The notes beneath the pieces were generated by a model. It was not told the DNA's origin. It saw only the letters and a list, made by a program, of their open reading frames with translations, and made no database searches. Positions 1 through 64,000 of a stretch of DNA of 64,000 nt are shown one piece after another (the stretch's first letter is position 1; every line of letters starts with the position of its first letter). The position numbers and the translations under genes are program-made. This DNA comes from Xaviernesmea oryzae (GTDB taxonomy: Bacteria; Pseudomonadota; Alphaproteobacteria; Rhizobiales; Rhizobiaceae): positions 396,001-460,000 of the forward strand of contig NZ_FXAF01000006.1 of assembly GCF_900177415.1 (NCBI RefSeq), written 5' to 3'.

Positions 1-1
1 T

Positions 2-1762
2 CCGCTCGGTCCCTATCCCGACAAGATCAACGAGCGGCTGGTCCATTGGGCCAAAGTTGCGCCGGACCGCACCTGGATGGCGGACCGCGAGGGAACGGGC
101 GAATGGAGCAAGGTGAGCTATGCCGAAGCGCTCGACAAGGTGCGTCGCATCGGTCAGTTCCTGCTCGACCTTAAGCTCTCGGCGGAAAAACCGCTCGTCA
201 TTCTCTCTGAAAACTCGATCGAACACGCGCTGATGACGCTCGGCGCCCAGCACGTCGGTATTCCCTCAGCTGCGATCGCCCCGGCTTATGCGACCATCTC
301 CTCCGATTTTGCCAAGCTGCACGATATCGCCAGGCAGATCACTCCCGGCCTGATCTTCGCCGACGATGCGAGCGCCTTCCGCAAGGCCGTCGATACGGCC
401 TTCGGCGCCGACATTCCTTTTGCTGCCACCCGAAATCTGCCGGAAGACCGGCCGAACACCTATCTCTTCGAGGACATTCTGAAGACCGGGGCGACGGAAG
501 CGGTCGACAAGGCGTTCGATGCGGTCGGGCCGGACACCGTCGCAAAATTCCTCTTCACCTCGGGTACGACAGGTTCGCCCAAGGCTGTCATCCAGACGCA
601 GCGCATGCTCTGCTCCAATCAGGAAATGGTGGCCGACTGCTATTCCTATTTTCGCGACGAGCCGCCGATCCTGGTCGATTGGGCGCCTTGGAACCATACG
701 GCGAGCGGCAACAAATGCTTCAATATCGCGATCTATAACGGCGGCACCTATTATATCGACCGTGGCAAACCGTCCCCGGCGCTAATCGGCCAGACGATCG
801 CCAATCTCAGGGAAATCGCGCCCACCTGGTATTTCAATGTGCCGGCCGGTTTTGAAATGCTCATCCAGGCCATGCGCGACGACGAGGCGCTGCGGAAGAA
901 CTTTTTCAAGGACCTGAAGCTGCTGATGTATGCCGGCGCCGGCATGGCGCAGCATACCTGGGATGCGCTGCTCGAGCTTTCGGAGATGACCATCGGCGAA
1001 CGGGTGCCGCTCGGAACCGGCATCGGCTCCACAGAGACCGCGCCGTTCGCGCTCTTCTGCACCGATCCCCAGGAAAAACCCGGCAATATCGGCGTGCCCG
1101 CCCAGGGCGTCACGATGAAACTGGTCCCGATCGACGAGAAATACGAACTGCGTCTCAAGGGCCCGAACGTCACGCCCGGCTACTGGCGCAACGAGAAGCT
1201 GACCAAGGAGGCCTTCGATGAAGAGGGATTCTACCGGATCGGCGATGCGGTGAAATTCGCGGTGCCGGGCGATCCGCGAAAGGGCTTCTATTTCGATGGC
1301 CGTACGGCGGAGAATTTCAAGCTGCAGACCGGCACCTGGGTGGCGGTGGGCGTGCTGCGCGCTCAGCTCGTCAACCAGTTCGGTGGCCTGATTCGCGATG
1401 CGGTCATCACCGGCGAGAACCGCGCCGAGCTCGGCGCGCTTGCCGTGCCCTTCATGCCGGCGCTGCGGGAGCTGCTTGGCGGCGGCGAAGGCTTTTCGGA
1501 CAAGGACGTAATCGCCCATCCGAAGGTGAAGGCCGCGATTGCGGAGCGGCTGAAGGAGCATCAGAAACAGGCGAGCGGTTCCGCAACCCGCGTCATGCGC
1601 ATGATGCTGATGACGGAACCGCTGCGTTTCGAAAAGGGTGAAGTGACGGACAAGGGCTCGATCAACCAGCGCGCCGTGCTCGCCCAGCGCGGCGATCTGG
1701 TCGAGGCGCTTTATACGGATGCGCCGGGCGTCATCCGCGTAGGCAAGGAGTTGGCGGCATGA
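2..1762 (+). CDS. Feruloyl-CoA synthase-like acyl-CoA ligase (5' end outside window)
   Basis: ATP-dependent CoA ligase of the AMP-forming (ANL) superfamily, closest by reading to the feruloyl/hydroxycinnamoyl-CoA synthase branch. The frame is open to the window edge (it begins P-L-G-P-Y-P-D-K), so the first residues are missing; 586 residues are visible. The P-loop FTSGTTGSPKAV, the adenylate motif GIGSTETAPFAL and the hinge region YRIGDAVKF are all present, and a lysine near the C terminus (TDKGSINQ) fits the catalytic A10 position. It overlaps the next gene by 4 bases (ATGA), so it is the first visible gene of an SDR/acyl-CoA dehydrogenase operon. Activation of an aromatic or phenylpropanoid acid is likely from the family; the actual substrate is not shown. 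No enoyl-CoA hydratase-lyase is in view to complete a ferulate pathway. Confidence 0.85.
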   Translation, partial: PLGPYPDKINERLVHWAKVAPDRTWMADREGTGEWSKVSYAEALDKVRRIGQFLLDLKLSAEKPLVILSENSIEHALMTLGAQHVGIPSAAIAPAYATISSDFAKLHDIARQITPGLIFADDASAFRKAVDTAFGADIPFAATRNLPEDRPNTYLFEDILKTGATEAVDKAFDAVGPDTVAKFLFTSGTTGSPKAVIQTQRMLCSNQEMVADCYSYFRDEPPILVDWAPWNHTASGNKCFNIAIYNGGTYYIDRGKPSPALIGQTIANLREIAPTWYFNVPAGFEMLIQAMRDDEALRKNFFKDLKLLMYAGAGMAQHTWDALLELSEMTIGERVPLGTGIGSTETAPFALFCTDPQEKPGNIGVPAQGVTMKLVPIDEKYELRLKGPNVTPGYWRNEKLTKEAFDEEGFYRIGDAVKFAVPGDPRKGFYFDGRTAENFKLQTGTWVAVGVLRAQLVNQFGGLIRDAVITGENRAELGALAVPFMPALRELLGGGEGFSDKDVIAHPKVKAAIAERLKEHQKQASGSATRVMRMMLMTEPLRFEKGEVTDKGSINQRAVLAQRGDLVEALYTDAPGVIRVGKELAA

Positions 1763-2520
1763 AGATCGCGGGAAGCAGTGCATTTGTCACCGGAGGTGGA
1801 TCGGGGCTCGGCGAGGCGACCGCCCGCCTGCTTGCGAAGCTCGGCGCCGCCGTTCACATCTTCGACCGGAATGGCGAAGCGGCGGAAAAGGTGGCCGCAG
1901 AGATCGGCGGGGTGGCGCTTTCGGGCGACGTGACCAGCGAGGAGGACGCGGCGAAGGCGCTGGATGTCGCGGCAAAGGCCGGCGACGGATTGCGTATCCT
2001 CGTGAATTGCGCCGGCATCGGCACGGCGGGCCGCATTCTGAGCCGCGAAGGCCCCATGCCGCTTTCCGATTTCGAAAAGACCATCCGCATCAACCTGATC
2101 GGCACGTTCAACATGATGCGGCTGGCCGCCGAACGCATGGCTCAGGTCCTCGAGCGGGATGACAAGGCGCGTGGCGTGATCGTCAACACCGCCTCCGTCG
2201 CGGCCTTCGAAGGCCAGATCGGCCAGGCGGCTTATTCCGCCTCCAAGGGGGGCATCGTTTCGCTCGGTCTGCCGGCAGCGCGCGAATTCTCCCGTTTCGG
2301 TATCCGGGTCAACACGATTGCGCCGGGGCTTTTCCTGACGCCGTTGCTCAAGGGCCTGCCGCAGGAGGCGCAGGACAGCCTTGCCGTTGCCATTCCCTAT
2401 CCGGCGCGGCTCGGCGATCCGGCGGAATTCGCCGATGCGGTGCGCTTCCTGATCGAGAACCAGTATGTCAACGGCGAGGTGATCCGGCTCGACGGGGCAC
2501 TGCGCATGCAGCCGCGGTAG
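1759..2520 (+). CDS. SDR family oxidoreductase (3-hydroxyacyl-CoA dehydrogenase type)
   Basis: NAD(P)-dependent short-chain dehydrogenase of 253 residues. The N terminus carries the cofactor motif GGGSGLGEA, then NCAG, and the catalytic Tyr-Lys pair in YSASKGG. The end (NGEVIRLDGALRM) has the usual SDR C-terminal pattern. The overall look, including FEGQIGQAAYSASKGG, resembles the type II 3-hydroxyacyl-CoA dehydrogenase (HSD10-like) group, which would fit beta-oxidation-like side-chain processing with the flanking CoA ligase and acyl-CoA dehydrogenase. The start overlaps the ligase stop (ATGA), and the next gene starts 4 bases after its stop, so translation is probably coupled. Substrate is inferred from context only. 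Confidence 0.88.
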   Translation: MKIAGSSAFVTGGGSGLGEATARLLAKLGAAVHIFDRNGEAAEKVAAEIGGVALSGDVTSEEDAAKALDVAAKAGDGLRILVNCAGIGTAGRILSREGPMPLSDFEKTIRINLIGTFNMMRLAAERMAQVLERDDKARGVIVNTASVAAFEGQIGQAAYSASKGGIVSLGLPAAREFSRFGIRVNTIAPGLFLTPLLKGLPQEAQDSLAVAIPYPARLGDPAEFADAVRFLIENQYVNGEVIRLDGALRMQPR

Positions 2521-2524
2521 GCCC

Positions 2525-4132
2525 ATGTCTTTTGCGGATCAGGCGAACCGGACATTGGAAATCCTGGCTCTGACGCCGGGCTGGCATCGGCTGCGCGATC
2601 TGCGGCAGGATTGCGACGACGAGACGGTTGCCGCGATCGTCGAGGAGGCCGCGAACTTTGCCGAGGGCGTGCTGGCGCCGCTGAATGCTGCCGGCGATCG
2701 AATTGGCGCACAGGTCGTAAACGGGCGTGTGAAGACGCCGGACGGTTTCGCGGATGCTTTCCGTCAATATGCCCAGGCCGGCTGGCTCGGCATGGACGTA
2801 CCGGAGGAATTCGGCGGGCAGGGCGTGCCGCTGACGCTGCATGCGGCCTGTGCGCCGCTGTTCGAGCGCGGCTGCGTGGCGTTGATGATGGCGGCGGGCT
2901 CCACCCGCGCCGCCGCACATCTACTTGCCGAAGCTGCTGACGAGGCGCTCGCTGCCGAATGGGTGCCGAAACTGGCCGCCGGCGAATGGGCGGCAACCAT
3001 CTGCATTTCCGAACCGGAAGCCGGCTCGGATGTCGGACGCCTGCGGACGAAGGCGGAGCAGCGCGACGGCGAATGGTTCGTCACCGGCCAGAAGATATGG
3101 ATTTCCTTCGGCGATCACGACATGGCGGAGCGTATCGGCCATTGCCTGCTCGCCCGCACCGGCGATGAGCCGGGCACGCGCGGCATCAGCCTCTTCCTGG
3201 TGCCGAACCTCATCGAGGGCAGGCCGAACGGCGTTGCGGTCGATCGCATCGAAGAGAAGATGGGCCTGCACGGCTCGCCCACATGTGCCATGCGCTTCGA
3301 GGATGCGAAGGGCGTAATGCTCGGCAAGGAAGGGCGCGGTCTGCCGCAGCTCTTCGCCATGATCGAACTGATGCGCCTGCTGACCGGCTGCCAGGGGCTC
3401 GGCATCGCCTCCGCCGCGGCCGATATCGCCGAGGATTATGCGAAAGAACGCCGCCAGGGCGGAAGGCCGGACCGGCCGCCGGTACCGATCGCGAGCCATC
3501 CGGACGTGCGGCGGCAGCTGCATGAAATCCGCAGCTCCACCGAAATTCTTCGCGCCGCCATCCTGGAGCTCGCGACCGTGATGGACCTCGCCAGGATCGA
3601 GGAAGACGCGGGCCTCGACGATTTCACCGGCTGGATGCTGCCGCTCGTCAAGAACTTCGGCGCCGAGACGGGGTTCGGCGCAGCCAACGCGGCGATCCAG
3701 GTGCTGGGCGGCGTCGGCTATACGAAGGACTGGCCGCTCGAACAGTATCTGCGCGACGCCCGCATCATGACGATCTACGAAGGCACGACGGGCATGCAGG
3801 CTCTCGATTTCCTCACCCGTCGGCTTTGGCGCGACGAGGGCAGGGGACTGGCTGCCTTCCTCGAGAAGGCGCGCGACGAGATCGACGCCTATACGGCCGA
3901 GCATCCTGAAGCATCCGAGGCGGTGCTCGATATTCTCGATGACTTCGAGGCCCTCAGCGAAACAATGACGGCGATGCAGGACGATCCGGATGCCGCGCTT
4001 TACTGCGCCGACGCCTATATGCGCGCCGCCTGGACTGCCGTTTCCGCCTGGATGGCGCTGCGCATCTTGGAGACCAAGGCCGTCGATGAGCTCGCGGCGC
4101 GGTTCGCCTACCATAGTGCGCGCTGCGGCTGA
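2525..4132 (+). CDS. Acyl-CoA dehydrogenase
   Basis: FAD-dependent acyl-CoA dehydrogenase, 535 residues, of the longer bacterial class that has an extra C-terminal part beyond the usual 380-residue core. Visible landmarks are EEFGGQG, the FAD/substrate loop CISEPEAGSDVG, WISFGDHD, and the C-terminal FAD-binding signature QVLGGVGYTKDWPLEQYLRDAR followed by IYEGTTGMQALDFL, where the glutamate is the expected catalytic base in this class. It is the third gene of the CoA-ligase operon. Together the set could activate an acid, oxidise it to the enoyl-CoA and dehydrogenate a 3-hydroxy intermediate; a hydratase and thiolase must be supplied elsewhere. Exact chain or ring substrate is unknown. Confidence 0.88.
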   Translation: MSFADQANRTLEILALTPGWHRLRDLRQDCDDETVAAIVEEAANFAEGVLAPLNAAGDRIGAQVVNGRVKTPDGFADAFRQYAQAGWLGMDVPEEFGGQGVPLTLHAACAPLFERGCVALMMAAGSTRAAAHLLAEAADEALAAEWVPKLAAGEWAATICISEPEAGSDVGRLRTKAEQRDGEWFVTGQKIWISFGDHDMAERIGHCLLARTGDEPGTRGISLFLVPNLIEGRPNGVAVDRIEEKMGLHGSPTCAMRFEDAKGVMLGKEGRGLPQLFAMIELMRLLTGCQGLGIASAAADIAEDYAKERRQGGRPDRPPVPIASHPDVRRQLHEIRSSTEILRAAILELATVMDLARIEEDAGLDDFTGWMLPLVKNFGAETGFGAANAAIQVLGGVGYTKDWPLEQYLRDARIMTIYEGTTGMQALDFLTRRLWRDEGRGLAAFLEKARDEIDAYTAEHPEASEAVLDILDDFEALSETMTAMQDDPDAALYCADAYMRAAWTAVSAWMALRILETKAVDELAARFAYHSARCG

Positions 4133-4236
4133 CCGTTCGCGATTCGAGAAAAGAGAGCGGATCGTTCCGCACGTTCCCGCTCACCTTCGGAATTGGTAAT
4201 TTTTATCGAGAAATAGAGGTCGGAGAGGAGGCGGTC
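4133..4236. promoter_or_regulatory. Gap before the dehydratase with two TCGAGAA sites
   Basis: A 104-base non-coding gap. It holds two copies of TCGAGAA (4144-4150 and 4206-4212), the reverse complement of the TTCTCGA half that recurs before the LysR gene and before the FAD/aconitase X operon. This suggests that the same regulator acts here; it is an inference from sequence likeness. A GGAGAGGAGG-type ribosome binding site lies just before the ATG at 4237. Confidence 0.4.
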
Positions 4237-5919
4237 ATGACAAGGAGACAGCTGCGCAGCAATTTCGAACCGGGCACGTCGCGCTGGGCGGTGCGCCGGG
4301 CGCAATGGCGGGCGCTCGGCCTCACCGACGAGGACATGGAAAAGCCCAAGATTGCGATCGTCAACACCTCTTCGGAGCTTTCCATCTGCTTCAGCCATCT
4401 CGACCAGGTCTCCGCCCGCGTCAAGGAGGCGGTGCGCGCGGCGGGCGGCATTCCTTTTGAAATCCGCACCATCGCGCCGAGCGATTTCATCATCAGCGCC
4501 GGTCGGGCCGCCACCTATATCCTGCCGAGCCGGGATCTTATCACCAACGATATCGAGGTGGCGGTCGAAGGCGCGCAGCTCGACGGCATGATCTGTCTTG
4601 CCTCTTGCGACAAGACCACACCCGGCCAGCTGATGGCGGCCGCCCGCATCGACTTACCGACGCTGGTCGTGCTCTGCGGCTACCAGGCGAGCGGCCGATA
4701 CCGCAACCATCACATGGATATCGAGGAAGTCTTCCTGCATGCCGGCCATCATGCCGCCGGCAAGCTCGGCTTCGAAGAGCTGAAGGAGATGAGCGAGAAT
4801 GCCATCAAGAGCCCCGGCGTCTGTTCCGGCATGGGCACGGCCAATTCCATGCATTCGGTCTGCGAGGCGCTCGGCATGGCGCTGCCGGGCGGTGCGCCGG
4901 TGCGCGCCATGAGCGACAAGATGATGGATTATGTCGACCGGGCGGGAAAACGCATCGTCGACATGGTCTGGGAAGACCTCCGTCCACGGCAGATTCTGTC
5001 GCCGGGAGCCTTCCGCAACGCCGCGGCCACAGTGCTTGCCGTCTCCGGATCGATCAATACGATCAAGCATTTGCAGGCGATCGCCGTCGAAGCCGGCCTC
5101 GATGTCGATGTCTACGGGATGTTCGAGGAGCTGAGCGGTGAGGTTCCGATCCTCGCCGCCGTCCGTCCGATCGGAGCGAACTCGATCGAGGAATTCGAGG
5201 ATGCCGGCGGTGCGCGCGGCATCATGAAGCGGCTGGAGCCGATCATCGACTTGTCGGCCTTGACGGTTACGGGACGGACCTGGGGCGAGGAGCTGAAGGA
5301 TGTCGAGATCGCCGATCCGGACGTCATCCGCCCGCTCGACCGGCCGTTTGCGACGAAGCCCGGCATCGTCCTCTTGCGCGGCTCGCTGGCAACGGACGGA
5401 GCCATTGCCAAGGTTGGACTGCGCGGACCTGGCCGGCCGATGAGCTTCGACGGCCCGGCTCGCGTCTTCGACAATTCGCCTTCGGCGGAAGCGGCGCTCA
5501 AGGAAGGCCTGGTGAAGCCCGGCGAGGTGCTGGTGCTGCGCGGCATGGGCGTCAAGGGCGGTCCCGGCATGGGCGGCGCCTCGCGCCTCGTCTTCGCTCT
5601 TGATGGTTCGGGCCTCGGCCCCGACGTTGCGGTGGTGACGGATGGGCAATTGAGCGGTCTCGTCAATGTCGGGCTCGTCATCGGCGAGGTGAAGCCGGAA
5701 GCCTTCACCGGCGGACCACTCGGCCTCGTGAAGGACGGCGACCGCATCACCATCGATATCGACAGCCGCTCGATAGAGCTGCACGTGCCGGAGACGGAGC
5801 TTGCCGAAAGGCGCGAGGCTTTCGTACAGAAGCCGCTCTCGGCCGAGAAGGGCTGGCTCAGTCTCTATGGCAGCACTGTCACGCCGCTGGAGAAGGGAGC
5901 GACGCTGATCGCGAAATAG
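4237..5919 (+). CDS. IlvD/Edd family Fe-S dehydratase (sugar-acid or dihydroxy-acid type)
   Basis: Dehydratase of the IlvD/Edd family, 560 residues, which removes water from a 2,3-dihydroxy acid using an Fe-S cluster and Mg. Three cysteines sit at about C51 (SELSICFSH), C124 (ASCDKTTPG) and C196 (PGVCSGMGTANSM); this three-cysteine spacing resembles the [2Fe-2S] sugar-acid dehydratases such as L-arabonate dehydratase. NTSSEL, LPSRDLI, GQLSG and the C-terminal half of the fold are intact. It stands alone with its own leader and is followed by a LysR gene. A housekeeping dihydroxy-acid dehydratase for branched-chain amino acids would not normally sit in a catabolic cluster, so a role on a hydroxy acid fed to or from the aconitase X operon downstream is more likely. 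The substrate cannot be read from sequence. Confidence 0.85.
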   Translation: MTRRQLRSNFEPGTSRWAVRRAQWRALGLTDEDMEKPKIAIVNTSSELSICFSHLDQVSARVKEAVRAAGGIPFEIRTIAPSDFIISAGRAATYILPSRDLITNDIEVAVEGAQLDGMICLASCDKTTPGQLMAAARIDLPTLVVLCGYQASGRYRNHHMDIEEVFLHAGHHAAGKLGFEELKEMSENAIKSPGVCSGMGTANSMHSVCEALGMALPGGAPVRAMSDKMMDYVDRAGKRIVDMVWEDLRPRQILSPGAFRNAAATVLAVSGSINTIKHLQAIAVEAGLDVDVYGMFEELSGEVPILAAVRPIGANSIEEFEDAGGARGIMKRLEPIIDLSALTVTGRTWGEELKDVEIADPDVIRPLDRPFATKPGIVLLRGSLATDGAIAKVGLRGPGRPMSFDGPARVFDNSPSAEAALKEGLVKPGEVLVLRGMGVKGGPGMGGASRLVFALDGSGLGPDVAVVTDGQLSGLVNVGLVIGEVKPEAFTGGPLGLVKDGDRITIDIDSRSIELHVPETELAERREAFVQKPLSAEKGWLSLYGSTVTPLEKGATLIAK

Positions 5920-5990
5920 GTGTGGGTGACATAACGCTGCGGGAGTTGCAGAAACGCTGAAAATATGCGCCTGATGCCGGGTCCCATTTT

Positions 5991-6005
5991 TTCTCGAAAC
6001 GAGAA
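5991..6005. promoter_or_regulatory. Palindromic LysR-type site overlapping the LysR ribosome binding site
   Basis: TTCTCG-AAA-CGAGAA is a perfect 6-3-6 inverted repeat and contains a T-N11-A core (5992-6004), the classic LysR-family binding pattern. It ends 5 bases before the GTG start of the LysR gene and overlaps its GAGAAAG ribosome binding site, a position suited to autorepression. A related site occurs at 6953-6965 before the next operon. Confidence 0.55.
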
Positions 6006-6010
6006 AGACA

Positions 6011-6919
6011 GTGAACATACTTCTCGACATCGGCGCATTCCTGGCGACGGCCCGCGCCGGCAGTTTTTCCGCCGCCGGCCGTGATTTAGGGGTTGCGACC
6101 TCCGTCATCACCAAGCGCGTTAAGCGGCTGGAAGAACATCTCAACACGCAGCTTTTCGTGCGCACCACGCGGCGGCTGGCGTTGACGGTGGATGGCGAGC
6201 AGCTGCGGCCACGCCTGCAGCTCCTGGTCGGCGAAATCGAGGACACGCTGGCGAGGCCCAGCACCCACGAACTGGGCCTGACGGGTTCGCTGCGCATCAA
6301 GGCGCCCACGACGCTGGCCTCCATGTTCTTCGGGGATGTCTGCGCGGCCTTCCAGGCCGAGAATCCGCGAGTCAAGATCGAGCTCGTGCTGATCGACCGC
6401 TCGGTCAACCCGCTGGAAGAAGGCTTCGACGTGGCTGTGGGTGCGCTGCCGCAATCCTATGCCTACGTGATCGACCATCCGCTTTGTCCCTATCCCCGCC
6501 TGCTTTGCGCGGCGCCGAGCTATCTGGAAAGCCGCAGGCGGCCGAAGACCCCGACCGAACTCGTCGGCCACGAATGCATCACCTTCCACACGGTCGGCAC
6601 CACCTGGACCTTCCAGATGGAGACGAGCGCGCTGAACGTGGAGATCACCTCGAACTTCACGGCCAATGACAGCCGCATTTTGCTCGCGGCCGCGCGGCAG
6701 GGTCTGGGGCTTGCCATCCTGCCGCGCTTCCTGGCGCAGTCGGACCTCGACAGCGGCGCATTGGAGGAGGTGATGCCGGAATTTCCGGTCGAGCCGCTTT
6801 GGGTAAAGGCTTCCGTGCCCCGCATCAAGATGAACAAGAACGTGGTGGCGGAATTCATATCCTACGTGCAGAAGCGCTTTGCCGAAGGCATTCCGGACCA
6901 GGTCATTCCCGCGTTCTGA
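6011..6919 (+). CDS. LysR family transcriptional regulator
   Basis: LysR-type regulator of 302 residues. The N-terminal winged helix-turn-helix covers about residues 5-64 (FLATARAGSFSAAGRDLGVA, then SVITKRVKRLEEHLNTQLFVRTTR split over the recognition helix), followed by a periplasmic-binding-like effector domain (LRIKAPTTLASMFFGDV, VDRS, VAVGALPQS). The start is GTG at 6011, chosen because GAGAAAG lies at the right distance. It lies between the IlvD/Edd dehydratase and the FAD/aconitase X operon in the same direction. T-N11-A sites precede both this gene and the operon, so it probably controls itself and those enzymes. The effector is unknown. Confidence 0.92.
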   Translation: MNILLDIGAFLATARAGSFSAAGRDLGVATSVITKRVKRLEEHLNTQLFVRTTRRLALTVDGEQLRPRLQLLVGEIEDTLARPSTHELGLTGSLRIKAPTTLASMFFGDVCAAFQAENPRVKIELVLIDRSVNPLEEGFDVAVGALPQSYAYVIDHPLCPYPRLLCAAPSYLESRRRPKTPTELVGHECITFHTVGTTWTFQMETSALNVEITSNFTANDSRILLAAARQGLGLAILPRFLAQSDLDSGALEEVMPEFPVEPLWVKASVPRIKMNKNVVAEFISYVQKRFAEGIPDQVIPAF

Positions 6920-6952
6920 GGCGGAAAAGCACCGCGATGCCGCCTCCAGCTT

Positions 6953-6965
6953 TCTCGAAATACGA
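6953..6965. promoter_or_regulatory. Second T-N11-A LysR-type site, before the FAD/aconitase X operon
   Basis: TCTCGAAATACGA matches the left half (TCTCGAAA) of the palindrome before the LysR gene and keeps the T-N11-A spacing. It sits inside a wider imperfect repeat with CTTTC and GAAAG arms (6950-6968), about 95 bases before the start of the FAD oxidoreductase, a normal distance for a LysR activator site. Inference from sequence likeness. Confidence 0.5.
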
Positions 6966-7059
6966 AAGCTGATCGCATCACTCGCCAGGTTTTTGGAGCG
7001 GCCGCTTAGGATACTCTCCCTGGGAGCGCCAATGGCGCGGCATTTCGAGGGAGGAGTTC

Positions 7060-8397
7060 ATGGCGGAAACGCTGAGTAGGGAAACGCGGATCGTGCGGCG
7101 CAAGAAAGATGCGCCGTTCCGAAAGCTGAGAGCGGATATCTGCGTCGTCGGCGCCGGCATTGCGGGCATTTCCGCGGCACTCGAAGCGGCACGCCTCGGC
7201 AAGAAGGTCGTGATCGTCGATGGCCAGGCGGCGCTTGGCGGACAGGCGGTCAACTCGATCATCGCCACCTTCTGCGGCCTGTTTTCCAACGGCACGCACG
7301 GCTATCAGTTCACCTATGGCGTGGCCGACAGGCTGCTCGCCCATCTCGAAGCCCAGGACCAGTCGATCTACTACCGCCACGGGCCGAACACGACGGTCGT
7401 CTATTACGACGAAGTGGTCCTCGGCCGCTGGATGGAGCAAAGCGTGCTGGAGGCCGGCATCGAGGTTGTGCTCGGCGCTCAGATTCTCGACGTGCATGTG
7501 GAGGGCCGGCGCATCGTCCGGACGGATTTCATGACCCGTTACGGGGGCGTATCGATCGAGGCGACCGGCTGGGTCGAGGCGAGCGGTGATGCGGCGCTCG
7601 TCTGGCAGGCCGGGTTCGCCTGCCGCCAGCCGGAAAAGGGCGGCGTCTTCGGCACCCAGATGGTGGTGCTGGAAAACATCGACGAGGCGAAGCAGCCCAC
7701 CCGCTACGAGATTGCCGACCGCATGAAGGAAAAGGCTGCAAGCTATGGTCTGCTGCGCCGCGAGGGTCTCGGCTTCACCATTCCCGGCCGCGGCATCGCG
7801 GCCATGAACATGACCCATGTGGAAACGCCGCTGGATCCGGTCGAGGCCTCGAAGAAGGCGCTGGAGGGCAAGGATCAGGCGGCGCGCGCCGTGCAGTTCC
7901 TGAAGGACGAGTTCCCGGAATGCTTCGGCAATGCCCGCATCCGTTCCTTCGGCTTGCCGGGCATTCGCCAGACCCGCTGGATCGCCGGCAGCCACCACCT
8001 GACGGTCGACGAGATCAGGGCCGGCACCAGGTTCGACGACGCGGTCGCCCGCACCGCCTGGCCGATCGAGCTGCACGACCATGGCGACGGCCACCACTGG
8101 ATCACCTTCGACGAGGAACATGCCCATTACATCCCGCTCGGCAGCCTGACCCCGGACGAATGCGACAACGTCGCTGCCGCCGGCCGTTGCATCGATGCGG
8201 ATTCGGCTGCCCTTTCCAGCGTCCGCGTCATGGGTCCCTGCATCGCCATGGGCATGGCGGCCGCCAATGCGCTCGATCTTGCCGGCACCGGCAGTGTGCA
8301 CCAGATCGACCTTGCTGCGTTGCGCGAGCGGGTTTCCGACAACGTCGAAAAGAAGCATTATCGATGGACGGATGAAGAGATGCGTGCCGCATCGTGA
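7060..8397 (+). CDS. FAD-dependent oxidoreductase (FAD_oxidored type)
   Basis: Flavoprotein of 445 residues. The N-terminal dinucleotide-binding motif VGAGIAGISAALEAARLG is followed by an acid at the strand end (VVIVD) and a glycine-rich GGQAVNSI; the C-terminal GRCIDADSAALSS and GPCIAMGMAAANAL parts are typical of the FAD-dependent FAD_oxidored family, whose members oxidise or reduce small organic acids and related molecules. A strong GAGGGAGGAG site precedes ATG at 7060. The stop is followed after 10 bases by the aconitase X large subunit, so the three genes form one operon. This partner is not one of the usual proline racemase or pyrroline reductase partners of hydroxyproline-type aconitase X, so the pathway may be different. 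Reaction unknown. Confidence 0.82.
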   Translation: MAETLSRETRIVRRKKDAPFRKLRADICVVGAGIAGISAALEAARLGKKVVIVDGQAALGGQAVNSIIATFCGLFSNGTHGYQFTYGVADRLLAHLEAQDQSIYYRHGPNTTVVYYDEVVLGRWMEQSVLEAGIEVVLGAQILDVHVEGRRIVRTDFMTRYGGVSIEATGWVEASGDAALVWQAGFACRQPEKGGVFGTQMVVLENIDEAKQPTRYEIADRMKEKAASYGLLRREGLGFTIPGRGIAAMNMTHVETPLDPVEASKKALEGKDQAARAVQFLKDEFPECFGNARIRSFGLPGIRQTRWIAGSHHLTVDEIRAGTRFDDAVARTAWPIELHDHGDGHHWITFDEEHAHYIPLGSLTPDECDNVAAAGRCIDADSAALSSVRVMGPCIAMGMAAANALDLAGTGSVHQIDLAALRERVSDNVEKKHYRWTDEEMRAAS

Positions 8398-8407
8398 GGA
8401 GGACGCG

Positions 8408-9679
8408 ATGAAGCTGACGGATTATGAAAAGGCCATGTATGACGGCGAGCACGGCCGCGCCAAAGCGCGTGCCATGGACCTGCTCGTGCGGTATGGCGAG
8501 GCGCTCGGCGCCGAACGGCTGGTCGAGACCAACAATGTCGCGGGCGCCTTCAACGCCTCGACGCCCTCGGTGCAGCCGATCGCCCAAAAGGGCATGGAAC
8601 ATGTCTATTCCGAGCTGAACCTCGACAGCGACGAGGTGGTGGAAGTGCCGCATATGGTGGCGCATACCTGCCAGCTCATCACCGGCATCGACAACGACAA
8701 CTGGGAACTGCAGGGCGTCGACAAGTCGCTGGTCGACATGCAGCGGGAGAACGAAAAGTTCCTCGGCCGCCGCGGCGTCAACATGTTCGCCACCTGCACG
8801 CCCTATCAGGTGGGCAACGTGCCCGTGAAGGGCGAGCATTGCGCCTGGATGGAATCGTCGGCCGTCATCTATTGCAATTCCGTGCTCGGCGCCCGCACGA
8901 ATGTCGAAGGCAAGGAAAGCACGGGAGCTGCGGCGCTGACCGGTCGCATCCCCTATTGGGGCTTCCACATCACCGAGAACCGCCGCGGTACCCATCTGGT
9001 CGAACTCGATATCGAGGTCGACGACATGATGGATTGGGGTCTGCTCGGCTATTACATCGGCGAAGTGATCGGCGAGGACATTCCGGTCATCAAGGGCAGA
9101 AGCCACCAGCCGGATCTCGTCAAGCTCAAGCATTTCGGCGCGGCGGCAGCTTCGTCCGGCGGGGTCGAGATGTACCATATTCCCGGCATCACGCCGGAAG
9201 CCGATACGATCGAGGAAGCCTTCGGTGGCCGCAAGATCAAGGGCACCTTCCGCTACGGTGCGGCCGAGCGGCGCGAGGCCTATGAGAAGCTGCAAAGCTC
9301 GACCGAAAAGAAGGTCGATTTCATCATGCTCGGCTGTCCGCATAATTCGATCGACCAGGTGGCACTGATCGCCCACCTGCTGGAAGACAAGAAGATCCAT
9401 CCGGACGTGCAGCTCTGGGTGCATACGCCGCGCGCCATCAAGCAGGTCGCAGAGCGCAACGGTTATCTCGACGCCATCAAGGATGCCGGTGGCGTCGTGA
9501 TGAGCGATACCTGTCCCGCCATTTCGAGGCGCCTGCCGCAGGGAACGCGCGTCATCGCCACCGATTCCGCCAAACAGGCGCATTACCTGCCGGCAATCAC
9601 CGGCGTGCAGGGTTGGTTCGGCTCGGTGCGCGATTGCGTCGACGCCGCGCTGACCGGAACATGGAGCGGGAGGGCCTGA
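8408..9679 (+). CDS. Aconitase X, large (catalytic) subunit
   Basis: Aconitase X catalytic domain protein (DUF521), 423 residues. Family members dehydrate small hydroxy acids with an Fe-S cluster; characterised ones are cis-3-hydroxy-L-proline dehydratase in bacteria and phosphomevalonate dehydratase in archaea. Candidate cluster cysteines are in FATCTPYQ, LGCPHNS and SDTCPAIS; ESSAVIYCNSVLGART is also characteristic. The ATG at 8408 is chosen because GAGGAGG overlaps the upstream stop and because homologues start MKLT or similar; a longer in-frame opening reaches back into the upstream gene but has no supporting start signal. The small subunit follows with a 1-base overlap. The true substrate here is undetermined. 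Confidence 0.9.
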   Translation: MKLTDYEKAMYDGEHGRAKARAMDLLVRYGEALGAERLVETNNVAGAFNASTPSVQPIAQKGMEHVYSELNLDSDEVVEVPHMVAHTCQLITGIDNDNWELQGVDKSLVDMQRENEKFLGRRGVNMFATCTPYQVGNVPVKGEHCAWMESSAVIYCNSVLGARTNVEGKESTGAAALTGRIPYWGFHITENRRGTHLVELDIEVDDMMDWGLLGYYIGEVIGEDIPVIKGRSHQPDLVKLKHFGAAAASSGGVEMYHIPGITPEADTIEEAFGGRKIKGTFRYGAAERREAYEKLQSSTEKKVDFIMLGCPHNSIDQVALIAHLLEDKKIHPDVQLWVHTPRAIKQVAERNGYLDAIKDAGGVVMSDTCPAISRRLPQGTRVIATDSAKQAHYLPAITGVQGWFGSVRDCVDAALTGTWSGRA

Positions 9680-10125
9680 TGGATATCGCGACCGAAATGA
9701 AACCGGAAACCGTCGTGCTCAAGGGCCGCAAGGTGGTGGCCGGCCGTGCCGAAGGTGAGGCGCTGGTGACGACCGAGACGATCTCCGGCTGGGGCGGCAT
9801 CAACGAGCGCACCGGCACCGTCATCGAGCGCCGGCACGAGATGCGCGGCGTCTCCTTCGCGGGAAAAATCCTCGTCTTTCCTGGTGCCAAGGGTTCGTCC
9901 GGCTGGTCCGCCTATTTCCACATGACGCGATTGAACGGCGTCCAGCCGCAGGCAATGATCTTTACACGGATGACGACCAAGATCGCGCTCGGTGCCGTCG
10001 TCACCCGCGTTCCGGCGATCACCGAGCTGGATCAGGATCCCCTGTCGGTGATTGAAACCGGCGACTGGGTCGTGGTCGATGCCGATGCCGGCACGGTGAC
10101 CGTGACCAAGAAGAAACCCGCCTGA
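9679..10125 (+). CDS. Aconitase X, small (swivel) subunit
   Basis: DUF126-type swivel domain, 148 residues, the small partner that in many bacteria is separate from the large aconitase X subunit. Recognisable stretches are LKGRKVVAGRAEGEALV, GWGGINERTGTV, IERRHEMRGVSFAGKILVFP split over the conserved core, and the hallmark KGSSGWSAY. The start ATG at 9679 overlaps the large-subunit TGA by one base (TGATG), which points to coupled translation and a one-to-one complex. It ends the operon: an oppositely oriented gene ends 2 bases away with no visible hairpin terminator between. Confidence 0.92.
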   Translation: MDIATEMKPETVVLKGRKVVAGRAEGEALVTTETISGWGGINERTGTVIERRHEMRGVSFAGKILVFPGAKGSSGWSAYFHMTRLNGVQPQAMIFTRMTTKIALGAVVTRVPAITELDQDPLSVIETGDWVVVDADAGTVTVTKKKPA

Positions 10126-10127
10126 CC

Positions 10128-10940
10128 TCATTTCCAAGCGCCGCGGGCTGCGGCGTCTCTGGCATAGCCGGCAAAATCCTTCGGCGGACGGCCGAGGGCG
10201 CGCTCTACACCGTCGGTCAGGTATTCGTTGCGGCCGTCGAGCACGACGGTGAAGAGCTCCACCAGCAACTCGGCAAGATCCTCCGGAACCTCGGCCGCCC
10301 TCAATTCCTCCACGAAAGCCTCGTTCGGGATCGTGTGGAATTTGACTTGCCTGCCGCTGGCGCGGCCGATTTCCCCGATTGCTTCGGCAAAGGTGAGAAG
10401 ACGAGGGCCGGTCACTTCGTAAAGCTGACCGATATGGCGCGGGTTAGTGAGCGCCGCGGCGGCGACGTCGGCGATGTCGTCCGCATCGATGAAAGGCTCG
10501 CGTACGCGGCTCACGGGCAGCGCCATCTCGCCTTCGAGGATCATCGGTGCGAACTGGCCTTCGTCGAAATTCTGATTGAACCAGCTTGCCCGGACGATCG
10601 TCCAGTCGGCGCCGGAGGCGATCAGCCGTCTCTCGCTCTCCTGCGCTTCCGGTTCTCCGCGGCCGGAGAGCAGAACCAGCCGCCTGACGCCGAGCGAGAC
10701 TGCGAGTTTGGCGAGCGCTTCGATATCGTCCGGCGCACCTTTTACCGCAAGGTCCGGATAATAGGTGATGTAGGCGGCCGATGCGCCTTGAAGCGCCGCA
10801 GCCCAGGTCCCGCGGTCCGTCCAATCGAAGCCGGTGGAGCGCGAGACAAAGAGGATTTCCTTGCCCTTTGCCTGCAGGCGTTCGGCAACGCGTGAGCCGG
10901 TCTTGCCCTTGCCGCCGATGATGAGGGCTGGCTGTTCCAT
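10128..10940 (-). CDS. NmrA-like NAD(P)-binding oxidoreductase
   Basis: Atypical SDR of the NmrA/NAD(P)H-binding group, 270 residues. The N terminus ALIIGGKGKTGSRVAERL is the cofactor loop; VRRLVLLSGRGE and WTIVRASWFNQNF follow the pattern of quinone-reductase-like and ergot-type reductases; there is no classical SDR Tyr-x3-Lys. It is read away from a TetR gene across a region with repeated operator-like sites, an arrangement typical of stress or electrophile-induced reductases under a local repressor. Convergent with aconitase X, with only 2 bases between. Redox substrate unknown. Confidence 0.85.
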   Translation of the reverse strand: MEQPALIIGGKGKTGSRVAERLQAKGKEILFVSRSTGFDWTDRGTWAAALQGASAAYITYYPDLAVKGAPDDIEALAKLAVSLGVRRLVLLSGRGEPEAQESERRLIASGADWTIVRASWFNQNFDEGQFAPMILEGEMALPVSRVREPFIDADDIADVAAAALTNPRHIGQLYEVTGPRLLTFAEAIGEIGRASGRQVKFHTIPNEAFVEELRAAEVPEDLAELLVELFTVVLDGRNEYLTDGVERALGRPPKDFAGYARDAAARGAWK

Positions 10941-10954
10941 GTTTCGTCTCCTTT

Positions 10955-11037
10955 AAATGCGAGGTTTCCTCATGTTTTTAATGTGATAGATCCTCGTGTT
11001 GAATCTGTCAACAAAAAATGCGAACATTCCTCGTGTT
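10955..11037. promoter_or_regulatory. Repeated TetR-type operators
   Basis: Two 22-base direct repeats of the form AAATGCGA-N4-TCCTCRTGTT lie at 10955-10976 and 11016-11037, with a third right half (TCCTCGTGTT) at 10991-11000. The first contains the perfect inverted repeat GAGG-TTT-CCTC (10961-10971). They fill the divergent promoter between the NmrA-like gene and the TetR gene, so they are the probable binding sites by which TetR represses both directions. Confidence 0.6.
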
Positions 11038-11061
11038 AAGAATTCAAGACGTGGAAAGACA

Positions 11062-11676
11062 ATGGAAATTTCTGCATCGACACCCCGTCGGCCGCAGCAG
11101 AAGCGCAGCCGCGAACGGGTGGAGCGTATTCTCGCGGCGGCAAAGGAACTGATTGCCCGGGGCGGCAGCGACGCGATGAAGATGGGCGAGCTCGCGGAGA
11201 AGGCAGAGGTGCCGATCGGCTCCCTTTACCAGTTCTTCCCCGACAAGGGGTCGGTGGTGCGCACGCTTGCCGAGCGTTACAACGAGGAAGGGCGCGCCTG
11301 CATCCGCGAGGCGATCGAGCCGGTGCGCAGCGAGGCGGCGTTCTCCGAAGCTTTTCGGGGGTTGATCGATACCTATTATGGTCTGTTTCTGGCCGAACCT
11401 GTCATGCGCGACATCTGGTCGGGCACCCAGGCGGACAAGGCGCTGCAGGATGTCGATCTCGCCGACGCCAGGGAGAATGGCGCGATCGTCGCAGCGGCTC
11501 TCCGGCACATCCACCCGCAGGCGGATACGGAAGAGCTCTTCAACCGCGCCATGCTCGTCATGTATCTCGGTACGTCGACCATGCGGCTGGCGATCTCCGT
11601 CGGCCGCAAGCAGGGGGATGCCATGGTGGAGACCTACAAGCGCATGGCTCTCGGCGAACTGCTGAAGACGGACTGA
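11062..11676 (+). CDS. TetR family transcriptional regulator
   Basis: TetR-type repressor of 204 residues. The helix-turn-helix is in the first 60 residues (KRSRERVERILAAAKELIAR, then MGELAEKAEVPIGSLYQFFPDKGSV), followed by a variable all-helical ligand domain. The start at 11062 (MEISAST) is chosen because GGAAAG lies just upstream and because a longer reading would run through the operator repeats. It is divergent from the NmrA-like reductase and in line with the xylitol-dehydrogenase-like gene 145 bases downstream; control of the reductase is well supported by layout, control of the dehydrogenase less so. Confidence 0.9.
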   Translation: MEISASTPRRPQQKRSRERVERILAAAKELIARGGSDAMKMGELAEKAEVPIGSLYQFFPDKGSVVRTLAERYNEEGRACIREAIEPVRSEAAFSEAFRGLIDTYYGLFLAEPVMRDIWSGTQADKALQDVDLADARENGAIVAAALRHIHPQADTEELFNRAMLVMYLGTSTMRLAISVGRKQGDAMVETYKRMALGELLKTD

Positions 11677-11716
11677 GTGGCCGCCCTCGACGGGTGCTCC
11701 CGTAGCCGATTACAAT

Positions 11717-11736
11717 ATGCCGTGACGACACGGCAT
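11717..11736. promoter_or_regulatory. Perfect 8-4-8 inverted repeat between tetR and the dehydrogenase
   Basis: ATGCCGTG-ACGA-CACGGCAT is a perfect 8-base inverted repeat with a 4-base loop, 41 bases after the TetR stop and 85 before the dehydrogenase start. It is followed by GCCTTTCGG rather than a T-run, so it is either a weak terminator hairpin for tetR or an operator for the dehydrogenase gene. The sequence alone does not decide. Confidence 0.4.
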
Positions 11737-11821
11737 GCCTTTCGGGGACGCATCGGAAAGCGCCTTGATCCCGCCCCGAATGTCGGCGAAGCAGAAGAAA
11801 ATAATCGAAGGAAAATATCCC

Positions 11822-12862
11822 ATGCAGCAGGCTCTGGTACTCGAGAAAAAAGGCGTTCTCTCGTTGCGGGAGATCGATCTCCCCACGCAGGTCGGCCCTG
11901 GCGATGTGGAGATCGAAATCGACACCGTGGGCGTCTGCGGCAGCGACGTGCATTATTATACCCATGGCGCGATCGGTCCTTATGTGCTGCGCGAGCCCAT
12001 GGTGCTGGGCCATGAGGCGGCGGGGACCGTGGTCCAGGTGGGTGCTGACGTAAAGGGCCTGAAAGTCGGTGACCGCGTCTGCATGGAGCCTGGCGTGCCG
12101 AACCTCTCGTCGCGGGCCTCCAAGCTCGGGCTCTACAATGTCGATCCGGATGTCCGTTTCTGGGCGACGCCGCCGATCCACGGCGTGCTGACGCCCTATG
12201 TCGTCCATCCGGCCGCCTTCACCTATAGGCTGCCGGACAATGTCTCCTTTGCCGAAGGGGCGATGGTCGAGCCGTTTGCGATCGGAATGCAGGCTGCGAC
12301 CCGCGCCCGCATTCAGCCGGGCGATGTCGGTGCGGTGATCGGCGCAGGTCCGATCGGCATCATGGTGGCGCTGGCGGCACTCGCCGGCGGCTGCGCCCGC
12401 GTCTTCATCTCGGACCTGAGCGCTGACAAGCTGAAGATCGCCGGCCAGTATCCGGGCATCATCCCGGTCGATGTCACCGAGCGGCCCTTTGCGGAGGTGA
12501 TCGCCGAGAAAACCGGCGGCTGGGGCGCGGATGTCGTCTTCGAGGCGAGCGGCAGCTCCAGGGCCTTCAAGGGCATGTTCGACCTCGTGCGGCCGGGCGG
12601 CGCTTTCGTGCTGGTCGGCCTGCCTGTCGAGCCGGTCGAGTTCGATGTCGCGGGTGCGATCTCCAAGGAAGTGCGCATCGAGACGGTCTTCCGCTACGCC
12701 AATATCTTCGACCGGGCGCTGGAGCTGATCGCTTCGGGAAAGGTCGACCTGAAGCCGCTGATCACCGGCACGTTCGGTTTCAGGGATTCGATCAAGGCCT
12801 TCGAACGGGCCGCAGCCGGACATGCCTCGGACGTCAAGCTGCAGATCAAGGTGAAGGAATAA
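11822..12862 (+). CDS. Zinc-dependent polyol dehydrogenase, xylitol dehydrogenase-like
   Basis: Medium-chain zinc dehydrogenase, 346 residues, sorbitol/xylitol dehydrogenase branch: oxidises a polyol to the ketose with NAD. Catalytic zinc ligands are in [10 protein letters not shown] and LGHEAAG, with a third in the [11 protein letters not shown] region; the cofactor loop is [15 protein letters not shown]. The structural-zinc cysteine loop is absent, and the [13 protein letters not shown] plus FWATPP segment matches the sorbitol-dehydrogenase pattern that lacks it. The start ATG at 11822 follows AAGGAAA; an upstream in-frame start is less likely. No sugar transporter or kinase is beside it, so the physiological polyol is not shown. 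Confidence 0.85.
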
Positions 12863-12865
12863 CGG

Positions 12866-13570
12866 TCAGGCGGCGCGGACGACGCGGCTCGAAAGCGAAG
12901 ACGGCTTGTGGAGCGGCACGCGGCGGAGCATTTCCAGCGCGAAGAGGCGGGCGTTCTGCCGGGCCTTGTCGAGATTGCTGATGCGGTTCTCGTCCATCGT
13001 GTAGAGCGTGCCGCCGAGATCGAAAATGTCGCGGAAAGCGGCGCGTTCGATGATGGGCGTGTTGAGCACGTCGACATTGCGCTCGGCAAGCAGCATCTTG
13101 ACCGTCAGAAGGGCACGCGTCGTGACCATCGAGTTGACGCGGGTCAGCACGACCGAATGGGGCACGTGCAGGTTCGCCTTCTCTGCGAGATAGCGCAGCA
13201 GTTCCAGCACGTTCGCACCGCCTTGCGCGTCCATGGCGCAGCCCTGGATGGGGATCAGCACATGATCGGAAAGACCGATCGCCTTGGCAAGCAGCGGGCT
13301 CTGGGCGCCCGGCAGGTCGAGCACGAAATAATCGGTCTTGTGCCGGTTTTCGGAAATGTGGCGCTCGATCGAAGCGTGAGTCACATAGGAGATGACATTG
13401 AGCCTGTCGTTCGGCGGCGAGAGCTGGTGCCAGCGGGAAATCCAGTATTGCGGATCGGCATCCAGGATGGTGACGCGATAGCCTTGCTCAACGAGTTCGG
13501 TTGCGAGGAGGAGCACGGCGGTGGTCTTGCCCGCTCCGCCCTTGGTGTTGGCGAAGGTAATGACTGGCAT
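12866..13570 (-). CDS. ParA-family partitioning ATPase at the end of the chemotaxis operon
   Basis: ParA/MinD-type ATPase of 234 residues. The deviant Walker A box KGGAGKTT is at residues 10-17 within MPVITFANTKGGAGKTT, Walker A' is ILDADPQYWISRW, and DYFVLDLPGAQSPL is the Walker B region. The start at 13570 has an AGGA site; the open frame upstream lacks family features. It is read in the same direction as cheB, 115 bases behind it. In other bacteria ParA-like proteins (ParC in Vibrio, PpfA in Rhodobacter) place chemosensory arrays, so a similar role is attractive here; it could instead act on DNA like VirC1. No ParB partner is next to it. Confidence 0.85.
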   Translation of the reverse strand: MPVITFANTKGGAGKTTAVLLLATELVEQGYRVTILDADPQYWISRWHQLSPPNDRLNVISYVTHASIERHISENRHKTDYFVLDLPGAQSPLLAKAIGLSDHVLIPIQGCAMDAQGGANVLELLRYLAEKANLHVPHSVVLTRVNSMVTTRALLTVKMLLAERNVDVLNTPIIERAAFRDIFDLGGTLYTMDENRISNLDKARQNARLFALEMLRRVPLHKPSSLSSRVVRAA

Positions 13571-13685
13571 CTTGAATTCCTGTTCGGCTGCGAGCGGAAA
13601 TCGCTCTCTCACAGCACCCTCATGATGCGCTGCGTCATTCTTGCCAAACATGGTTAACGAGGTGTGAAGATCGTATCCGCAGATT
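13571..13685. other. Short gap between cheB and parA
   Basis: 115 non-coding bases on the path from cheB to the ParA gene. No hairpin terminator is evident. A TGGTTAACGAG stretch near 13652 holds a single TTAA half-site, not the full CtrA double. Whether parA has its own promoter here is open. Confidence 0.35.
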
Positions 13686-14768
13686 TTACCGGCGACGGTC
13701 TGCGGCGAGGATTTCCCGGGCGATGTGATCGAGCGGCACGACCTTGTCGACCCCTCCATGGGCGATCGCTTCCTTCGGCATGCCGAAGACGACCGATGTC
13801 GTCTCGTCCTGCGCTATCGTGTAGGCGCCCGCCTGATGCATCTCGTTCATGCCGCGCGCTCCGTCGTCGCCCATGCCGGTCATGATGACGCCCATCGCGT
13901 TGGCGCCGGCCGATCGCGCAGCCGAACGGAACAGCACGTCGACCGAGGGGCGATGCCGGCTGACGAGCGGCCCGCTGCGGATCGACACTTCGTAGCGCGC
14001 GCCGCGCCGTTCGAGCAGCATGTGCCGGTCGCCGGGGGCGATCAGCACGTGACCGCGCAGCACGGGATCGCCGTCAGCGGCTTCCTTCACTTCGACCTCG
14101 CAGAGCCCGTTGAGCCGTTTGGCAAAGGCGGCTGTGAATCTTTCCGGCATATGCTGGACGATGACCATGCCCGGCGAATTGGCGGGCAACGCTTCGAGAA
14201 GCTCTCGAAGTGCCTCCGTGCCGCCGGTGGAAGCGCCGACGCAGACGACCATTTCCGTCGTCTTCGCCATGGCGCCGATCTTCGGCGGCGGCAGCACGGC
14301 GTCGGCGGTCAGCTTGGCCGTCGTGCTTCCTTCCGCCATGCGGGATCTGCGCAACTTGGCGACGCGCGCCCGGGCAGCACCCTTCACGACGGTGCGGATG
14401 CGGTCGGCGGATTCGGCGAGATGATCGGCCGCGCCGATCTTCGGCTTCAGGATGATGTCGACGGCGCCGGCTTCCAGCGCCTGCATCAGCGTTTCCGATC
14501 CGCTCTCGGTCAGCGAAGAGCACATCACGACGGGGATCGGATGCTGCGCCATCAGCTTGCGCAGGAAGGTGATGCCGTCCATCTGCGGCATCTCCACGTC
14601 GAGGGTGATGACATCAGGCACCTCGTCGCGGATTTTCCGCGCCGCCATGAAGGGATCGCTCGCCGCGCCCATCACCTCGATGTCGGGATCCGCCGACAGG
14701 ATCGCCGTCAGTGTCTGCCGGACGCTTGCGGAGTCATCGATGATCAGAACACGGATCTTGTCGCCCAT
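13686..14768 (-). CDS. cheB: Chemotaxis protein-glutamate methylesterase CheB
   Basis: CheB, 360 residues. It removes methyl groups from chemoreceptors and deamidates glutamines when phosphorylated by CheA. The N-terminal receiver has the acidic pair D11-D12 and the phospho-acceptor D57 ([12 protein letters not shown]); the C-terminal esterase domain has the catalytic serine in [15 protein letters not shown], the histidine in QHMPERF, and [10 protein letters not shown] linker rich in charged residues joins the two. It lies directly behind cheR (6 bases), as in most che operons. Confidence 0.96.
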
Positions 14769-14774
14769 GACGCC

Positions 14775-15632
14775 TCATATCCGCTTGAAGATGGTGTTCG
14801 CGACCTGACGGATCGGCAGGTTGAAGCCTGCGACCGTCTCGGAATGGCCGATGAAGAGATAGCCGCCGGGAAGCAGGCAATCGCAAAGCCGGCTCAGCAC
14901 ATGCTGCTGCGTCGCCTTGTCGAAATAGATCAGCACGTTGCGGCAGAAGATGATGTGCATCCGGTCGCCGATCGGGTAGGAGGCATCCATCAGGTTGAGG
15001 CGGGCGAAACCCACATGCGACCTCAGCTTCGGTGTGATGCGCATTTCCTGACGTCCCTTGTCGACCGGCCGCAGGACATATTTCCGCATCATCTCCGCCG
15101 GCACCGGCTCCAGGAGTTCCGGGGAATAGATGCCCCGCTGCGCCTTCTGAAGCACGTCGGTGGAAAGGTCGGTGGCAAGGACGAAGAAGTCCCGTTCCGG
15201 CGTGGTGGAGGCCAGGAATTCCGAGAGCACCATGGCCATCGTATAGGGCTCTGCGCCGGTGGAGCAGGCGGAGCTCCAGGTGCGGATACGCCGCTCGCCG
15301 TAGCGCTTGACGATATCCGGCAGCGCATGCTGCATCATGTAATCGAAATGCTTCGGCTCGCGGAAGAAGTCCGTCTTGTTGGTGGTGACGGCATCGATGA
15401 GATGGATGGCTTCCGCTTCGATGCCGCCGTGCTTGAAGAGATAGTCGCAATAGCTGTCGAAGGTCGGAAGGCCGGTGGCCCGAAGACGCCGGCGCAGGCG
15501 CCCTTCGAGCATCGTCACCTTGGTGATCGGCATCTTGATGCCGCTATAGTCGTAGATGTATTTCGCAAGGAGATCGAAGCTCTTCTTGCTCAGCCGGTCA
15601 TCCAGCGGCTGACTTCTGGCTGCTGCATTCAC
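14775..15632 (-). CDS. cheR: Chemotaxis receptor methyltransferase CheR
   Basis: CheR, 285 residues. It methylates receptor glutamates using S-adenosylmethionine. An N-terminal helical domain (LLAKYIYDYSGIKM) leads into the Rossmann methyltransferase core with RIRTWSSACSTGAEPYTMAM (split; the SAM loop is SACSTGAEP) and IIFCRNVLIYFD. No TPR extension is present. The gene sits between cheW and cheB on the minus strand, 20 bases after cheW. None of the three neighbouring MCPs ends in an obvious NWETF-like tether, so CheR probably binds its methylation helices directly. Confidence 0.95.
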   Translation of the reverse strand: MNAAARSQPLDDRLSKKSFDLLAKYIYDYSGIKMPITKVTMLEGRLRRRLRATGLPTFDSYCDYLFKHGGIEAEAIHLIDAVTTNKTDFFREPKHFDYMMQHALPDIVKRYGERRIRTWSSACSTGAEPYTMAMVLSEFLASTTPERDFFVLATDLSTDVLQKAQRGIYSPELLEPVPAEMMRKYVLRPVDKGRQEMRITPKLRSHVGFARLNLMDASYPIGDRMHIIFCRNVLIYFDKATQQHVLSRLCDCLLPGGYLFIGHSETVAGFNLPIRQVANTIFKRI

Positions 15633-15652
15633 CCGTCATTCCCCCGGAATTA

Positions 15653-16144
15653 TTACGCTACTGCTGCTTGCGGGCTCATTTCGGTCAGGGCCGTGCCCGA
15701 ATCCGAGAAGAGCCGGGCGAGGTCGACGATGACCACGAATCCGCCGTTCCGCCGCACGACGCCGGCGATATAGTCAGACCGCCAGCGTATGCCGATGTCC
15801 GGGGCCGTTTCGATCTGGTCGCCGCGGAAGGGAACCACTTCATAGACCCTGTCGGCGACGAGCCCCAGCACCAGCACCCGGTCGGCGACCGGCACGTCCA
15901 GCACCAGGATGCGCGTATGCGGCGTCTTGACGGTGCGGCTCAGGCCCAGCCGCAGCCTCAGATCGATCACCGGCACGCCCTGGCCCCGGACGTCCCGCAG
16001 TCCCAGCAGATAGTCCGGGCCGTGCGGAATCTTGAAGGGCTCCTCATGGTCCAGGATTTCGCGGACGACCTCCACGGGAACGGCGAAGATTTCCTCGCCG
16101 AGACTGAAGGTGACGAACTGGGATTCGGAGGATGTGGTCGCCAT
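15653..16144 (-). CDS. cheW: Chemotaxis coupling protein CheW (first copy, operon distal)
   Basis: CheW, 163 residues, the adaptor that joins MCPs to CheA in the inner-membrane array. The SH3-like fold is read from FVTFSLGEEIFAVPVEVVRE, LLGLRDVRGQGVPVIDLR and the terminal VVRRNGGFVVIVDLARLF. Its ATG overlaps the TAA of the MCP before it by one base (TAATG), so its translation is coupled to that receptor. A second, longer CheW is encoded next to cheA in the same operon; they are clearly different in sequence, so different receptor or kinase preferences are possible. Confidence 0.94.
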   Translation of the reverse strand: MATTSSESQFVTFSLGEEIFAVPVEVVREILDHEEPFKIPHGPDYLLGLRDVRGQGVPVIDLRLRLGLSRTVKTPHTRILVLDVPVADRVLVLGLVADRVYEVVPFRGDQIETAPDIGIRWRSDYIAGVVRRNGGFVVIVDLARLFSDSGTALTEMSPQAAVA

Positions 16145-18081
16145 TATGCGCTCTCCTTGAAGTTTTGGTCGTCGGAGTCCGGTCCGCCCATGGACATGTC
16201 GAGGGCGAAGCCCTTGGCACGGGCCTGCTGGGCTGCGACGGACTGGTCGGTTGCCGGGCGTGCGGTTGCGGACGCTTTCTGAGCCGGCCTGGCGGCAGGC
16301 TTCGCCGCCGGTGCGGGCTTTGCGGCTGGCTGCTGCTGGCGTGCCTTGGCCGAAGCCTGATCGACCCTGAAGAAGGCGATGGAGGCCTGCAGTTCCTCGG
16401 CCTGCGCGGCAAGCTCTTCGGATGTCGCCGACATCTCCTCCGAGGCACCGGCATTCTGCTGCGTCACCTTGTCGAGCTGCTGGATCGCCTCGTTGATCTG
16501 CGCCGCACCGATATCCTGCTCGCGGCAGGCGGCGGAGATCTCCGAAACCAGTTCGGCGGTCTTCTGGATGTCCGGCACCAGCCGGTTCAGCATCTCGCCG
16601 GCCTCGGTCGCCACCTGAACGGTCTCGCCGGAAAGGGCACTGATCTCGGCTGCCGCCGCCTGCGAACGTTCGGCAAGCTTGCGCACTTCGGAGGCGACGA
16701 CGGCAAAGCCCTTGCCGTGCTCGCCGGCACGGGCGGCCTCGACGGCGGCGTTGAGGGCGAGGAGGTCCGTCTGGCGGGCGATCTCCTGGACGATGGAGAT
16801 CTTCTCGGCGATGGTGCGCATGGCGGTGACGGCGCGGCCGACGGCCTGGCCGGAGGTCTCCGCGTCCTTCGACGACTGGCGGGCGATCTTCTCGGTCTGG
16901 GCTGCGTTGTCGGCGTTCTGCTTGATGTTGGCGGCCATCTGCTCCATGGAGGCGGAGGCTTCTTCGGCGGAGGAGGCCTGCTCGGTAGCGCCCTGCGAAA
17001 GCTGTTCGGAGCTTGCGGAAAGCTCCTGGCTGCCGGACGAGACGTTGTTGGATGCGGCCAGCGCATCGGCCACGACACCGCGCAGGCGCTCCACCATGCT
17101 TTCCAGCGCCAGCCCCAGCGTATCCTTGTCAGACAGCGGCTTCGGCGAAACCGTCAGGTCGCCGTTGGCGATCTGGTCGGCGACATCCGAGGTGGCACGC
17201 AGGTTCGAGACCATGTTGCGCATCGAAATGCCGAGCGTGTCTTTCGCCGACAGAGGCTGGGGATCGACCGAAAGATCGCCGTTGGCGATCCGGTCGGCTA
17301 TGCCCGCGGTGTTGCGCAGGTTGGCCGTCATCCGGTTGACCGTCTCCACCAGATCCTTGATCTCGTCATTCGTATTGACTTCGACGGACTGATCGAGGTC
17401 GCCGATCGCAACCGCGTTGGCAGCCGTGGCGATCTTCGCCAGCCCCCTGTTGATCGTGAGCGCCATCCAGACGGCGGCGGCGAAGCCGATCAGCAGCGAT
17501 CCGGCCGCAAGCCCGATCATCATCATGAAGGCGGATTCGAAGAGCCTGTCTGCAATCCCGTCGGATTCCTTGATGCTCGCTTCGGTGAGCGAGCCGATAT
17601 CGGCAACCAGCGCATCGAGCTTGTCCGACGCGATTGCCCCTTCCGTCTGGTTGACTTCGATGGCGGCCATCGTCTGCCCGGATGCCGCCAGCGACAGGAC
17701 GCGATCGCTGATGGTGACGTAGCCGCTCCAGAAGTCACGAACGGCTTCCCATTTCGGCTTGAAGGCATCCGGGGCATGCCGCAATCCCTCGGAGAGCGTT
17801 CGCTCGAAACCCTGCCGTTCCTCGGCAACGAGAGCGCGGGCCTTGGCGGCGCGCTCGGCATTGGTCGCCAGGAGGAGATCGCCTTCCGCAAGGCCGAGAC
17901 CGTCGAAATGCGCCGCGAGATCGTTGGCGAGATCATCCTGATGGATCGGTCCTTCGATCATTTCGTTGCGCAGATCGTTCATGTGCTGCAGGCTCGAAAT
18001 ACCGAAATAGGCCGAGGTCGCACTGCACAGGATAAGAATACCGAAGGCTGCCGAAAGCTTCGTCTTGATCGTCAGACGCAT
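16144..18081 (-). CDS. Methyl-accepting chemotaxis protein with three HAMP units
   Basis: Membrane chemoreceptor, 645 residues. TM1 is at about 10-30, a helical periplasmic sensor runs to about 182, TM2 is at about 183-208. Three HAMP units follow in tandem: about 209-256, 257-296 ([17 protein letters not shown]) and 297-336 ([17 protein letters not shown]). The signalling hairpin has the canonical tip [20 protein letters not shown] and methylation-type helices [13 protein letters not shown] and [16 protein letters not shown] Pro/Ala/Lys-rich linker leads to the end [11 protein letters not shown]. The DNA from 16168 to 17181 is identical, apart from one base, to the next receptor gene. Ligand unknown. 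Confidence 0.94.
16168..17181. repeat. Copy 1 of a near-identical MCP signalling-domain tract
   Basis: 1014 bases covering the signalling domain and last HAMP of the first MCP. Aligned by eye with 18193-19206 (offset 2025) it shows a single difference, G at 17164 against A at 19189, while the flanks diverge at once (the N-terminal sensors are unrelated). Such sharp edges point to recent gene conversion or duplication of the signalling part only. A shorter part of it is shared with the third MCP. Confidence 0.85.
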
Positions 18082-18168
18082 GTGATTCCCTTTCTTCCGC
18101 TTTGACTGCGTGTCCGTTCAGAGAATTCGTGGTTTGCCGGCTACCCGTGTGGGCAGCCGGCATAGGGA
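18082..18168. other. Inter-MCP gap with a GC-rich hairpin
   Basis: 87 bases between MCP1 and MCP2. GCCGGCT and AGCCGGC (about 18137-18162) form a perfect 7-base stem around an ACCCGTGTGGGC loop that can itself pair. No T-run follows on the coding (minus) strand, so it may modulate mRNA stability or read-through rather than terminate. Confidence 0.4.
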
Positions 18169-19998
18169 TCAGGCGCTTGCGCGGAAATTCTCGTCGTCGG
18201 AGTCCGGTCCGCCCATGGACATGTCGAGGGCGAAGCCCTTGGCACGGGCCTGCTGGGCTGCGACGGACTGGTCGGTTGCCGGGCGTGCGGTTGCGGACGC
18301 TTTCTGAGCCGGCCTGGCGGCAGGCTTCGCCGCCGGTGCGGGCTTTGCGGCTGGCTGCTGCTGGCGTGCCTTGGCCGAAGCCTGATCGACCCTGAAGAAG
18401 GCGATGGAGGCCTGCAGTTCCTCGGCCTGCGCGGCAAGCTCTTCGGATGTCGCCGACATCTCCTCCGAGGCACCGGCATTCTGCTGCGTCACCTTGTCGA
18501 GCTGCTGGATCGCCTCGTTGATCTGCGCCGCACCGATATCCTGCTCGCGGCAGGCGGCGGAGATCTCCGAAACCAGTTCGGCGGTCTTCTGGATGTCCGG
18601 CACCAGCCGGTTCAGCATCTCGCCGGCCTCGGTCGCCACCTGAACGGTCTCGCCGGAAAGGGCACTGATCTCGGCTGCCGCCGCCTGCGAACGTTCGGCA
18701 AGCTTGCGCACTTCGGAGGCGACGACGGCAAAGCCCTTGCCGTGCTCGCCGGCACGGGCGGCCTCGACGGCGGCGTTGAGGGCGAGGAGGTCCGTCTGGC
18801 GGGCGATCTCCTGGACGATGGAGATCTTCTCGGCGATGGTGCGCATGGCGGTGACGGCGCGGCCGACGGCCTGGCCGGAGGTCTCCGCGTCCTTCGACGA
18901 CTGGCGGGCGATCTTCTCGGTCTGGGCTGCGTTGTCGGCGTTCTGCTTGATGTTGGCGGCCATCTGCTCCATGGAGGCGGAGGCTTCTTCGGCGGAGGAG
19001 GCCTGCTCGGTAGCGCCCTGCGAAAGCTGTTCGGAGCTTGCGGAAAGCTCCTGGCTGCCGGACGAGACGTTGTTGGATGCGGCCAGCGCATCGGCCACGA
19101 CACCGCGCAGGCGCTCCACCATGCTTTCCAGCGCCAGCCCCAGCGTATCCTTGTCAGACAGCGGCTTCGGCGAAACCGTCAGGTCGCCATTGGCGATCTG
19201 GTCGGCAATCGTAGCCGTGTTCCGGAGATTGCCGGTCATCCGGTTCATGGCGTTGATGAGATCGCGGATTTCGTCATTGCTCGGATGCTGGACGTCCTGG
19301 TTGAGGTCGCCGATGCTGACGGCGTCCGCGAGGCCGACGGCGCGCTTCAATCCGCGGGAGATGTTGAGCAGGATCCAGACGGCACAGGCAAAGGACGCGA
19401 CGATCAGGATACCGGTCATGGTGACCAGCATGTTGCGCGACTGCAGATATTGTTCGTTCGTCGAGGCGTCCGTTTCGGCGACGTTGCCCGTCACCGTATC
19501 GTTCAGTTTTTCCAGCACGGTCAGGAGCTGCACCGTGACCTCTTGGCCTTCGCCCATGGAGATCATGCCCGCCTGGTTGTTGGATTCAAGCGTGTTCTGC
19601 CGGGCGAGTTCCGCGACGCGGTCCTGCAGAGCGATCCACTTGGCGGAAAGATCGGTGAATTCGGACATATAGTTCCGGATTTCCGGATCGTCGGAGCGGC
19701 TCAGGTTCTCGTGCAGCTTCCTGATCAAGTCGCGCTGCTGCGAAATCTCGGCGACGTAACCGGCGATCTTCTGCGGATCGGTATTGATGATGGCGTCTTT
19801 TTCCGAGCGGATGGAGCGCAGGACGGCATCCGACAGATCGCCGGAATCGCGCAGGTTGGCGACCGGGCCGGACACCATGACGGTGATATCGCTGTTGAGC
19901 GACGACAGATTGTAGATTGACAGACCGGCCATGGCCAACGTCAGGGCGACGATGAAGCTGAAAACCAGTCCGAGCTTCAGTTTGATAGTGAGGCGCAT
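18169..19998 (-). CDS. Methyl-accepting chemotaxis protein with two HAMP units
   Basis: Membrane chemoreceptor, 609 residues. TM1 is at about 9-30, the periplasmic helical sensor at about 31-189, TM2 at about 190-213. Two HAMP units (213-259 and 260-300) connect to the same signalling domain as its neighbours, with tip [20 protein letters not shown]. The end is [11 protein letters not shown]. The sensor is unlike those of MCP1 and MCP3 apart from the general four-helix look, so it should see a different ligand. It lies in the middle of the three tandem receptor genes of the che operon. The HAMP2 and signalling DNA are shared with MCP1, the signalling DNA also with MCP3. Confidence 0.94.
18193..19206. 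repeat. Copy 2 of the near-identical MCP signalling-domain tract
   Basis: Partner of 16168-17181 (1014 bases, one mismatch by eye). Its inner part, 18380-19073, also matches 20388-21081 of the third MCP without a difference that I could see. The order of sharing (MCP1-MCP2 long, MCP2-MCP3 shorter) suggests stepwise exchange between neighbours. Confidence 0.85.
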
Positions 19999-20179
19999 CG
20001 GATTTCCTCTGGATTGCGATCGAAATCAGGTCGGACCACCGCAAAACGGCGGTCCAGCAATAGAGAAGACCGATACATTCACCCTTCTGCCATTATCCGG
20101 TTTTCCCGGATGGTTGCCCGTCTGCATGCGGGCAGCGATTCCCGGGCCTTTCATGTGGCCCGGGATTGTTTTTCTTTTG
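19999..20179. other. Inter-MCP gap with tandem hairpins, T-run on the opposite strand
   Basis: 181 bases between MCP2 and MCP3. GCCCG/CGGGC arms lie at 20116-20133, and a perfect CCCGGGCC/GGCCCGGG stem with an 8-base loop at 20141-20164 is followed by ATTGTTTTTCTTTT on the plus strand. As drawn, the second is a terminator for plus-strand (antisense) transcripts, whereas the genes are on the minus strand, where it would instead be a 3' stabilising hairpin. Confidence 0.45.
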
Positions 20180-21880
20180 TCACGCGCTTGCGCGGAAATT
20201 CTCGTCGTCGGAGTCCGGTCCGCCCATGGACATGTCGAGTGCGAAGCCCTTGGCGCGGGCCTGCTGGGCTGCGACGGAATGATCCTGCTTGTGGCTCTGC
20301 GGCACAGAACGCTGGGCGGGTTTCGCCGAGGGCTTTGCCGCGATCGGAGCCGCTGCCGCCGCATGTTTCGCCGTCTTGGCGGTTCCGGCCTGATCGACCC
20401 TGAAGAAGGCGATGGAGGCCTGCAGTTCCTCGGCCTGCGCGGCAAGCTCTTCGGATGTCGCCGACATCTCCTCCGAGGCACCGGCATTCTGCTGCGTCAC
20501 CTTGTCGAGCTGCTGGATCGCCTCGTTGATCTGCGCCGCACCGATATCCTGCTCGCGGCAGGCGGCGGAGATCTCCGAAACCAGTTCGGCGGTCTTCTGG
20601 ATGTCCGGCACCAGCCGGTTCAGCATCTCGCCGGCCTCGGTCGCCACCTGAACGGTCTCGCCGGAAAGGGCACTGATCTCGGCTGCCGCCGCCTGCGAAC
20701 GTTCGGCAAGCTTGCGCACTTCGGAGGCGACGACGGCAAAGCCCTTGCCGTGCTCGCCGGCACGGGCGGCCTCGACGGCGGCGTTGAGGGCGAGGAGGTC
20801 CGTCTGGCGGGCGATCTCCTGGACGATGGAGATCTTCTCGGCGATGGTGCGCATGGCGGTGACGGCGCGGCCGACGGCCTGGCCGGAGGTCTCCGCGTCC
20901 TTCGACGACTGGCGGGCGATCTTCTCGGTCTGGGCTGCGTTGTCGGCGTTCTGCTTGATGTTGGCGGCCATCTGCTCCATGGAGGCGGAGGCTTCTTCGG
21001 CGGAGGAGGCCTGCTCGGTAGCGCCCTGCGAAAGCTGTTCGGAGCTTGCGGAAAGCTCCTGGCTGCCGGACGAGACGTTGTCAGAGGCGGCCAGCGCATC
21101 CCCGACGACGCCGCGCAGGCGTTCGATCATGGTGTTGACGTAGCCGAGCAGTTCACCGATCTCGTCTTTGGTGGTGATCGTCGCAAAGCGCGTCAGATCG
21201 CCGTCGGAAACGTTCTGCACGGCGGCCACGGCGTTGCGCAGGCCCTTGTTGATCGAGAACGCGATCCAGATGGCGGCCAGAACGGCGATCACGAGGGCGA
21301 GGCCGGCGACCGAGATCATGATCGTACGGGTTTGGACATAGTCCAGGTCGGCCTGGTCGTCGGCCTGAGCGAGCCGCGTTTCCTCCAGGTTCACGACCTC
21401 CGTCAGAAGCGCGTCGATCTCGTTGGTGACGGTGCGCGCCTCATTGATCGAAACTTGCTGTGCGCCGGCCGTGTTGCCGGCCAGCATGAGTGCGCGGATA
21501 CGATCGTCCTGCTTGCGGAACTCCGTGGTGAAGCCTTCGAGCTTCGCCCAGTTCGCCTTGCCCTGCTCGGTCGCCAGCGCCAGGACCGACTTGAAGGTCT
21601 CGTCGAAATGCCGGCGCGCATCGTCGGACGAGGAGATGTAGCCCTGCATTTCGCTGGGGCTCGTCGCCATCAGAAGGTTTTTCTGCTGCCGGATCTGCTG
21701 CAACTGGGTGACGTTCAGCATCTGCGCGAGCTTGAGGCGTTCCGCCGGACCGGTGATGACGTCTTCCAGTGCCGTGTTGAGGTTGCTGAGGCTGAAAATG
21801 CCGTAAGCTGCCGTGGCGAGCAGCATCAGGATGATGAAGCCGAATGCCGAGGCCAGTTTCAATTTGATCGTTGCGCGCAT
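20180..21880 (-). CDS. Methyl-accepting chemotaxis protein with one HAMP unit
   Basis: Membrane chemoreceptor, 566 residues. TM1 is at about 10-30, a helical periplasmic sensor at about 31-186, TM2 at about 187-209, a single HAMP at about 210-256 ([19 protein letters not shown]), then the signalling hairpin with tip [20 protein letters not shown]. The C-terminal linker (Lys/Ala/Pro-rich, with [17 protein letters not shown]) differs from that of MCP1 and MCP2, but the last residues [11 protein letters not shown] are again shared. First of the three receptor genes in the operon, 24 bases behind the second CheW. Ligand unknown. Confidence 0.94.
20388..21081. repeat. Copy 3 (shorter) of the near-identical MCP signalling-domain tract
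   Basis: 694 bases that match 18380-19073 (offset 2008) with no difference seen by eye, ending sharply at the start of the signalling helices. A further block of about 100 bases at the C-terminal end (from about 20182) is also shared with MCP2 with a few changes. The linker between the two blocks is unique to this gene. Confidence 0.82.
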
Positions 21881-21904
21881 CTCTGAATCCCTCGCTGAAA
21901 ATCG

Positions 21905-22420
21905 CTAAGCGTGATTGCTCACGGCTGCGGAGTGATCGTGCTGAGCAGAAAAAATGACTTGAAGATTGGGTATGATGATGAATTCGGTTCCCCGCTTGAC
22001 CAGGCAGTCGATGAAGTCCGGACGCCAGCGCATGCCGACGCTCGGCGGCGGTTCGCCGGCGGCGCGCAAGAGGGTGGTCACTTCGTGCACCTTGTCGGTC
22101 CGGATGCCGGCAAGCACCGGCTCTCCGTCGATATCGATCTCGATGACGATGATGCGGCTGTCGATCGTCGGCTTCGTTGCTTCCATGCCGAACGCAAGGC
22201 GGATATCGGCGAGCGGGATGACCTTGCCGCGGAAGTTGATGACGCTGCCGACGAAGGCCTTGGCGCCGGGCACGATCGTCTCCGGCAGGAGATCGAGGAT
22301 TTCCTGCACGGTGACGGCCTCGAGCGCGAACATCTCGCCGGCGATGTCAAATGTCAGGACTTCCAGCTCGTCGCGGCCGTCCCAGAGGTCTTCGGAAATT
22401 TTTCTGACTGCTTCGTTCAT
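21905..22420 (-). CDS. cheW: Chemotaxis coupling protein CheW (second copy, next to cheA)
   Basis: CheW, 171 residues, with a 20-residue N-terminal extension before the SH3-like core. Core stretches are LTFDIAGEMFALEAVTVQE, VGSVINFRGKVIPLADIR and CLVKRGTEFIIIPNL. The start overlaps the cheA stop by 4 bases (ATGA), so it is made together with the kinase. It stands before the three MCP genes. Together with the other CheW of the operon it gives two non-identical adaptors for one kinase. Confidence 0.94.
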   Translation of the reverse strand: MNEAVRKISEDLWDGRDELEVLTFDIAGEMFALEAVTVQEILDLLPETIVPGAKAFVGSVINFRGKVIPLADIRLAFGMEATKPTIDSRIIVIEIDIDGEPVLAGIRTDKVHEVTTLLRAAGEPPPSVGMRWRPDFIDCLVKRGTEFIIIPNLQVIFSAQHDHSAAVSNHA

Positions 22421-24429
22421 CCCGCCGCCCGCAGATGCGCCTCCTGCTGTTGTCCTTCCGCCACCAGATGGCCGACATCAAGGATCAGTGCCACGTCGCC
22501 GTCGCCGAGAATGGTCGCACCGGAGAAGGTCGCGACGTCATGATGCAGCTTCGACATGGCCTTGATGACCGTCTGGTGGTCTCCGATGATCTGGTCGACC
22601 ACCAGGCCCACGCGTTCCGAACCGGTCGAGATGACGACCACCTTCTGGAACGGGTCCGGCTTGGTGCCGGTGCGGAAGAGATCGCGGAGCCTCAGGAAAG
22701 GCACGAGGCTGTCTCGCAGCGAAATGAAGCTGCGGCCGCGCGAGCGCATGTCCTCCTCGATCGAAAGCTCCAGGCACTCTTCGACCGCCGAAAGCGGGAT
22801 GACGTAGCGGCCGGAACCGACGCGGACGAGCAGGCCGTCGATGATGGCGAGCGTCAGAGGGATCGCCAGCGAAATCTCCGAACCCTTGCCCGGATGGCTC
22901 GCGACGTTGATCGTGCCGCGCAGCGCGTCGATCGTCCGCTTGACGACGTCCATGCCCACACCGCGGCCGGAAAGGTTGGTGACCTGGCTTGCTGTCGAGA
23001 AGCCCGGCTGGAAGATGAGCTGGTAAAGTTCCTGGTCGGTGAGGCTGGCATTGGCCGCGACGAGGCCGGAGGCTTCCGCCTTGGCCCGGACGCGCTCCTT
23101 GTTGATGCCGCGGCCGTCGTCCTTGATGGTGATGATGACCTCGCCGGCCTGCTGGCGGGCGGAGAGCAGGATACGGCCGGCCTCCGGCTTGCCCGCAGCA
23201 AGTCGCTCGTCCGGCGTTTCGAGGCCGTGATCGCAGGAGTTGCGAACCAGATGCACCAGGGGATCGGCGAGGCGCTCGATGACGCTTTTGTCGACTTCCG
23301 TGCTTTCGCCTTCGGTCACAAGCTCGATCGTCTTGCCGGTCTCATGGGCGAGATCGTGCACCAGCCGTCGGAAGCGGCTGAACAGATGCGCGACCGGCAC
23401 CATGCGCAGCACCATCATCGTATCGCGCAGCTCGCCCGAAAGGCGTTCCACGTCCTCCGAAACAGCGCGGAGCTGAAGATCGCCGCTGCCGCCGGCGAGC
23501 TGGCTGAGCCGCGACTGGGCTATGACGAGTTCGCCGACGCGGTCCATCAGCTCGTCGAGCTTCTCGGCCGGCACGCGGACGTTTTCGGAGGCCTTGTTCT
23601 GCTTGGTATCGACCGGAGCGGGAGCAGCCGTAGCGGGAGCTGCCGCGCGCGAAGGTTCCACCGCAGCCGCAGCGGCAGGTTTTGGCGCTTCGATTGGTGC
23701 TTCGGGTTTGGCGGAGGTCTCGGCCATCGGATCCGGCGCCGTTTCCGTGGTGGTGATGTCGAGCTGCATCTCGTCCATGACGAAGATGAAGACGTCCTCG
23801 ATCGCCGAGCGCGGCTGAGAAGTCAGAAGCTCCACATCCCAGGAGATGTGAAGCTCGGTCGGCACGAGGAGATCGAGCGACGGGATTGCGGAGCGGTCGG
23901 CGACGATCCTGCATTCCCCGAGTTCGCGCAGCTCGTCGAGAAGCGGCAGCGGATTGGTCCCGTTCGCCATCGCGTTCTGCGGCAGGCTGAAGCGGATCTT
24001 GAAAAGTGTCTGTCCCGGCGCGGGTTTGGCGGCAGGGATGGCACTCGGGTTTTTGGCCGCTTCCACGGCGGTCCGGAGATTGGCGAGAAGCGCTTCGCTC
24101 ATCGCCTCGTGATCGCCCGTCGGCGCCTCGATGAGAGCCCGCATATGGTCCTTGGCTTCGAGGACCGCGGTGACCAGTTCCTGCGTTGCGGGCACCTCGC
24201 CCTTGCGGACCCGGTCGAAGGCCGTTTCGCAATGATGGGTAAAGGCGGCGAGGGCATCGAAGCCGAACATCGCGCCCGAACCCTTCAAAGTGTGGAGGCC
24301 GCGGAATACCGCGTCGACCTGATCCTTGTCGCCGAGGTTTACGTTGAGATCGAGAAGGCCTGACTCGATCTGTTCGAGAAGCTCGGCCGCTTCCGTTCTG
24401 AAAACCGCGATAGGATCGGGAAAGCTCAT
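22417..24429 (-). CDS. cheA: Chemotaxis histidine kinase CheA
   Basis: CheA, 670 residues. The HPt domain carries the phospho-acceptor H46 (GLHTLKGSG); a middle segment (about 130-215) may be the response-regulator docking domain; an Ala/Pro-rich linker leads to the dimerisation helices (VPAEKLDELMDRVGELVIAQ), the HATPase core (LVHLVRNSCDHGLE, DDGRGI, GRGVGMDVVKR) and a C-terminal CheW-like domain (SAVEECLELS to the end). It phosphorylates CheY and CheB according to MCP state. ATGA overlaps join it to cheY before and cheW after, so STAS, CheY, CheA and CheW are translated as a coupled unit. Confidence 0.96.
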   Translation of the reverse strand: MSFPDPIAVFRTEAAELLEQIESGLLDLNVNLGDKDQVDAVFRGLHTLKGSGAMFGFDALAAFTHHCETAFDRVRKGEVPATQELVTAVLEAKDHMRALIEAPTGDHEAMSEALLANLRTAVEAAKNPSAIPAAKPAPGQTLFKIRFSLPQNAMANGTNPLPLLDELRELGECRIVADRSAIPSLDLLVPTELHISWDVELLTSQPRSAIEDVFIFVMDEMQLDITTTETAPDPMAETSAKPEAPIEAPKPAAAAAVEPSRAAAPATAAPAPVDTKQNKASENVRVPAEKLDELMDRVGELVIAQSRLSQLAGGSGDLQLRAVSEDVERLSGELRDTMMVLRMVPVAHLFSRFRRLVHDLAHETGKTIELVTEGESTEVDKSVIERLADPLVHLVRNSCDHGLETPDERLAAGKPEAGRILLSARQQAGEVIITIKDDGRGINKERVRAKAEASGLVAANASLTDQELYQLIFQPGFSTASQVTNLSGRGVGMDVVKRTIDALRGTINVASHPGKGSEISLAIPLTLAIIDGLLVRVGSGRYVIPLSAVEECLELSIEEDMRSRGRSFISLRDSLVPFLRLRDLFRTGTKPDPFQKVVVISTGSERVGLVVDQIIGDHQTVIKAMSKLHHDVATFSGATILGDGDVALILDVGHLVAEGQQQEAHLRAAG

Positions 24430-24794
24430 CTGCCCAGCACCTTCCGGACGATCTTGACCAGGCTTTCCGGGTCGAACGGCTTGGTGAGCCAGCCGGTGGC
24501 GCCGGCGGCCTTGGCCTGTTGCTTCAGGTCGTTGTCGGATTCCGTCGTCAGGAAGATCACGGGAACGCCCGTATGGGCAGGCATCTTGCGCAGCTCACGG
24601 ATCATGGTGAGCCCGTCCATGTTCGGCATGTTGAGATCGGTGACGATCATGTCGAACTGGCCGGCGTTCAGCTTGGCGATGCCGTCCATGCCGTCGACCG
24701 CCTCGGTGACCTGATAACCGGCATTGCTCAGCGCAACGCGCGTCGTCAGGCGGATGCTTGCCGAATCGTCGACTGTAAGGATGCTGGCGCTCAT
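24426..24794 (-). CDS. cheY: Chemotaxis response regulator CheY
   Basis: Single-domain receiver, 122 residues. The acid pocket is D9-D10, the phospho-acceptor is D53 (MIVTDLNMPNMDG), the signalling Thr is in IFLTTES and the lysine in LTKPFDP. The start at 24794 (MSASILTVDD) is picked because it overlaps the STAS stop as ATGA; a longer frame upstream is the STAS gene in another frame. Expected to bind the flagellar switch or a phosphatase-like sink when phosphorylated by the CheA that follows it. Confidence 0.95.
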   Translation of the reverse strand: MSASILTVDDSASIRLTTRVALSNAGYQVTEAVDGMDGIAKLNAGQFDMIVTDLNMPNMDGLTMIRELRKMPAHTGVPVIFLTTESDNDLKQQAKAAGATGWLTKPFDPESLVKIVRKVLGR

Positions 24795-25120
24795 TGCATT
24801 CCCCCTTGATGAAGCCAGAATTTTGCGTCCTCTTCGGACATGCCTTCGAGAAAGCCGCCGCGCTGCAGGGCGTCGAGTACCGCGCCGTCGGCGGGCTCTG
24901 CGAGCGTTATGTGTTTTCCCGCCGTGCCGGCGTAGATCCGTGTTGCTTCCATGAGCTGGATGAAGCTGATGTCGGCTTGACAATCATCCCCAATTTCGAT
25001 CGTCGCGGATGTATTTTTATCGATGAATTGAAGAATTTCCTGCTGGACGGCTGCAATGGAGCGAACAGTCAAGTTCTGCGGCAACTGGAGGAAATCGTCT
25101 TTAACATTGGAAGCCGGCAT
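24791..25120 (-). CDS. STAS-domain protein heading the che operon
   Basis: Small STAS (sulfate transporter and anti-sigma antagonist) domain, 109 residues. The position of the phosphorylatable serine of SpoIIAA-like proteins is occupied by S52 in ADISFIQLMEA, preceded by the typical acid. LAEPADGAVLDALQRGGF matches the end of the STAS fold. First gene of the che operon, ATGA-coupled to cheY. STAS proteins usually bind a kinase/phosphatase switch partner; none is encoded here, so it may be a scaffold or link to another sensory system. Start at 25120 has GGGGTAAAA upstream. Confidence 0.85.
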   Translation of the reverse strand: MPASNVKDDFLQLPQNLTVRSIAAVQQEILQFIDKNTSATIEIGDDCQADISFIQLMEATRIYAGTAGKHITLAEPADGAVLDALQRGGFLEGMSEEDAKFWLHQGGMQ

Positions 25121-25456
25121 TTTTACCCCAATATAATTCTTGAAAAGCTGAAATAGCTTTGCGAATCTGGACTTGCATCGTTAATGGAACGTTAATCGGC
25201 GGCCGCGATTTCTCACGAAATAATAGTCATAGATTGCATTGCGCACCGGCCGTGGCCCGGAAAATTAACCACAAGTCGCAAAACCAAATGTCCGTTTTGC
25301 AGGAATTAACGCCTGGCCGCCCAGAGTGGTTTTCGCACGGGACGAACCATGCCATGCGCTTGCTGGTGCGGAGCTGTCCCGGAACGATACGGCGAGTTCT
25401 TCGTCGTTTGTATTTTCGGCAGGCAGGAGCCCGGCGGGCTTGAAAGGTGAGGAAAA
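25121..25456. promoter_or_regulatory. Divergent promoter region of the che operon and the MCP-like gene
   Basis: 336 bases without a gene. It serves the che operon leftward and the soluble MCP-like gene rightward. The clear element is a CtrA-type double site at 25179-25195. Half-sites TTAACC and TTAACG also occur near 25264 and 25306. A GGTGAGGAAAA ribosome binding site stands before the GTG start at 25457. Confidence 0.6.
25179..25195 (-). promoter_or_regulatory. CtrA-type binding site before the che operon
   Basis: On the minus strand this reads TTAACGTTCCATTAACG, a perfect TTAA-N7-TTAAC, the consensus of the alphaproteobacterial cell-cycle regulator CtrA, which also controls flagellar and chemotaxis genes. 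It lies 61-75 bases before the STAS start codon, orientated towards the operon. Match to consensus is seen directly; binding is inference. Confidence 0.65.
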
Positions 25457-27190
25457 GTGGCGGTCAGGACATCCATTCTCGACGTCGCGGCAGGTTCGAC
25501 GGGCGTGCTAGCTTTCGTCGACCGGATGGAGACGGCTCGCTCCCGTATCGAGGAGCGCTTTCTCGAAGGTGGCGCCGCGCTCTTGTCGATCCTCGACGTG
25601 CTGAACAAGCTGATCGCCTCTCTCGACCAGTTGACCGGGTCGCTGGATGAGGGAACCGCGAATGCCACGATGGCCGAACTGAAGAGCACGGTCGATCGTC
25701 TTTCGCAGCTCACCGGCCTCGAAGCCGCGCGTCAGGCGGGGTTCCAGGATATCGCCAGCACGGAGCGCAAGCTCGAGCCGCAGATCGGGGAAATGCAGGA
25801 GACGTTGCGCTACCTGCGCACCTTTGCCGTGACCGCCAAGATCACCGGCGCCGGCATTGCCGATTTCTCCGGCTTCGCGGAAGAGATCCTGGGAAGGATC
25901 CAGGAAGGCACGCGGCAGGTCAACGATTTTGCCGGCAAGCTCTCGACGCTTGGCCACGGCCTCGGGCCGGTGATGGCCAAGGGAAAGGTGATCCTGGCGA
26001 GCTATGACGAGACGGTGCCGCAAATCGTCGCCGGGCTCTCCGAAGGTGCCGCCGAGATCGCCAGACATCGCAAGCTGCTCGTCGAGCGCGCCGCGAAGGT
26101 GCGCGCGGTTGCAGGCGGTATCCAGACGAAGCTCGCCTCGACGCTCTCGGCCATGCAGGTGGGGGACATCACCCGCCAGCGCATCGAACATTGCCAATCC
26201 GGCCTTCAGATCCTTTCCGATTATCTGGACTCCCCGGCAGGCGCCGCGCTCGGGGCCGAACAGCGCGAGAGCCTGTCGTTGATCGTCCGCAAGCTCGTAT
26301 CGCTGCAGCTCGACCGGTCGATTTTCGATTTCGACCGTGACACGGCCAAGATCGTTGCCACCGTTGCGAGTTTCCGTTCCGACCTGTCGGAAATCGAGGC
26401 TCTGCGCGCCACGATGAGCGATGACGACGGCCGCGAGAACGACAATGCCATCCGCCAGCTCGAAAACGGCGTGGCAGCCGCCCGCGGCGCGGTGCGCGAG
26501 ATCGAGGAGGTGGCCCGTCAGGCGGATGAGCTCAGCCGCGCGACCTGTGACATCGTCCGCGAGCTGCTCGAAGGCATCGGCATCGTCCGTGCGGTGCGTA
26601 CCGACATTCATTATATGGCGCTCAACACCAACCTGCGCTGCGGCAAGATCGGCGAGGAAGGCAAGGCGGTCAACGTCGTCACGGCCGAGTTGCGCAATTT
26701 CGCCGGCCAGCTCGATGAGACGGCGGAAAAGATCCTGACCGAACTTCAGGCGCTGGAAGCCGCCGCCAACAAGCTGATCGGCGTGCAAGACGGCGAAGAG
26801 GAGGAATGTCTCGACCAGCGCCTCGAAAAGGCACTGGAAAATATTCGCGCCGTCGGCGATCGCATGGATGCGCAGATGGCCGCTCTCGGCGAGCAGAGCA
26901 GGACGGCCGTCGGCGAGATGGATGCTTCGCTGGCGAGATTGAACTTCAATGCCGAGCTCGGCGAAGTGCTGCGCACCTGCGCCGAGGAGATGGAAATCGT
27001 GGAGGAGGTGATTCAGGCACCGGGCCTCGAAGACGCGCTTGCCGATGTCGGCGGCCGCATTTTCCGCCTCTATACGATGGTGGCCGAGCGGGAACTGCAT
27101 GCCGAAGTGCTCGGAACCGCTCCGCCGGTGGAAGCGCTCGCGGTCGCAGCCGCCATGTCCGACGAGGATATCGAGGACGCGCTCTTCTGA
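25457..27190 (+). CDS. Soluble MCP-like coiled-coil protein with an altered signalling tip
   Basis: 577 residues, no signal peptide and no membrane segment; almost wholly helical. Residues 387-418 (MALNTNLRCGKIGEEGKA, then VNVVTAELRNFAG) line up with the MCP hairpin tip LALNAAxEAARAGExGxGFAVVA but the conserved EAAR is changed to LRCG and the following pattern is altered, so coupling to CheA/CheW may be lost or special. The ends are charged (DEDIEDALF). GTG start at 25457 with GGTGAGGAAAA. It is transcribed away from the che operon across a shared promoter region. It may be a cytoplasmic receptor, a decoy or a scaffold. Family not recognised beyond the MCP-like tip. Confidence 0.75.
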   Translation: MAVRTSILDVAAGSTGVLAFVDRMETARSRIEERFLEGGAALLSILDVLNKLIASLDQLTGSLDEGTANATMAELKSTVDRLSQLTGLEAARQAGFQDIASTERKLEPQIGEMQETLRYLRTFAVTAKITGAGIADFSGFAEEILGRIQEGTRQVNDFAGKLSTLGHGLGPVMAKGKVILASYDETVPQIVAGLSEGAAEIARHRKLLVERAAKVRAVAGGIQTKLASTLSAMQVGDITRQRIEHCQSGLQILSDYLDSPAGAALGAEQRESLSLIVRKLVSLQLDRSIFDFDRDTAKIVATVASFRSDLSEIEALRATMSDDDGRENDNAIRQLENGVAAARGAVREIEEVARQADELSRATCDIVRELLEGIGIVRAVRTDIHYMALNTNLRCGKIGEEGKAVNVVTAELRNFAGQLDETAEKILTELQALEAAANKLIGVQDGEEEECLDQRLEKALENIRAVGDRMDAQMAALGEQSRTAVGEMDASLARLNFNAELGEVLRTCAEEMEIVEEVIQAPGLEDALADVGGRIFRLYTMVAERELHAEVLGTAPPVEALAVAAAMSDEDIEDALF

Positions 27191-27204
27191 TCCGGAAGGC
27201 GCTG

Positions 27205-28488
27205 CTACGGGTTGAACAGCAGGTTCGGGACGTAGAGCACGATCCCCGGCATGAAGATCAGAAGCAGCGTGACGAGCGACACGGCGATCAGGAACGGGAT
27301 GGACTCCCGCGTATAGTCCTCGATCGGGCATCGCAATATCTGGCAGACAACGAACATCGCCCCGCCGACCGGCGGCGTATAGTTGCCGATCGTCGCGGCG
27401 ATGATGAAGACCAGCCCGAAATGCACCGGATCGATGTTGTACTGCTCAAGGAGCGGCATGAAGATCGGTGTCAGCATGACGATCAGCACCGATCCCTCCA
27501 TGAAGGTGCCGGCGATCAGGATGAACAGCACGATGATCACCATGACGATGTCCGGATCGTCCGTGATGCCGAGCATCCAGGTGGAGATGACCTCCGGAAT
27601 GCGCTCGAATATGATGCCGTAGCCGAAGACCGCCGACAGCGCCAACAGGAACATTACCGCTCCGACATCGATGAGGCTTGCCTCGACCGCCTGCTTGAAG
27701 CTCGTCCAGGTCAGCATGCGATAGGCGAAGACGCCGACGAGAAAGGCGTAGACGACTGCGAAGGCGCCGATCTCCGATGGCGTGAAGACGCCGAAACGCA
27801 GGCCGATGATGAGGATGATGGGGAACAGGATGGCCCAGATGCCTGCGATCGAGGCCTTGGCGATCTCCGACGGCGTCGGCGCCCGGTCGAGTTCGGGCTT
27901 GTAGCCGCGCCTGCGGGCGGTGATCGAAATGGTGACGGCAAGCGCAGCCCAGAGCATGAAGCCCGGAATGATGCCGGCGGCGAAGAGCCGGCCGATCGAG
28001 ACCTGCCCGACCGTGCCGTAGAGGATGAAGCCGACGCCGGGCGGGATGATCGGCGCCATCAGCGAACCATAGGAGAGCACGCCTGCCGCATAGCCTTTCG
28101 AGAACCCGCGCTTCAGCATCTCGAAGCCGAGCAGGCGGGTGTTCATCGCGGCATCCGCAATCGAGGAGCCGGTGACGCCGCTCATCAGCGTCGAAAGGGC
28201 GATCGAAACCTGCGCCAGCCCGCCCTGCAGCCGCCCCGTCAGCACCGATGCCAGCTTCAGCAGATTGTGGGCGATGCCGGACGAGTTCAGGAAATTGCCG
28301 GCCAGAATGAAGAGCGGCACGGCGAGCAGCGCGAAATTCTGGGTTTCGGTGACGGTGAGCTGCACCGTCATGGTGCGCGGCAGTTCCGGGTTCTGCAGGA
28401 AGAAGACGACACCGGAAATGCCGACCGCAAAGGCGACTGGCATGCCGATGACCATCAGGATGGTGAAGACGATCGCGACCAGCAGCAT
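27205..28488 (-). CDS. TRAP transporter large permease (DctM type)
   Basis: Twelve-segment ion-coupled permease of the TRAP family, 427 residues, rich in hydrophobic helices from the first residue (LLVAIVFTILMVIGMPVAF). Family marks include LFILAGNFLNSSG, MSGVTGSSIADAA, and PPVGGAMFV near the end. It moves the solute delivered by the DctP protein, driven by the sodium or proton gradient. Last gene of the SDR-Ldh2-DctP-DctQ-DctM operon, 9 bases behind DctQ. Convergent with the MCP-like gene across 14 bases, with no visible terminator. Confidence 0.93.
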   Translation of the reverse strand: MLLVAIVFTILMVIGMPVAFAVGISGVVFFLQNPELPRTMTVQLTVTETQNFALLAVPLFILAGNFLNSSGIAHNLLKLASVLTGRLQGGLAQVSIALSTLMSGVTGSSIADAAMNTRLLGFEMLKRGFSKGYAAGVLSYGSLMAPIIPPGVGFILYGTVGQVSIGRLFAAGIIPGFMLWAALAVTISITARRRGYKPELDRAPTPSEIAKASIAGIWAILFPIILIIGLRFGVFTPSEIGAFAVVYAFLVGVFAYRMLTWTSFKQAVEASLIDVGAVMFLLALSAVFGYGIIFERIPEVISTWMLGITDDPDIVMVIIVLFILIAGTFMEGSVLIVMLTPIFMPLLEQYNIDPVHFGLVFIIAATIGNYTPPVGGAMFVVCQILRCPIEDYTRESIPFLIAVSLVTLLLIFMPGIVLYVPNLLFNP

Positions 28489-28497
28489 GGAAACGCC

Positions 28498-28992
28498 TCA
28501 GACCACGTCGACGGCGGTATTGGCGACATATTCGCCGCGCAGTTCCGCTCGAATCCTGAGGATCGTCGTGGCGAGCAGCAGTGTGGCACCCACCGGAAGG
28601 CTCACCGTCACCCAGGAATAGCTAACCCAGGGAATGCCCTGGAAGGAGCGGATGCGGCTGATCCAGGTGAGATAGAAGCCGTAATACATGAGGAAGAGCA
28701 GGAAGGCGACGATCAGCAGGTAGTTGATCATGCTAAGCGCTTTCTGGGTCTTCTCCGGGAGCCGCTGCGTGACGACGTCGAGCGCCATCATGCTGTTGCG
28801 CCGCCATGCGACGTCGGCGGCAAGGAAGCAGGACCAGGCGAAAAGGCAGGTCGCAACGTCGATCGTCCAATTCTGCGGATGGCCGAAGAAACGGGCGAGC
28901 CCGCCCGTGAAGATCAGAGCCGTCATGAGAATCAGAAACGAACCCGCGACGACAGCCTCGATCCTTCCGATGAAGTCGTAGAAGCGCATCAT
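28498..28992 (-). CDS. TRAP transporter small permease (DctQ type)
   Basis: Four-segment membrane partner of the large TRAP permease, 164 residues (GSFLILMTALIFTGGLARFF, LFAWSCFLAADVAWRRNS, then VAFLLFLMYYGFYL and LPVGATLLLATTIL). DctQ helps the binding protein dock and is needed for transport. Two ATG codons are next to each other at 28992 and 28989; either may be used. It lies 42 bases behind DctP. Confidence 0.9.
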   Translation of the reverse strand: MMRFYDFIGRIEAVVAGSFLILMTALIFTGGLARFFGHPQNWTIDVATCLFAWSCFLAADVAWRRNSMMALDVVTQRLPEKTQKALSMINYLLIVAFLLFLMYYGFYLTWISRIRSFQGIPWVSYSWVTVSLPVGATLLLATTILRIRAELRGEYVANTAVDVV

Positions 28993-29034
28993 GATGTCTT
29001 CCTTTCGCGGGCCGTTTCTGATCTCACCCCCAGG

Positions 29035-30030
29035 TCATTTCTTGCCGAGTTCGGCCTGCACGGCATTCTTGGCATCAGTAATGCCGAGCTTCTCGTAAGC
29101 CGCCTCGCCGGCCTTCTTGAAGGCGGCGAGATCGATGTCGCTCACCACTTCCATGCCGCGCTTCTGCAGGTCCGCCTTGATGCTGTCGGCCGTCTCCGCG
29201 ATCTTCTGCGAGGTCTCGCGGCCGGCCGCCTTGCATTCCTCGACGAGTGCCGCCTGGTATTCCGCCGGCAGCGTGTCGAACCACTGCGCGCTCACCACCT
29301 CGAAATTGATCAGCATGATGTGCTTCGTCTCGTTGGCGTATTTCAGCACCTCGTAGAAACGGCCGCCCGGAATGTTGGCATAGACGAGCTCGACGCCGTC
29401 GATCGCCTGCTGCTGAAGCCCGGGATACATCTCGCCGAAAGCCATGGCGGTGGGAGCGGCGCCGAGCGCGCGGATCGATTCCTGCCAGATCGGCGCCGGC
29501 GGCGTGCGGATGCGTAAGCCGGCCAGATCCTGCGGCGTCCTGATCGGCTTGTTGGTGAAGAAGTGGCGGAAGCCCTGCACCCAGTCAAAGCAGACGACCT
29601 TGAGCCCGTGTTGCGTGGCGAGCTCCTCCTGCCATTTCTTCAGCGACGGCGAGTCGGAAAGCTTCCAGACATCCTCCAGCGTATCGACAAAATAGGGACC
29701 GTTCATCACCGCGATGCTCGGGACGTAATTGCCGAGACGGGCGGAATCGGTGTTCTGGCCGACATTGGCGCCCTGGCGGATCTGCTCGATGATATCCTCT
29801 TCGACTCCGAGCTGGGCGCTGTGGAAGATCTCGATCTTCAGCCCGCCCTTGGTACGTTCCTCCACGCGCTTGGCCCAGTTCTGGAAGCCCGCATGGAAGG
29901 GCTCGCTCGGCGCCAGCACGTGGTTGAACCGCAGCGTGAATGTCTCCTGGGCGCCTGCGGGCGCGGCTGCGAATGCGGCAAGACCGGCGGCTGCCAGCAA
30001 ACGCAGAAGTCTCTTGGCAGAAATGCGCAT
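29035..30030 (-). CDS. TRAP transporter periplasmic substrate-binding protein (DctP type)
   Basis: 331 residues with a signal peptide (MRISAKRLLRLLAAAGLAAF, cut after AGAQ). The mature part begins ETFTLRFNHVLAPSEP and has the DctP fold, including the arginine-bearing LAGLRIRTPPAPIWQ that in the family contacts a carboxylate. The start at 30030 is preceded by GAAGAGGAGGAAAG; a longer open frame reaches into the upstream gene but lacks a signal peptide. Carboxylate solute is likely from the family and from the dehydrogenases upstream; identity unknown. Confidence 0.92.
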   Translation of the reverse strand: MRISAKRLLRLLAAAGLAAFAAAPAGAQETFTLRFNHVLAPSEPFHAGFQNWAKRVEERTKGGLKIEIFHSAQLGVEEDIIEQIRQGANVGQNTDSARLGNYVPSIAVMNGPYFVDTLEDVWKLSDSPSLKKWQEELATQHGLKVVCFDWVQGFRHFFTNKPIRTPQDLAGLRIRTPPAPIWQESIRALGAAPTAMAFGEMYPGLQQQAIDGVELVYANIPGGRFYEVLKYANETKHIMLINFEVVSAQWFDTLPAEYQAALVEECKAAGRETSQKIAETADSIKADLQKRGMEVVSDIDLAAFKKAGEAAYEKLGITDAKNAVQAELGKK

Positions 30031-30092
30031 GCTTTCCTCCTCTTCATGTCGTTTCGACATTGTTTCATCCCGGCTCCTCGGCCGGGCTGTTC

Positions 30093-31178
30093 TCATGGCA
30101 TTGTCGGCGGTGCCTCGATCCCGTATCGCTCCGCCAGTTTCGCAAAGGCTTCCTGCGTTGCCGGATCGAGCGGAATGCCGTGCGTCTCGCGCTCCTCGGC
30201 GATCGCCCATTCCCGGTCTCCCGGCGCCATGACCTTCATGCCTTCCCGTGCCGGCGAGCTGCGAAGCACCCCGACATAGCGCTGCATGCCGGCTTGGAAC
30301 ACGTCCTGCGGCACGAAGGCGTCTGGTTTCATCGCAAGCACAAAGGCGCCGAGGCCGCGCGGCGTGGAGAAATCCGATCCGTTCATCGGCAAAAGGTCGA
30401 AACTCAACCGCATGCCGGAAAGAACCGCGCTCAGGATTTCCACCAGCCCCGCCAGGCCTGCACCCTTGAAACCGAACTCGCCGCCGACCGGCGCCAGCAT
30501 TTCCACCAGCCAAGGGTCCTGCGTATCCCTGCCCTCTGCATCGGATGCGACGCCGGCCGGAAGTTCATGGCGCAGGCTGCGATAGAGCTTGACGCGGTTA
30601 TAGGGGATCGCGCTGGTCGCCATGTCCAGGAACCATGGTTTCTGGCCCTCGATCGGAACGGCGAAGGAAATCGGGTTGGTGCCGTGGAAGCGCATCGCGC
30701 CGTCGTGCAGCCGCACGAAACTGTCCGAATTGCAGAAGGCGGCGCCGATGTACCCCTTGGCCGTAGCCTCCAGCGCATAGGCTCCGGCTGGTCCGAAATG
30801 CGAGCTGTTGCGGATCGAGACGGCCCCGATGCCGGCGGTTTCCGCAAGCTCGATCGCCTTTTCCATGGCGCGGTAGGCGGCGAGCGCCCCATGGCCATGA
30901 TCGGCGTCGAGCGAGGCGACGGCAGCGGTCGTCTGCGTGATCGCGAGGCTCGGCCGCGGGTTGACGCGCCCACTGGTCATCGCGTGGACATAATGGTCGA
31001 GAAGCCGGACACCATGGCTGTCCACCCCGAGCTGCGAACCGTGCATCATTGCCCGCGTGGCCGTATCCGCCGTTGCCTCGTCCGCGCCGGCGGCCAGAAA
31101 TACGGACCGGCAGAACCGCTCCACTTCGGCTGCCGGTGCGTGGACCACGGCTTCTTCCAAGGATGCCGCGACGCTCAT
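30093..31178 (-). CDS. LDH2/MDH2 family oxidoreductase
   Basis: NAD(P)-dependent dehydrogenase of the LDH2/MDH2 family, 361 residues; the family reduces or oxidises 2-oxo/2-hydroxy acids and, in some members, cyclic imino acids such as piperideine- or pyrroline-2-carboxylate. Typical pieces are GVDSHGVRLLDHYV, VSIRNSSHFGPAGAYAL, FHGTNPISFAVP and DMATSAIPYNRVKLY. The start at 31178 overlaps the SDR stop as ATGA. Sits between an SDR and a TRAP transporter, so it likely acts on the imported hydroxy acid. Confidence 0.9.
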   Translation of the reverse strand: MSVAASLEEAVVHAPAAEVERFCRSVFLAAGADEATADTATRAMMHGSQLGVDSHGVRLLDHYVHAMTSGRVNPRPSLAITQTTAAVASLDADHGHGALAAYRAMEKAIELAETAGIGAVSIRNSSHFGPAGAYALEATAKGYIGAAFCNSDSFVRLHDGAMRFHGTNPISFAVPIEGQKPWFLDMATSAIPYNRVKLYRSLRHELPAGVASDAEGRDTQDPWLVEMLAPVGGEFGFKGAGLAGLVEILSAVLSGMRLSFDLLPMNGSDFSTPRGLGAFVLAMKPDAFVPQDVFQAGMQRYVGVLRSSPAREGMKVMAPGDREWAIAEERETHGIPLDPATQEAFAKLAERYGIEAPPTMP

Positions 31179-31918
31179 AACGTCTGTCCTCCGTCGACGA
31201 TAAGCACCTGCCCGGTCATGAACGCCGTCTCGTCGCTGGCGAGGTAGACGGCGGCCGCGGCCATTTCTCCGACCGTGCCGAGCCGGCCCATCGGCTGGCG
31301 GGATATGAAAGTGCGGCGCATCTCCTTCGGATCGGCGCTTTGGTCGATCCGGCTTTGGAGCCCTGGCGACAGCGTCGTGCCGGGGCAGAGTGCATTGACG
31401 CGCACGCCGGCTGAAATCACGTCGCGGGCGACGGCCTTGGTCAGGCCGATCAGCGCCGCCTTGCTGGCGCCGTAGGCTGCCCGGTTCGGCACGCCGGTAA
31501 TGCTGGAGGCGACCGAGGCGATGTTGACGATCGCACCGCTTTTCCGCTCGATCATCTGCGGCAGCACCGCCTTCATGGTGCGGAAGGCGGAGGTGACATT
31601 CTGATCGATGCTCTTTTGCCAGTCGTCCTCGTCGCAATCGAGGATCGTGCCGTTATGCACCCAGCCGGCACAGTTGACGAGAATATCGAGCCGCCCGGCT
31701 TCGGCGATGACTTTCTGCACGGCAGGCGCGTCGGTGACATCGAGCGCGGCGGTCCGGATAGCGGGGGAGTGATCCCGAAGATCGGCCATCTTTTCGGCGG
31801 TGCGGCTCGTCGCGACGACCTCCGCGCCTTCTGCGGCAAAGGCGATGGCGATCGCGTGGCCAATGCCTTGGCCCGCTCCCGTCACCAGGGCGCGCTTCTT
31901 GACCAATCGACCCACCAT
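31175..31918 (-). CDS. SDR family oxidoreductase, first gene of the TRAP operon
   Basis: Short-chain dehydrogenase, 247 residues: cofactor loop TGAGQGIGHAIA, NCAG, catalytic YGASKAA, and VDGGQTL at the end. The start at 31918 (MVGRLVKKRALVTG) has GGGAGGAG upstream; a start 36 bases earlier has none. It heads the leftward operon SDR-Ldh2-DctP-DctQ-DctM and faces a GntR regulator. Two dehydrogenases of different families with one transporter suggest stepwise oxidation of an imported polyhydroxy or hydroxy acid. Confidence 0.9.
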   Translation of the reverse strand: MVGRLVKKRALVTGAGQGIGHAIAIAFAAEGAEVVATSRTAEKMADLRDHSPAIRTAALDVTDAPAVQKVIAEAGRLDILVNCAGWVHNGTILDCDEDDWQKSIDQNVTSAFRTMKAVLPQMIERKSGAIVNIASVASSITGVPNRAAYGASKAALIGLTKAVARDVISAGVRVNALCPGTTLSPGLQSRIDQSADPKEMRRTFISRQPMGRLGTVGEMAAAAVYLASDETAFMTGQVLIVDGGQTL

Positions 31919-32163
31919 CCGTGCTCCTCCCGCATCCGGCCAGTTCGAAGTCAACTAAAACGTATAAAGTGTACACTAGACGTCTTTTCGGTTTTGACAA
32001 GCGGATTTTTGGCGGTCGGAAGAGGTCTGGCACGAGGACTCGAGGCTGGACGAATTGAAGGAGCCGATCCGACCTGTTACTTTTCAGGGGGACGAGAGCT
32101 CGTTTCCACATGGATCGACGATCGGAAAACTTATCCCTTGGATAGAGGAAAGCGGGAGGAGAC
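31919..32163. promoter_or_regulatory. Divergent promoter of the TRAP operon and gntR, with palindrome
   Basis: 245 non-coding bases. AGTGTACACT at 31968-31977 is a perfect palindrome of the kind bound by GntR/FCD regulators. Leftward, TTGTCA (32000-31995) and TAGTGT (31978-31973) are spaced by 16 bases as a plausible sigma70 promoter whose -10 overlaps the palindrome, a layout suited to repression. The remainder towards 32163 shows no clear element apart from GGGAGGAG-like purine runs before ATG 32164. Confidence 0.55.
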
Positions 32164-33186
32164 ATGGCGCTGGAACGCTTGGCCGAACCAGGCCGGCAGC
32201 GGCCGAAGGCGACGGGCGGTGCTGCCCCCCGCCTTTACCAGCAGGTGTTCGAGATCATCGCCGGCCAGGTTTCCCAAGGGTTGCTGGCGCCGGGAACCCG
32301 GGTGAACGAATCCTCCGTAGCCGAGCAGTTCGGGATCAGCCGCGCGCCGGCCCGTCAGGCTCTTGTCGAGCTCGAACGTCGCGGGTTTCTGGAAAAATCC
32401 CCGGGCCGGGGTTACGCGGTGCCTGTCTCGGCGCCCGACAAGGCGGCTGCCCCGGCGCCGCCGGCCGAGGCCGCCGAGGAATTGCGCCTGACCCAGCTTT
32501 CGAGCTGGGAGAAAATCTATGGAGAGGTGGAGAGCGAGATCGCCGCCCGCTGTTCCTTCGCCGGCTGGCGCGTCAACGAAACGGAACTTGCTCGCTTCTA
32601 CGATGTCAGCCGCACCGTCGCGCGCGACGTGGTCGGCCGGCTCCAGCAGCGCGGCATCGTCCGCAAGGACGATCGCTCCCGCTGGATCGCACCGGCCATG
32701 ACGCCCGACCATGTGGGCGAGCTCTATGAGTTGCGCTGGCTTCTGGAACCAGTGGCGCTCGAAAAGGCGGCGCCCCACGTGCCGCCCGCGCTGCTTGCAG
32801 CGATGCGCGCCGATCTCGAGACCGCGGTCGCGAATGCCGGCGAGCTGACCGGCCCGGATCTCGACCGGCTGGAAGAGGACCTGCATGTGACCCTGCTCGG
32901 CCATTGCCGAAACCGCACGCTGATGCAGGCAATCAGTCTGCCGCAGGCGCTTCTGGTAACGCATCGTTTTCTCTATCAATGGATGCCGCGGCTCTTCGGC
33001 ACTGAACCCTTTCTGGCCGAGCATATCGAGGTCGTCGGCCGCCTGCAGGCCGGCAGGATAGAGGAAGCGGCCCAATTGCTGAAACGGCACCTGCAGGTCT
33101 CTCGCGAAAGGGCGATCGACCGCATCACCATGGTGACCCGGCAGGTGCATCCCCATGACCTGCCCTATCTCGAAAAACTCGATTGA
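32164..33186 (+). CDS. GntR family regulator with two winged-helix domains and FCD domain
   Basis: 340 residues, about 100 more than usual for the FCD subfamily. The extra length is a second GntR-like winged helix: the first spans about 23-90 (LYQQVFEIIAGQVSQG, SVAEQFGISRAPARQAL), the second about 108-180 (IYGEVESEIAARCSFAG, ELARFYDVSRTVARDVVGRL). The FCD effector domain follows (LYELRWLLEPVALEKAA, DLHVTLLGHCRNRTL, with acid and His ligands of the family). Divergent from the SDR-Ldh2-TRAP operon, which it most likely represses from the palindrome between them. Confidence 0.9.
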   Translation: MALERLAEPGRQRPKATGGAAPRLYQQVFEIIAGQVSQGLLAPGTRVNESSVAEQFGISRAPARQALVELERRGFLEKSPGRGYAVPVSAPDKAAAPAPPAEAAEELRLTQLSSWEKIYGEVESEIAARCSFAGWRVNETELARFYDVSRTVARDVVGRLQQRGIVRKDDRSRWIAPAMTPDHVGELYELRWLLEPVALEKAAPHVPPALLAAMRADLETAVANAGELTGPDLDRLEEDLHVTLLGHCRNRTLMQAISLPQALLVTHRFLYQWMPRLFGTEPFLAEHIEVVGRLQAGRIEEAAQLLKRHLQVSRERAIDRITMVTRQVHPHDLPYLEKLD

Positions 33187-33330
33187 GGCTGCGGCGGCCG
33201 ATATTCGATGTTGATATAAAGCGGTCTTGAAGCCTTGACCTTTGGCAGCATCTCAGCCATTTGGACCGCCTTTGCTTGACGAAGCGCCCGGTCGGGACGA
33301 ACCCCGCCGGCGTTATGGAAGAGAAACAAG

Positions 33331-33738
33331 ATGACCAAGGCTACATCCTCGGCGCCCTCCCAGCGCATGCTTCGCGTTGGCGAACAGGTCCGCGCCGCCA
33401 TAACCCAGGTCCTGCAGCGCGGCGAAGTGCGCGACGACCTGATCGAAAAGACGGTGATCTCGGTCTCCGAAGTGCGCATGTCGCCGGACCTCAAGATCGC
33501 CACCGCCTATGTGACGCCGCTCGGGCTTCCGGACCATGCGGCCGTCATCGAGGCGCTGAACCGCCATGCGAAATTCATTCGCGGCCGTCTCGGCGGCCAG
33601 CTCCGGCAGATGAAATACATGCCGGAGGTCCGCTTCCGCGACGATACGAGCTTCGACAATTACAAGAAGATCGACGATCTCCTGCGCTCGCCCGAGGTTC
33701 AGCGGGACCTCGAAGACGGCGACGAAGACAAAGAATAA
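33331..33738 (+). CDS. rbfA: Ribosome-binding factor A
   Basis: RbfA, 135 residues, a KH-like protein that binds the 30S subunit and helps mature the 5' end of 16S rRNA, important at low temperature. Typical parts are [34 protein letters not shown] and [17 protein letters not shown], with an acidic tail. GGAAGAG lies before the ATG. It is followed by truB and rpsO in the classical order; infB, which often precedes it, is not here: a GntR gene is. Confidence 0.96.
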
Positions 33739-33750
33739 TCAAGAGTACGC

Positions 33751-34680
33751 ATGTCCAAACCAAAGAAACCCAAGGGCCGCCCGGTCTCCGGCTGGCTGAT
33801 CCTCGACAAGCCGGTGGATTTCGGCTCGACCGAAGCCGTCTCCAAGATCAAGTGGCTGTTCAACGCCCAGAAGGCGGGCCATGCCGGCACGCTCGATCCT
33901 CTCGCCTCCGGCATGCTGCCGATCGCGCTCGGCGACGCCACCAAGACCGTTCCCTATGTCATGGACGGCCGCAAGATCTATGAATTCGCCGTCACCTGGG
34001 GCGAGGAGCGTTCGACCGACGATCTCGAAGGCGAAGTGACCGCGACCTCGGACAAACGTCCGGCGGAACAGGCGATCCGTGATCTTCTGCCGAGCTATAC
34101 CGGCACGATCACGCAGGTTCCGCCGCAGTTTTCGGCGATCAAGATCGCCGGCGAGCGGGCTTATGATCTTGCCCGCGACGGCGAGACGGTGGAAATTCCC
34201 TCCCGCGAGGTGGAGATCTTCCGCCTGACGCTGCTTGGAGCTACGGCCGACAAGGCGCATTTCGAGGTGGAATGCGGCAAGGGCACCTATGTCCGGGCGC
34301 TGGCGCGCGATTTCGGCCGCGAACTCGGCTGCTATGGACATATTTCGGAACTGCGCCGCACCTTCGTGGCGCCGTTCGCGGAAGACCGGATGGTGCCGCT
34401 CGCCGATCTCGTGGCGCTCGAGAAGATCGAGGATCGTGACGAACGTCTGGCCGCTCTCGACGAATACCTGATCGACACGGCCGAGGCGCTTTCCAACCTG
34501 CCGCATCTGCCGGTGACCGACGACCAGGCGCACCGGCTGAAGATGGGCAATCCGGTGATCCTGCGCGGCCGCGACGCGCCGGTGGCGGAGACGGAAGCCT
34601 ATGCGACGGCCCGCGGGAAACTGATCGCCATCGGAGAGATCGGCCAGGGCGAGTTCCGCCCGAAGCGCGTGTTCGGCTGA
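33751..34680 (+). CDS. truB: tRNA pseudouridine(55) synthase
   Basis: TruB, 309 residues, makes pseudouridine 55 in the T-loop of tRNAs. The catalytic aspartate is D49 in [14 protein letters not shown]; other family marks are [19 protein letters not shown] and [16 protein letters not shown]. 12 bases behind rbfA, same direction, so one transcription unit. Ends 155 bases before rpsO. Confidence 0.97.
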
Positions 34681-34835
34681 GGAAACATCGGCTCTTCCAA
34701 TCCGCACATGAATGGTTTATAGGCAGCGCCAGCATAAAGGCGGCTTTTGGCGCTCCTTTTGCTTTTAACGGCCAAGGCTGGACGACATCCCGGCTTTTGG
34801 CGTCCTCAACTCCTCTCCATAGAAAGGATCGTTCG
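34681..34835. promoter_or_regulatory. rpsO leader with a 12-base direct repeat
   Basis: 155 non-coding bases between truB and rpsO. CGGCTTTTGGCG occurs twice, at 34741-34752 and 34791-34802, spaced 50 bases; the second ends about 33 bases before the start codon. No strong hairpin terminator of truB is seen. In other bacteria S15 represses its own message at the leader; whether the repeats take part is unknown. Confidence 0.4.
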
Positions 34836-35105
34836 ATGTCGATCACTGCCGAGCGCAAGGCTGCGCTCATCAAGGAATACGCAACCGCCGAAGGCGATAC
34901 CGGTTCCCCGGAAGTCCAGGTCGCAATCCTCACGGAGCGCATCAACAACCTGACCGAACACTTCAAGGACCACAAGAAGGACAATCACTCCCGCCGTGGT
35001 CTTCTGACGCTGGTTTCGAGCCGCCGCTCGCTTCTTGACTATCTCAAGAAGAAGGACGAAGCGCGCTACACCAAGCTGATCGGCAGCCTGGGTATCCGCC
35101 GCTGA
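34836..35105 (+). CDS. rpsO: 30S ribosomal protein S15
   Basis: S15, 89 residues, primary 16S rRNA-binding protein. The sequence [20 protein letters not shown], then [20 protein letters not shown] and the end LIGSLGIRR, is unmistakable and of standard length. The start is at 34836 with GAAAGGAT upstream. Between truB and pnp as in most proteobacteria. Confidence 0.98.
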
Positions 35106-35454
35106 CAAATCTTCCGGCGGGCCTGGAGACAGCACCCGCCGGACGTTTTCGGGTCAGACCCGATGAAATGCTCAAGCCGCGCGCTAGATTCGCGCGGTAT
35201 GAACCGACGGCGGGCCCGGATGGGCCGGATCCGCCACCAATCACCGACCTGTCATGGGGCAGGATTGCCGGATGCTTTCGGCCAATGACCCGAGGGGAAA
35301 CCCAACGGGGCTTTGGCCAGGTTTCTCCGTAAAGGGAAGCCGACGATCGCAAAGCCTCCCGTTGTCTTGCCCATGATAAGTCACATTGATTGCGGTCGAT
35401 CATGCGCTGCGCCGGAATTGGCGATGCGCGTCGCCCCGCATTGAAGGACAAGAC
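35106..35454. promoter_or_regulatory. rpsO-pnp intergenic region with stacked hairpins
   Basis: 349 bases without a gene. Three inverted repeats follow one another: TCCGGCGGG/CCCGCCGGA (35113-35121 with 35135-35143), CCGCGCG/CGCGCGG with a 7-base loop (35177-35197), and GGCGG.../...CCGCC around GGGCCC pairs (about 35209-35235). The first is a probable rpsO 3' hairpin without a T-run; the others resemble the RNase III/PNPase-controlled leader known before pnp in other bacteria. A promoter for pnp could lie downstream of them; not identified. Confidence 0.5.
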
Positions 35455-37599
35455 ATGTTCAATACTCACTCCGTCGAAATCGAATGGGCCGGCCGCCCGC
35501 TGAAGCTGGAAACGGGCAAGATCGCCCGCCAGGCTGACGGCGCCGTCCTCGCCACCTACGGCGAAACCGTCGTTCTCGCCACCGTCGTTTCCGCCAAGGC
35601 GCCGAAGCCGGGCCAGGACTTCTTCCCGCTCACCGTCAACTACCAGGAAAAGACCTATGCCGCCGGCAAGATCCCGGGCGGCTACTTCAAGCGCGAAGGC
35701 CGTCCGAGCGAAAACGAGACCCTCGTTTCCCGCCTGATCGACCGCCCGATCCGCCCGCTCTTCCCGGAAGGTTACAAGAACGACACGCAGGTCGTCGTCA
35801 CCGTCGTTCAGCATGACCTGGAAAACGATCCCGATGTCCTGTCCATGGTCGCCACCTCGGCGGCCCTGACGCTCTCCGGCATTCCCTTCATGGGCCCGAT
35901 CGGCGGCGCCCGCGTCGGTTACATCAAAGGCGAATATGTTCTGAACCCGCATCTCGACGAGATGGACGAGTCGAGCCTCGACCTTGTCGTCGCCGGCACC
36001 TCCGACGCCGTCTTGATGGTTGAATCGGAAGCCAAGGAACTCAACGAAGAAGTTATGCTCGGCGCCGTCATGTTCGGCCATCGCGGCTTCCAGCCGGTCA
36101 TCGACGCGATCATCAAGCTCGCCGAAGTCGCCGCCAAGGAGCCCCGCGACTTCCAGCCGGAAGACTATTCCGAGCTCGAAGCCGAAATGCTGCAGCATTT
36201 CGAAGCTGAACTCCGCGAAGCTTACAAGATCACCCAGAAGGCCGAACGCTACGCTGCCGTCGACGCCGTCAAGGACAAGGTGAAGGCACGCTTCCTGCCG
36301 GAAGAAGGCGAAGCCAAGTATACGGCTGAAGAAGTCGGCGCGATCTTCAAGCACCTGCAGGCCAAGATCGTCCGCTGGAACATCCTCGACACCAAGAGCC
36401 GCATCGACGGCCGCGACCTCGAAACGGTCCGCCCGATCGTCGCCGAAGTCGGCCTCCTGCCGCGTACCCACGGCTCGGCGCTCTTCACCCGCGGCGAAAC
36501 CCAGGCGATTGTCGTCGCCACCCTCGGCACCGGCGAAGACGAGCAGTATGTCGACAGCCTCACGGGCATGTACAAGGAGCAGTTCATGCTCCACTACAAC
36601 TTCCCGCCCTATTCCGTCGGTGAAACGGGCCGCATGGGTTCGCCGGGCCGCCGCGAAATCGGCCATGGCAAGCTCGCATGGCGCGCCATCCATCCGATGC
36701 TGCCGACCGCCGAGCAGTTCCCCTACACGCTGCGCGTCGTCTCGGAAATCACCGAGTCCAACGGTTCTTCCTCCATGGCGACCGTCTGCGGCACCTCGCT
36801 CGCTCTCATGGACGCCGGCGTTCCGCTGGCAAAGCCGGTTGCCGGTATCGCCATGGGCCTGATCCTCGAAGGCGACCGCTTCGCGGTTCTCTCCGACATC
36901 CTGGGTGACGAAGATCACCTCGGCGACATGGACTTCAAGGTCGCAGGCACGGAAAACGGCATCACCTCGCTGCAGATGGACATCAAGATCGCCGGTATCA
37001 CCGAAGAGATCATGAAGGTCGCGCTCAGCCAGGCACAGGGCGGCCGCAAGCATATCCTCGGCGAGATGGCCAAGGCCATCACCGAAAGCCGCGGCCAGCT
37101 CGGCGAATTCGCACCACGCATCGAAGTGATGAACATTCCGGTCGACAAGATCCGCGAAGTCATCGGTTCGGGCGGCAAGGTCATCCGCGAAATCGTCGAG
37201 AAGACCGGCGCCAAGATCAACATCGAGGACGACGGCACCGTCAAGATCGCCTCTTCCTCCGCCAAGGAGATCGAAGCGGCCCGCAAGTGGATCCACTCGA
37301 TCGTTGCCGAGCCGGAAGTCGGCCAGATCTATGAAGGCACGGTCGTCAAGACCGCCGATTTCGGCGCTTTCGTGAATTTCTTCGGCGCCCGCGACGGCCT
37401 CGTGCATATCTCGCAGCTCGCTGCCGATCGCGTTGCCAAGACGACCGATGTCGTCAAGGAAGGCGACAAGGTCTGGGTCAAGCTGATGGGCTTCGATGAG
37501 CGCGGCAAGGTTCGCCTGTCGATGAAGGTCGTCGATCAGGCCACCGGCCAGGAAATCGTCCAGGAGAAGAAGAAGGCTGAAGGCGAAGCCGCCGAATAA
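35455..37599 (+). CDS. pnp: Polyribonucleotide nucleotidyltransferase (PNPase)
   Basis: PNPase, 714 residues, phosphorolytic 3'-5' exoribonuclease of the RNA degradosome. Two RNase PH cores ([20 protein letters not shown] at the start; [20 protein letters not shown] in the second), the KH domain ([20 protein letters not shown]) and the S1 domain ([19 protein letters not shown]) are complete. The start at 35455 has AAGGACA upstream; a longer frame into the leader is rejected. An intrinsic terminator follows the stop. Confidence 0.98.
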
Positions 37600-37625
37600 G
37601 CTTCCTTCCTCTTCAAGAAAAACGA

Positions 37626-37653
37626 GGCGCGGAAGCTTTTTCCGCGCCTTTTC
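37626..37653 (+). terminator. Intrinsic terminator of pnp
   Basis: GGCGCGGAA, loop GCTTT, TTCCGCGCC, then TTTTC: a 9-base GC-rich stem with a short T-run, 27 bases after the pnp stop. Confidence 0.85.
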
Positions 37654-37678
37654 TGTATCCGTGAGCCGAGAACACGCC

Positions 37679-38686
37679 ATGAGCCGAGACGCCCTGAAAA
37701 CCCTCTTCTATCCTTTCGCCACCGAGGCTGTCCGAATTCCCGGTGAAGGTGAACGCGTGATCTTCCTGGGCGCCGAGGCCGGCAATGTGCTGCCGGAGGG
37801 GTTTAATGCGGACATCACGGCGGTGCAGCCGTTCCGGCCGCTTTTCCGTGCTTTGCGGGAAGGTGCCCTTCCCGAAGCCGAAGGCGGAGATTACGACGCA
37901 GCGCTGGTGCTCTGCGGAAAACATCGCGGCGAAAACGAGAACCGCGTTGCCGAGGCCTTGGAGCGTGTGAGGGCAGGCGGCATGATCGTGGTTGCCGGCG
38001 GCAAGGAGGACGGCATCCAGCCGCTTCGCAACACGCTTCTGAAGCTCGGCCTGCAGATCGACTACACGCCGAAATATCATGGTGTGGCGATCTGGTTCGC
38101 CTGCCCGGAGAATGCTGAAGCGGCGATCGCGGCATTGAAGAAATTGCCTGTCGTGGTCGAAGGCCGCTTCGAGGCGGCGCCCGGCATGTTCTCGCATGAT
38201 CGGGTCGATGCAGGCTCGGAACTGCTCGCAGGACGCCTGCCGACGGATTTCGACGGCAATGCCGCCGATTTCGGCGCAGGCTGGGGCTATCTCTCGGTGA
38301 TGCTGAAAGAGAAGTCGCCGCGCGTGAACCGCATCGATCTTTATGAGGCCGACTACCGGGCATTGGAATTCGCCAAGCGCAACCTTGAGCGCAATTGCCC
38401 CGACCTCGATGCCCGCTTCTACTGGCAGGATCTCGGCGCAGAGCCGGTGAGGGAGAAATACGACCTCGTCGTCATGAACCCGCCCTTCCATGAGACGCAG
38501 GCCGCCGATCCGGAGCTCGGCAAGGCGATGATCCGCAGCGCCGCATCTGCGCTGAAGAACGGTGGGCGGTTGATGCTGGTCGCCAATCGAGGCCTGCCCT
38601 ACGAGCCGGTATTGGCGGAAGGTTTCCGCGAGCATGGCGAAACCTGCCGCAATGCTCGCTTCAAGGTTCTGTGGGCCCGGAAGTAA
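37679..38686 (+). CDS. rsmC: Class I SAM methyltransferase, RsmC-like
   Basis: 335 residues with two Rossmann-like halves as in the 16S rRNA guanine-1207 N2-methyltransferase RsmC. The C-terminal half has the SAM site FGAGWGYLSVM and the amino-methyltransferase motif NPPFHETQA; the N-terminal half is degenerate. ATG at 37679 is chosen over a GTG six codons earlier that falls close behind the pnp terminator. It stands alone between two terminators, in the conserved pnp-fabI region of rhizobia. RsmC is the best call; RlmG-like activity cannot be excluded. Confidence 0.85.
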   Translation: MSRDALKTLFYPFATEAVRIPGEGERVIFLGAEAGNVLPEGFNADITAVQPFRPLFRALREGALPEAEGGDYDAALVLCGKHRGENENRVAEALERVRAGGMIVVAGGKEDGIQPLRNTLLKLGLQIDYTPKYHGVAIWFACPENAEAAIAALKKLPVVVEGRFEAAPGMFSHDRVDAGSELLAGRLPTDFDGNAADFGAGWGYLSVMLKEKSPRVNRIDLYEADYRALEFAKRNLERNCPDLDARFYWQDLGAEPVREKYDLVVMNPPFHETQAADPELGKAMIRSAASALKNGGRLMLVANRGLPYEPVLAEGFREHGETCRNARFKVLWARK

Positions 38687-38696
38687 ACAACAAAAA

Positions 38697-38720
38697 GCCC
38701 CGCATTTGGCGGGGCTTTTT
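38697..38720. terminator. Bidirectional terminator between rsmC and fabI
   Basis: AAAAA-GCCCCGC-ATTTG-GCGGGGC-TTTTT, a 7-base stem flanked by A and T runs (38692-38720), placed between the convergent ends of rsmC and fabI; works in both directions. Confidence 0.9.
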
Positions 38721-38741
38721 GTTTGACCGATTCAGGCTCGC

Positions 38742-39548
38742 CTACTCCGCGTCTGCCTTGCGCAGCTTGTCGAGCGTCGGCAATGACGTGATGCTGTAGC
38801 CGGCGTCGACGTAGTGGACTTCGCCGGTGACGCCGCGGGAAAGATCGGACAGGAGGTAAAGCGCCGAGCCGCCGATATCCTCGATCGTCGCGGTGCGACG
38901 GAGCGGCGAGTTCTGCTGGTTCCAGGAATAGATGGCGCGGGCATCCGAAATCCCGGCGCCTGCCAGCGTGCGCACCGGGCCGGCGGAGATCGTGTTGACG
39001 CGGATATCGCGTGGGCCGTAGTCCGCGGCCAGATAGCGCACGGAGGCTTCCAGGGCCGCCTTGGCGACACCCATGACGTTGTAGTTCGGGATGACGCGCT
39101 GCGAGCCGTTATAGGTCAGCGTCAGCATCGAACCGCCGTTCGGCATGAGTTCTGCGGCCCGCTTGGCGATTTCCGTGAAGGAGAAGCAGGAAATCACCAT
39201 AGTGCGGCTGAAGTTCTCGCGGGTGGTGTCGGCGTAGAGGCCCTTCAGCTCGTTCTTGTCGGAAAAGCCGATCGCATGGACGAGGAAGTCGAGTGTGCCC
39301 CATCGTTCCTTGATCGCCGCGAATGCTGCGTCGACCGAGGCGATGTCCTCCACGTCGCAAGGCACGACGAAATCGGACCCGAGTTCCGCAGCAAGCGGCT
39401 TGACGCGCTTGCCGAGCGCTTCGCCCTGATAGGTGAAAGCCACCTCGGCGCCCTGGGCGGCCACGGCCTTGGCAATCCCCCAGGCGATCGAATGATTGTT
39501 GGCGACCCCCATGATCAGGCCGCGTTTCCCCTGCATGATTCCGCTCAT
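38742..39548 (-). CDS. fabI: Enoyl-[acyl-carrier-protein] reductase (NADH) FabI
   Basis: FabI, 268 residues, last reducing step of fatty acid elongation. The N-terminal GKRGLIMGVANNHSIAWGIA is the FabI signature and YNVMGVAK is the catalytic Tyr-x6-Lys. Start at 39548; an upstream extension of the frame has no family content. Follows fabB after 4 bases; with fabA it forms the unsaturated fatty acid operon fabA-fabB-fabI. Confidence 0.96.
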   Translation of the reverse strand: MSGIMQGKRGLIMGVANNHSIAWGIAKAVAAQGAEVAFTYQGEALGKRVKPLAAELGSDFVVPCDVEDIASVDAAFAAIKERWGTLDFLVHAIGFSDKNELKGLYADTTRENFSRTMVISCFSFTEIAKRAAELMPNGGSMLTLTYNGSQRVIPNYNVMGVAKAALEASVRYLAADYGPRDIRVNTISAGPVRTLAGAGISDARAIYSWNQQNSPLRRTATIEDIGGSALYLLSDLSRGVTGEVHYVDAGYSITSLPTLDKLRKADAE

Positions 39549-39552
39549 GGAA

Positions 39553-40776
39553 TTATCCGTTATAGCGCTGGAAGACGAGCGTGGCGTTGGTGCCGCCGAA
39601 CCCGAAGGAATTGGAAAGAACCGTGTCGATCTTGGCATCGTCGATCCGCTTGCGGACGATCGGCACGCCATCGAATTCCGGATCGAGATTGTCGATATGG
39701 GCGCTTTCGCCGATGAAGCGCTCCTGCATCATCAGAAGTCCGTAGATCGATTCCTGTACGCCGGCACCGCCGAGCGAATGGCCGGTGAGAGACTTGGTGG
39801 ACTGGATATACGGCATCCTGTCGCCGAACACTTCGCGGATCGCTCCGATCTCCTTGGAGTCGCCGACCGGCGTCGAGGTGCCATGGGTGTTGATGTAATC
39901 CACATCGCCCTTCACGGTCGCAAGCGCCTGCCGCATGCAGCGCACCGCGCCTTCGCCTGAAGGTGCGACCATATCGTAGCCGTCCGAAGTCGCGCCGTAG
40001 CCGACGATCTCGGCATAGATCTTGGCGCCGCGGGCTTTCGCGCGTTCCAACTCTTCCAGCACCAGCACGCCGGCGCCGCCGGCAATCACGAAGCCGTCGC
40101 GGTCGACATCATAGGCGCGCGAGGCCCTTTCCGGCTGGTTGTTGAACTTGGTGGACATGGCGCCCATGGCGTCGAAGAGATTCGACATGGTCCAGTCGAG
40201 GTCCTCGTGGCCGCCGGCGAACATCACGTCCTGCTTGCCCCACTGGATCATTTCGGCGGCGTTGCCGATGCAATGCGCCGAGGTCGAGCAGGCCGACGAG
40301 ATCGAATAGTTCACGCCGTGGATCTTGAACCAGGTGGCGAGCGTCGCCGAAGCCGTCGACGACATGGCCTTCGGCACCGCGAACGGGCCGATGCGCTTCG
40401 GGCTGTTGTTCTTGACGGTGATTTCGGCGGCTTCGATCAAGGTGCGGGTCGAAGGACCGCCGGAGCCCATGATGATGCCGGTGCGCTCGTTTTCACTGAT
40501 GTCCTTTTCCTCAAGGCCGGAATCGGCGATCGCCTGTTTCATGGCGACATGGTTCCAGGCGCCGCCCTGGGAGAGGAAGCGCATGGCGCGGCGGTCGACC
40601 AGGTCGGTCGGATCGAGAGCGGGTCTGCCCCAGACCTGGCACTTGAAGCCGTGTTCGGCGAAATCGGGGGAGAATGAAATGCCGGACTTTGCCTGACGCA
40701 ACGATTCGGTGACTTCGGCGGCATCGCTTCCGATCGAGGATACGATACCGAGACCCGTGACAACTACCCGTCTCAT
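39553..40776 (-). CDS. fabB: 3-oxoacyl-ACP synthase I FabB
   Basis: FabB, 407 residues, condensing enzyme needed to elongate unsaturated acyl chains. Catalytic Cys in [12 protein letters not shown], histidines in [11 protein letters not shown] and [12 protein letters not shown]. The start at 40776 ([14 protein letters not shown]) is the family start. Together with FabA it defines the anaerobic unsaturated fatty acid route, as in other alphaproteobacteria of this type. Confidence 0.97.
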
Positions 40777-40823
40777 CTCATCAAAACCTTTTCTCTCTGT
40801 TCTTCTTTCGGCGCCATGCCGTA

Positions 40824-41339
40824 TCAAGCGGTCTTGTCTTTCGACAGGCCCACGCGAAGGTCGGTCGCCTGATAAATGGTTTCGCCGTCGGCCTTCAGCC
40901 AGCCGTCGGCGGTGCCGAGCACCAGGCGGCCGCGCATGACGCGCTTGAAGTCGATTCCGTATTGGAGCAGCTTCGTATGCGGGCGAACCATGCCCTTGAA
41001 TTTCACTTCGCCTGTCGACAGTGCCATGCCGCGGCCTTCCTCGCCGAGCCAGCCCAGAAAGAAGCCGGTCAGCTGCCACATGCCGTCGAGGCCGAGGCAG
41101 CCAGGCATGATCGGGTTGCCTTCGAAATGGCAGGGGAAGTACCAGTCATCGGGACGCACGTCGTATTCGGCACGAAGATAGCCCTTGTCGAAGGCTCCGC
41201 CGGTCTCCGAGATATCCGTGATGCGGTGGACCATCAGCATGGGCGGCAGCGGAAGCTGCGCGTTGCCGGGACCGAACAATTCACCGTGGGCACAGGTGAG
41301 GAGTTCTTCGTACGAAAAGCTGGACTGTCTGACTGCCAT
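40824..41339 (-). CDS. fabA: 3-hydroxydecanoyl-ACP dehydratase/isomerase FabA
   Basis: FabA, 171 residues, hot-dog dehydratase that also isomerises trans-2- to cis-3-decenoyl-ACP. The active-site residues are H71 ([13 protein letters not shown]) and D85 (CLGLDGMWQ). Start at 41339 after GGGGGGAACGG. First gene of fabA-fabB-fabI, divergent from irr, as found in many rhizobia. Confidence 0.97.
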
Positions 41340-41652
41340 AAAATTCCGTTCCCCCCGTTGAGCCTTGGACCTTCTGTTTTCCGAACCACTATTGCAAGAT
41401 CGGTCGAAATTGAAGTGACGATGTCCGACGCTTCGCTTGGGGTGGTTTGCGAAGTGGTGGAACATCCATCTGTTCAGGTCCGCATATAGGAAGCTATGAC
41501 CGCAAACCAGAGGCTTGTGGCGGAAATAACGTGATTTTGGCCATCCTGCGGACAGTATCCTCCGGAAACTATTGAAAGCCCTGGCTGTAAAAGTTATATC
41601 GGAAAGTCAAGATACCTTACATTTGCGTGAACGTGGGGAGCTGACGGGCATT
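41340..41652. promoter_or_regulatory. fabA-irr divergent promoter region
   Basis: 313 bases without a gene between fabA (leftward) and irr (rightward). I see no clear palindrome of the iron-control (ICE, TTTAGAA-like) type and no clean -35/-10 pair. GGGGAG stands before the irr start. The region must hold both promoters. Confidence 0.5.
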
Positions 41653-42069
41653 ATGGCAGAAGCCATTACGGACATCGAGACGAGACTGCGCCATTGCGGC
41701 CTGCGTCCGACGCGACAGCGCGTGGCGCTTGCCGACCTCCTGTTTGCCAAAGGTGACCGTCACCTGACCGTCGAGGAACTGCACGAGGAGGCCGTCACCG
41801 CCGGAGTGCCCGTTTCGCTCGCAACCGTATACAATACGCTGCATCAGTTCACCGAGGCCGGTCTCATTCGCGTGCTGGCCGTCGAAAGTGCCAGGACCTA
41901 TTTCGACACCAACATCTCGGACCATCACCACTTCTTCGTGGAAGGCCGCAACGAGGTGCTCGATATTCCCGTCAGCAATCTGGAGATCGGCAACCTGCCG
42001 GAAGCGCCGGAGGGCATGGAGATTGCCCATGTGGATGTCATCATCCGGCTGCGCGAGAAGAAGGCCTGA
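41653..42069 (+). CDS. irr: Iron response regulator Irr (Fur family)
   Basis: Irr, 138 residues, the heme-sensing Fur-family regulator that controls iron genes in Rhizobiales under low iron. Winged helix with RPTRQRVALADLLF and SLATVYNTLHQFTEAG; the HHH motif of heme binding is in SDHHHFFVEG; the C-terminal CxxC pairs of true Fur are absent. No N-terminal Cys-Pro heme regulatory motif as in Bradyrhizobium Irr, so this is the Rhizobium/Agrobacterium type. The start at 41653 has GGGGAG; a longer frame lacks similarity. Confidence 0.95.
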   Translation: MAEAITDIETRLRHCGLRPTRQRVALADLLFAKGDRHLTVEELHEEAVTAGVPVSLATVYNTLHQFTEAGLIRVLAVESARTYFDTNISDHHHFFVEGRNEVLDIPVSNLEIGNLPEAPEGMEIAHVDVIIRLREKKA

Positions 42070-42226
42070 CCCGGCCTGATCCTTTCTTCCCCTTGATGCC
42101 TTTTCGAATGCCGGCCCGGCCCCGGTCAGCGTCGCGCAAGTGCTTGGGCTTAGCATCGCCGCCGATCATCGCGCTCGTCATCCGCGAGCGCCTGCCGTGA
42201 ACAGGTGATTTTATCGGGGTGCAGCC
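42070..42226. other. Gap after irr with a GC hairpin
   Basis: 157 bases. GCGCTCG/CGAGCGC with a 7-base loop at 42171-42191 is a perfect stem but has no T-run after it. No ORF with coding character. Confidence 0.4.
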
Positions 42227-42700
42227 GTGAAGAAGCTCTTGATCGTGTTTGTGCAAATGATGGCGCTGATCTTTGCGCCGGAGCTTGCCTTCGCGCAGCA
42301 GCAGCTCATCACCGATCCGGAGATTTACGAGAAGGACCATTTCCGCACCGAGTGCAAGACTGCGGATTTCGGGCCTGACTTCATCAGCCGCTTCGACATC
42401 AACAACGACGGTATCGTCGATGCGGTCTCCAACCACGGCGAATTGACCTGCGACGGTGTGAAGGGGCCGGCCTGCAACAATGACGGCTGCCCCTATAATT
42501 TCTACCTCCAGGCCAAGGAGGGCGGCTATTTCATGATCGCCACCGCGCAGCTCTACGGCTATGATTTCGTCAAGTATTTCGGCAACATGGTCTTCCTTCT
42601 GAAGATGCATCCCCGCTTTTGCGAGCGCACCGATGCCGAGCCCTGCGAGATGCGCGTGCGCGTGCGGGGCGGCCGCTTCCTCACCATCTCCAAGAAATAG
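42227..42700 (+). CDS. Small secreted protein with an EF-hand-like loop, unknown function
   Basis: 157 residues, unrecognised. A signal peptide (KKLLIVFVQMMALIFAPELA, cut after AFA) sends it to the periplasm. Mature part has DINNDGIVDAVSNHGE, which matches the Dx[DN]xDG core of an EF-hand calcium loop, four cysteines in the middle (CDG, CNNDGC) and two near the end (RFCERTDAEPCEM), likely disulfides. GTG start with TATCGGGG upstream. Its stop touches the oppositely oriented YdcF-like gene. It stands alone. Confidence 0.75.
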   Translation: MKKLLIVFVQMMALIFAPELAFAQQQLITDPEIYEKDHFRTECKTADFGPDFISRFDINNDGIVDAVSNHGELTCDGVKGPACNNDGCPYNFYLQAKEGGYFMIATAQLYGYDFVKYFGNMVFLLKMHPRFCERTDAEPCEMRVRVRGGRFLTISKK

Positions 42701-43489
42701 TCAGCGCGGAAAGATGTCGCCGATGCGTCCGGCGAAATGGTAGGCTGCGAGGCTCATCCATTCGCGCGCCGCGGTCGTGGTAAGCTGGGCATTGAGCGAG
42801 GGCTGCGTGAAGTCGAACGACAGGCCGACGATGCCGCTCGTCCGATAGTCGGCCGGCCAGGGCGTGACGGTCATTCCTGCCGTTCTGAACAGGCCGATCG
42901 CGCGCGGCATGTGGTAGGCCGATGTGATCAGCAGGCAGTTTTCGAGCCCCTGATCTTTCAGGAGTTCGGCGGTGTTGAGGGTATTCTCGTAGGTCGTGCG
43001 GGAGGCATTCTCCTTGACGAGGCGATCGGGCGAGATGCCGAAGGCGGAGAAAAGCCGCTCCGAAGCCTGCGCTTCCCCTTCATAGATGCCGCTGATCGAA
43101 CCGTCGCCGCCAGAGATCAGAATCCGTGCTTCCGGATGGCCGCGGGCAAGCCGCAGTGCTTCCACGAACCGGTCCGCCGCCTGATTGAGCTCGATGCCCC
43201 CGCGCGCGGTATTGATCTCGGTATCCAACGCGCCGCCGAGCACGATCATACAGGAGAGCATCTGCGGATCCCGGGCGGGCTTGGGAAAGCGGGCCTCCAG
43301 CACCTGCAGCGCAACCGTGCCGGTCGTGGTGAAAAGGGTCACAAAGAGGATCAGGGCGGCCAGAAGTGCGGAGAGGCCGCCAAGCCTACGCCAGCCCGCG
43401 AAAACGAGAAGCGCAGCAAGGGCGCAGAGGAGGAAGGCGGCGGACAGCGGCTGGGCGAAAACCCAGAAAAGCTTGGAAATCAGGAACAT
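42701..43489 (-). CDS. YdcF/DUF218 family membrane protein
   Basis: 262 residues with two N-terminal membrane helices (LFWVFAQPLSAAFLLCALAA, LSALLAALILFVTLFTTTG) and a DUF218 domain (MIVLGGALD, ILISGGDGS, EGEAQASERLF, ENASRTTYENTL, ITSAYHMPRA), a fold linked to envelope processes such as ElyC/SanA. Start at 43489 after GGAAGA; upstream extension rejected. Immediately downstream of the YoaK-like gene (17 bases), so probably one transcript. Exact role unknown. Confidence 0.88.
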   Translation of the reverse strand: MFLISKLFWVFAQPLSAAFLLCALAALLVFAGWRRLGGLSALLAALILFVTLFTTTGTVALQVLEARFPKPARDPQMLSCMIVLGGALDTEINTARGGIELNQAADRFVEALRLARGHPEARILISGGDGSISGIYEGEAQASERLFSAFGISPDRLVKENASRTTYENTLNTAELLKDQGLENCLLITSAYHMPRAIGLFRTAGMTVTPWPADYRTSGIVGLSFDFTQPSLNAQLTTTAAREWMSLAAYHFAGRIGDIFPR

Positions 43490-43506
43490 GATATCTTCCG
43501 GAACGA

Positions 43507-44223
43507 TTAGATGCGCCGCCGCGCGGGCGAGATCCGCTGCTGGAAATGCAGATGCAGCGGGCGCGGCAGCATCGCCGTCGCCAGGGCCACCACGAGAGCG
43601 AGGGCCGATACGAACCAGAGCGCGTCGCTGCCTGCATATTTCGTCAGGAAAGCGCCGGTGACGGCTCCGCATGCCATGCCCGTCCAGGGGATCGTCTGAA
43701 TGAGCCAGCCGGTCGGGTTGCGGTCGCCGACGAGCCAGCGCCCGATGCCGCGGCCGAACCGGGAAAGCGCACCGGTAACATAGGTAAGGCCGATCGGCAG
43801 GCCTTCGATATGCTCGACGGTCGCATTAATCATCCCCATCGACAACACGATGAGATAAAATTGCACGCGCGGATAAACGTCACCGGGAACCGTGGAGGCC
43901 GCGGCAAGCAGAATGGACACGCCGGCGAGGACCACGAAGGTGCGTCTTGCGGAAACGGTATGGGCGAGGACGATGCCGAGCGCATTGCCGAGAATGAAGA
44001 CCCAGAGCGCTGAGAAGAGTATGAGCGCGTGCGTATAGTTGCCGTCGGCGAAGGAGAGGGCCGCGCGCGTCGTGTTGCCGGTCATGAAGGAAACGAAATC
44101 GCCGGAAAGCAGGAGGCCGACCGCATCCGTCATCCCCGCCACGAAGGAGATCGCGGCAACGAGCGACAGGCCCGTGACGGTCCTTCGCGTGCGGATGATG
44201 CGTCTGCGTCTTGCTCTGGTCAT
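43507..44223 (-). CDS. YoaK/DUF1275 family membrane protein
   Basis: 238 residues with about six membrane helices. Family features are SFVAGMTDAVGLLLSGDFVSF with the following FMTGNTTR, and GLTYVTGALSRFGRG. The start at 44223 is preceded by GGGAGGAAAGGG. Function of DUF1275 proteins is not established; transport or membrane homeostasis is guessed for them. Ends with a basic tail. Confidence 0.88.
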   Translation of the reverse strand: MTRARRRRIIRTRRTVTGLSLVAAISFVAGMTDAVGLLLSGDFVSFMTGNTTRAALSFADGNYTHALILFSALWVFILGNALGIVLAHTVSARRTFVVLAGVSILLAAASTVPGDVYPRVQFYLIVLSMGMINATVEHIEGLPIGLTYVTGALSRFGRGIGRWLVGDRNPTGWLIQTIPWTGMACGAVTGAFLTKYAGSDALWFVSALALVVALATAMLPRPLHLHFQQRISPARRRI

Positions 44224-44330
44224 GGAGGCCCTTTCCTCCCGAGGTTCTGCGCGAATCAGGCATTCGGCCCTGATCCGGAACAATGCCGGTGAGAGGAAAA
44301 GAAATCGCAAATCCGTTGCGGAAGCGAGTC
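44224..44330. other. Gap between the flavoprotein and the DUF1275 gene
   Basis: 107 bases with ATCAGG/CCTGAT arms around an 8-base loop at 44255-44274. No other signal seen. The hairpin could end the flavoprotein transcript or mark a promoter of the next gene. Confidence 0.35.
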
Positions 44331-45539
44331 CTATCCGGCGCTGAGCCAGGCTTCGATACCCTTTGCCGCAGCGCTGCCGGTGGCGAAGCAGGCAGTCAGC
44401 AGATAGCCGCCCGTCGGCGCCTCCCAGTCCAGCATCTCGCCGGCGGCGAAAAGCCCCGGGATCGACTTCAGCATGTAATTCTCGTCGAGGGCGCTCCAGG
44501 CGATTCCACCGGCCGATGAGATGGCTTCCGCGAGCGGCCGGGGGCGGGTGAGCGGGATCGGCAGAGCCTTGATGAGCGTTGCCAATTCCTCCGGCGCCAT
44601 GCGGTTGGTATCGGGGACAAGCTCGCGCAGCAGGGCCGCCTTCACGCCTTCCAGCCCCGCACCCTTGCGCAACCGGTTGGAGAAGCTCGCCTTGGCATCC
44701 TGCCGAGCCAGATCGCGAGCCAGACGCTCGATGGTGCGGCCGGGCATTAGGTCTACGACAAGCGTTCCCGCGCCGTCGCGGCGGAGCCTATCGCGCAGGG
44801 CGGCGGAATGGACATAGACGAGGCTTCCCTCGACCCCGTGTTTCGAGATCACAAACTCACCCTGGAACGTGCCGGCGCCGGAGGTTGCCGAGACCGATTT
44901 CAGCGGCTCACCGGCGAAGCGCTCGCGAAACGTCTCGCTCCAGGTAACGTCGAAGCCGCAATTGGCCGGCCGGAGATCGCTGATCGCGACGCCCTTTTCC
45001 ATGAGCCACGGCACCCAGGCGGCATCCGATCCGAGCCGTGGCCAGCTTGCGCCGCCGAGCGCCAGCAGCGCCGCATCCGGCCGGGCGAGGAGTTCGCCCT
45101 CCGGCGTTTCGAAACGATAACCGTCTTCCGCAAAGCCGGTCCAGCGATGACGCGTTTTCAACGTCACGCCCTGCGCTTCCAACCGGCGCAGCCAGGCGCG
45201 AAGCAGCGGCGAGGCCTTCATGACCCTGGGAAAGACGCGGCCGGACGTGCCGACGAAGGTTTCCGTACCGAGCCCCGCCGCCCACTCCCGCACATCGTCC
45301 GGCGTGAACGCATCGAGCGCCGGGCGCAGCCGGGCTGAGGCCGGACCGAAACGTCCGGCAAACCTTGAAAACTCTTCCGAATGGGTGATGTTGAGTCCGG
45401 ACTTGCCGGCCAGCAGGAATTTCCGCCCAAAGGTTGGCATGGCTTCGTAGACGGTCACGGCGCAGCCGGCGGCGGAAAGCACTTCCGCCGCCATGAGCCC
45501 CGCCGGCCCGCCGCCGATGATCGCAACTTGCTTCGTCAT
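44331..45539 (-). CDS. HI0933/BaiN-like flavoprotein (TIGR03862 type)
   Basis: 402 residues. N-terminal FAD motif VAIIGGGPAGLMAAEVL, then GRKFLLAGKSGLNITHSE, the pattern of the HI0933-like family, and TGGYLLTACFATG at the end. Sequence ALDENYMLKSIPGLFAAGE is typical of the subgroup annotated TIGR03862. Reaction not established; family members are FAD reductases/oxidoreductases of unknown or bile-acid substrates. 19 bases behind the hydantoinase gene, so cotranscribed with it. Confidence 0.85.
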   Translation of the reverse strand: MTKQVAIIGGGPAGLMAAEVLSAAGCAVTVYEAMPTFGRKFLLAGKSGLNITHSEEFSRFAGRFGPASARLRPALDAFTPDDVREWAAGLGTETFVGTSGRVFPRVMKASPLLRAWLRRLEAQGVTLKTRHRWTGFAEDGYRFETPEGELLARPDAALLALGGASWPRLGSDAAWVPWLMEKGVAISDLRPANCGFDVTWSETFRERFAGEPLKSVSATSGAGTFQGEFVISKHGVEGSLVYVHSAALRDRLRRDGAGTLVVDLMPGRTIERLARDLARQDAKASFSNRLRKGAGLEGVKAALLRELVPDTNRMAPEELATLIKALPIPLTRPRPLAEAISSAGGIAWSALDENYMLKSIPGLFAAGEMLDWEAPTGGYLLTACFATGSAAAKGIEAWLSAG

Positions 45540-45558
45540 GATCTCCGGTTACGGCAGA

Positions 45559-48500
45559 TCAGCGCGCTTTGCCATAGCCTCCGGCAGTCGGCGTGATCAC
45601 CGTCACGGCTTCACCGGCCTCGATGACGGTCTGCGCACAGCCACCAAGTTCCTCGAAGGTCCCGTCGAGGCGTCGCACGGTCGTCTTGCCCATCGCGCCC
45701 GCTTCGCCGCCGGCAAGCCCGTGCGGCCGGATCGTCCGGTGCGAAGAGAGGATTGCGCAATCCATCTTTTCCAGGAAGCGGATCGTTCGCTTCGTGCCGT
45801 TGCCGGCGGTGAACTTGCCCCTCCCGCCGGAATTTTCGCGGATGTGGAAGTCTTCGAGCAGCACCGGATAGCGCGTTTCGAGGATTTCCGGATCGGTAAG
45901 ACGCGAATTGGTCATGTGGACATGTACCGCATCCGTGCCGGCAAAACCCGTTCCGTCGTTGAAGACGCCGGCGGGCGAGCCCGAGCACAGCGTTTCGTAA
46001 TACTGGTACGTCGCGTTGCCGAAGGTGAGGTTGTTCATCGTGCCCTGGCTTGCGGCCAGCGCGCCCAGTGCACCGAACAGCGCATTGGTGACGTGCTGGC
46101 TGGTCTCCACATTGCCGGCGACGACGGCGGCCGGATATTGCGGCTTCAGCATCGACCCTTCCGGCACGACGATCCTGATCGGCCTGAGGCAGCCGGCATT
46201 CATGGGGATCGAGCTTTCCACCATGACGCGGAAAACATAGAGCACGGCGGCGCGCGTCACCGGTTCGGGGGCGTTGAAATTGTTTTGCCTTTGCGGGCTC
46301 GTGCCCGTGAAGTCGACCACCGCCTCGCGCTTTTCCTTGTCGACAGTGATCTTCACCCGGATCACGCTGCCCTGGTCGGTCGAATAGGAGAACTCGGCAT
46401 CGTCCAGTTTCGCGATGACGCGGCGAACGCTCTCCTCGGCATTGTCCTGCACATGGCCCATATAGGCCTGCACCACATCGAGCCCGAACTGCGCGATCAT
46501 CTTGCGCATCTCGTGCACGCCCTTCTCGTTGGCGGCGATCTGGGCGCGCAGGTCCGCGACGTTCTGGGCGACGTTGCGAGCGGGATAGCGGTGTTCGGAG
46601 AGCAGCTTGGTGATGCCTTCCTCGTCGAAACGGCCGCGGTCGACCAGCAGCACGTTGTCGAACAGCACGCCTTCCTCGTCGACGGTGGTCGCAAGCGGGG
46701 TCATCGATCCAGGCGCGGTGCCGCCGACATCCGCATGATGGCCGCGCGAGGCGACGTAGAAGAGGATTTTTTCGCCTTTTTCATCGAACACAGGCGTAAC
46801 GACGGTGATGTCCGGCAGGTGGGTGCCGCCGTTATAGGGCGCATTCAGTGCGAAGACGTCGCCGGGACGGATCTTGCCCTTATTGGCGGCGATCACCGTC
46901 TCGACCGAACGATCCATCGAGCCGAGATGCACCGGCATATGAGGAGCGTTGGCGACCAGCGCGCCGTTCTCGTCGAAGACGGCGCAGGAGAAGTCGAGCC
47001 TTTCCTTGATGTTCACCGAAGAAGCGGTGTTCTGCAGCGTGACACCCATCTGCTCGGCGATCGACATGAAGAGATTGTTGAAGACTTCGAGCAGCACGGG
47101 ATCGGCCTGCGTGCCGATCGGCTTGGCGCGGGAAAGCTCTGTAACGCGTTTCAGCACGACGTGATTGAGCCTGGTGATCTCGAAGGCCCAGCCGTCTTCC
47201 ACGACGATCGTCTGGTGCGGTTCGACGATCAGGCAGGGACCGCTCGCCCTTGTGCCGGGCTTGATGTCGGCGCGGCGATAGACCGGTGCCTCGCGCCATG
47301 CACCGCCGGAGAAGAATTTCGTCTCCTCGGCTGTGGCGGGAGCTGAGGTATCCGGCGAAAATTCCGGCTCGTCGGGATCGGCACCGCCGCCGATCGCCTC
47401 GACCTCATAGGCTTCGAAGATGATCTCGCGATTCTCGAAGATGAAGCCGAACTGCTTTTTATGGGCTGTTTCGAATGCGGCCGTCATCTCGGCCGTATCG
47501 CTCAAAGCCACGGGCAAAGTCGTATCCGTGCCTTGGTAGCGCAGGTGAGCGCGGTGCAGCACGTCCGTCTCGGCTTCGGAAACGCCCTGTGAGGCCATTT
47601 CCGCGACGACGCTGGCCGTCAGCTCATCCCGGATCGGACCGAGCGATCGGAGTGCCGCCGCAAGTCCTTCGGAAATCGTGCGCTGGCGGGTGGCGCGGAT
47701 GTCGGCGAGGCCCATGCCGTAGGCGGAAAGAATGCCCGAGAATGGATGGATCAGTACGGTCGAGATGCCGAGCGCATCGGCTGTCAGGCAGGCATGCTGG
47801 CCGCCGGCGCCGCCGAAGCAGGTCAGCACGTAATGGGTGACGTCGTAGCCGCGCTGGACGCTGATCTTCTTCACCGCATTGGCCATGTTCTCGACGGCGA
47901 TGGCGAGGAAGCCGTCGGCCACCTCTTCCGGCGTGCGGCCGTCGCCGATCACCTCAGCCATATTTTCGAAGGCGGCGCGTACCGCATCCGCGTCGAGCGG
48001 CTGGTCGCGGTTCGGCCCGAATATGGCCGGGAAGAGTTTCGGCGAGAGCTTGCCGAGCATGACGTTCGCATCGGTGACCGTCAGCGGCCCGCCGCGGCGA
48101 TAGGCCTTGGGACCTGGATTGGCGCCCGCCGAATCCGGGCCGACGCGGAAACGGCCGTTCTCGAAATGCAGGATCGAGCCTCCGCCTGCCGCCACCGTAT
48201 GGATGGACATCATCGGTGCCCGCATGCGCACGCCGGCCACTTCCGTCTCGAAGGAGCGTTCCAACTCGCCGTCGTAATGGGAGACGTCGGTGGACGTGCC
48301 GCCCATGTCGAAGCCGATCATCCGGTCGAAGCCCGCAAGCCTTGAGGTTTCCACCGCACCGACCACGCCGCCGGCCGGGCCTGAGAGGATCGCGTCCTTG
48401 CCCTGGAAGAGCCGTGCAGCCGTGAGGCCGCCCGAGGACTGCATGAACATGAGCTGCGGCCCGTTCTCCCCCCCGGCGCCAAGCTCTTCGGCGACCTGCT

Positions 48501-49173
48501 CCACGTAGCGGCGCAGGATCGGCGAAAGATAGGCGTCGACGACGGTCGTATCGCCGCGGCCGACCAGTTTGATCAGCGGCGAAACCTCGTGGCTGACGGA
48601 GACTTGCGTAAAACCGATCTCGCGGGCGATCCGAGCAGCGAGCTGTTCGTGAGCCGGGTAACGATAGGCATGCATGAAGACGATCGCAACGGCACGGAAG
48701 CCCGCATCGAATTGCGCCTGCAGTTGCGCCCGGATCGAGGCTTCGTCCGGCGAAGCCTCCACCGCGCCGTCGGCGCGGACGCGTTCGTCCACTTCGACGA
48801 CGGCGCTGTAGAGCAGTTCCGGTTTGATGATCTTCTTGGCAAAGATGTCGGCGCGGGCCTGGTATCCGATCGCCAGAGCGTCGCGGAAGCCGCGCGTGGT
48901 GACGAGCAGCGTGCGCTCGCCCTTGCGTTCCAGCAGCGCATTGGTGGCGACGGTCGTCCCCATCTTCACGGCGCCGATCGCGTGCGAGGGGATCGGCATG
49001 CCCGCCGGGACGCCGAGAAGTTCGCGGATCCCCTGCACGGCCGCGTCCCGATAGGCCTCCGGATTTTCCGAAAGAACCTTGTGAGCGATCAGCGATCCGT
49101 CAGGTTTGCGCCCGACGATGTCGGTAAACGTGCCGCCGCGATCGATCCAGAAATCCCACTTGCTGTCGATCAT
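45559..49173 (-). CDS. Fused hydantoinase A/B, 5-oxoprolinase-like ATPase
   Basis: 1204 residues, a fusion of HyuA (first half, [20 protein letters not shown], ATPase of the actin-like fold) and HyuB (second half, from about residue 680; [42 protein letters not shown]). Such proteins open cyclic amides (hydantoin, 5-oxoproline) or carboxylate ketones with ATP. A length near 1200-1290 fits 5-oxoprolinase. Other HyuAB members are acetone or acetophenone carboxylases; those are usually separate subunits. Divergent from a TRAP transporter across 204 bases, which is the natural source of its substrate. Which cyclic amide is unknown. Confidence 0.88.
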
Positions 49174-49377
49174 GTCCCGCCTCTGTTTGGAAATCGATTT
49201 GCATTAACGAAAACATTTCGTCGATAAAACGTCAATGATTAGTTGACAGGAAAATGCCTGTTGAAGCATCATGCTCATCGAACGGGCAAGGAAGCCGAAA
49301 GAGTTTCGCCCGAGTAACCGGCAACCGAGGGGAGCCGACCATGATTTTTTGCCGCTCCGTGTCGCGGAGGACGCCCT
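49174..49377. promoter_or_regulatory. Divergent promoter of hydantoinase and TRAP genes with palindromes
   Basis: 204 bases with a row of short inverted repeats: ACGAAA-ACA-TTTCGT (49207-49221, perfect), GTCAA-N7-TTGAC (49231-49247), CAGG-N6-CCTG (49247-49260) and AGCAT-C-ATGCT (49265-49275). The first stands 34 bases before the hydantoinase start. Likely binding sites for a local regulator, perhaps the MarR-like protein at 52351; no experiment or database was used. Confidence 0.5.
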
Positions 49378-49962
49378 ATGTCCACCGTTGATACCCGTCA
49401 CAGCATCTTTCCCGAATGGCTGCGCCGCACACTCGACGGGCTTTACCTTGTCTCCGGCTGGCTGGCCGGACTTTTCCTCGTCGCGATCTTCCTGATCATG
49501 ATGGCGCTTTCCGCCGGCAGGCCGCTCGATATCGACGTGCCGGCGGGCGACGATTTCGCTTCCTGGTGCATGGCGGCGAGCGCCTTTCTCGGCCTCGCGC
49601 ATACGTTCCGCTCCGGTGAGATGATCCGCGTCGGCCTACTGGTCGAGCGCATCAAGGGGCCGGCGCGGCAGGTGGTCGAGATCGTCGCTCTGGCAATCGG
49701 AACGATCGCGGCCGTCTATTTCGCATGGTTCGCCTTCGACATGACGCGCACGTCCTACCGGTTCAATGATCTCTCGCAGGGCGTCATCGCGGTGCCGCTC
49801 TGGATCCCGCAGCTCGGTTTCTGCGGCGGTCTGGTCATTCTCGCCATCGCCTTCGTCGACGAGCTCCTTCACGTGCTGTTCGGCGGTTCGCCGCGTTACG
49901 AAAAGCCGGCGCCGGAAACCGCCGAGGAAGTCATCGAACGCGCCATCCAGAGCGGGGCCTGA
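49378..49962 (+). CDS. TRAP transporter small permease (DctQ type)
   Basis: 194 residues, four membrane helices (GLYLVSGWLAGLFLVAIFLI, WCMAASAFLGLAHTFR, VEIVALAIGTIAAVYFAWFA, LGFCGGLVILAIAFVDELLH). Longer than average by an acidic C-terminal tail. First gene of a rightward TRAP operon (DctQ-DctM-DctP) divergent from the hydantoinase. Couples with the large permease 3 bases downstream. Confidence 0.9.
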   Translation: MSTVDTRHSIFPEWLRRTLDGLYLVSGWLAGLFLVAIFLIMMALSAGRPLDIDVPAGDDFASWCMAASAFLGLAHTFRSGEMIRVGLLVERIKGPARQVVEIVALAIGTIAAVYFAWFAFDMTRTSYRFNDLSQGVIAVPLWIPQLGFCGGLVILAIAFVDELLHVLFGGSPRYEKPAPETAEEVIERAIQSGA

Positions 49963-49965
49963 CGA

Positions 49966-51279
49966 ATGGGAACGATCGAACTCGTCGAAATCGCCGGTGT
50001 CGTCCTCGTCGCCCTGCTGGCGCTGCTGGCCGGTGGCGTCTGGATCGGCATATCGCTTCTGATCTGCGGCTTCATCGCCATGCTCTTCGTGCCGGGCATC
50101 CCGATCGGTGCGGTGCTCGCCACGAATTCCTGGAGCGGCGGCGCCTCCTGGTCGCTGGCAGCGCTGCCGCTCTTCGTCTGGATGGGCGAGATCCTGTTCC
50201 GCACCCGATTGTCGGAAGAGATGTTCCGCGGTCTGTCGCCGTGGCTCGGCTGGCTGCCCGGCCGGCTGATGCATGTCAACGTGCTCGGCTGCGGCCTGTT
50301 CGGCTCGATCTCGGGCTCCTCGGCCGCCACCACCGCGATGATCGCCAAGATCGCCCTGCCGGAATTGAAGAAACGCGGTTACGACGAGATGGTGAGCCTC
50401 GGCTCGCTTGCGGGCGCGGGTACGCTCGGCATCCTCATCCCGCCGTCGATCACCATGGTGGTCTATGCGGTCGCGGCGAACGTCTCGATCATCCAGATCT
50501 TCCTCGCGGGCTTCCTGCCGAGCGTCATCGTCATGGTGCTCTATTCCGGCTACATCATCGTCTGGTCGATGCTGAACCCGGACAAGCAGCCGCCCGCGCC
50601 GCCGAAGATGAGCCTCAAGCAAAAGCTGAAGGAATCGGCGAACCTCATTCCCGTCACGCTGCTGATCGTACTCGTCTTCGCGACCCTTCTCCTCGGTTGG
50701 GCGACGGCGACGGAATGCGCCGCCTGGGGTGTGCTCGGGTCGCTGGCGATCGCAGCCTGGTCCGGTTCGCTCACGGTGAAATCCTTCTGGGAAAGCGTCA
50801 TGGGTGCCATGCGGCTCACCTGCATGATCATGCTGATCCTGACGGGGGCCGGATTCATGTCGATCGCCATGGGTTATACGGGTATTCCAAACGCACTCGC
50901 CACCTGGGTCGACAGCTTCGATCTCAGCCCTTACGCCCTGATCGCCGTGCTGACGGTCATGTATATCCTGCTCGGCGCCGCGCTCGACGGGCTCTCCATG
51001 ATCGTGCTCACCACGGTCGTGGTGCTGCCGATGATCCAGCAGGCCGGTTTCGACCTCATCTGGTTCGGCATCTTTCTGGTGCTGATCGTCGAGATGGCGG
51101 AAGTCTCGCCGCCGGTCGGCTTCAACCTCTTCGTACTGCAGACGATGAGCGGCCGCGACAGCCTGACGGTCGCGAAAGCCTCGCTGCCCTTCTTCTTCCT
51201 GCTTGTGGCGACGGTCGCCATCATCACGGTCTTCCCGGATATCGTGATGGTTCTGCCGAAAATGGCATTCCCGGGATAA
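49966..51279 (+). CDS. TRAP transporter large permease (DctM type)
   Basis: 437 residues, membrane permease. Family motifs LPLFVWMGEILFRTRLSEE, FGSISGSSAATTAMIAKIAL, GTLGILIPPSITMVVYAV and SPPVGFNLFVLQTMSG. Starts 4 bases after the DctQ stop. It carries the solute captured by the binding protein of the same operon; a different substrate class from the first TRAP system, judged by the unlike binding proteins. Confidence 0.94.
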   Translation: MGTIELVEIAGVVLVALLALLAGGVWIGISLLICGFIAMLFVPGIPIGAVLATNSWSGGASWSLAALPLFVWMGEILFRTRLSEEMFRGLSPWLGWLPGRLMHVNVLGCGLFGSISGSSAATTAMIAKIALPELKKRGYDEMVSLGSLAGAGTLGILIPPSITMVVYAVAANVSIIQIFLAGFLPSVIVMVLYSGYIIVWSMLNPDKQPPAPPKMSLKQKLKESANLIPVTLLIVLVFATLLLGWATATECAAWGVLGSLAIAAWSGSLTVKSFWESVMGAMRLTCMIMLILTGAGFMSIAMGYTGIPNALATWVDSFDLSPYALIAVLTVMYILLGAALDGLSMIVLTTVVVLPMIQQAGFDLIWFGIFLVLIVEMAEVSPPVGFNLFVLQTMSGRDSLTVAKASLPFFFLLVATVAIITVFPDIVMVLPKMAFPG

Positions 51280-51304
51280 CGTCTTGAAAAAAGGGGAATG
51301 GAAA

Positions 51305-52294
51305 ATGACCATGCACTTCAAAGCCATAGCCCGCCTCGGCCTGACGGCCGCTGCGCTGATTGCCGGTGCCGGCGCCGCGGTGGCCCAGACCGCCTGGGTG
51401 TTGCCCTCGGCCTATCCGCCGGCCAACTATCACGTCCAGAATCTGAGCCAGTTCGCCTCCGACGTGGACGCTGCCACCAGCGGGGCGCTGAAGATCACCA
51501 TCCATCCGAACGCCTCACTCTTCAAGGCGCCGGATATCAAGCGCGCCGTCCAGACCGGCCAGGCTCAGGCAGGCGAGGTTCTGATCTCGCTGCACGAGAA
51601 CGAAAACCCGGTTTTCGGCATCGACGTCGTGCCTTTCCTGGCGACCAGCTTCGATCAGTCGAAAAAGCTGTGGTCGGCCTCCAGGCCGGCGATCGAAAAA
51701 GCCCTCGATGCGCAGGGTCTCAAGCTCCTCTACGCGACGCCCTGGCCGCCGCAGGGCATCTTCACCAAGAAGGACGTCAACAGCGTCGCCGATCTCAAGG
51801 GGCTGAAATGGCGCGCCTATAATGTCGGTACGTCCCGCATCGCCGAGCTCGTCAGCGCACAGCCGGTCACGGTTCAGGCGGCGGAACTGCCGCAGGCGCT
51901 TGCGACCGGCGTCGTCGACGGCCTGATGACCTCCAGCGCCACGGGCGTCGATTCCAAGATCTGGGAATCGCTGACCCACTATTACGACACCCAGGCCTGG
52001 ATCCCGAAGAACGTCGTCTTCGTCAACAAGGCCGCTTTCGAATCTCTCGATCTGGCCGTCCAGAAGGCTGTCACCGATGCGGCTGCGGCCGCCGAAACCC
52101 GCGGTTGGGCGCTCGGCGTGGAAAAGACCGCCGCCTACATGGACACGCTCAAGAAGAACGGCATGCAGGTTGTCGAACCGAGCGCCGATCTCAAGAAGGG
52201 TCTTGCGGATGTCGGCGCCAGGCTGACGGAAGATTGGTCGAAGAAGGCCGGCGCTGATGGTGCCGCCATTCTGGACGCCTACAGGAAGATGTGA
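51305..52294 (+). CDS. TRAP transporter substrate-binding protein (DctP type)
   Basis: 329 residues with a signal peptide (FKAIARLGLTAAALIAGAGA, cut after AVAQ) and the mature start TAWVLPSAYPPANYH. LKGLKWRAYNVGTSRIAEL is the arginine-bearing carboxylate loop. The start at 51305 lies after AAGGGGAA; a TTG 21 bases earlier or an ATG 6 bases later is possible. Together with the divergent hydantoinase it suggests uptake of a cyclic amide or carboxylic acid; not shown. Confidence 0.92.
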   Translation: MTMHFKAIARLGLTAAALIAGAGAAVAQTAWVLPSAYPPANYHVQNLSQFASDVDAATSGALKITIHPNASLFKAPDIKRAVQTGQAQAGEVLISLHENENPVFGIDVVPFLATSFDQSKKLWSASRPAIEKALDAQGLKLLYATPWPPQGIFTKKDVNSVADLKGLKWRAYNVGTSRIAELVSAQPVTVQAAELPQALATGVVDGLMTSSATGVDSKIWESLTHYYDTQAWIPKNVVFVNKAAFESLDLAVQKAVTDAAAAAETRGWALGVEKTAAYMDTLKKNGMQVVEPSADLKKGLADVGARLTEDWSKKAGADGAAILDAYRKM

Positions 52295-52302
52295 TTTGAG
52301 AG

Positions 52303-52328
52303 GCGCCGCGGCCGGCCGGTCGCGGCGC
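52303..52328. other. GC-rich hairpin after the TRAP binding-protein gene
   Basis: GCGCCGCG and CGCGGCGC form a perfect 8-base stem around a 10-base loop, 8 bases past the TRAP stop and before the MarR gene. It lacks a T-run, so it is more likely a stabilising or attenuating hairpin that lets transport exceed regulator expression. Confidence 0.45.
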
Positions 52329-52350
52329 GCTCATCCCGGGAGGAGAAATC

Positions 52351-52872
52351 ATGTCGTCGGAGAAGAATGAATTCGGCCCGATCGTGTCTTCCGGGCATCT
52401 GGCGAGCGGCGCATTGCCGGCCCTGTCGGAAATCGAGTTCGGCCTGATCATGCTGAACCACGCCTTCAGCCGCTGGATGGTGCGCTGTATGGCCGCCGCC
52501 GGTGTGCCGGATCTTTCGGCCATCGATATCCTCGTCCTGCACAACATCAACAGCCGCAACAAGCCGAAGACGCTGGCCGACATCGCGCTCGTCCTCAATA
52601 TCGAGGATACCCATGTGGTCACCTACGCGCTGAAGAAGCTCGAACGGCTGAAGCTCATCAAATCCGGCCGCCGCGGCAAGGAAAAGCTGGTCATGGTGAC
52701 GGAGGCGGGCGCCGATGCCTGCAGGCGCTATGCCGCGGTGCGCGAGGCTCTGCTCGTCAAATCCGTGCTTGCGACCGAAGTCACCGGCGAGACGCTTTCG
52801 GCGATCGCCTCCCGCCTGCGCGCCCTTTCGGGCCATTACGATCAGGCCGCCCGCGCCGCTGCCTCGCTCTGA
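52351..52872 (+). CDS. MarR-like winged-helix regulator
   Basis: 173 residues. A winged helix of MarR type: FGLIMLNHAFSRWMVRCMAA, TLADIALVLNIEDTHVVTYA, LKKLERLKLIKSGRRGKEKL, VTEAGADACRRY. GGGAGGAG precedes the ATG. It is the fourth gene of the TRAP operon (57 bases after DctP), and a likely regulator of it. The first 20 residues are not family-like. Its ligand may be the transported or hydrolysed compound. Confidence 0.85.
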   Translation: MSSEKNEFGPIVSSGHLASGALPALSEIEFGLIMLNHAFSRWMVRCMAAAGVPDLSAIDILVLHNINSRNKPKTLADIALVLNIEDTHVVTYALKKLERLKLIKSGRRGKEKLVMVTEAGADACRRYAAVREALLVKSVLATEVTGETLSAIASRLRALSGHYDQAARAAASL

Positions 52873-52874
52873 TT

Positions 52875-53699
52875 TCAGGCGAAGAGTGCTTGCATCAGCG
52901 GATGGGTGGGGTCAGCCATGCCATCCAGCACGTTGAAATGGTGTTTGTCCGGTTCCTCGACGGCTTCCGTCTCGGCGCCGAGCCCTTCCCAGATGCTGGC
53001 GAGCAATGCGTTCTGGCGCACGAATTCGGCGCGTTCCGCGGCCCCAACCCAGCAGGTGACGCGGGCGTTCGGCATGGGCTCCAGGAGGGCCGGGCTTTCG
53101 GCCAGCGCCTCCTCGCGGTCGATCCGCATCTTGGCGTTCGAGGAGAGATTGATGAGCGGCCGGAGATCATGCAGGCCGGAGAGCGAGACGGTATTGGCGA
53201 TGCGGTCGCGCACCGCTTTCGGCAGCGGCGAGGTGGTGCAGATCATCCGCGTCACCAGCTGCCCGCCGGCGGAGTGCCCGATCAGCCGGATCGGACCGGC
53301 GATCATGCCTGCAGCAGCTTCGATGGCTTTGCCGATCTCGATCGTAATGCCCGCGATGCGGTTTTCCGGCGCAAGCGTGTAGCCTGGCATGGCGACGGCA
53401 TGACCGCGATCCACGGCGCCTTTGGCAAGATGCGACCAGTAGCTGTTGTCGAGCCCCACCCAGAAACCGCCATGCACGAAAACCACGAGGCCCGAAGGTG
53501 CGGATTCGGGCAGGAAAAGGTCGAAGCGGTTGCGCGGCTTTTCTCCGTAGGAGAGGCCGAGTTTCGCACGTCCGGCCGCAGTGAGTTCTTCCCGATAGTG
53601 CCGCGCCGGGTCTACCCAGGCGGCCGGCCAGCGGTCGCCCTGGGGGATGTTGATGCCGTTGGCATAGGCATTGTCCCAGTCGCTGATCCGATGGCGCAT
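52875..53699 (-). CDS. Alpha/beta hydrolase, arylformamidase (kynurenine formamidase)-like
   Basis: 274 residues. The oxyanion loop is HGGFWVGLDNSYWSH, the nucleophile serine lies in IGHSAGGQLV, and the acid-histidine end is EPDKHHFNVLDG. The N-terminal segment with YREELTAAGRAKLGLSYGEK resembles esterases/lipases of the kynurenine formamidase group, which cleave N-formylkynurenine or aryl formamides. The start at 53699 has GAGGGAGAAACG. Its stop is 2 bases from the MarR stop. Divergent from the CoA ligase. Arylamide substrate is plausible, not proven. Confidence 0.8.
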   Translation of the reverse strand: MRHRISDWDNAYANGINIPQGDRWPAAWVDPARHYREELTAAGRAKLGLSYGEKPRNRFDLFLPESAPSGLVVFVHGGFWVGLDNSYWSHLAKGAVDRGHAVAMPGYTLAPENRIAGITIEIGKAIEAAAGMIAGPIRLIGHSAGGQLVTRMICTTSPLPKAVRDRIANTVSLSGLHDLRPLINLSSNAKMRIDREEALAESPALLEPMPNARVTCWVGAAERAEFVRQNALLASIWEGLGAETEAVEEPDKHHFNVLDGMADPTHPLMQALFA

Positions 53700-53907
53700 T
53701 TTCGTTTCTCCCTCGACGCTCTCCTGAATTTGGGCACATACTGGCATTCCAGCTTCCGGCTTGGAAGCCGCCTTGCAGGCGAGAATGACGGATGGAGAAA
53801 ATTATTACAAACTTAAAATTTCTCTCTTGCAACCGGAAGGAAGCAGTGCTTTTCTGAACGAAAGGCGAAAAGCCGCTATGATAAAAAATGCATTGGGGAA
53901 TTCAGAC
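53700..53907. promoter_or_regulatory. Divergent promoter between hydrolase and CoA ligase
   Basis: 208 bases. TTCCA/TGGAA arms flank GCTTCCGGCT at 53747-53766. An AT-rich patch (AAAATTATTACAAACTTAAAAT, about 53798-53819) may hold the ligase promoter. GGGGAA lies before the ATG chosen at 53908. Confidence 0.45.
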
Positions 53908-55533
53908 ATGCTGGGTCCGTCAGGCCATCAGGATACGTTTGCCCGCGACAATCTCCCCCCGTTCGATCAGTGGCCGGAGATCAGGCTCGAAGGCTTCGAA
54001 TACCCGGAATGGGTGAATGCGGCGGTCGAACTGACCGATCGAATGGTGGAGAAGGGCTTCGGTGATCACACCGCCCTCATCGGCAACGGACGCCGCCGCA
54101 CCTACAAGGAACTCGCCGACTGGACGAACCGCATCGCCCGTGCGTTGACCGAGGATTATGGTCTCAAGCCCGGCAACCGCGTTCTGATCCGCTCCGCCAA
54201 CAACCCCGCCATGGTCGCCTGCTGGCTGGCGGCGACGAAGGCGGGTGCGGTCGTGGTCAACACCATGCCGATGCTGCGGTCCGGCGAGCTTGCGAAGATC
54301 ATCGACAAGGCTGAGGTCTCCATGGCGCTTTGCGATACGCGCCTGATGGACGAGCTGGTGTCCTGCGCCAAGGAGAGCGGGTTCCTGAAGCAGGTGATAG
54401 GCTTCGACGGCACGGCCAATCATGACGCGGAGCTCGATCGCGCGGCGCTGAACAAGCCGGTGCGCTACGACGCCGTGAAGACCGGCCGCGACGACGTGGC
54501 GCTGCTCGGCTTTACCTCCGGTTCCACCGGCGTGCCGAAAGCGACGATGCATTTCCACCGCGATATCCTGATCATCGCGGATGCCTATGCGAAGGAAGTG
54601 CTCGACGTGACGCCGGATGACGTCTTCGTGGGCTCTCCACCGCTTGCATTCACCTTCGGTCTCGGCGGCCTTGCGGTCTTCCCGCTGCGTTTCGGCGCTG
54701 CTGCAACGCTTCTGGAGCAGGCGACGCCGCCGAAGATGATCGAGATCATCGAGACCTACAAGGCGACGATCAGCTTCACGGCCCCCACCGCCTATCGCGC
54801 CATGCTGGCGGCAATGGATGCCGGTGCCGATCTCTCCTCGCTTCGCATCGCCGTTTCGGCCGGCGAGACGCTGCCCGGCCCCGTCTTCGAGGAATGGGTG
54901 AAGAAGACAGGCAAGCCGATCCTCGACGGTATCGGCGCCACCGAAATGCTGCATATCTTCATTTCGAACCACCTGGGGGATGCCAGGCCCGCCTGCACCG
55001 GCAAGCCGCTGACCGGCTACGAGGCGATCGTCGTCGACGACGGCATGAACGAGGTTCCGCGCGGCACGATCGGCCGGCTGGCGGTCAAGGGGCCGATCGG
55101 CTGCCGGTACCTGGCCGACGAACGGCAGAAGGATTACGTCAAGGGCGGCTGGAACATCACGGGCGATTCCTTCGTGCAGGATGAAGACGGCTATTTCCAC
55201 TTCGCCGCCCGCTCCGACGACATGATCATCTCCGCCGGCTACAACATCGCCGGGCCTGAGGTGGAAGCGGCCCTTTTGAAGCACGAGGCGGTGCTGGAAT
55301 GCGCCGTGATTGGCGTGCCGGACGATGCCCGCGGCATGATCGTTGAGGCGCACGTCGTTCTCGCGGATCCTTCGGCTGCCTGTGATGCCCTGGCGAAACT
55401 GCTCCAGGAGCATGTGAAGAACGTCATCGCGCCGTACAAATATCCGCGCTCGATCGTCTTCGCCGAGGCTCTGCCGAAGACCGAATCCGGCAAGATCCAG
55501 CGTTTTCGGCTGAAGCGGAAACTGTCGGCGTAA
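53908..55533 (+). CDS. Benzoate/2-aminobenzoate-type CoA ligase
   Basis: AMP-forming aryl-CoA ligase, 541 residues. P-loop FTSGSTGVPKATMHFHRDIL, adenylate motif GIGATEMLHIFISN, hinge YVKGGWNITGDSF and the terminal lysine in LPKTESGKIQRF. The early TFARDNLPPFDQWPE is typical of benzoate-CoA and 2-aminobenzoate-CoA ligases. The start at 53908 has a GGGGAA site 7-8 bases upstream; an ATG at 53878 and an earlier one at 53761 are possible but less conserved in type. It is followed by a LIV-type transporter, a usual pairing for aromatic acid uptake and activation. No ring-attacking enzyme is in view. Confidence 0.88.
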   Translation: MLGPSGHQDTFARDNLPPFDQWPEIRLEGFEYPEWVNAAVELTDRMVEKGFGDHTALIGNGRRRTYKELADWTNRIARALTEDYGLKPGNRVLIRSANNPAMVACWLAATKAGAVVVNTMPMLRSGELAKIIDKAEVSMALCDTRLMDELVSCAKESGFLKQVIGFDGTANHDAELDRAALNKPVRYDAVKTGRDDVALLGFTSGSTGVPKATMHFHRDILIIADAYAKEVLDVTPDDVFVGSPPLAFTFGLGGLAVFPLRFGAAATLLEQATPPKMIEIIETYKATISFTAPTAYRAMLAAMDAGADLSSLRIAVSAGETLPGPVFEEWVKKTGKPILDGIGATEMLHIFISNHLGDARPACTGKPLTGYEAIVVDDGMNEVPRGTIGRLAVKGPIGCRYLADERQKDYVKGGWNITGDSFVQDEDGYFHFAARSDDMIISAGYNIAGPEVEAALLKHEAVLECAVIGVPDDARGMIVEAHVVLADPSAACDALAKLLQEHVKNVIAPYKYPRSIVFAEALPKTESGKIQRFRLKRKLSA

Positions 55534-55686
55534 CCATGTTTCCTTGCGGTTGAATTTGGCCGCATGTGCGGAGTGGAAGTTTCCACGCAAATGTGGAAGG
55601 TAATGAAAACCTTCGGCGGATCGCTGGCCGCCGTCGGAAAAATGAAAAATATGGGAACGACACAACAACAAACGGGAGTTCGTCAC
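55534..55686. promoter_or_regulatory. Gap before the ABC binding protein with GTGGAA palindromes
   Basis: 153 bases. GTGGAA-GT-TTCCAC (55573-55586) is a perfect 6-2-6 palindrome, a third GTGGAA lies at 55593-55598, and CCGCA-TG-TGCGG (55560-55571) is a perfect 5-2-5 palindrome just before them. The cluster looks like a repressor site; the MarR protein at the end of the operon (60167) is the natural candidate. Confidence 0.5.
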
Positions 55687-56823
55687 ATGAAGAAAATGCT
55701 TGCTGCTGCCACGCTGGCGCTGAGCATGAGCACCTCCGGCCTCGCTTTCGCCGAACCGCTGAAGATCGGCATGATCACCACGCTTTCGGGCGGTGGCGCC
55801 GGCCTCGGCATCGATACGCGCGACGGCTTCATGCTGGCGATCAAGAATTCCGGCAACAAGGACATCACCGTCGTCACCGAAGACGACGCGCAGAAGCCGG
55901 AACTCGCCGTCCAGATCGCCGACAAGATGATCCAGAGCGACCAGGTGGATATCCTGACCGGCATCGTCTGGTCGAACCTTCTGATGGCGGTGGCTCCGAG
56001 TGCGGTCGCGCAGGGCAAGTTCTATGTTTCGACCAATGCGGCCCCGGCCGCGCTTGCCGGCGCCAACTGCAACAAGCTTTATTTCAACGCCGCCTATCAG
56101 AACGACAACCTGCACGAGGCGATGGGCGAATACGCCAATCGCGCTTACAAGAAGATGTTCATCCTCGCCCCGAACTATCCGGCCGGCAAGGATTCGCTGA
56201 CCGGCTTCAAGCGTTACTACAAGGGCGAACTCGCCGCCGAAGTCTATACCCAGGTCGGCCAGACGGACTATGCCGCCGAGATCGCACAGATGCGCGCTTC
56301 CGGCGCTGACGGCATCTTCGTCTTCCTGCCCGGCGGCATGGGCATCGCCTTCATGAAGCAGTTCGCCCAGTCGGGCGTGAACATCCCGGTCATGGGCCCG
56401 GGCTTCTCCTTCAGCCAGGACGTGCTGCCAGCGATCGGTGACGCTGCGCTCGGCGCAAAGGCCTCCGGCCAGTGGGCTCCGGATTTCGACAACGAGGCCA
56501 GCAAGAAGTTCCTGGCCGACTTCCAGAAGGAATACAATCGCCTGCCGTCGATCTACGCCGTCCAGGCCTATGACGCCGCGCAGCTCATCCTGTCGGCCGC
56601 CGCCAAGGCGAGCGTGAAGGACGCCGATGCCTTCGGTGCGGAACTCAAGAAGGCGGACATCCAGTCGCCGCGCGGCAATTTCAAGTTCAACATCAACCAG
56701 CATCCGATCCAGGACATCTACCTGACGGAAGTGATCAAGAAGGACGGCGTCCTCACCAACAAGACGGTCGAGAAGATTTTCACCGACCATGGCGACGCCT
56801 ATGCCAAAGACTGCAAGATCTAA
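55687..56823 (+). CDS. LIV-type ABC transporter substrate-binding protein
   Basis: 378 residues with a signal peptide (KKMLAAATLALSMSTSGLA, cut after AFA) and mature start EPLKIGMITTLSGGGAGLG, the type I fold (Peripla_BP_6) of branched-chain amino acid or aromatic acid binding proteins. LVGQTDYAAEIAQMRASGAD and QAYDAAQLIL are typical. It feeds the two permeases and two ATPases that follow; next to the CoA ligase, an aromatic acid is more likely than leucine. Confidence 0.92.
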   Translation: MKKMLAAATLALSMSTSGLAFAEPLKIGMITTLSGGGAGLGIDTRDGFMLAIKNSGNKDITVVTEDDAQKPELAVQIADKMIQSDQVDILTGIVWSNLLMAVAPSAVAQGKFYVSTNAAPAALAGANCNKLYFNAAYQNDNLHEAMGEYANRAYKKMFILAPNYPAGKDSLTGFKRYYKGELAAEVYTQVGQTDYAAEIAQMRASGADGIFVFLPGGMGIAFMKQFAQSGVNIPVMGPGFSFSQDVLPAIGDAALGAKASGQWAPDFDNEASKKFLADFQKEYNRLPSIYAVQAYDAAQLILSAAAKASVKDADAFGAELKKADIQSPRGNFKFNINQHPIQDIYLTEVIKKDGVLTNKTVEKIFTDHGDAYAKDCKI

Positions 56824-56832
56824 GGTCTTCTC

Positions 56833-57756
56833 GTGACCGTTGCACTTGCTCTCGAGCAGTTGCTCAACGGCCTGCAGCTCGGCGTCATGTTGTTTCTCAT
56901 GGCCGCCGGGCTGACGCTGATCTTCGGCGTCATGGGCCTGATCAACCTCGCTCACGGCTCGCTCTACATGGTCGGCGCATTCGCCTGTGCGGCGACGGCG
57001 GCCTGGACCGGTTCGTTCTGGATCGGTCTGGTCGCGAGCCTCATCGCCGCGGCGGCGGCCGGTGCGATCGTCGAGCTCGTGGTCATCCGCAGGCTTTATG
57101 ATCGCGATCACCTCGACCAGGTGCTTGCGACCTTCGCGCTGATCCTGATGTTTTCGGAAGGCATGCGCTGGCTGTTCGGCTCGTTTCCGCTTTATCTGGA
57201 TATTCCTCCGCTGCTGCAGGGCGCGGTGCCGCTTCCGGGCGGCACGGAATATCCCGTCTATCGCCTGGCGATCATCGCAGCGGGTGCCCTGGTCGCTTTC
57301 GGGCTCTACCTGCTGATCTCCGGGACGCGGCTCGGCATGCGCATCCGTGCGGGCGAGAGCGATCGCGAGATGATCGGCGCCCTCGGCGTCGATATCCGCA
57401 CGCTCTATACCGTCGTCTTCGCGCTCGGCGCGGCACTCGCAGGTTTTGCCGGCGCCATGGTCGGCGCCATCCAGTCGGTACAGGTCGGCATGGGCGAACC
57501 GGTGCTGATCCTCGCCTTCGTGGTGATCGTCATCGGCGGCATCGGCTCGATCAAGGGCGCTTTGCTCGGCGCGCTGCTGGTCGGCGTCACCGATACGATG
57601 GGCCGCTTCCTGCTGCCGAAGCTGATGGCGCTCTTCGTCCCTCCGGCTCAGGCCGGCATGATCGGCGGCGCGGCCGCCTCGATGCTGATCTATATCGTCA
57701 TGGCGGTCATTCTGGCGGTGAAGCCGCGCGGCCTCTTCCCGGCAGCCCATGCGTGA
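56833..57756 (+). CDS. LIV-type ABC transporter permease (LivH-like)
   Basis: 307 residues, about eight membrane helices (LEQLLNGLQLGVMLFLMAAG, LTLIFGVMGLINLAHGSLYM). EAA-like GVDIRTLYTVVFALGAALAG is conserved. GTG start at 56833, 9 bases after the binding-protein stop. The next permease overlaps or follows closely. Forms the channel with the LivM-like partner. Confidence 0.93.
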   Translation: MTVALALEQLLNGLQLGVMLFLMAAGLTLIFGVMGLINLAHGSLYMVGAFACAATAAWTGSFWIGLVASLIAAAAAGAIVELVVIRRLYDRDHLDQVLATFALILMFSEGMRWLFGSFPLYLDIPPLLQGAVPLPGGTEYPVYRLAIIAAGALVAFGLYLLISGTRLGMRIRAGESDREMIGALGVDIRTLYTVVFALGAALAGFAGAMVGAIQSVQVGMGEPVLILAFVVIVIGGIGSIKGALLGALLVGVTDTMGRFLLPKLMALFVPPAQAGMIGGAAASMLIYIVMAVILAVKPRGLFPAAHA

Positions 57757-57763
57757 GGTCGGA

Positions 57764-58738
57764 ATGCTGAGCCGCGAAAACCTCGTCAATCTCGTTCTGG
57801 CCGCGACTCTGCTGGCGGTGCCGCTGGCAGCCAACGCGCTCGGCCAGCCTTTCTACGTGACGCTGGCGACCCGTATCGCCATCCTGGCGCTCGCCGCGAC
57901 CGGGCTGAACCTGGCGCTGGGTCTCGGCGGCCTCGTCTCCTTCGGACACGCGGCGTTCTTCGGGATCGGCGGTTATGCCGCCGGCATCCTGGCGACGCAC
58001 GGTTTTTCGGGGGACCCTCTGATCTTCGGTCTGCCCGGAACGAACCAGATGTGGGTGATCTGGATCGTCGCCGTAGTAGTTGCCGGCCTCGTCGGGCTGG
58101 CGATCGGCGCGATTAGCCTCCGGACATCAGGCGTCTATTTCATCATGATCACGCTCGCCTTCGCGCAGATGGTCTATTATTTCGCGGTCTCCTGGCCGGC
58201 CTACGGCGGCGAGGACGGGCTATCGATCCTCGTCCGGAACCAGTTTCCGGGCGTCATGACCATGCGGCCCCTGAGCTTCTTCCTGATCTGCTACGTGATC
58301 CTGTTGATCGGTATCGGCCTCTTCGCGCTGATCCGCGCCTCGCGGTTCGGCTCCGCCCTGCAGGCGGCGCGGCAGAACGAGGTGCGCGTCGCGACCGTCG
58401 GTATCGAGCCCTATCGTATCCGGCTGACGGGCTTCGTCATCTCGGCGATGATGACGGGCCTGGCAGGCGCACTGTTTGCCGATCTAAACCGCTTCGTCAG
58501 CCCGTCCATGCTTTCCTGGCACATGTCGGGGGAACTGATCGTGCTGATCATCCTCGGCGGCACTGGCCGGCTGTTCGGGCCTTTGGCGGGTGCGGCGCTC
58601 TACGTCGCCTTCGAATATGCGCTCGGCGGTTTGACCGAACGCTGGCAGTTCTTTCTCGGCCTGATCCTGCTCGTTGTGGTACTCTTCGCCCGTGGCGGCC
58701 TGCTTGGGCTTCTTGCCGGAAAGGCCAGACATGGTTGA
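57764..58738 (+). CDS. LIV-type ABC transporter permease (LivM-like)
   Basis: 324 residues, membrane permease (LVLAATLLAVPLAANALGQP, GLGGLVSFGHAAFFGIGGYA). EPYRIRLTGFVISAMMTGLA is the ATPase-coupling loop. The start at 57764 is preferred because GAGG stands 5 bases before it; an ATG at 57749 that overlaps the upstream stop has no clear ribosome site. The ATPase gene starts 8 bases before its stop. Confidence 0.92.
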   Translation: MLSRENLVNLVLAATLLAVPLAANALGQPFYVTLATRIAILALAATGLNLALGLGGLVSFGHAAFFGIGGYAAGILATHGFSGDPLIFGLPGTNQMWVIWIVAVVVAGLVGLAIGAISLRTSGVYFIMITLAFAQMVYYFAVSWPAYGGEDGLSILVRNQFPGVMTMRPLSFFLICYVILLIGIGLFALIRASRFGSALQAARQNEVRVATVGIEPYRIRLTGFVISAMMTGLAGALFADLNRFVSPSMLSWHMSGELIVLIILGGTGRLFGPLAGAALYVAFEYALGGLTERWQFFLGLILLVVVLFARGGLLGLLAGKARHG

Positions 58739-59480
58739 GCCGGTCCTTCAGATTTCCAACCTCGTGAAGAATTTCGGCGCGCTCCGGGCGACCGACGGGG
58801 TGACGCTCGATCTTCGCCCCGGCGAAATCCATGCGCTGATCGGCCCGAACGGTGCCGGCAAGTCGACGCTGATCCATCAGATCTGCGGCACGCTTCGGCA
58901 GGATTCGGGCTCGATCCGTTTCGCGGGGGAGGATGTCGGGGCGTTGAGCGTCGCCGGGCGTGCCCGGCTCGGCCTCGGCCGCACCTTCCAGGTCTCGTCG
59001 CTGGCGCCGGAGTTTTCCGCGCTTCGCAACGTCATGCTGGCGGTGCAGGCGAGGGAGGGTTCGAGCTTCCGTTTCTTCAAGCCCGTGATGCGCGACAAGG
59101 GCCTGATCGATACGGCCATGGCAATGCTGGAACGCGTCGGGCTGACGGCGCGCGCACGCATCCCCGCCGCCGAGCTCTCGCATGGCGAACGCCGCCAGCT
59201 CGAAATCGCCATGGCGCTCGCGCTGCAATCGAGGGCCTTCCTGCTGGACGAGCCGATGGCCGGCATGGGCCCGGAGGGCTCGAAGTCGCTGACGCGCTTT
59301 CTCGATACGCTGCGGAAGGAAGCGCCGATCCTTCTGGTCGAGCACGACATGGATGCGGTCTTCGCGCTCGCCGACCGCATCTCCGTGCTCGTCTACGGCC
59401 GCATCATAGCGACCGGCACGGTGGAGGAGATCCGCCGCGATCCGGCCGTGCGCACCGCCTATCTCGGAGATCACGCCTGA
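58731..59480 (+). CDS. LIV-type ABC transporter ATPase (LivG-like)
   Basis: 249 residues. Walker A GPNGAGKSTLIHQ, signature LSHGERRQLEIAM, Walker B AFLLDEPMAGMGP, the switch His in LVEHDMDAV. Overlaps the permease by 8 bases and the next ATPase by one (TGATG), so the subunits are made in step. One of two ATPases that drive the permease pair. Confidence 0.95.
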   Translation: MVEPVLQISNLVKNFGALRATDGVTLDLRPGEIHALIGPNGAGKSTLIHQICGTLRQDSGSIRFAGEDVGALSVAGRARLGLGRTFQVSSLAPEFSALRNVMLAVQAREGSSFRFFKPVMRDKGLIDTAMAMLERVGLTARARIPAAELSHGERRQLEIAMALALQSRAFLLDEPMAGMGPEGSKSLTRFLDTLRKEAPILLVEHDMDAVFALADRISVLVYGRIIATGTVEEIRRDPAVRTAYLGDHA

Positions 59481-60163
59481 TGCTGCTCGACGTCGCGAAG
59501 ATCGAAGCATTCTATGGCGCGAGCCAGGCGCTGTTCGGAGTCGACCTCTCGGTGGCGGAAGGCGAGGCCGTGGCGCTGATGGGCCGCAATGGCATGGGCA
59601 AGACGACGACGATCCGCGCCATCTGCAATCTCAACCCCCCGAGGGCCGGTAGGGTGAAGATCGGCGGCGTCGATATAAGGGGCAAGCGGCCGCATCACGT
59701 GGCGAAGCTCGGCATCGGCCTTGTGCCGGAAGGCCGCCGTTGCTTTCCCAATCTCACCGTGCGCGAAAACCTCGTAGCCGCCGCCCGGCCGGGCACATGG
59801 ACGCTGGAGCGCGTCAACGAACTTTTCCCCCGCCTTGAAGAGCGGCACGCACAGATGGCGCGTTCGCTTTCCGGCGGCGAGCAGCAGATGCTCGCGATCG
59901 GCCGTGCGCTGATGACCAATCCGCGCCTGCTGATCCTCGACGAGGCGACCGAGGGCCTTGCCCCGGTGATCCGGCAGGATATCTGGAAAGCCATACGGCG
60001 GCTGAAGGCGGAAGGCCTTTCGATTCTTGTGGTGGACAAGACGCTTTCGGAGCTTTTGCCGGTTGCGGATCGCTGCGTCATTCTGGAAAACGGAAAGAGC
60101 GCCTGGAGCGGCAAGCCCGCCGACCTGACGAGCGAACTGCAGGATCGATATCTCGGGGTGTAA
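59480..60163 (+). CDS. LIV-type ABC transporter ATPase (LivF-like)
   Basis: 227 residues. Walker A GRNGMGKTTTIRA, signature LSGGEQQMLAIGR, Walker B LLILDEATEGLAP, and VDKTLSELL in the switch region where LivF often has lysine instead of histidine after VD. Ends the transporter set; the MarR gene starts 4 bases later, so it belongs to the same transcript. Confidence 0.95.
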   Translation: MLLDVAKIEAFYGASQALFGVDLSVAEGEAVALMGRNGMGKTTTIRAICNLNPPRAGRVKIGGVDIRGKRPHHVAKLGIGLVPEGRRCFPNLTVRENLVAAARPGTWTLERVNELFPRLEERHAQMARSLSGGEQQMLAIGRALMTNPRLLILDEATEGLAPVIRQDIWKAIRRLKAEGLSILVVDKTLSELLPVADRCVILENGKSAWSGKPADLTSELQDRYLGV

Positions 60164-60166
60164 ACG

Positions 60167-60682
60167 ATGGATGGAGAAGCGGCGAGCGCCGATCTGGAAC
60201 TGATCGCCCACGGCCCGCACGGGAAGAACAAGCCTGAAACACGGCTGTGGTTGCGCATGCTCTCCACGACCAAGCTGATCACTACGGAAATCCGCCGCCG
60301 GCTGCGCGTCGAGTTCGGCGCGACGCTTCCCCAGTTCGACCTGATGGCGCAGCTCTATCGTGAAAAGGACGGCTTGAGGCTCGGCGAACTTTCCAAGCGC
60401 ACGATGGTCACCAACGGCAATGTCACCGGCCTGGTGGAAAGGCTGGAGGCGGACGGTCTTGTGCTGCGGGTAACGCCCGATGGAGACCGCCGCGTCACCG
60501 TCGCCAAGCTGACGCCGCGGGGAACGGAGCTTTTCGTCGCGATGGCGGCGGCCCACGAAGGCTGGCTGCGCGACATCATGGCGGATGTCGATCCGGCGGC
60601 GATCGCCTCATTGTGGTCGGAGATCGGCGCGGTGAAGGCATCCGCCAGCAACCATCTTTCCGGCGCCGCCTTCGAATTGTAA
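60167..60682 (+). CDS. MarR family regulator
   Basis: 171 residues. LWLRMLSTTKLITTEIRRRL, FDLMAQLYREKDGLRLGELS, TNGNVTGLVERLEADGLVLR and TPDGDRRVTVAKLTPRG give a textbook MarR winged helix with the DxRxxxV wing. Co-transcribed at the end of the ABC operon, as is common for MarR regulators of aromatic CoA pathways, whose effector is often the aryl-CoA. It is therefore a good candidate for the GTGGAA palindromes before the operon. Confidence 0.92.
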   Translation: MDGEAASADLELIAHGPHGKNKPETRLWLRMLSTTKLITTEIRRRLRVEFGATLPQFDLMAQLYREKDGLRLGELSKRTMVTNGNVTGLVERLEADGLVLRVTPDGDRRVTVAKLTPRGTELFVAMAAAHEGWLRDIMADVDPAAIASLWSEIGAVKASASNHLSGAAFEL

Positions 60683-60718
60683 GGCTCGTCCGGGCGCGGA
60701 ACGAATTCGGGGTGAAAG

Positions 60719-61648
60719 ATGGCAGACCTGCAGGCGATCGTCGACGAGATCCACGAGGAGCTGACGCCGCGGCTCGGCGAAGGCAAGGTCGCCGATTACA
60801 TCCCGCAGCTCGCCCATATCGACCCGAAGAAATTCGGTATGGCGATCGTCACCGTCGATGGCGAAATACATACGGCCGGCGATGCCGAGGTGCCCTTTTC
60901 GATCCAGAGCATTTCCAAGGTCTTCACCCTGACGCTGGCGCTCGGAAAGCATGGAGAAACCACCTGGAACCGCGTCGGCCGCGAGCCATCCGGCTCGGCC
61001 TTCAATTCGATCGTCCAGCTGGAGCATGAGGAAGGCAAGCCGCGCAACCCCTTCATCAACGCCGGTGCGATCGCCGTGAGCGATCTCGTGCTTGCGGGAC
61101 ATACGCCGCGCGAGGCGATCGGCGAGATCGTCCGTTTCGTGCGTTATCTTGCCGATGACGAGACCATCGCCATCGATCCTGATGTGGCGAAGTCGGAGCA
61201 GGCGACAGGTTACCGCAATTTCGCGCTCGCCAACTTCATGCGCTCCTTCGGCAAGCTCACCCACCCGGTGGAGCATGTGCTGGGCGTCTATTTTCATCAC
61301 TGCGCACTTGCCATGACCTGCACGCAGCTTGCCCGGTCCGGCCTTTTCCTGGCCGCATCCGGACGCAACCCGCTGACCGGGCACACCGTCGTATCCCGGC
61401 AGCGAGCACGGCGCATCAACGCGCTGATGCTCACCTGCGGCCATTATGACGGGTCGGGGGATTTCGCCTATCGCGTCGGCCTGCCGGGCAAGAGCGGCGT
61501 CGGCGGCGGCATCCTGGCTGTGGCGCCGGGCAAGGCATCGGTCGCGGTCTGGTCGCCTGGCCTCAATCGCAACGGTAATTCTTTGCTTGGCTCGCTGGCC
61601 CTGGAAATGCTCACGACGCGCACCGGCTGGTCGGTGTTCGGGCCCTGA
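60719..61648 (+). CDS. glsA: Glutaminase
   Basis: Glutaminase of the serine-dependent beta-lactamase-like family, 309 residues; converts glutamine to glutamate and ammonia. The catalytic Ser-x-x-Lys is S64-K67 in [28 protein letters not shown], the tyrosine in [16 protein letters not shown] and [12 protein letters not shown] are all typical. 36 bases after the MarR gene; probably the same transcript or with its own promoter. No clear link with aromatic uptake; it may be a passenger. Confidence 0.96.
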
Positions 61649-61663
61649 CTTCGAGCAAATAAC

Positions 61664-61694
61664 AAAGGGCGGCGCCGCCGGCGCCGCCCCTTTT
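61664..61694. terminator. Terminator between glsA and glucose dehydrogenase
   Basis: GGGCGGCGCC, loop GCC, GGCGCCGCCC and then CTTTT, with AAA before: a 10-base stem between the convergent stops of glsA (+) and gcd (-). Confidence 0.88.
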
Positions 61695-61705
61695 GCGTCT
61701 CCGCC

Positions 61706-64000
61706 TTACTGCTTCGGAAGGCTGAAGGCGATGATGTAGTCGCCGCGGTCCGGCGACTGACGCGACCCGCCCGCAGAAACCACGACGAACTGCCGCCCGC
61801 TTTCCGGAGAGACGTAGGTCATCGGGGTTGCCTGCGCGCCGACCGGAAGGCGTGCCTTCCAGAGCTCCTGACCTGTGCGGACGTCGAGTGCGCGAAGGTA
61901 GTAGTCCTGGGTACCGGCGTAGAAGACGAGGCCGCCGGCCGTCGTCGTCGGGCCGCCGAGCGACGGCATGCCGACCGGGAGCGGCAGGCCTGTCTTCATT
62001 CCAAGCGGACCCGTATCCTGCAGGGTGCCCGCCGGAACCTGCCAGACGAGCTGGCGGGTCTTCAGGTCGATCCCCGAGATCGTTCCGTAGGGCGGCTGGT
62101 GGCAGGGTACGCCGAGCGGCGACATGAAGCCGTTCTTCCAGGCGGCATAAGGCGTGCCCGTCTGGCTCGAAAGGCCGTCGTGGGCGGCAGCGCCGCCGCG
62201 GCCTTCGACCTCGGCCTGTGGGATCAGCTGCACGAATTGCGGCATGCGGATGTCGTTGACGACCAGCATCGCATTCGCTTCGTCGATCGACGCGGAACCC
62301 CAGTTCATCCCGCCGTAATAGCCCGGCATGATGAGCGAGACGTCGGTGCCCGGAGGCGTGAATTCGCCTTCGTAGCGCATCTTCTTGAACTCGATGCGGC
62401 AATAGAGCTGATCCCACGGGGTTGCGCCCCACATCCGGGCTTCCGTGAACGGCTCGGTGCCGATCGACGGCATGCCCGTCGAATAGGGCTGGGTTGCGGA
62501 GACATGGTCTTCCGAAACGCCACCCGTCTGCGGAACCGGCTTCTCCTCGACGGTTGCGATCGGCTCGCCGGTTTGGCGGTTCAGCATGAAGATCTGGCCG
62601 CGTTTGGTGATCTGGATCAGCGCCGGCTGGGTGCCGCCGTTGCCGTCCGGAACGTCGTAGAGCGCCGGTTGCGAGGGAACGTCGTAGTCCCAGATGTCGT
62701 GATGGACCGTCTGGAATTTCCAGCGTTCGCGGCCGGTGGCGATGTCGAGGGCGACGACCGAAGCGGAATATTGCTCGGCCGCTTCCGAACGATGCGCGCC
62801 GAAGAAATCGGGCGTTGCGTTGCCGGTCGGCAGGTAGACGAGACCGAGCTCGTCGTCATAGGCGGGCGTCGACCAGACGTTCGGCGTGCCGCGGGTATAG
62901 CTTTCGCCCTCGGGCGGATAGCGGGTGATGTTCGGGTTGCCGAGATCCCAGGCCCAGGCGAGCTCGCCGGTACGGGCGTTGAAGGCGCGCACGGCACCGG
63001 AGGGCTCGTTGACCTCGCGGTTGTCCCAGACCCAGCCGCCGACGAGGATGAGGTCGCGCATGACGGTCGGAGCGGATGTCTGGAAGTAGAAGCCGTCCTT
63101 GACCTCGCCCATGCCGTCACGAAGGTTGACCGTTCCGCCATTGCCGAATTCGGCGCAGGGCTCGCCCGTCTTGGCGTCGAGCTCGATCAGCCGGGCATCG
63201 ATGGTCGTCATGACGATGCGTGCGGCGCATTGGGCCGGTGTGGCAGGCGCGACCGGTGCGGGAGCCGCCTGCGCCTGCGGTGCTTCGGGAGTAGGGGCCG
63301 CAAGTGCCGGAGCCGTCGGATCGGCCGGTGCCGCAGGCGCTGCCGGGGCCGGTTCCGCCGGCTGCACGGCGGCGGTGACCGGCGGTTCGTAATAGCTCAC
63401 GCCGCGGCAACGCTGCCAGACGGGAGACTTCGCCTGCGGATCGAATTTCCAGCGGACCTCGCCGGTTTCGGCATTGAGTGCGTGAACGATGTTGTGCGCG
63501 GTGCAATGATAGACGGTGTCGCCCACCTGAAGCGGCGTATTCTGGTCTTCCGCGCCCTTTTCCGCGGGATCGCCGGTCCGGAAGGTCCAGGCGACTTCCA
63601 GGTTCTGGACGTTGTCGCGATTGATCACATCGAACGGCGCATAACGCGTCCCGTGCGGCGTACGTCCGTAATGGCGCCAATCGGAAGCGGAACCTTCCGC
63701 GGCGGCCTGGCCCTGCGGAGCCGGAACCTCGGCCACTTCGTTACGGATGACCTGATGCGGCTGGAAAGCCAGATAACCGGCGCCGACGAGGCCGAGCGCC
63801 AGGATCGCGGCGATGCCGAAAGGGAGGGCCTTCGAGGAAGGGCCGCTCGCCGGGAAGAGGGGAGCAAGCAATGCGACAACGATCGCCAGCACGGTCGGCG
63901 CGACGATGCGCGGGACGAGCGGCCAGAAATCGAGGCCGGCTTCCCAGAGAGCCCATGCAATGGTGGCTATGTAGAGGAGCGCGAAGAGCCAGACCGCAGC
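61706..64000 (-). CDS. gcd: Membrane-bound PQQ glucose dehydrogenase (5' end outside window)
   Basis: Quinoprotein glucose dehydrogenase (Gcd), 765 codons visible. The frame is open to the window edge: codons before 63892 give WLFALLYIATIAWALWEAGL, the usual N-terminal membrane domain (about five helices), so about 20 residues are lost. The C-terminal part is an eight-blade propeller oxidising glucose to gluconolactone at the periplasmic face and passing electrons to ubiquinone: DWRHYGRTPHGTRYAPFD, WDYDVPSQPALYD and LVWQVPAGTLQDTGPLGMKT. An insert of about 50 Pro/Ala-rich residues (63232-63384) splits the region before CAARIVMTTIDARLIELD; the usual form has no such insert. Confidence 0.9.
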   Translation of the reverse strand, partial: AAVWLFALLYIATIAWALWEAGLDFWPLVPRIVAPTVLAIVVALLAPLFPASGPSSKALPFGIAAILALGLVGAGYLAFQPHQVIRNEVAEVPAPQGQAAAEGSASDWRHYGRTPHGTRYAPFDVINRDNVQNLEVAWTFRTGDPAEKGAEDQNTPLQVGDTVYHCTAHNIVHALNAETGEVRWKFDPQAKSPVWQRCRGVSYYEPPVTAAVQPAEPAPAAPAAPADPTAPALAAPTPEAPQAQAAPAPVAPATPAQCAARIVMTTIDARLIELDAKTGEPCAEFGNGGTVNLRDGMGEVKDGFYFQTSAPTVMRDLILVGGWVWDNREVNEPSGAVRAFNARTGELAWAWDLGNPNITRYPPEGESYTRGTPNVWSTPAYDDELGLVYLPTGNATPDFFGAHRSEAAEQYSASVVALDIATGRERWKFQTVHHDIWDYDVPSQPALYDVPDGNGGTQPALIQITKRGQIFMLNRQTGEPIATVEEKPVPQTGGVSEDHVSATQPYSTGMPSIGTEPFTEARMWGATPWDQLYCRIEFKKMRYEGEFTPPGTDVSLIMPGYYGGMNWGSASIDEANAMLVVNDIRMPQFVQLIPQAEVEGRGGAAAHDGLSSQTGTPYAAWKNGFMSPLGVPCHQPPYGTISGIDLKTRQLVWQVPAGTLQDTGPLGMKTGLPLPVGMPSLGGPTTTAGGLVFYAGTQDYYLRALDVRTGQELWKARLPVGAQATPMTYVSPESGRQFVVVSAGGSRQSPDRGDYIIAFSLPKQ

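Follow-up and report, generated by a model that had tools for sequence, protein, structure and literature searches.

The window, as the whole stretch of DNA analyzed here is called, spans 64,000 nucleotides of the 6.07 Mb genome of Xaviernesmea oryzae. On its plus strand, an open reading frame at positions 25457..27190 begins with GTG and encodes a protein of 577 amino acids, hereafter P0001. These boundaries agree with those given in a preliminary description made from the sequence alone, and full-length relatives support the gene. The nearest named relatives at the locus, from Neorhizobium and close rhizobia, are 69-83% identical to P0001 over the full length. The preliminary description saw no membrane segment and no recognizable sensor domain, and both observations are upheld: hydropathy reveals no membrane segment in P0001 (the highest 19-residue Kyte-Doolittle mean is 1.48, versus 2.68 for one MCP of the adjacent operon), and a Pfam search of the protein finds no sensor family.

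The gene indeed lies back to back with a che operon, which occupies the minus strand. This operon encodes, in order, a STAS-domain protein (24791..25120; Pfam STAS_2 at E 0.0032, below the cut-off), CheY (24426..24794; 122 amino acids), CheA (22417..24429), CheW1 (21905..22420; 171 amino acids), three MCPs (16144-21880), CheW2 (15653..16144; 163 amino acids), CheR (14775..15632) and CheB (13686..14768), followed by a ParA/VirC1-like ATPase whose gene (12866-13759, minus strand) overlaps the end of cheB. The CheY is the only one of the operon and is the presumed substrate of P0001. By eye, the three tandem MCPs have differing sensor parts and near-identical signalling domains and C-termini, as if gene conversion had kept them uniform or they had duplicated recently. 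The listed start of the ATPase gene is probably too early, and the ATPase match starts at residue 64.

ParA-like ATPases are part of systems that position cytoplasmic chemotaxis clusters, and ParP and TlpT are positioning factors that work with such ATPases. The ParA-like gene at the operon end, together with those near the P0001 homologue in six other loci (L145, L148, L154, L155, L157 and L158), might thus hint that P0001 is a positioning factor for its neighbor. However, far members of the family (L024, L025 and L159-L168) keep the gene and its conserved motif with no ParA match in the fetched stretches, and we judge this role to be highly unlikely.

A family set of 53 open frames was gathered by similarity to P0001 (phmmer, E < 1e-17). 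The set includes the window's own copy, and 51 of its rows are distinct. Nine far members share just 18-23% identity with the window protein, and 23 columns are invariant across the 53 rows. A further 32 weaker rows were left out of the set, among which L052 qualifies as a family member through its motif and tail, and L063 falls in the wider group described below. Separately, a weak MCP-like match (L061, genome G246) is surrounded by an open frame of 24,514 amino acids, which perhaps reflects a run of Ns or a very long gene.

Two tandem MCP-like hairpins and a recoded tip

The C-terminal half of P0001 is a true MCP homologue. A profile built from 29 relatives matches the MCP of T. maritima (2ch7) at E 1.1e-16, whereas the single P0001 sequence scores 16.8 bits with Pfam MCPsignal (PF00015) against a gathering cut-off of 34.6. 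The preliminary description had recognized an MCP hairpin pattern, and the homology stands; the pattern proves to be that of two tandem hairpins, however, and not of one. Structure prediction, which had been proposed for comparison with MCP hairpins, bears this out. Hairpin 1 comprises residues 14-258 (25496..26230, plus strand), with its tip at about residues 131-135, and hairpin 2 comprises residues 267-512 (26255..26992, plus strand). In the full AlphaFold model, which was built from an 18-row alignment and is of moderate confidence (pLDDT 78.5, pTM 0.52), long helical runs, interrupted once or twice each, cover residues 14-131, 135-258, 267-395 and 399-512.

The N-terminal half is more divergent. 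Its profile matches 2ch7 at E 2.7e-5 when summed over three weak stretches, and the best single stretch (E 0.018) aligns TFAVTAKITGAGI----DFAGFAEEI with the MCP tip across a four-residue deletion. The first tip is thus four residues shorter than those of MCPs, and the MCP letters have been lost. An alignment of the two halves of P0001 (E 7.6e-4, HHalign probability 25%) matches them in this same tip register. A separate model of the N-terminal half (pLDDT 84.3) has MCPs as its top nine Foldseek matches, the best at E 1.2e-3, and in a second fold comparison MCPs appear at Z 11-12, level with unrelated helical proteins. No Foldseek match at E <= 0.001 was obtained for either the full-length or the N-half model. 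The full-length fold list is headed by unrelated long-helix proteins, so a whole-protein match says little. No solved CheZ structure stood among the 50 matches listed in each of the four fold comparisons, which does not speak against a CheZ fold. Taken together, profiles and models demonstrate two MCP-type hairpins joined in one chain, less firmly for hairpin 1. A match of the full model to a designed four-helix bundle (residues 84-449, 194 residues at 3.0 A) weakly suggests a lateral packing of the two hairpins that resembles the pairing of chains in a receptor dimer.

Some coiled-coil families also match the single protein in Pfam and NCBIfam. The preliminary description had raised the prospect of a known coiled-coil group outside chemotaxis, and a search for such a group returned weak or marginal matches only. 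ATG17_like, V-SNARE and SpiroCoCo are weak matches, and EspC (PF10824), a type VII secretion target family, is marginal, with 24.0 bits against a gathering cut-off of 23.5 over residues 405-485. EspC matches at E values up to 1 are present in 8 of 29 relatives. These candidates were all rejected as reflecting composition, because the C-half profile of the relatives matches MCPs far ahead of all else. Furthermore, the EspC stretch belongs to the MCP-like hairpin 2, and P0001 is a protein of 577 amino acids in che clusters rather than a small secretion-locus protein.

A double hairpin without a sensor calls DosM to mind. In excerpts of the reports on this protein, DosM is a natural double-hairpin scaffold that spans two baseplates and is found in F9 clusters, whose CheW is a concatenated triple one (PMC7534058), and it is mostly without sensor domains (PMC9321776). 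By analogy, P0001 might build or brace an array, possibly a cytoplasmic one, with its 234-245 motif serving as a binding surface. This is the main rival to the reading that we prefer, and it shares with that reading the two sensorless hairpins and a hairpin-2 tip that keeps the equivalents of N381, V398 and R404. We nevertheless regard it as rather unlikely. The operon here has two short CheWs (163 and 171 amino acids) in place of a triple one, and one tip of P0001 is shortened, with its MCP letters gone, while the other is recoded; the DxxxQ motif and the tail may be further differences from DosM. A scaffold would also leave unexplained the D/T/Q spacing, the C-terminal tail and the CheZ-like linking proteins discussed below. 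The scaffold role raised in the preliminary description therefore survives as a rival to a phosphatase, which is the better reading. Its further suggestion that a nonsensing role would be new for MCP homologues does not hold, because the DosM scaffold has already been described (PMC7534058).

Covalent pairs of receptor hairpins are also known as single-chain MCPs, both artificial and natural, and the natural soluble ones are described as being of unknown function (PMC4692393). In the portions of that report available to us, these proteins are discussed as receptors and not as phosphatases, so by this description they differ from our reading of P0001. For the single-chain MCP of Rhodospirillum centenum, the tripartite CheW of the Che2 cluster (PMC2890560, seen in part) would, in our reading, point to a place with F9 and DosM instead of the P0001 family.

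The tip of hairpin 2 (residues N390-R413; 26624..26695, plus strand) was compared with MCPs and across the 53 family rows. In alignment with the operon's own MCPs, the tip of P0001 reads LNTNLRCGKIGEEGKA, and R394-C395-G396-K397 takes the place of EAAR; the preliminary description, which read LRCG here, was right about the change and one residue off in its position. C395 and R413, the latter equivalent to Tsr R404 (Tsr numbering is that of our own alignment), are invariant in 53/53 rows. The equivalent of Tsr E385 is R in 46 rows and E in none, that of R388 is K or R in all 53, and that of F396 is F in none. Retained positions include the equivalents of Tsr N381, G390 and R404 (53/53 each), V398 (51/53), R394 (R or K in 51/53), E391 (E or D in 47/53) and E402 (45/53), of which E391, R394, V398 and E402 are positions that we take to be CheA/CheW interface residues. 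Because C395 is invariant, the EAAR glutamate occurs in no row and most CheA/CheW-facing positions are retained, the tip is conserved in changed form rather than decayed, and its earlier characterization as broken must be abandoned.

In Tsr, the E385-R388' pair is described as the ionic lock of the trimer of dimers (PMC8144572, seen in part). An EAAR tip with this lock is absent from the P0001 family. With no E at the E385 equivalent and no F at that of F396 in any row, normal trimer formation is not expected. Abnormal trimers are what might be expected if P0001 were a decayed MCP, or one that poisons arrays by blocking or redirecting them, as had first been proposed. This proposal seems extremely improbable, however, given that the changed tip letters are themselves conserved and that most of the residues facing CheA and CheW remain. 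The most conserved stretch of the protein is, moreover, a CheZ-like DxxxQ site, and 27 of 28 genomes retain the gene together with its che system, three of these at a site outside the cluster. P0001 might alternatively be a soluble chemoreceptor that senses a cytosolic cue, such as redox state through C395, and controls CheA. Its MCP homology and the invariance of C395 and H548 (53/53) would fit such a function, but EAAR is lost, there is no Pfam sensor domain, and we know of no sensor that consists of a lone cysteine in a tip helix; a receptor of this type is very unlikely. The preliminary description was probably correct that this MCP homologue, with its changed tip and its link to the che operon, is not an ordinary sensor.

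A CheZ-like motif and tail

Three marks that the preliminary description had overlooked distinguish the family. The first is the motif QxGDxTRQRxEH (residues 234-245; 26156..26191, plus strand), in which nine of the twelve positions (Q234, G236, D237, T239, R240, Q241, R242, E244 and H245) are invariant in 53/53 rows. The residue after D237 is I, L or V in 49 rows, and P0001 itself reads QVGDITRQRI. The family thus carries the DxxxQ of CheZ in its D-[LI]-T-x-Q context, with D, T and Q in all 53 rows. Within hairpin 1, the D237/Q241 pair is located on the second of the two long helices, about 104 residues beyond the tip, whereas in CheZ the motif lies about 35 residues beyond the turn. The second mark is YTMxxERxxH (residues 539-548; 27071..27100, plus strand), in which T540, M541, E544, R545 and H548 are invariant (53/53). 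The third is an acidic C-terminal tail, SDEDIEDALF (residues 568-577; 27158..27187, plus strand), which by sequence is of the CheZ type and ends in F in 51 rows, with two rows lacking this ending. In CheZ, the tail binds CheY.

The Q..D...Q spacing alone is not diagnostic, because the operon's own MCP has it, as do 10 of the 32 weaker rows, among which eight lack an F end. The full LQxxDxxxQRxEH form is restricted among these rows to L052 and L063, written as LQ[FI].D...QR.EH, and these are the same two that end in F.

E. coli CheZ (1kmi chain Z) carries FQD143LTGQ147VIKR and ends with QVDDLLDSLGF. Within the phylum, a Pfam CheZ search of 120 genomes gave matches in 33, and the frames from the best 25 matches were compared. 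All 25 carry [FY][QH]D[LI][TS]GQ, and their final residues are F in 18, L in 3 and another residue in 4. Three of these last four end with QSEIDALFN, SQDDIDALFD and SQEDIDALLASFD, which are near the SDEDIEDALF of P0001. Among the CheZ relatives, four from the same order or class have FQD[LI][TS]GQR[IL], and in three of them the chain closes with IDALF or IDALL and one to four further residues. For profile work, the CheZ set comprised 22 of the 25 fetched sequences (L105, L106 and L108 were left out, and L107 was kept).

Direct profile comparisons provide little to connect the close family with CheZ. Pfam CheZ (PF04344) gives no match in the close family, and our own CheZ profile finds nothing there below E 0.03. 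When HHalign compares the whole family or its N-half with the CheZ set, the alignment falls elsewhere than the motif. A value of E 0.0029, meant to represent the CheZ relatives at order or class level but obtained with L107 alone, is given no weight.

A wider group of proteins supplies the missing link. An N-half profile (A3) was run over 299 genomes of the phylum and found matches in 96, from which 30 loci were rescored; 28 open frames at E 1e-5 make up the wider-group rows, with L109-L113 set aside as close family. Q..D...Q is present in 25 of the 28 rows, probably by chance in L137, and an F end in 23, all of which carry Q..D...Q. The remaining rows are L117 and L137, which have the spacing without F, and three short paralogues with neither. 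Three members (L118, L120 and L122) are single-hairpin MCP-like proteins, apparently membrane-anchored when judged by eye, with ordinary IEAARAGE tips followed by QFQD[IV].RQ and an IELF ending. For L120, Pfam gives MCPsignal at E 4.5e-26 and CheZ at E 8.1e-4, the latter below the cut-off; for L118, it gives MCPsignal with no CheZ match. Our own CheZ profile reaches E <= 0.0031 in the wider group for L120, L127, L128, L131 and L132 only (9e-6 to 3e-3). In each of these, FQDLTGQ of CheZ is aligned onto the motif, which in L120 reads FQDITRQ; L127 and L128 are alike at the motif.

Two side observations concern this group. A form resembling YTMxxERxxH occurs in 16 of the 28 rows. Also, L129, L130 and L133 contain neighboring pairs of short MCP-like genes, one of each pair with the DxxxQ spacing and an IELF end and its sister with neither feature and the ending QQSFDSASV.

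The register of the resemblance was examined with ungapped windows of 80 residues around the motif, compared as profiles with the 22 CheZ sequences. In exact register, 72 distinct windows give E 2.3e-5, the 22 wider-group windows among them E 3.5e-7 and the 50 family windows E 0.0093, whereas 27 windows taken from other parts of these proteins give E 0.013 or worse. With the nine motif columns fixed and the rest permuted, these scores were reached in 0, 0 and 3 of 100 trials for all, wider-group and family windows, respectively, and rotating the flanks by heptads reached each score in 0 of 29. The windows were picked by the motif, which favors a match of D and Q and is offset in part by the permutation control. 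MCP windows served as an extra control (4, 2 and 2 sequences, E 0.06-0.2) and are too few to count. On this evidence, the wider group resembles CheZ beyond the motif itself, and for the close family any such additional similarity is borderline. P0001 has no significant whole-domain similarity to CheZ, as there is no Pfam match and the family-only profile stands at E 0.0093. Its connection to CheZ runs instead through the wider group, in which an MCP hairpin and FQDITRQ occur together.

Linkage to che genes and proposed function

Flanking genes were examined for part of the matched loci. In a first set of loci, che genes stand beside the P0001 homologue in 24 of 24. The wider-flank loci of family and far members (L142-L169) have che genes in 25 of 28, the exceptions being L150 and L153, with none, and L152, with weak CheY-like matches only. 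Eight of nine fetched stretches around wider-group members (L170-L178) also contain che genes; the 7.9 kb stretch of L173 has none. A CheZ profile applied at E 1e-3 to 62 loci (L002-L025 and L141-L178) found nothing except two wider-group members, and Pfam CheZ has no match in the window's genome.

Co-occurrence with the kinase is nearly complete. Across 151 sampled genomes of the bacterial family, 27 have both P0001 and the CheA, one has P0001 only (G128), one has CheA only (G094, where CheA is in two pieces) and 122 have neither (Fisher p 1.5e-27, kinship ignored). The thresholds (E <= 1e-7 for P0001, at least 700 bits for CheA) were chosen after the lists had been seen, and a CheA score of 570-614 bits, as seen in four genomes, was treated as absence. 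In G003, G017 and G120, the gene has been retained though it lies away from its CheA, by about 68 kb or on another contig. The G128 homologue (L146) lies beside STAS and weak CheY and CheB matches in a genome that shows no such CheA; the cluster may be in decay or have been rearranged.

We therefore propose, with somewhat better than even confidence, that P0001, a soluble single chain built like a receptor, attaches to the CheA/CheW array and acts as a CheY-P phosphatase. The positions that the hairpin-2 tip keeps toward CheA and CheW would mediate docking, and the loss of the ionic lock would keep P0001 out of normal trimers of dimers. D237 and Q241, on the second helix of hairpin 1, could provide catalysis as their counterparts do in CheZ, with the acidic, F-ending tail catching CheY-P. 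A che cluster with one CheY and no recognized CheZ might in this way carry its own array-docked phosphatase. The phosphatase reading predicts directly that D237, Q241 and the ten-residue tail matter.

A broader and more tentative idea is that Pseudomonadota possess a class of receptor-fold phosphatases that combine array-joining tips, a CheZ-type site and a CheY-catching tail, so that the state of the array would control phosphatase as well as kinase. Its members might include single hairpins with ordinary tips (L118, L120 and L122), double hairpins such as P0001 and longer proteins with no obvious MCP tip (L128 and L132).

Because P0001 lacks tested features of both MCPs and CheZ, it is best filed under neither, as a variant that would work like CheZ on a receptor scaffold. 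With the ordinary MCP signalling domain (PF00015) it shares the hairpin fold, the tip register and several residues on the CheA/CheW side, but it has RCGK for EAAR, neither sensor nor membrane anchor, and a score under the Pfam cut-off. With CheZ (PF04344, 1kmi chain Z) it shares D-[IL]-T-x-Q on a long helix, an acidic tail ending in F and the che context, but it has MCP-type hairpins of about 114-129 residues per helix, a motif farther from the tip and the added YTMxxERxxH, and Pfam CheZ does not match it.

A parallel that favors the phosphatase reading is found in the CheT proteins of rhizobia. CheT of Sinorhizobium meliloti is reported to be a DXXXQ phosphatase of CheY with a predicted CheZ-like structure (PMC12654446, seen in part). 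The main che region of the window's genome (L141) encodes CheY, CheA, CheR, CheB, a further CheY and a CheT-like protein (L141:14424-14813, plus strand), so labelled from its gene place and DxxxQ, with no Pfam family assigned. This protein contains QGIDLAVQ and ends AGDFDFF, so CheT too may use a CheZ-like tail. CheT and P0001 have DxxxQ in common, and the CheT-like protein of this genome also has an acidic tail, ending FDFF, but CheT has about 129 amino acids versus 577 and belongs to the main che operon, and BLASTP detects no similarity between P0001 and this CheT-like protein (best E 0.31).

From the excerpts consulted, DXXXQ phosphatases (CheZ and CheT) and sensorless double-hairpin receptors (DosM and single-chain MCPs) are each already known, and no report of an MCP-fold CheZ-like phosphatase was found in the open-licence literature that was searched. 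Where rhizobial che systems lack CheZ, the CheY-P signal is believed to be terminated by a phosphate-sink CheY together with CheS and CheT in the main operon (PMC8429497; PMC12654446; both seen in part). For the second che cluster, which P0001 adjoins, nothing of this kind was recognized. If the proposal is true, a receptor-shaped phosphatase inside the second cluster would fill this gap, and would show that the MCP fold can be converted into a signal-termination enzyme.

Under the phosphatase reading, public annotations including 'type VII secretion target' would also need correction. Of 15 plasmid records with a P0001 match, two bear this label, one reads 'chemotaxis protein', two read 'hypothetical protein' and the other ten are unlabelled under the match. 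The homologues on Shinella plasmids (H4 and H5) are labelled 'type VII secretion target', apparently from the marginal coiled-coil match to EspC, and this is likely a misannotation.
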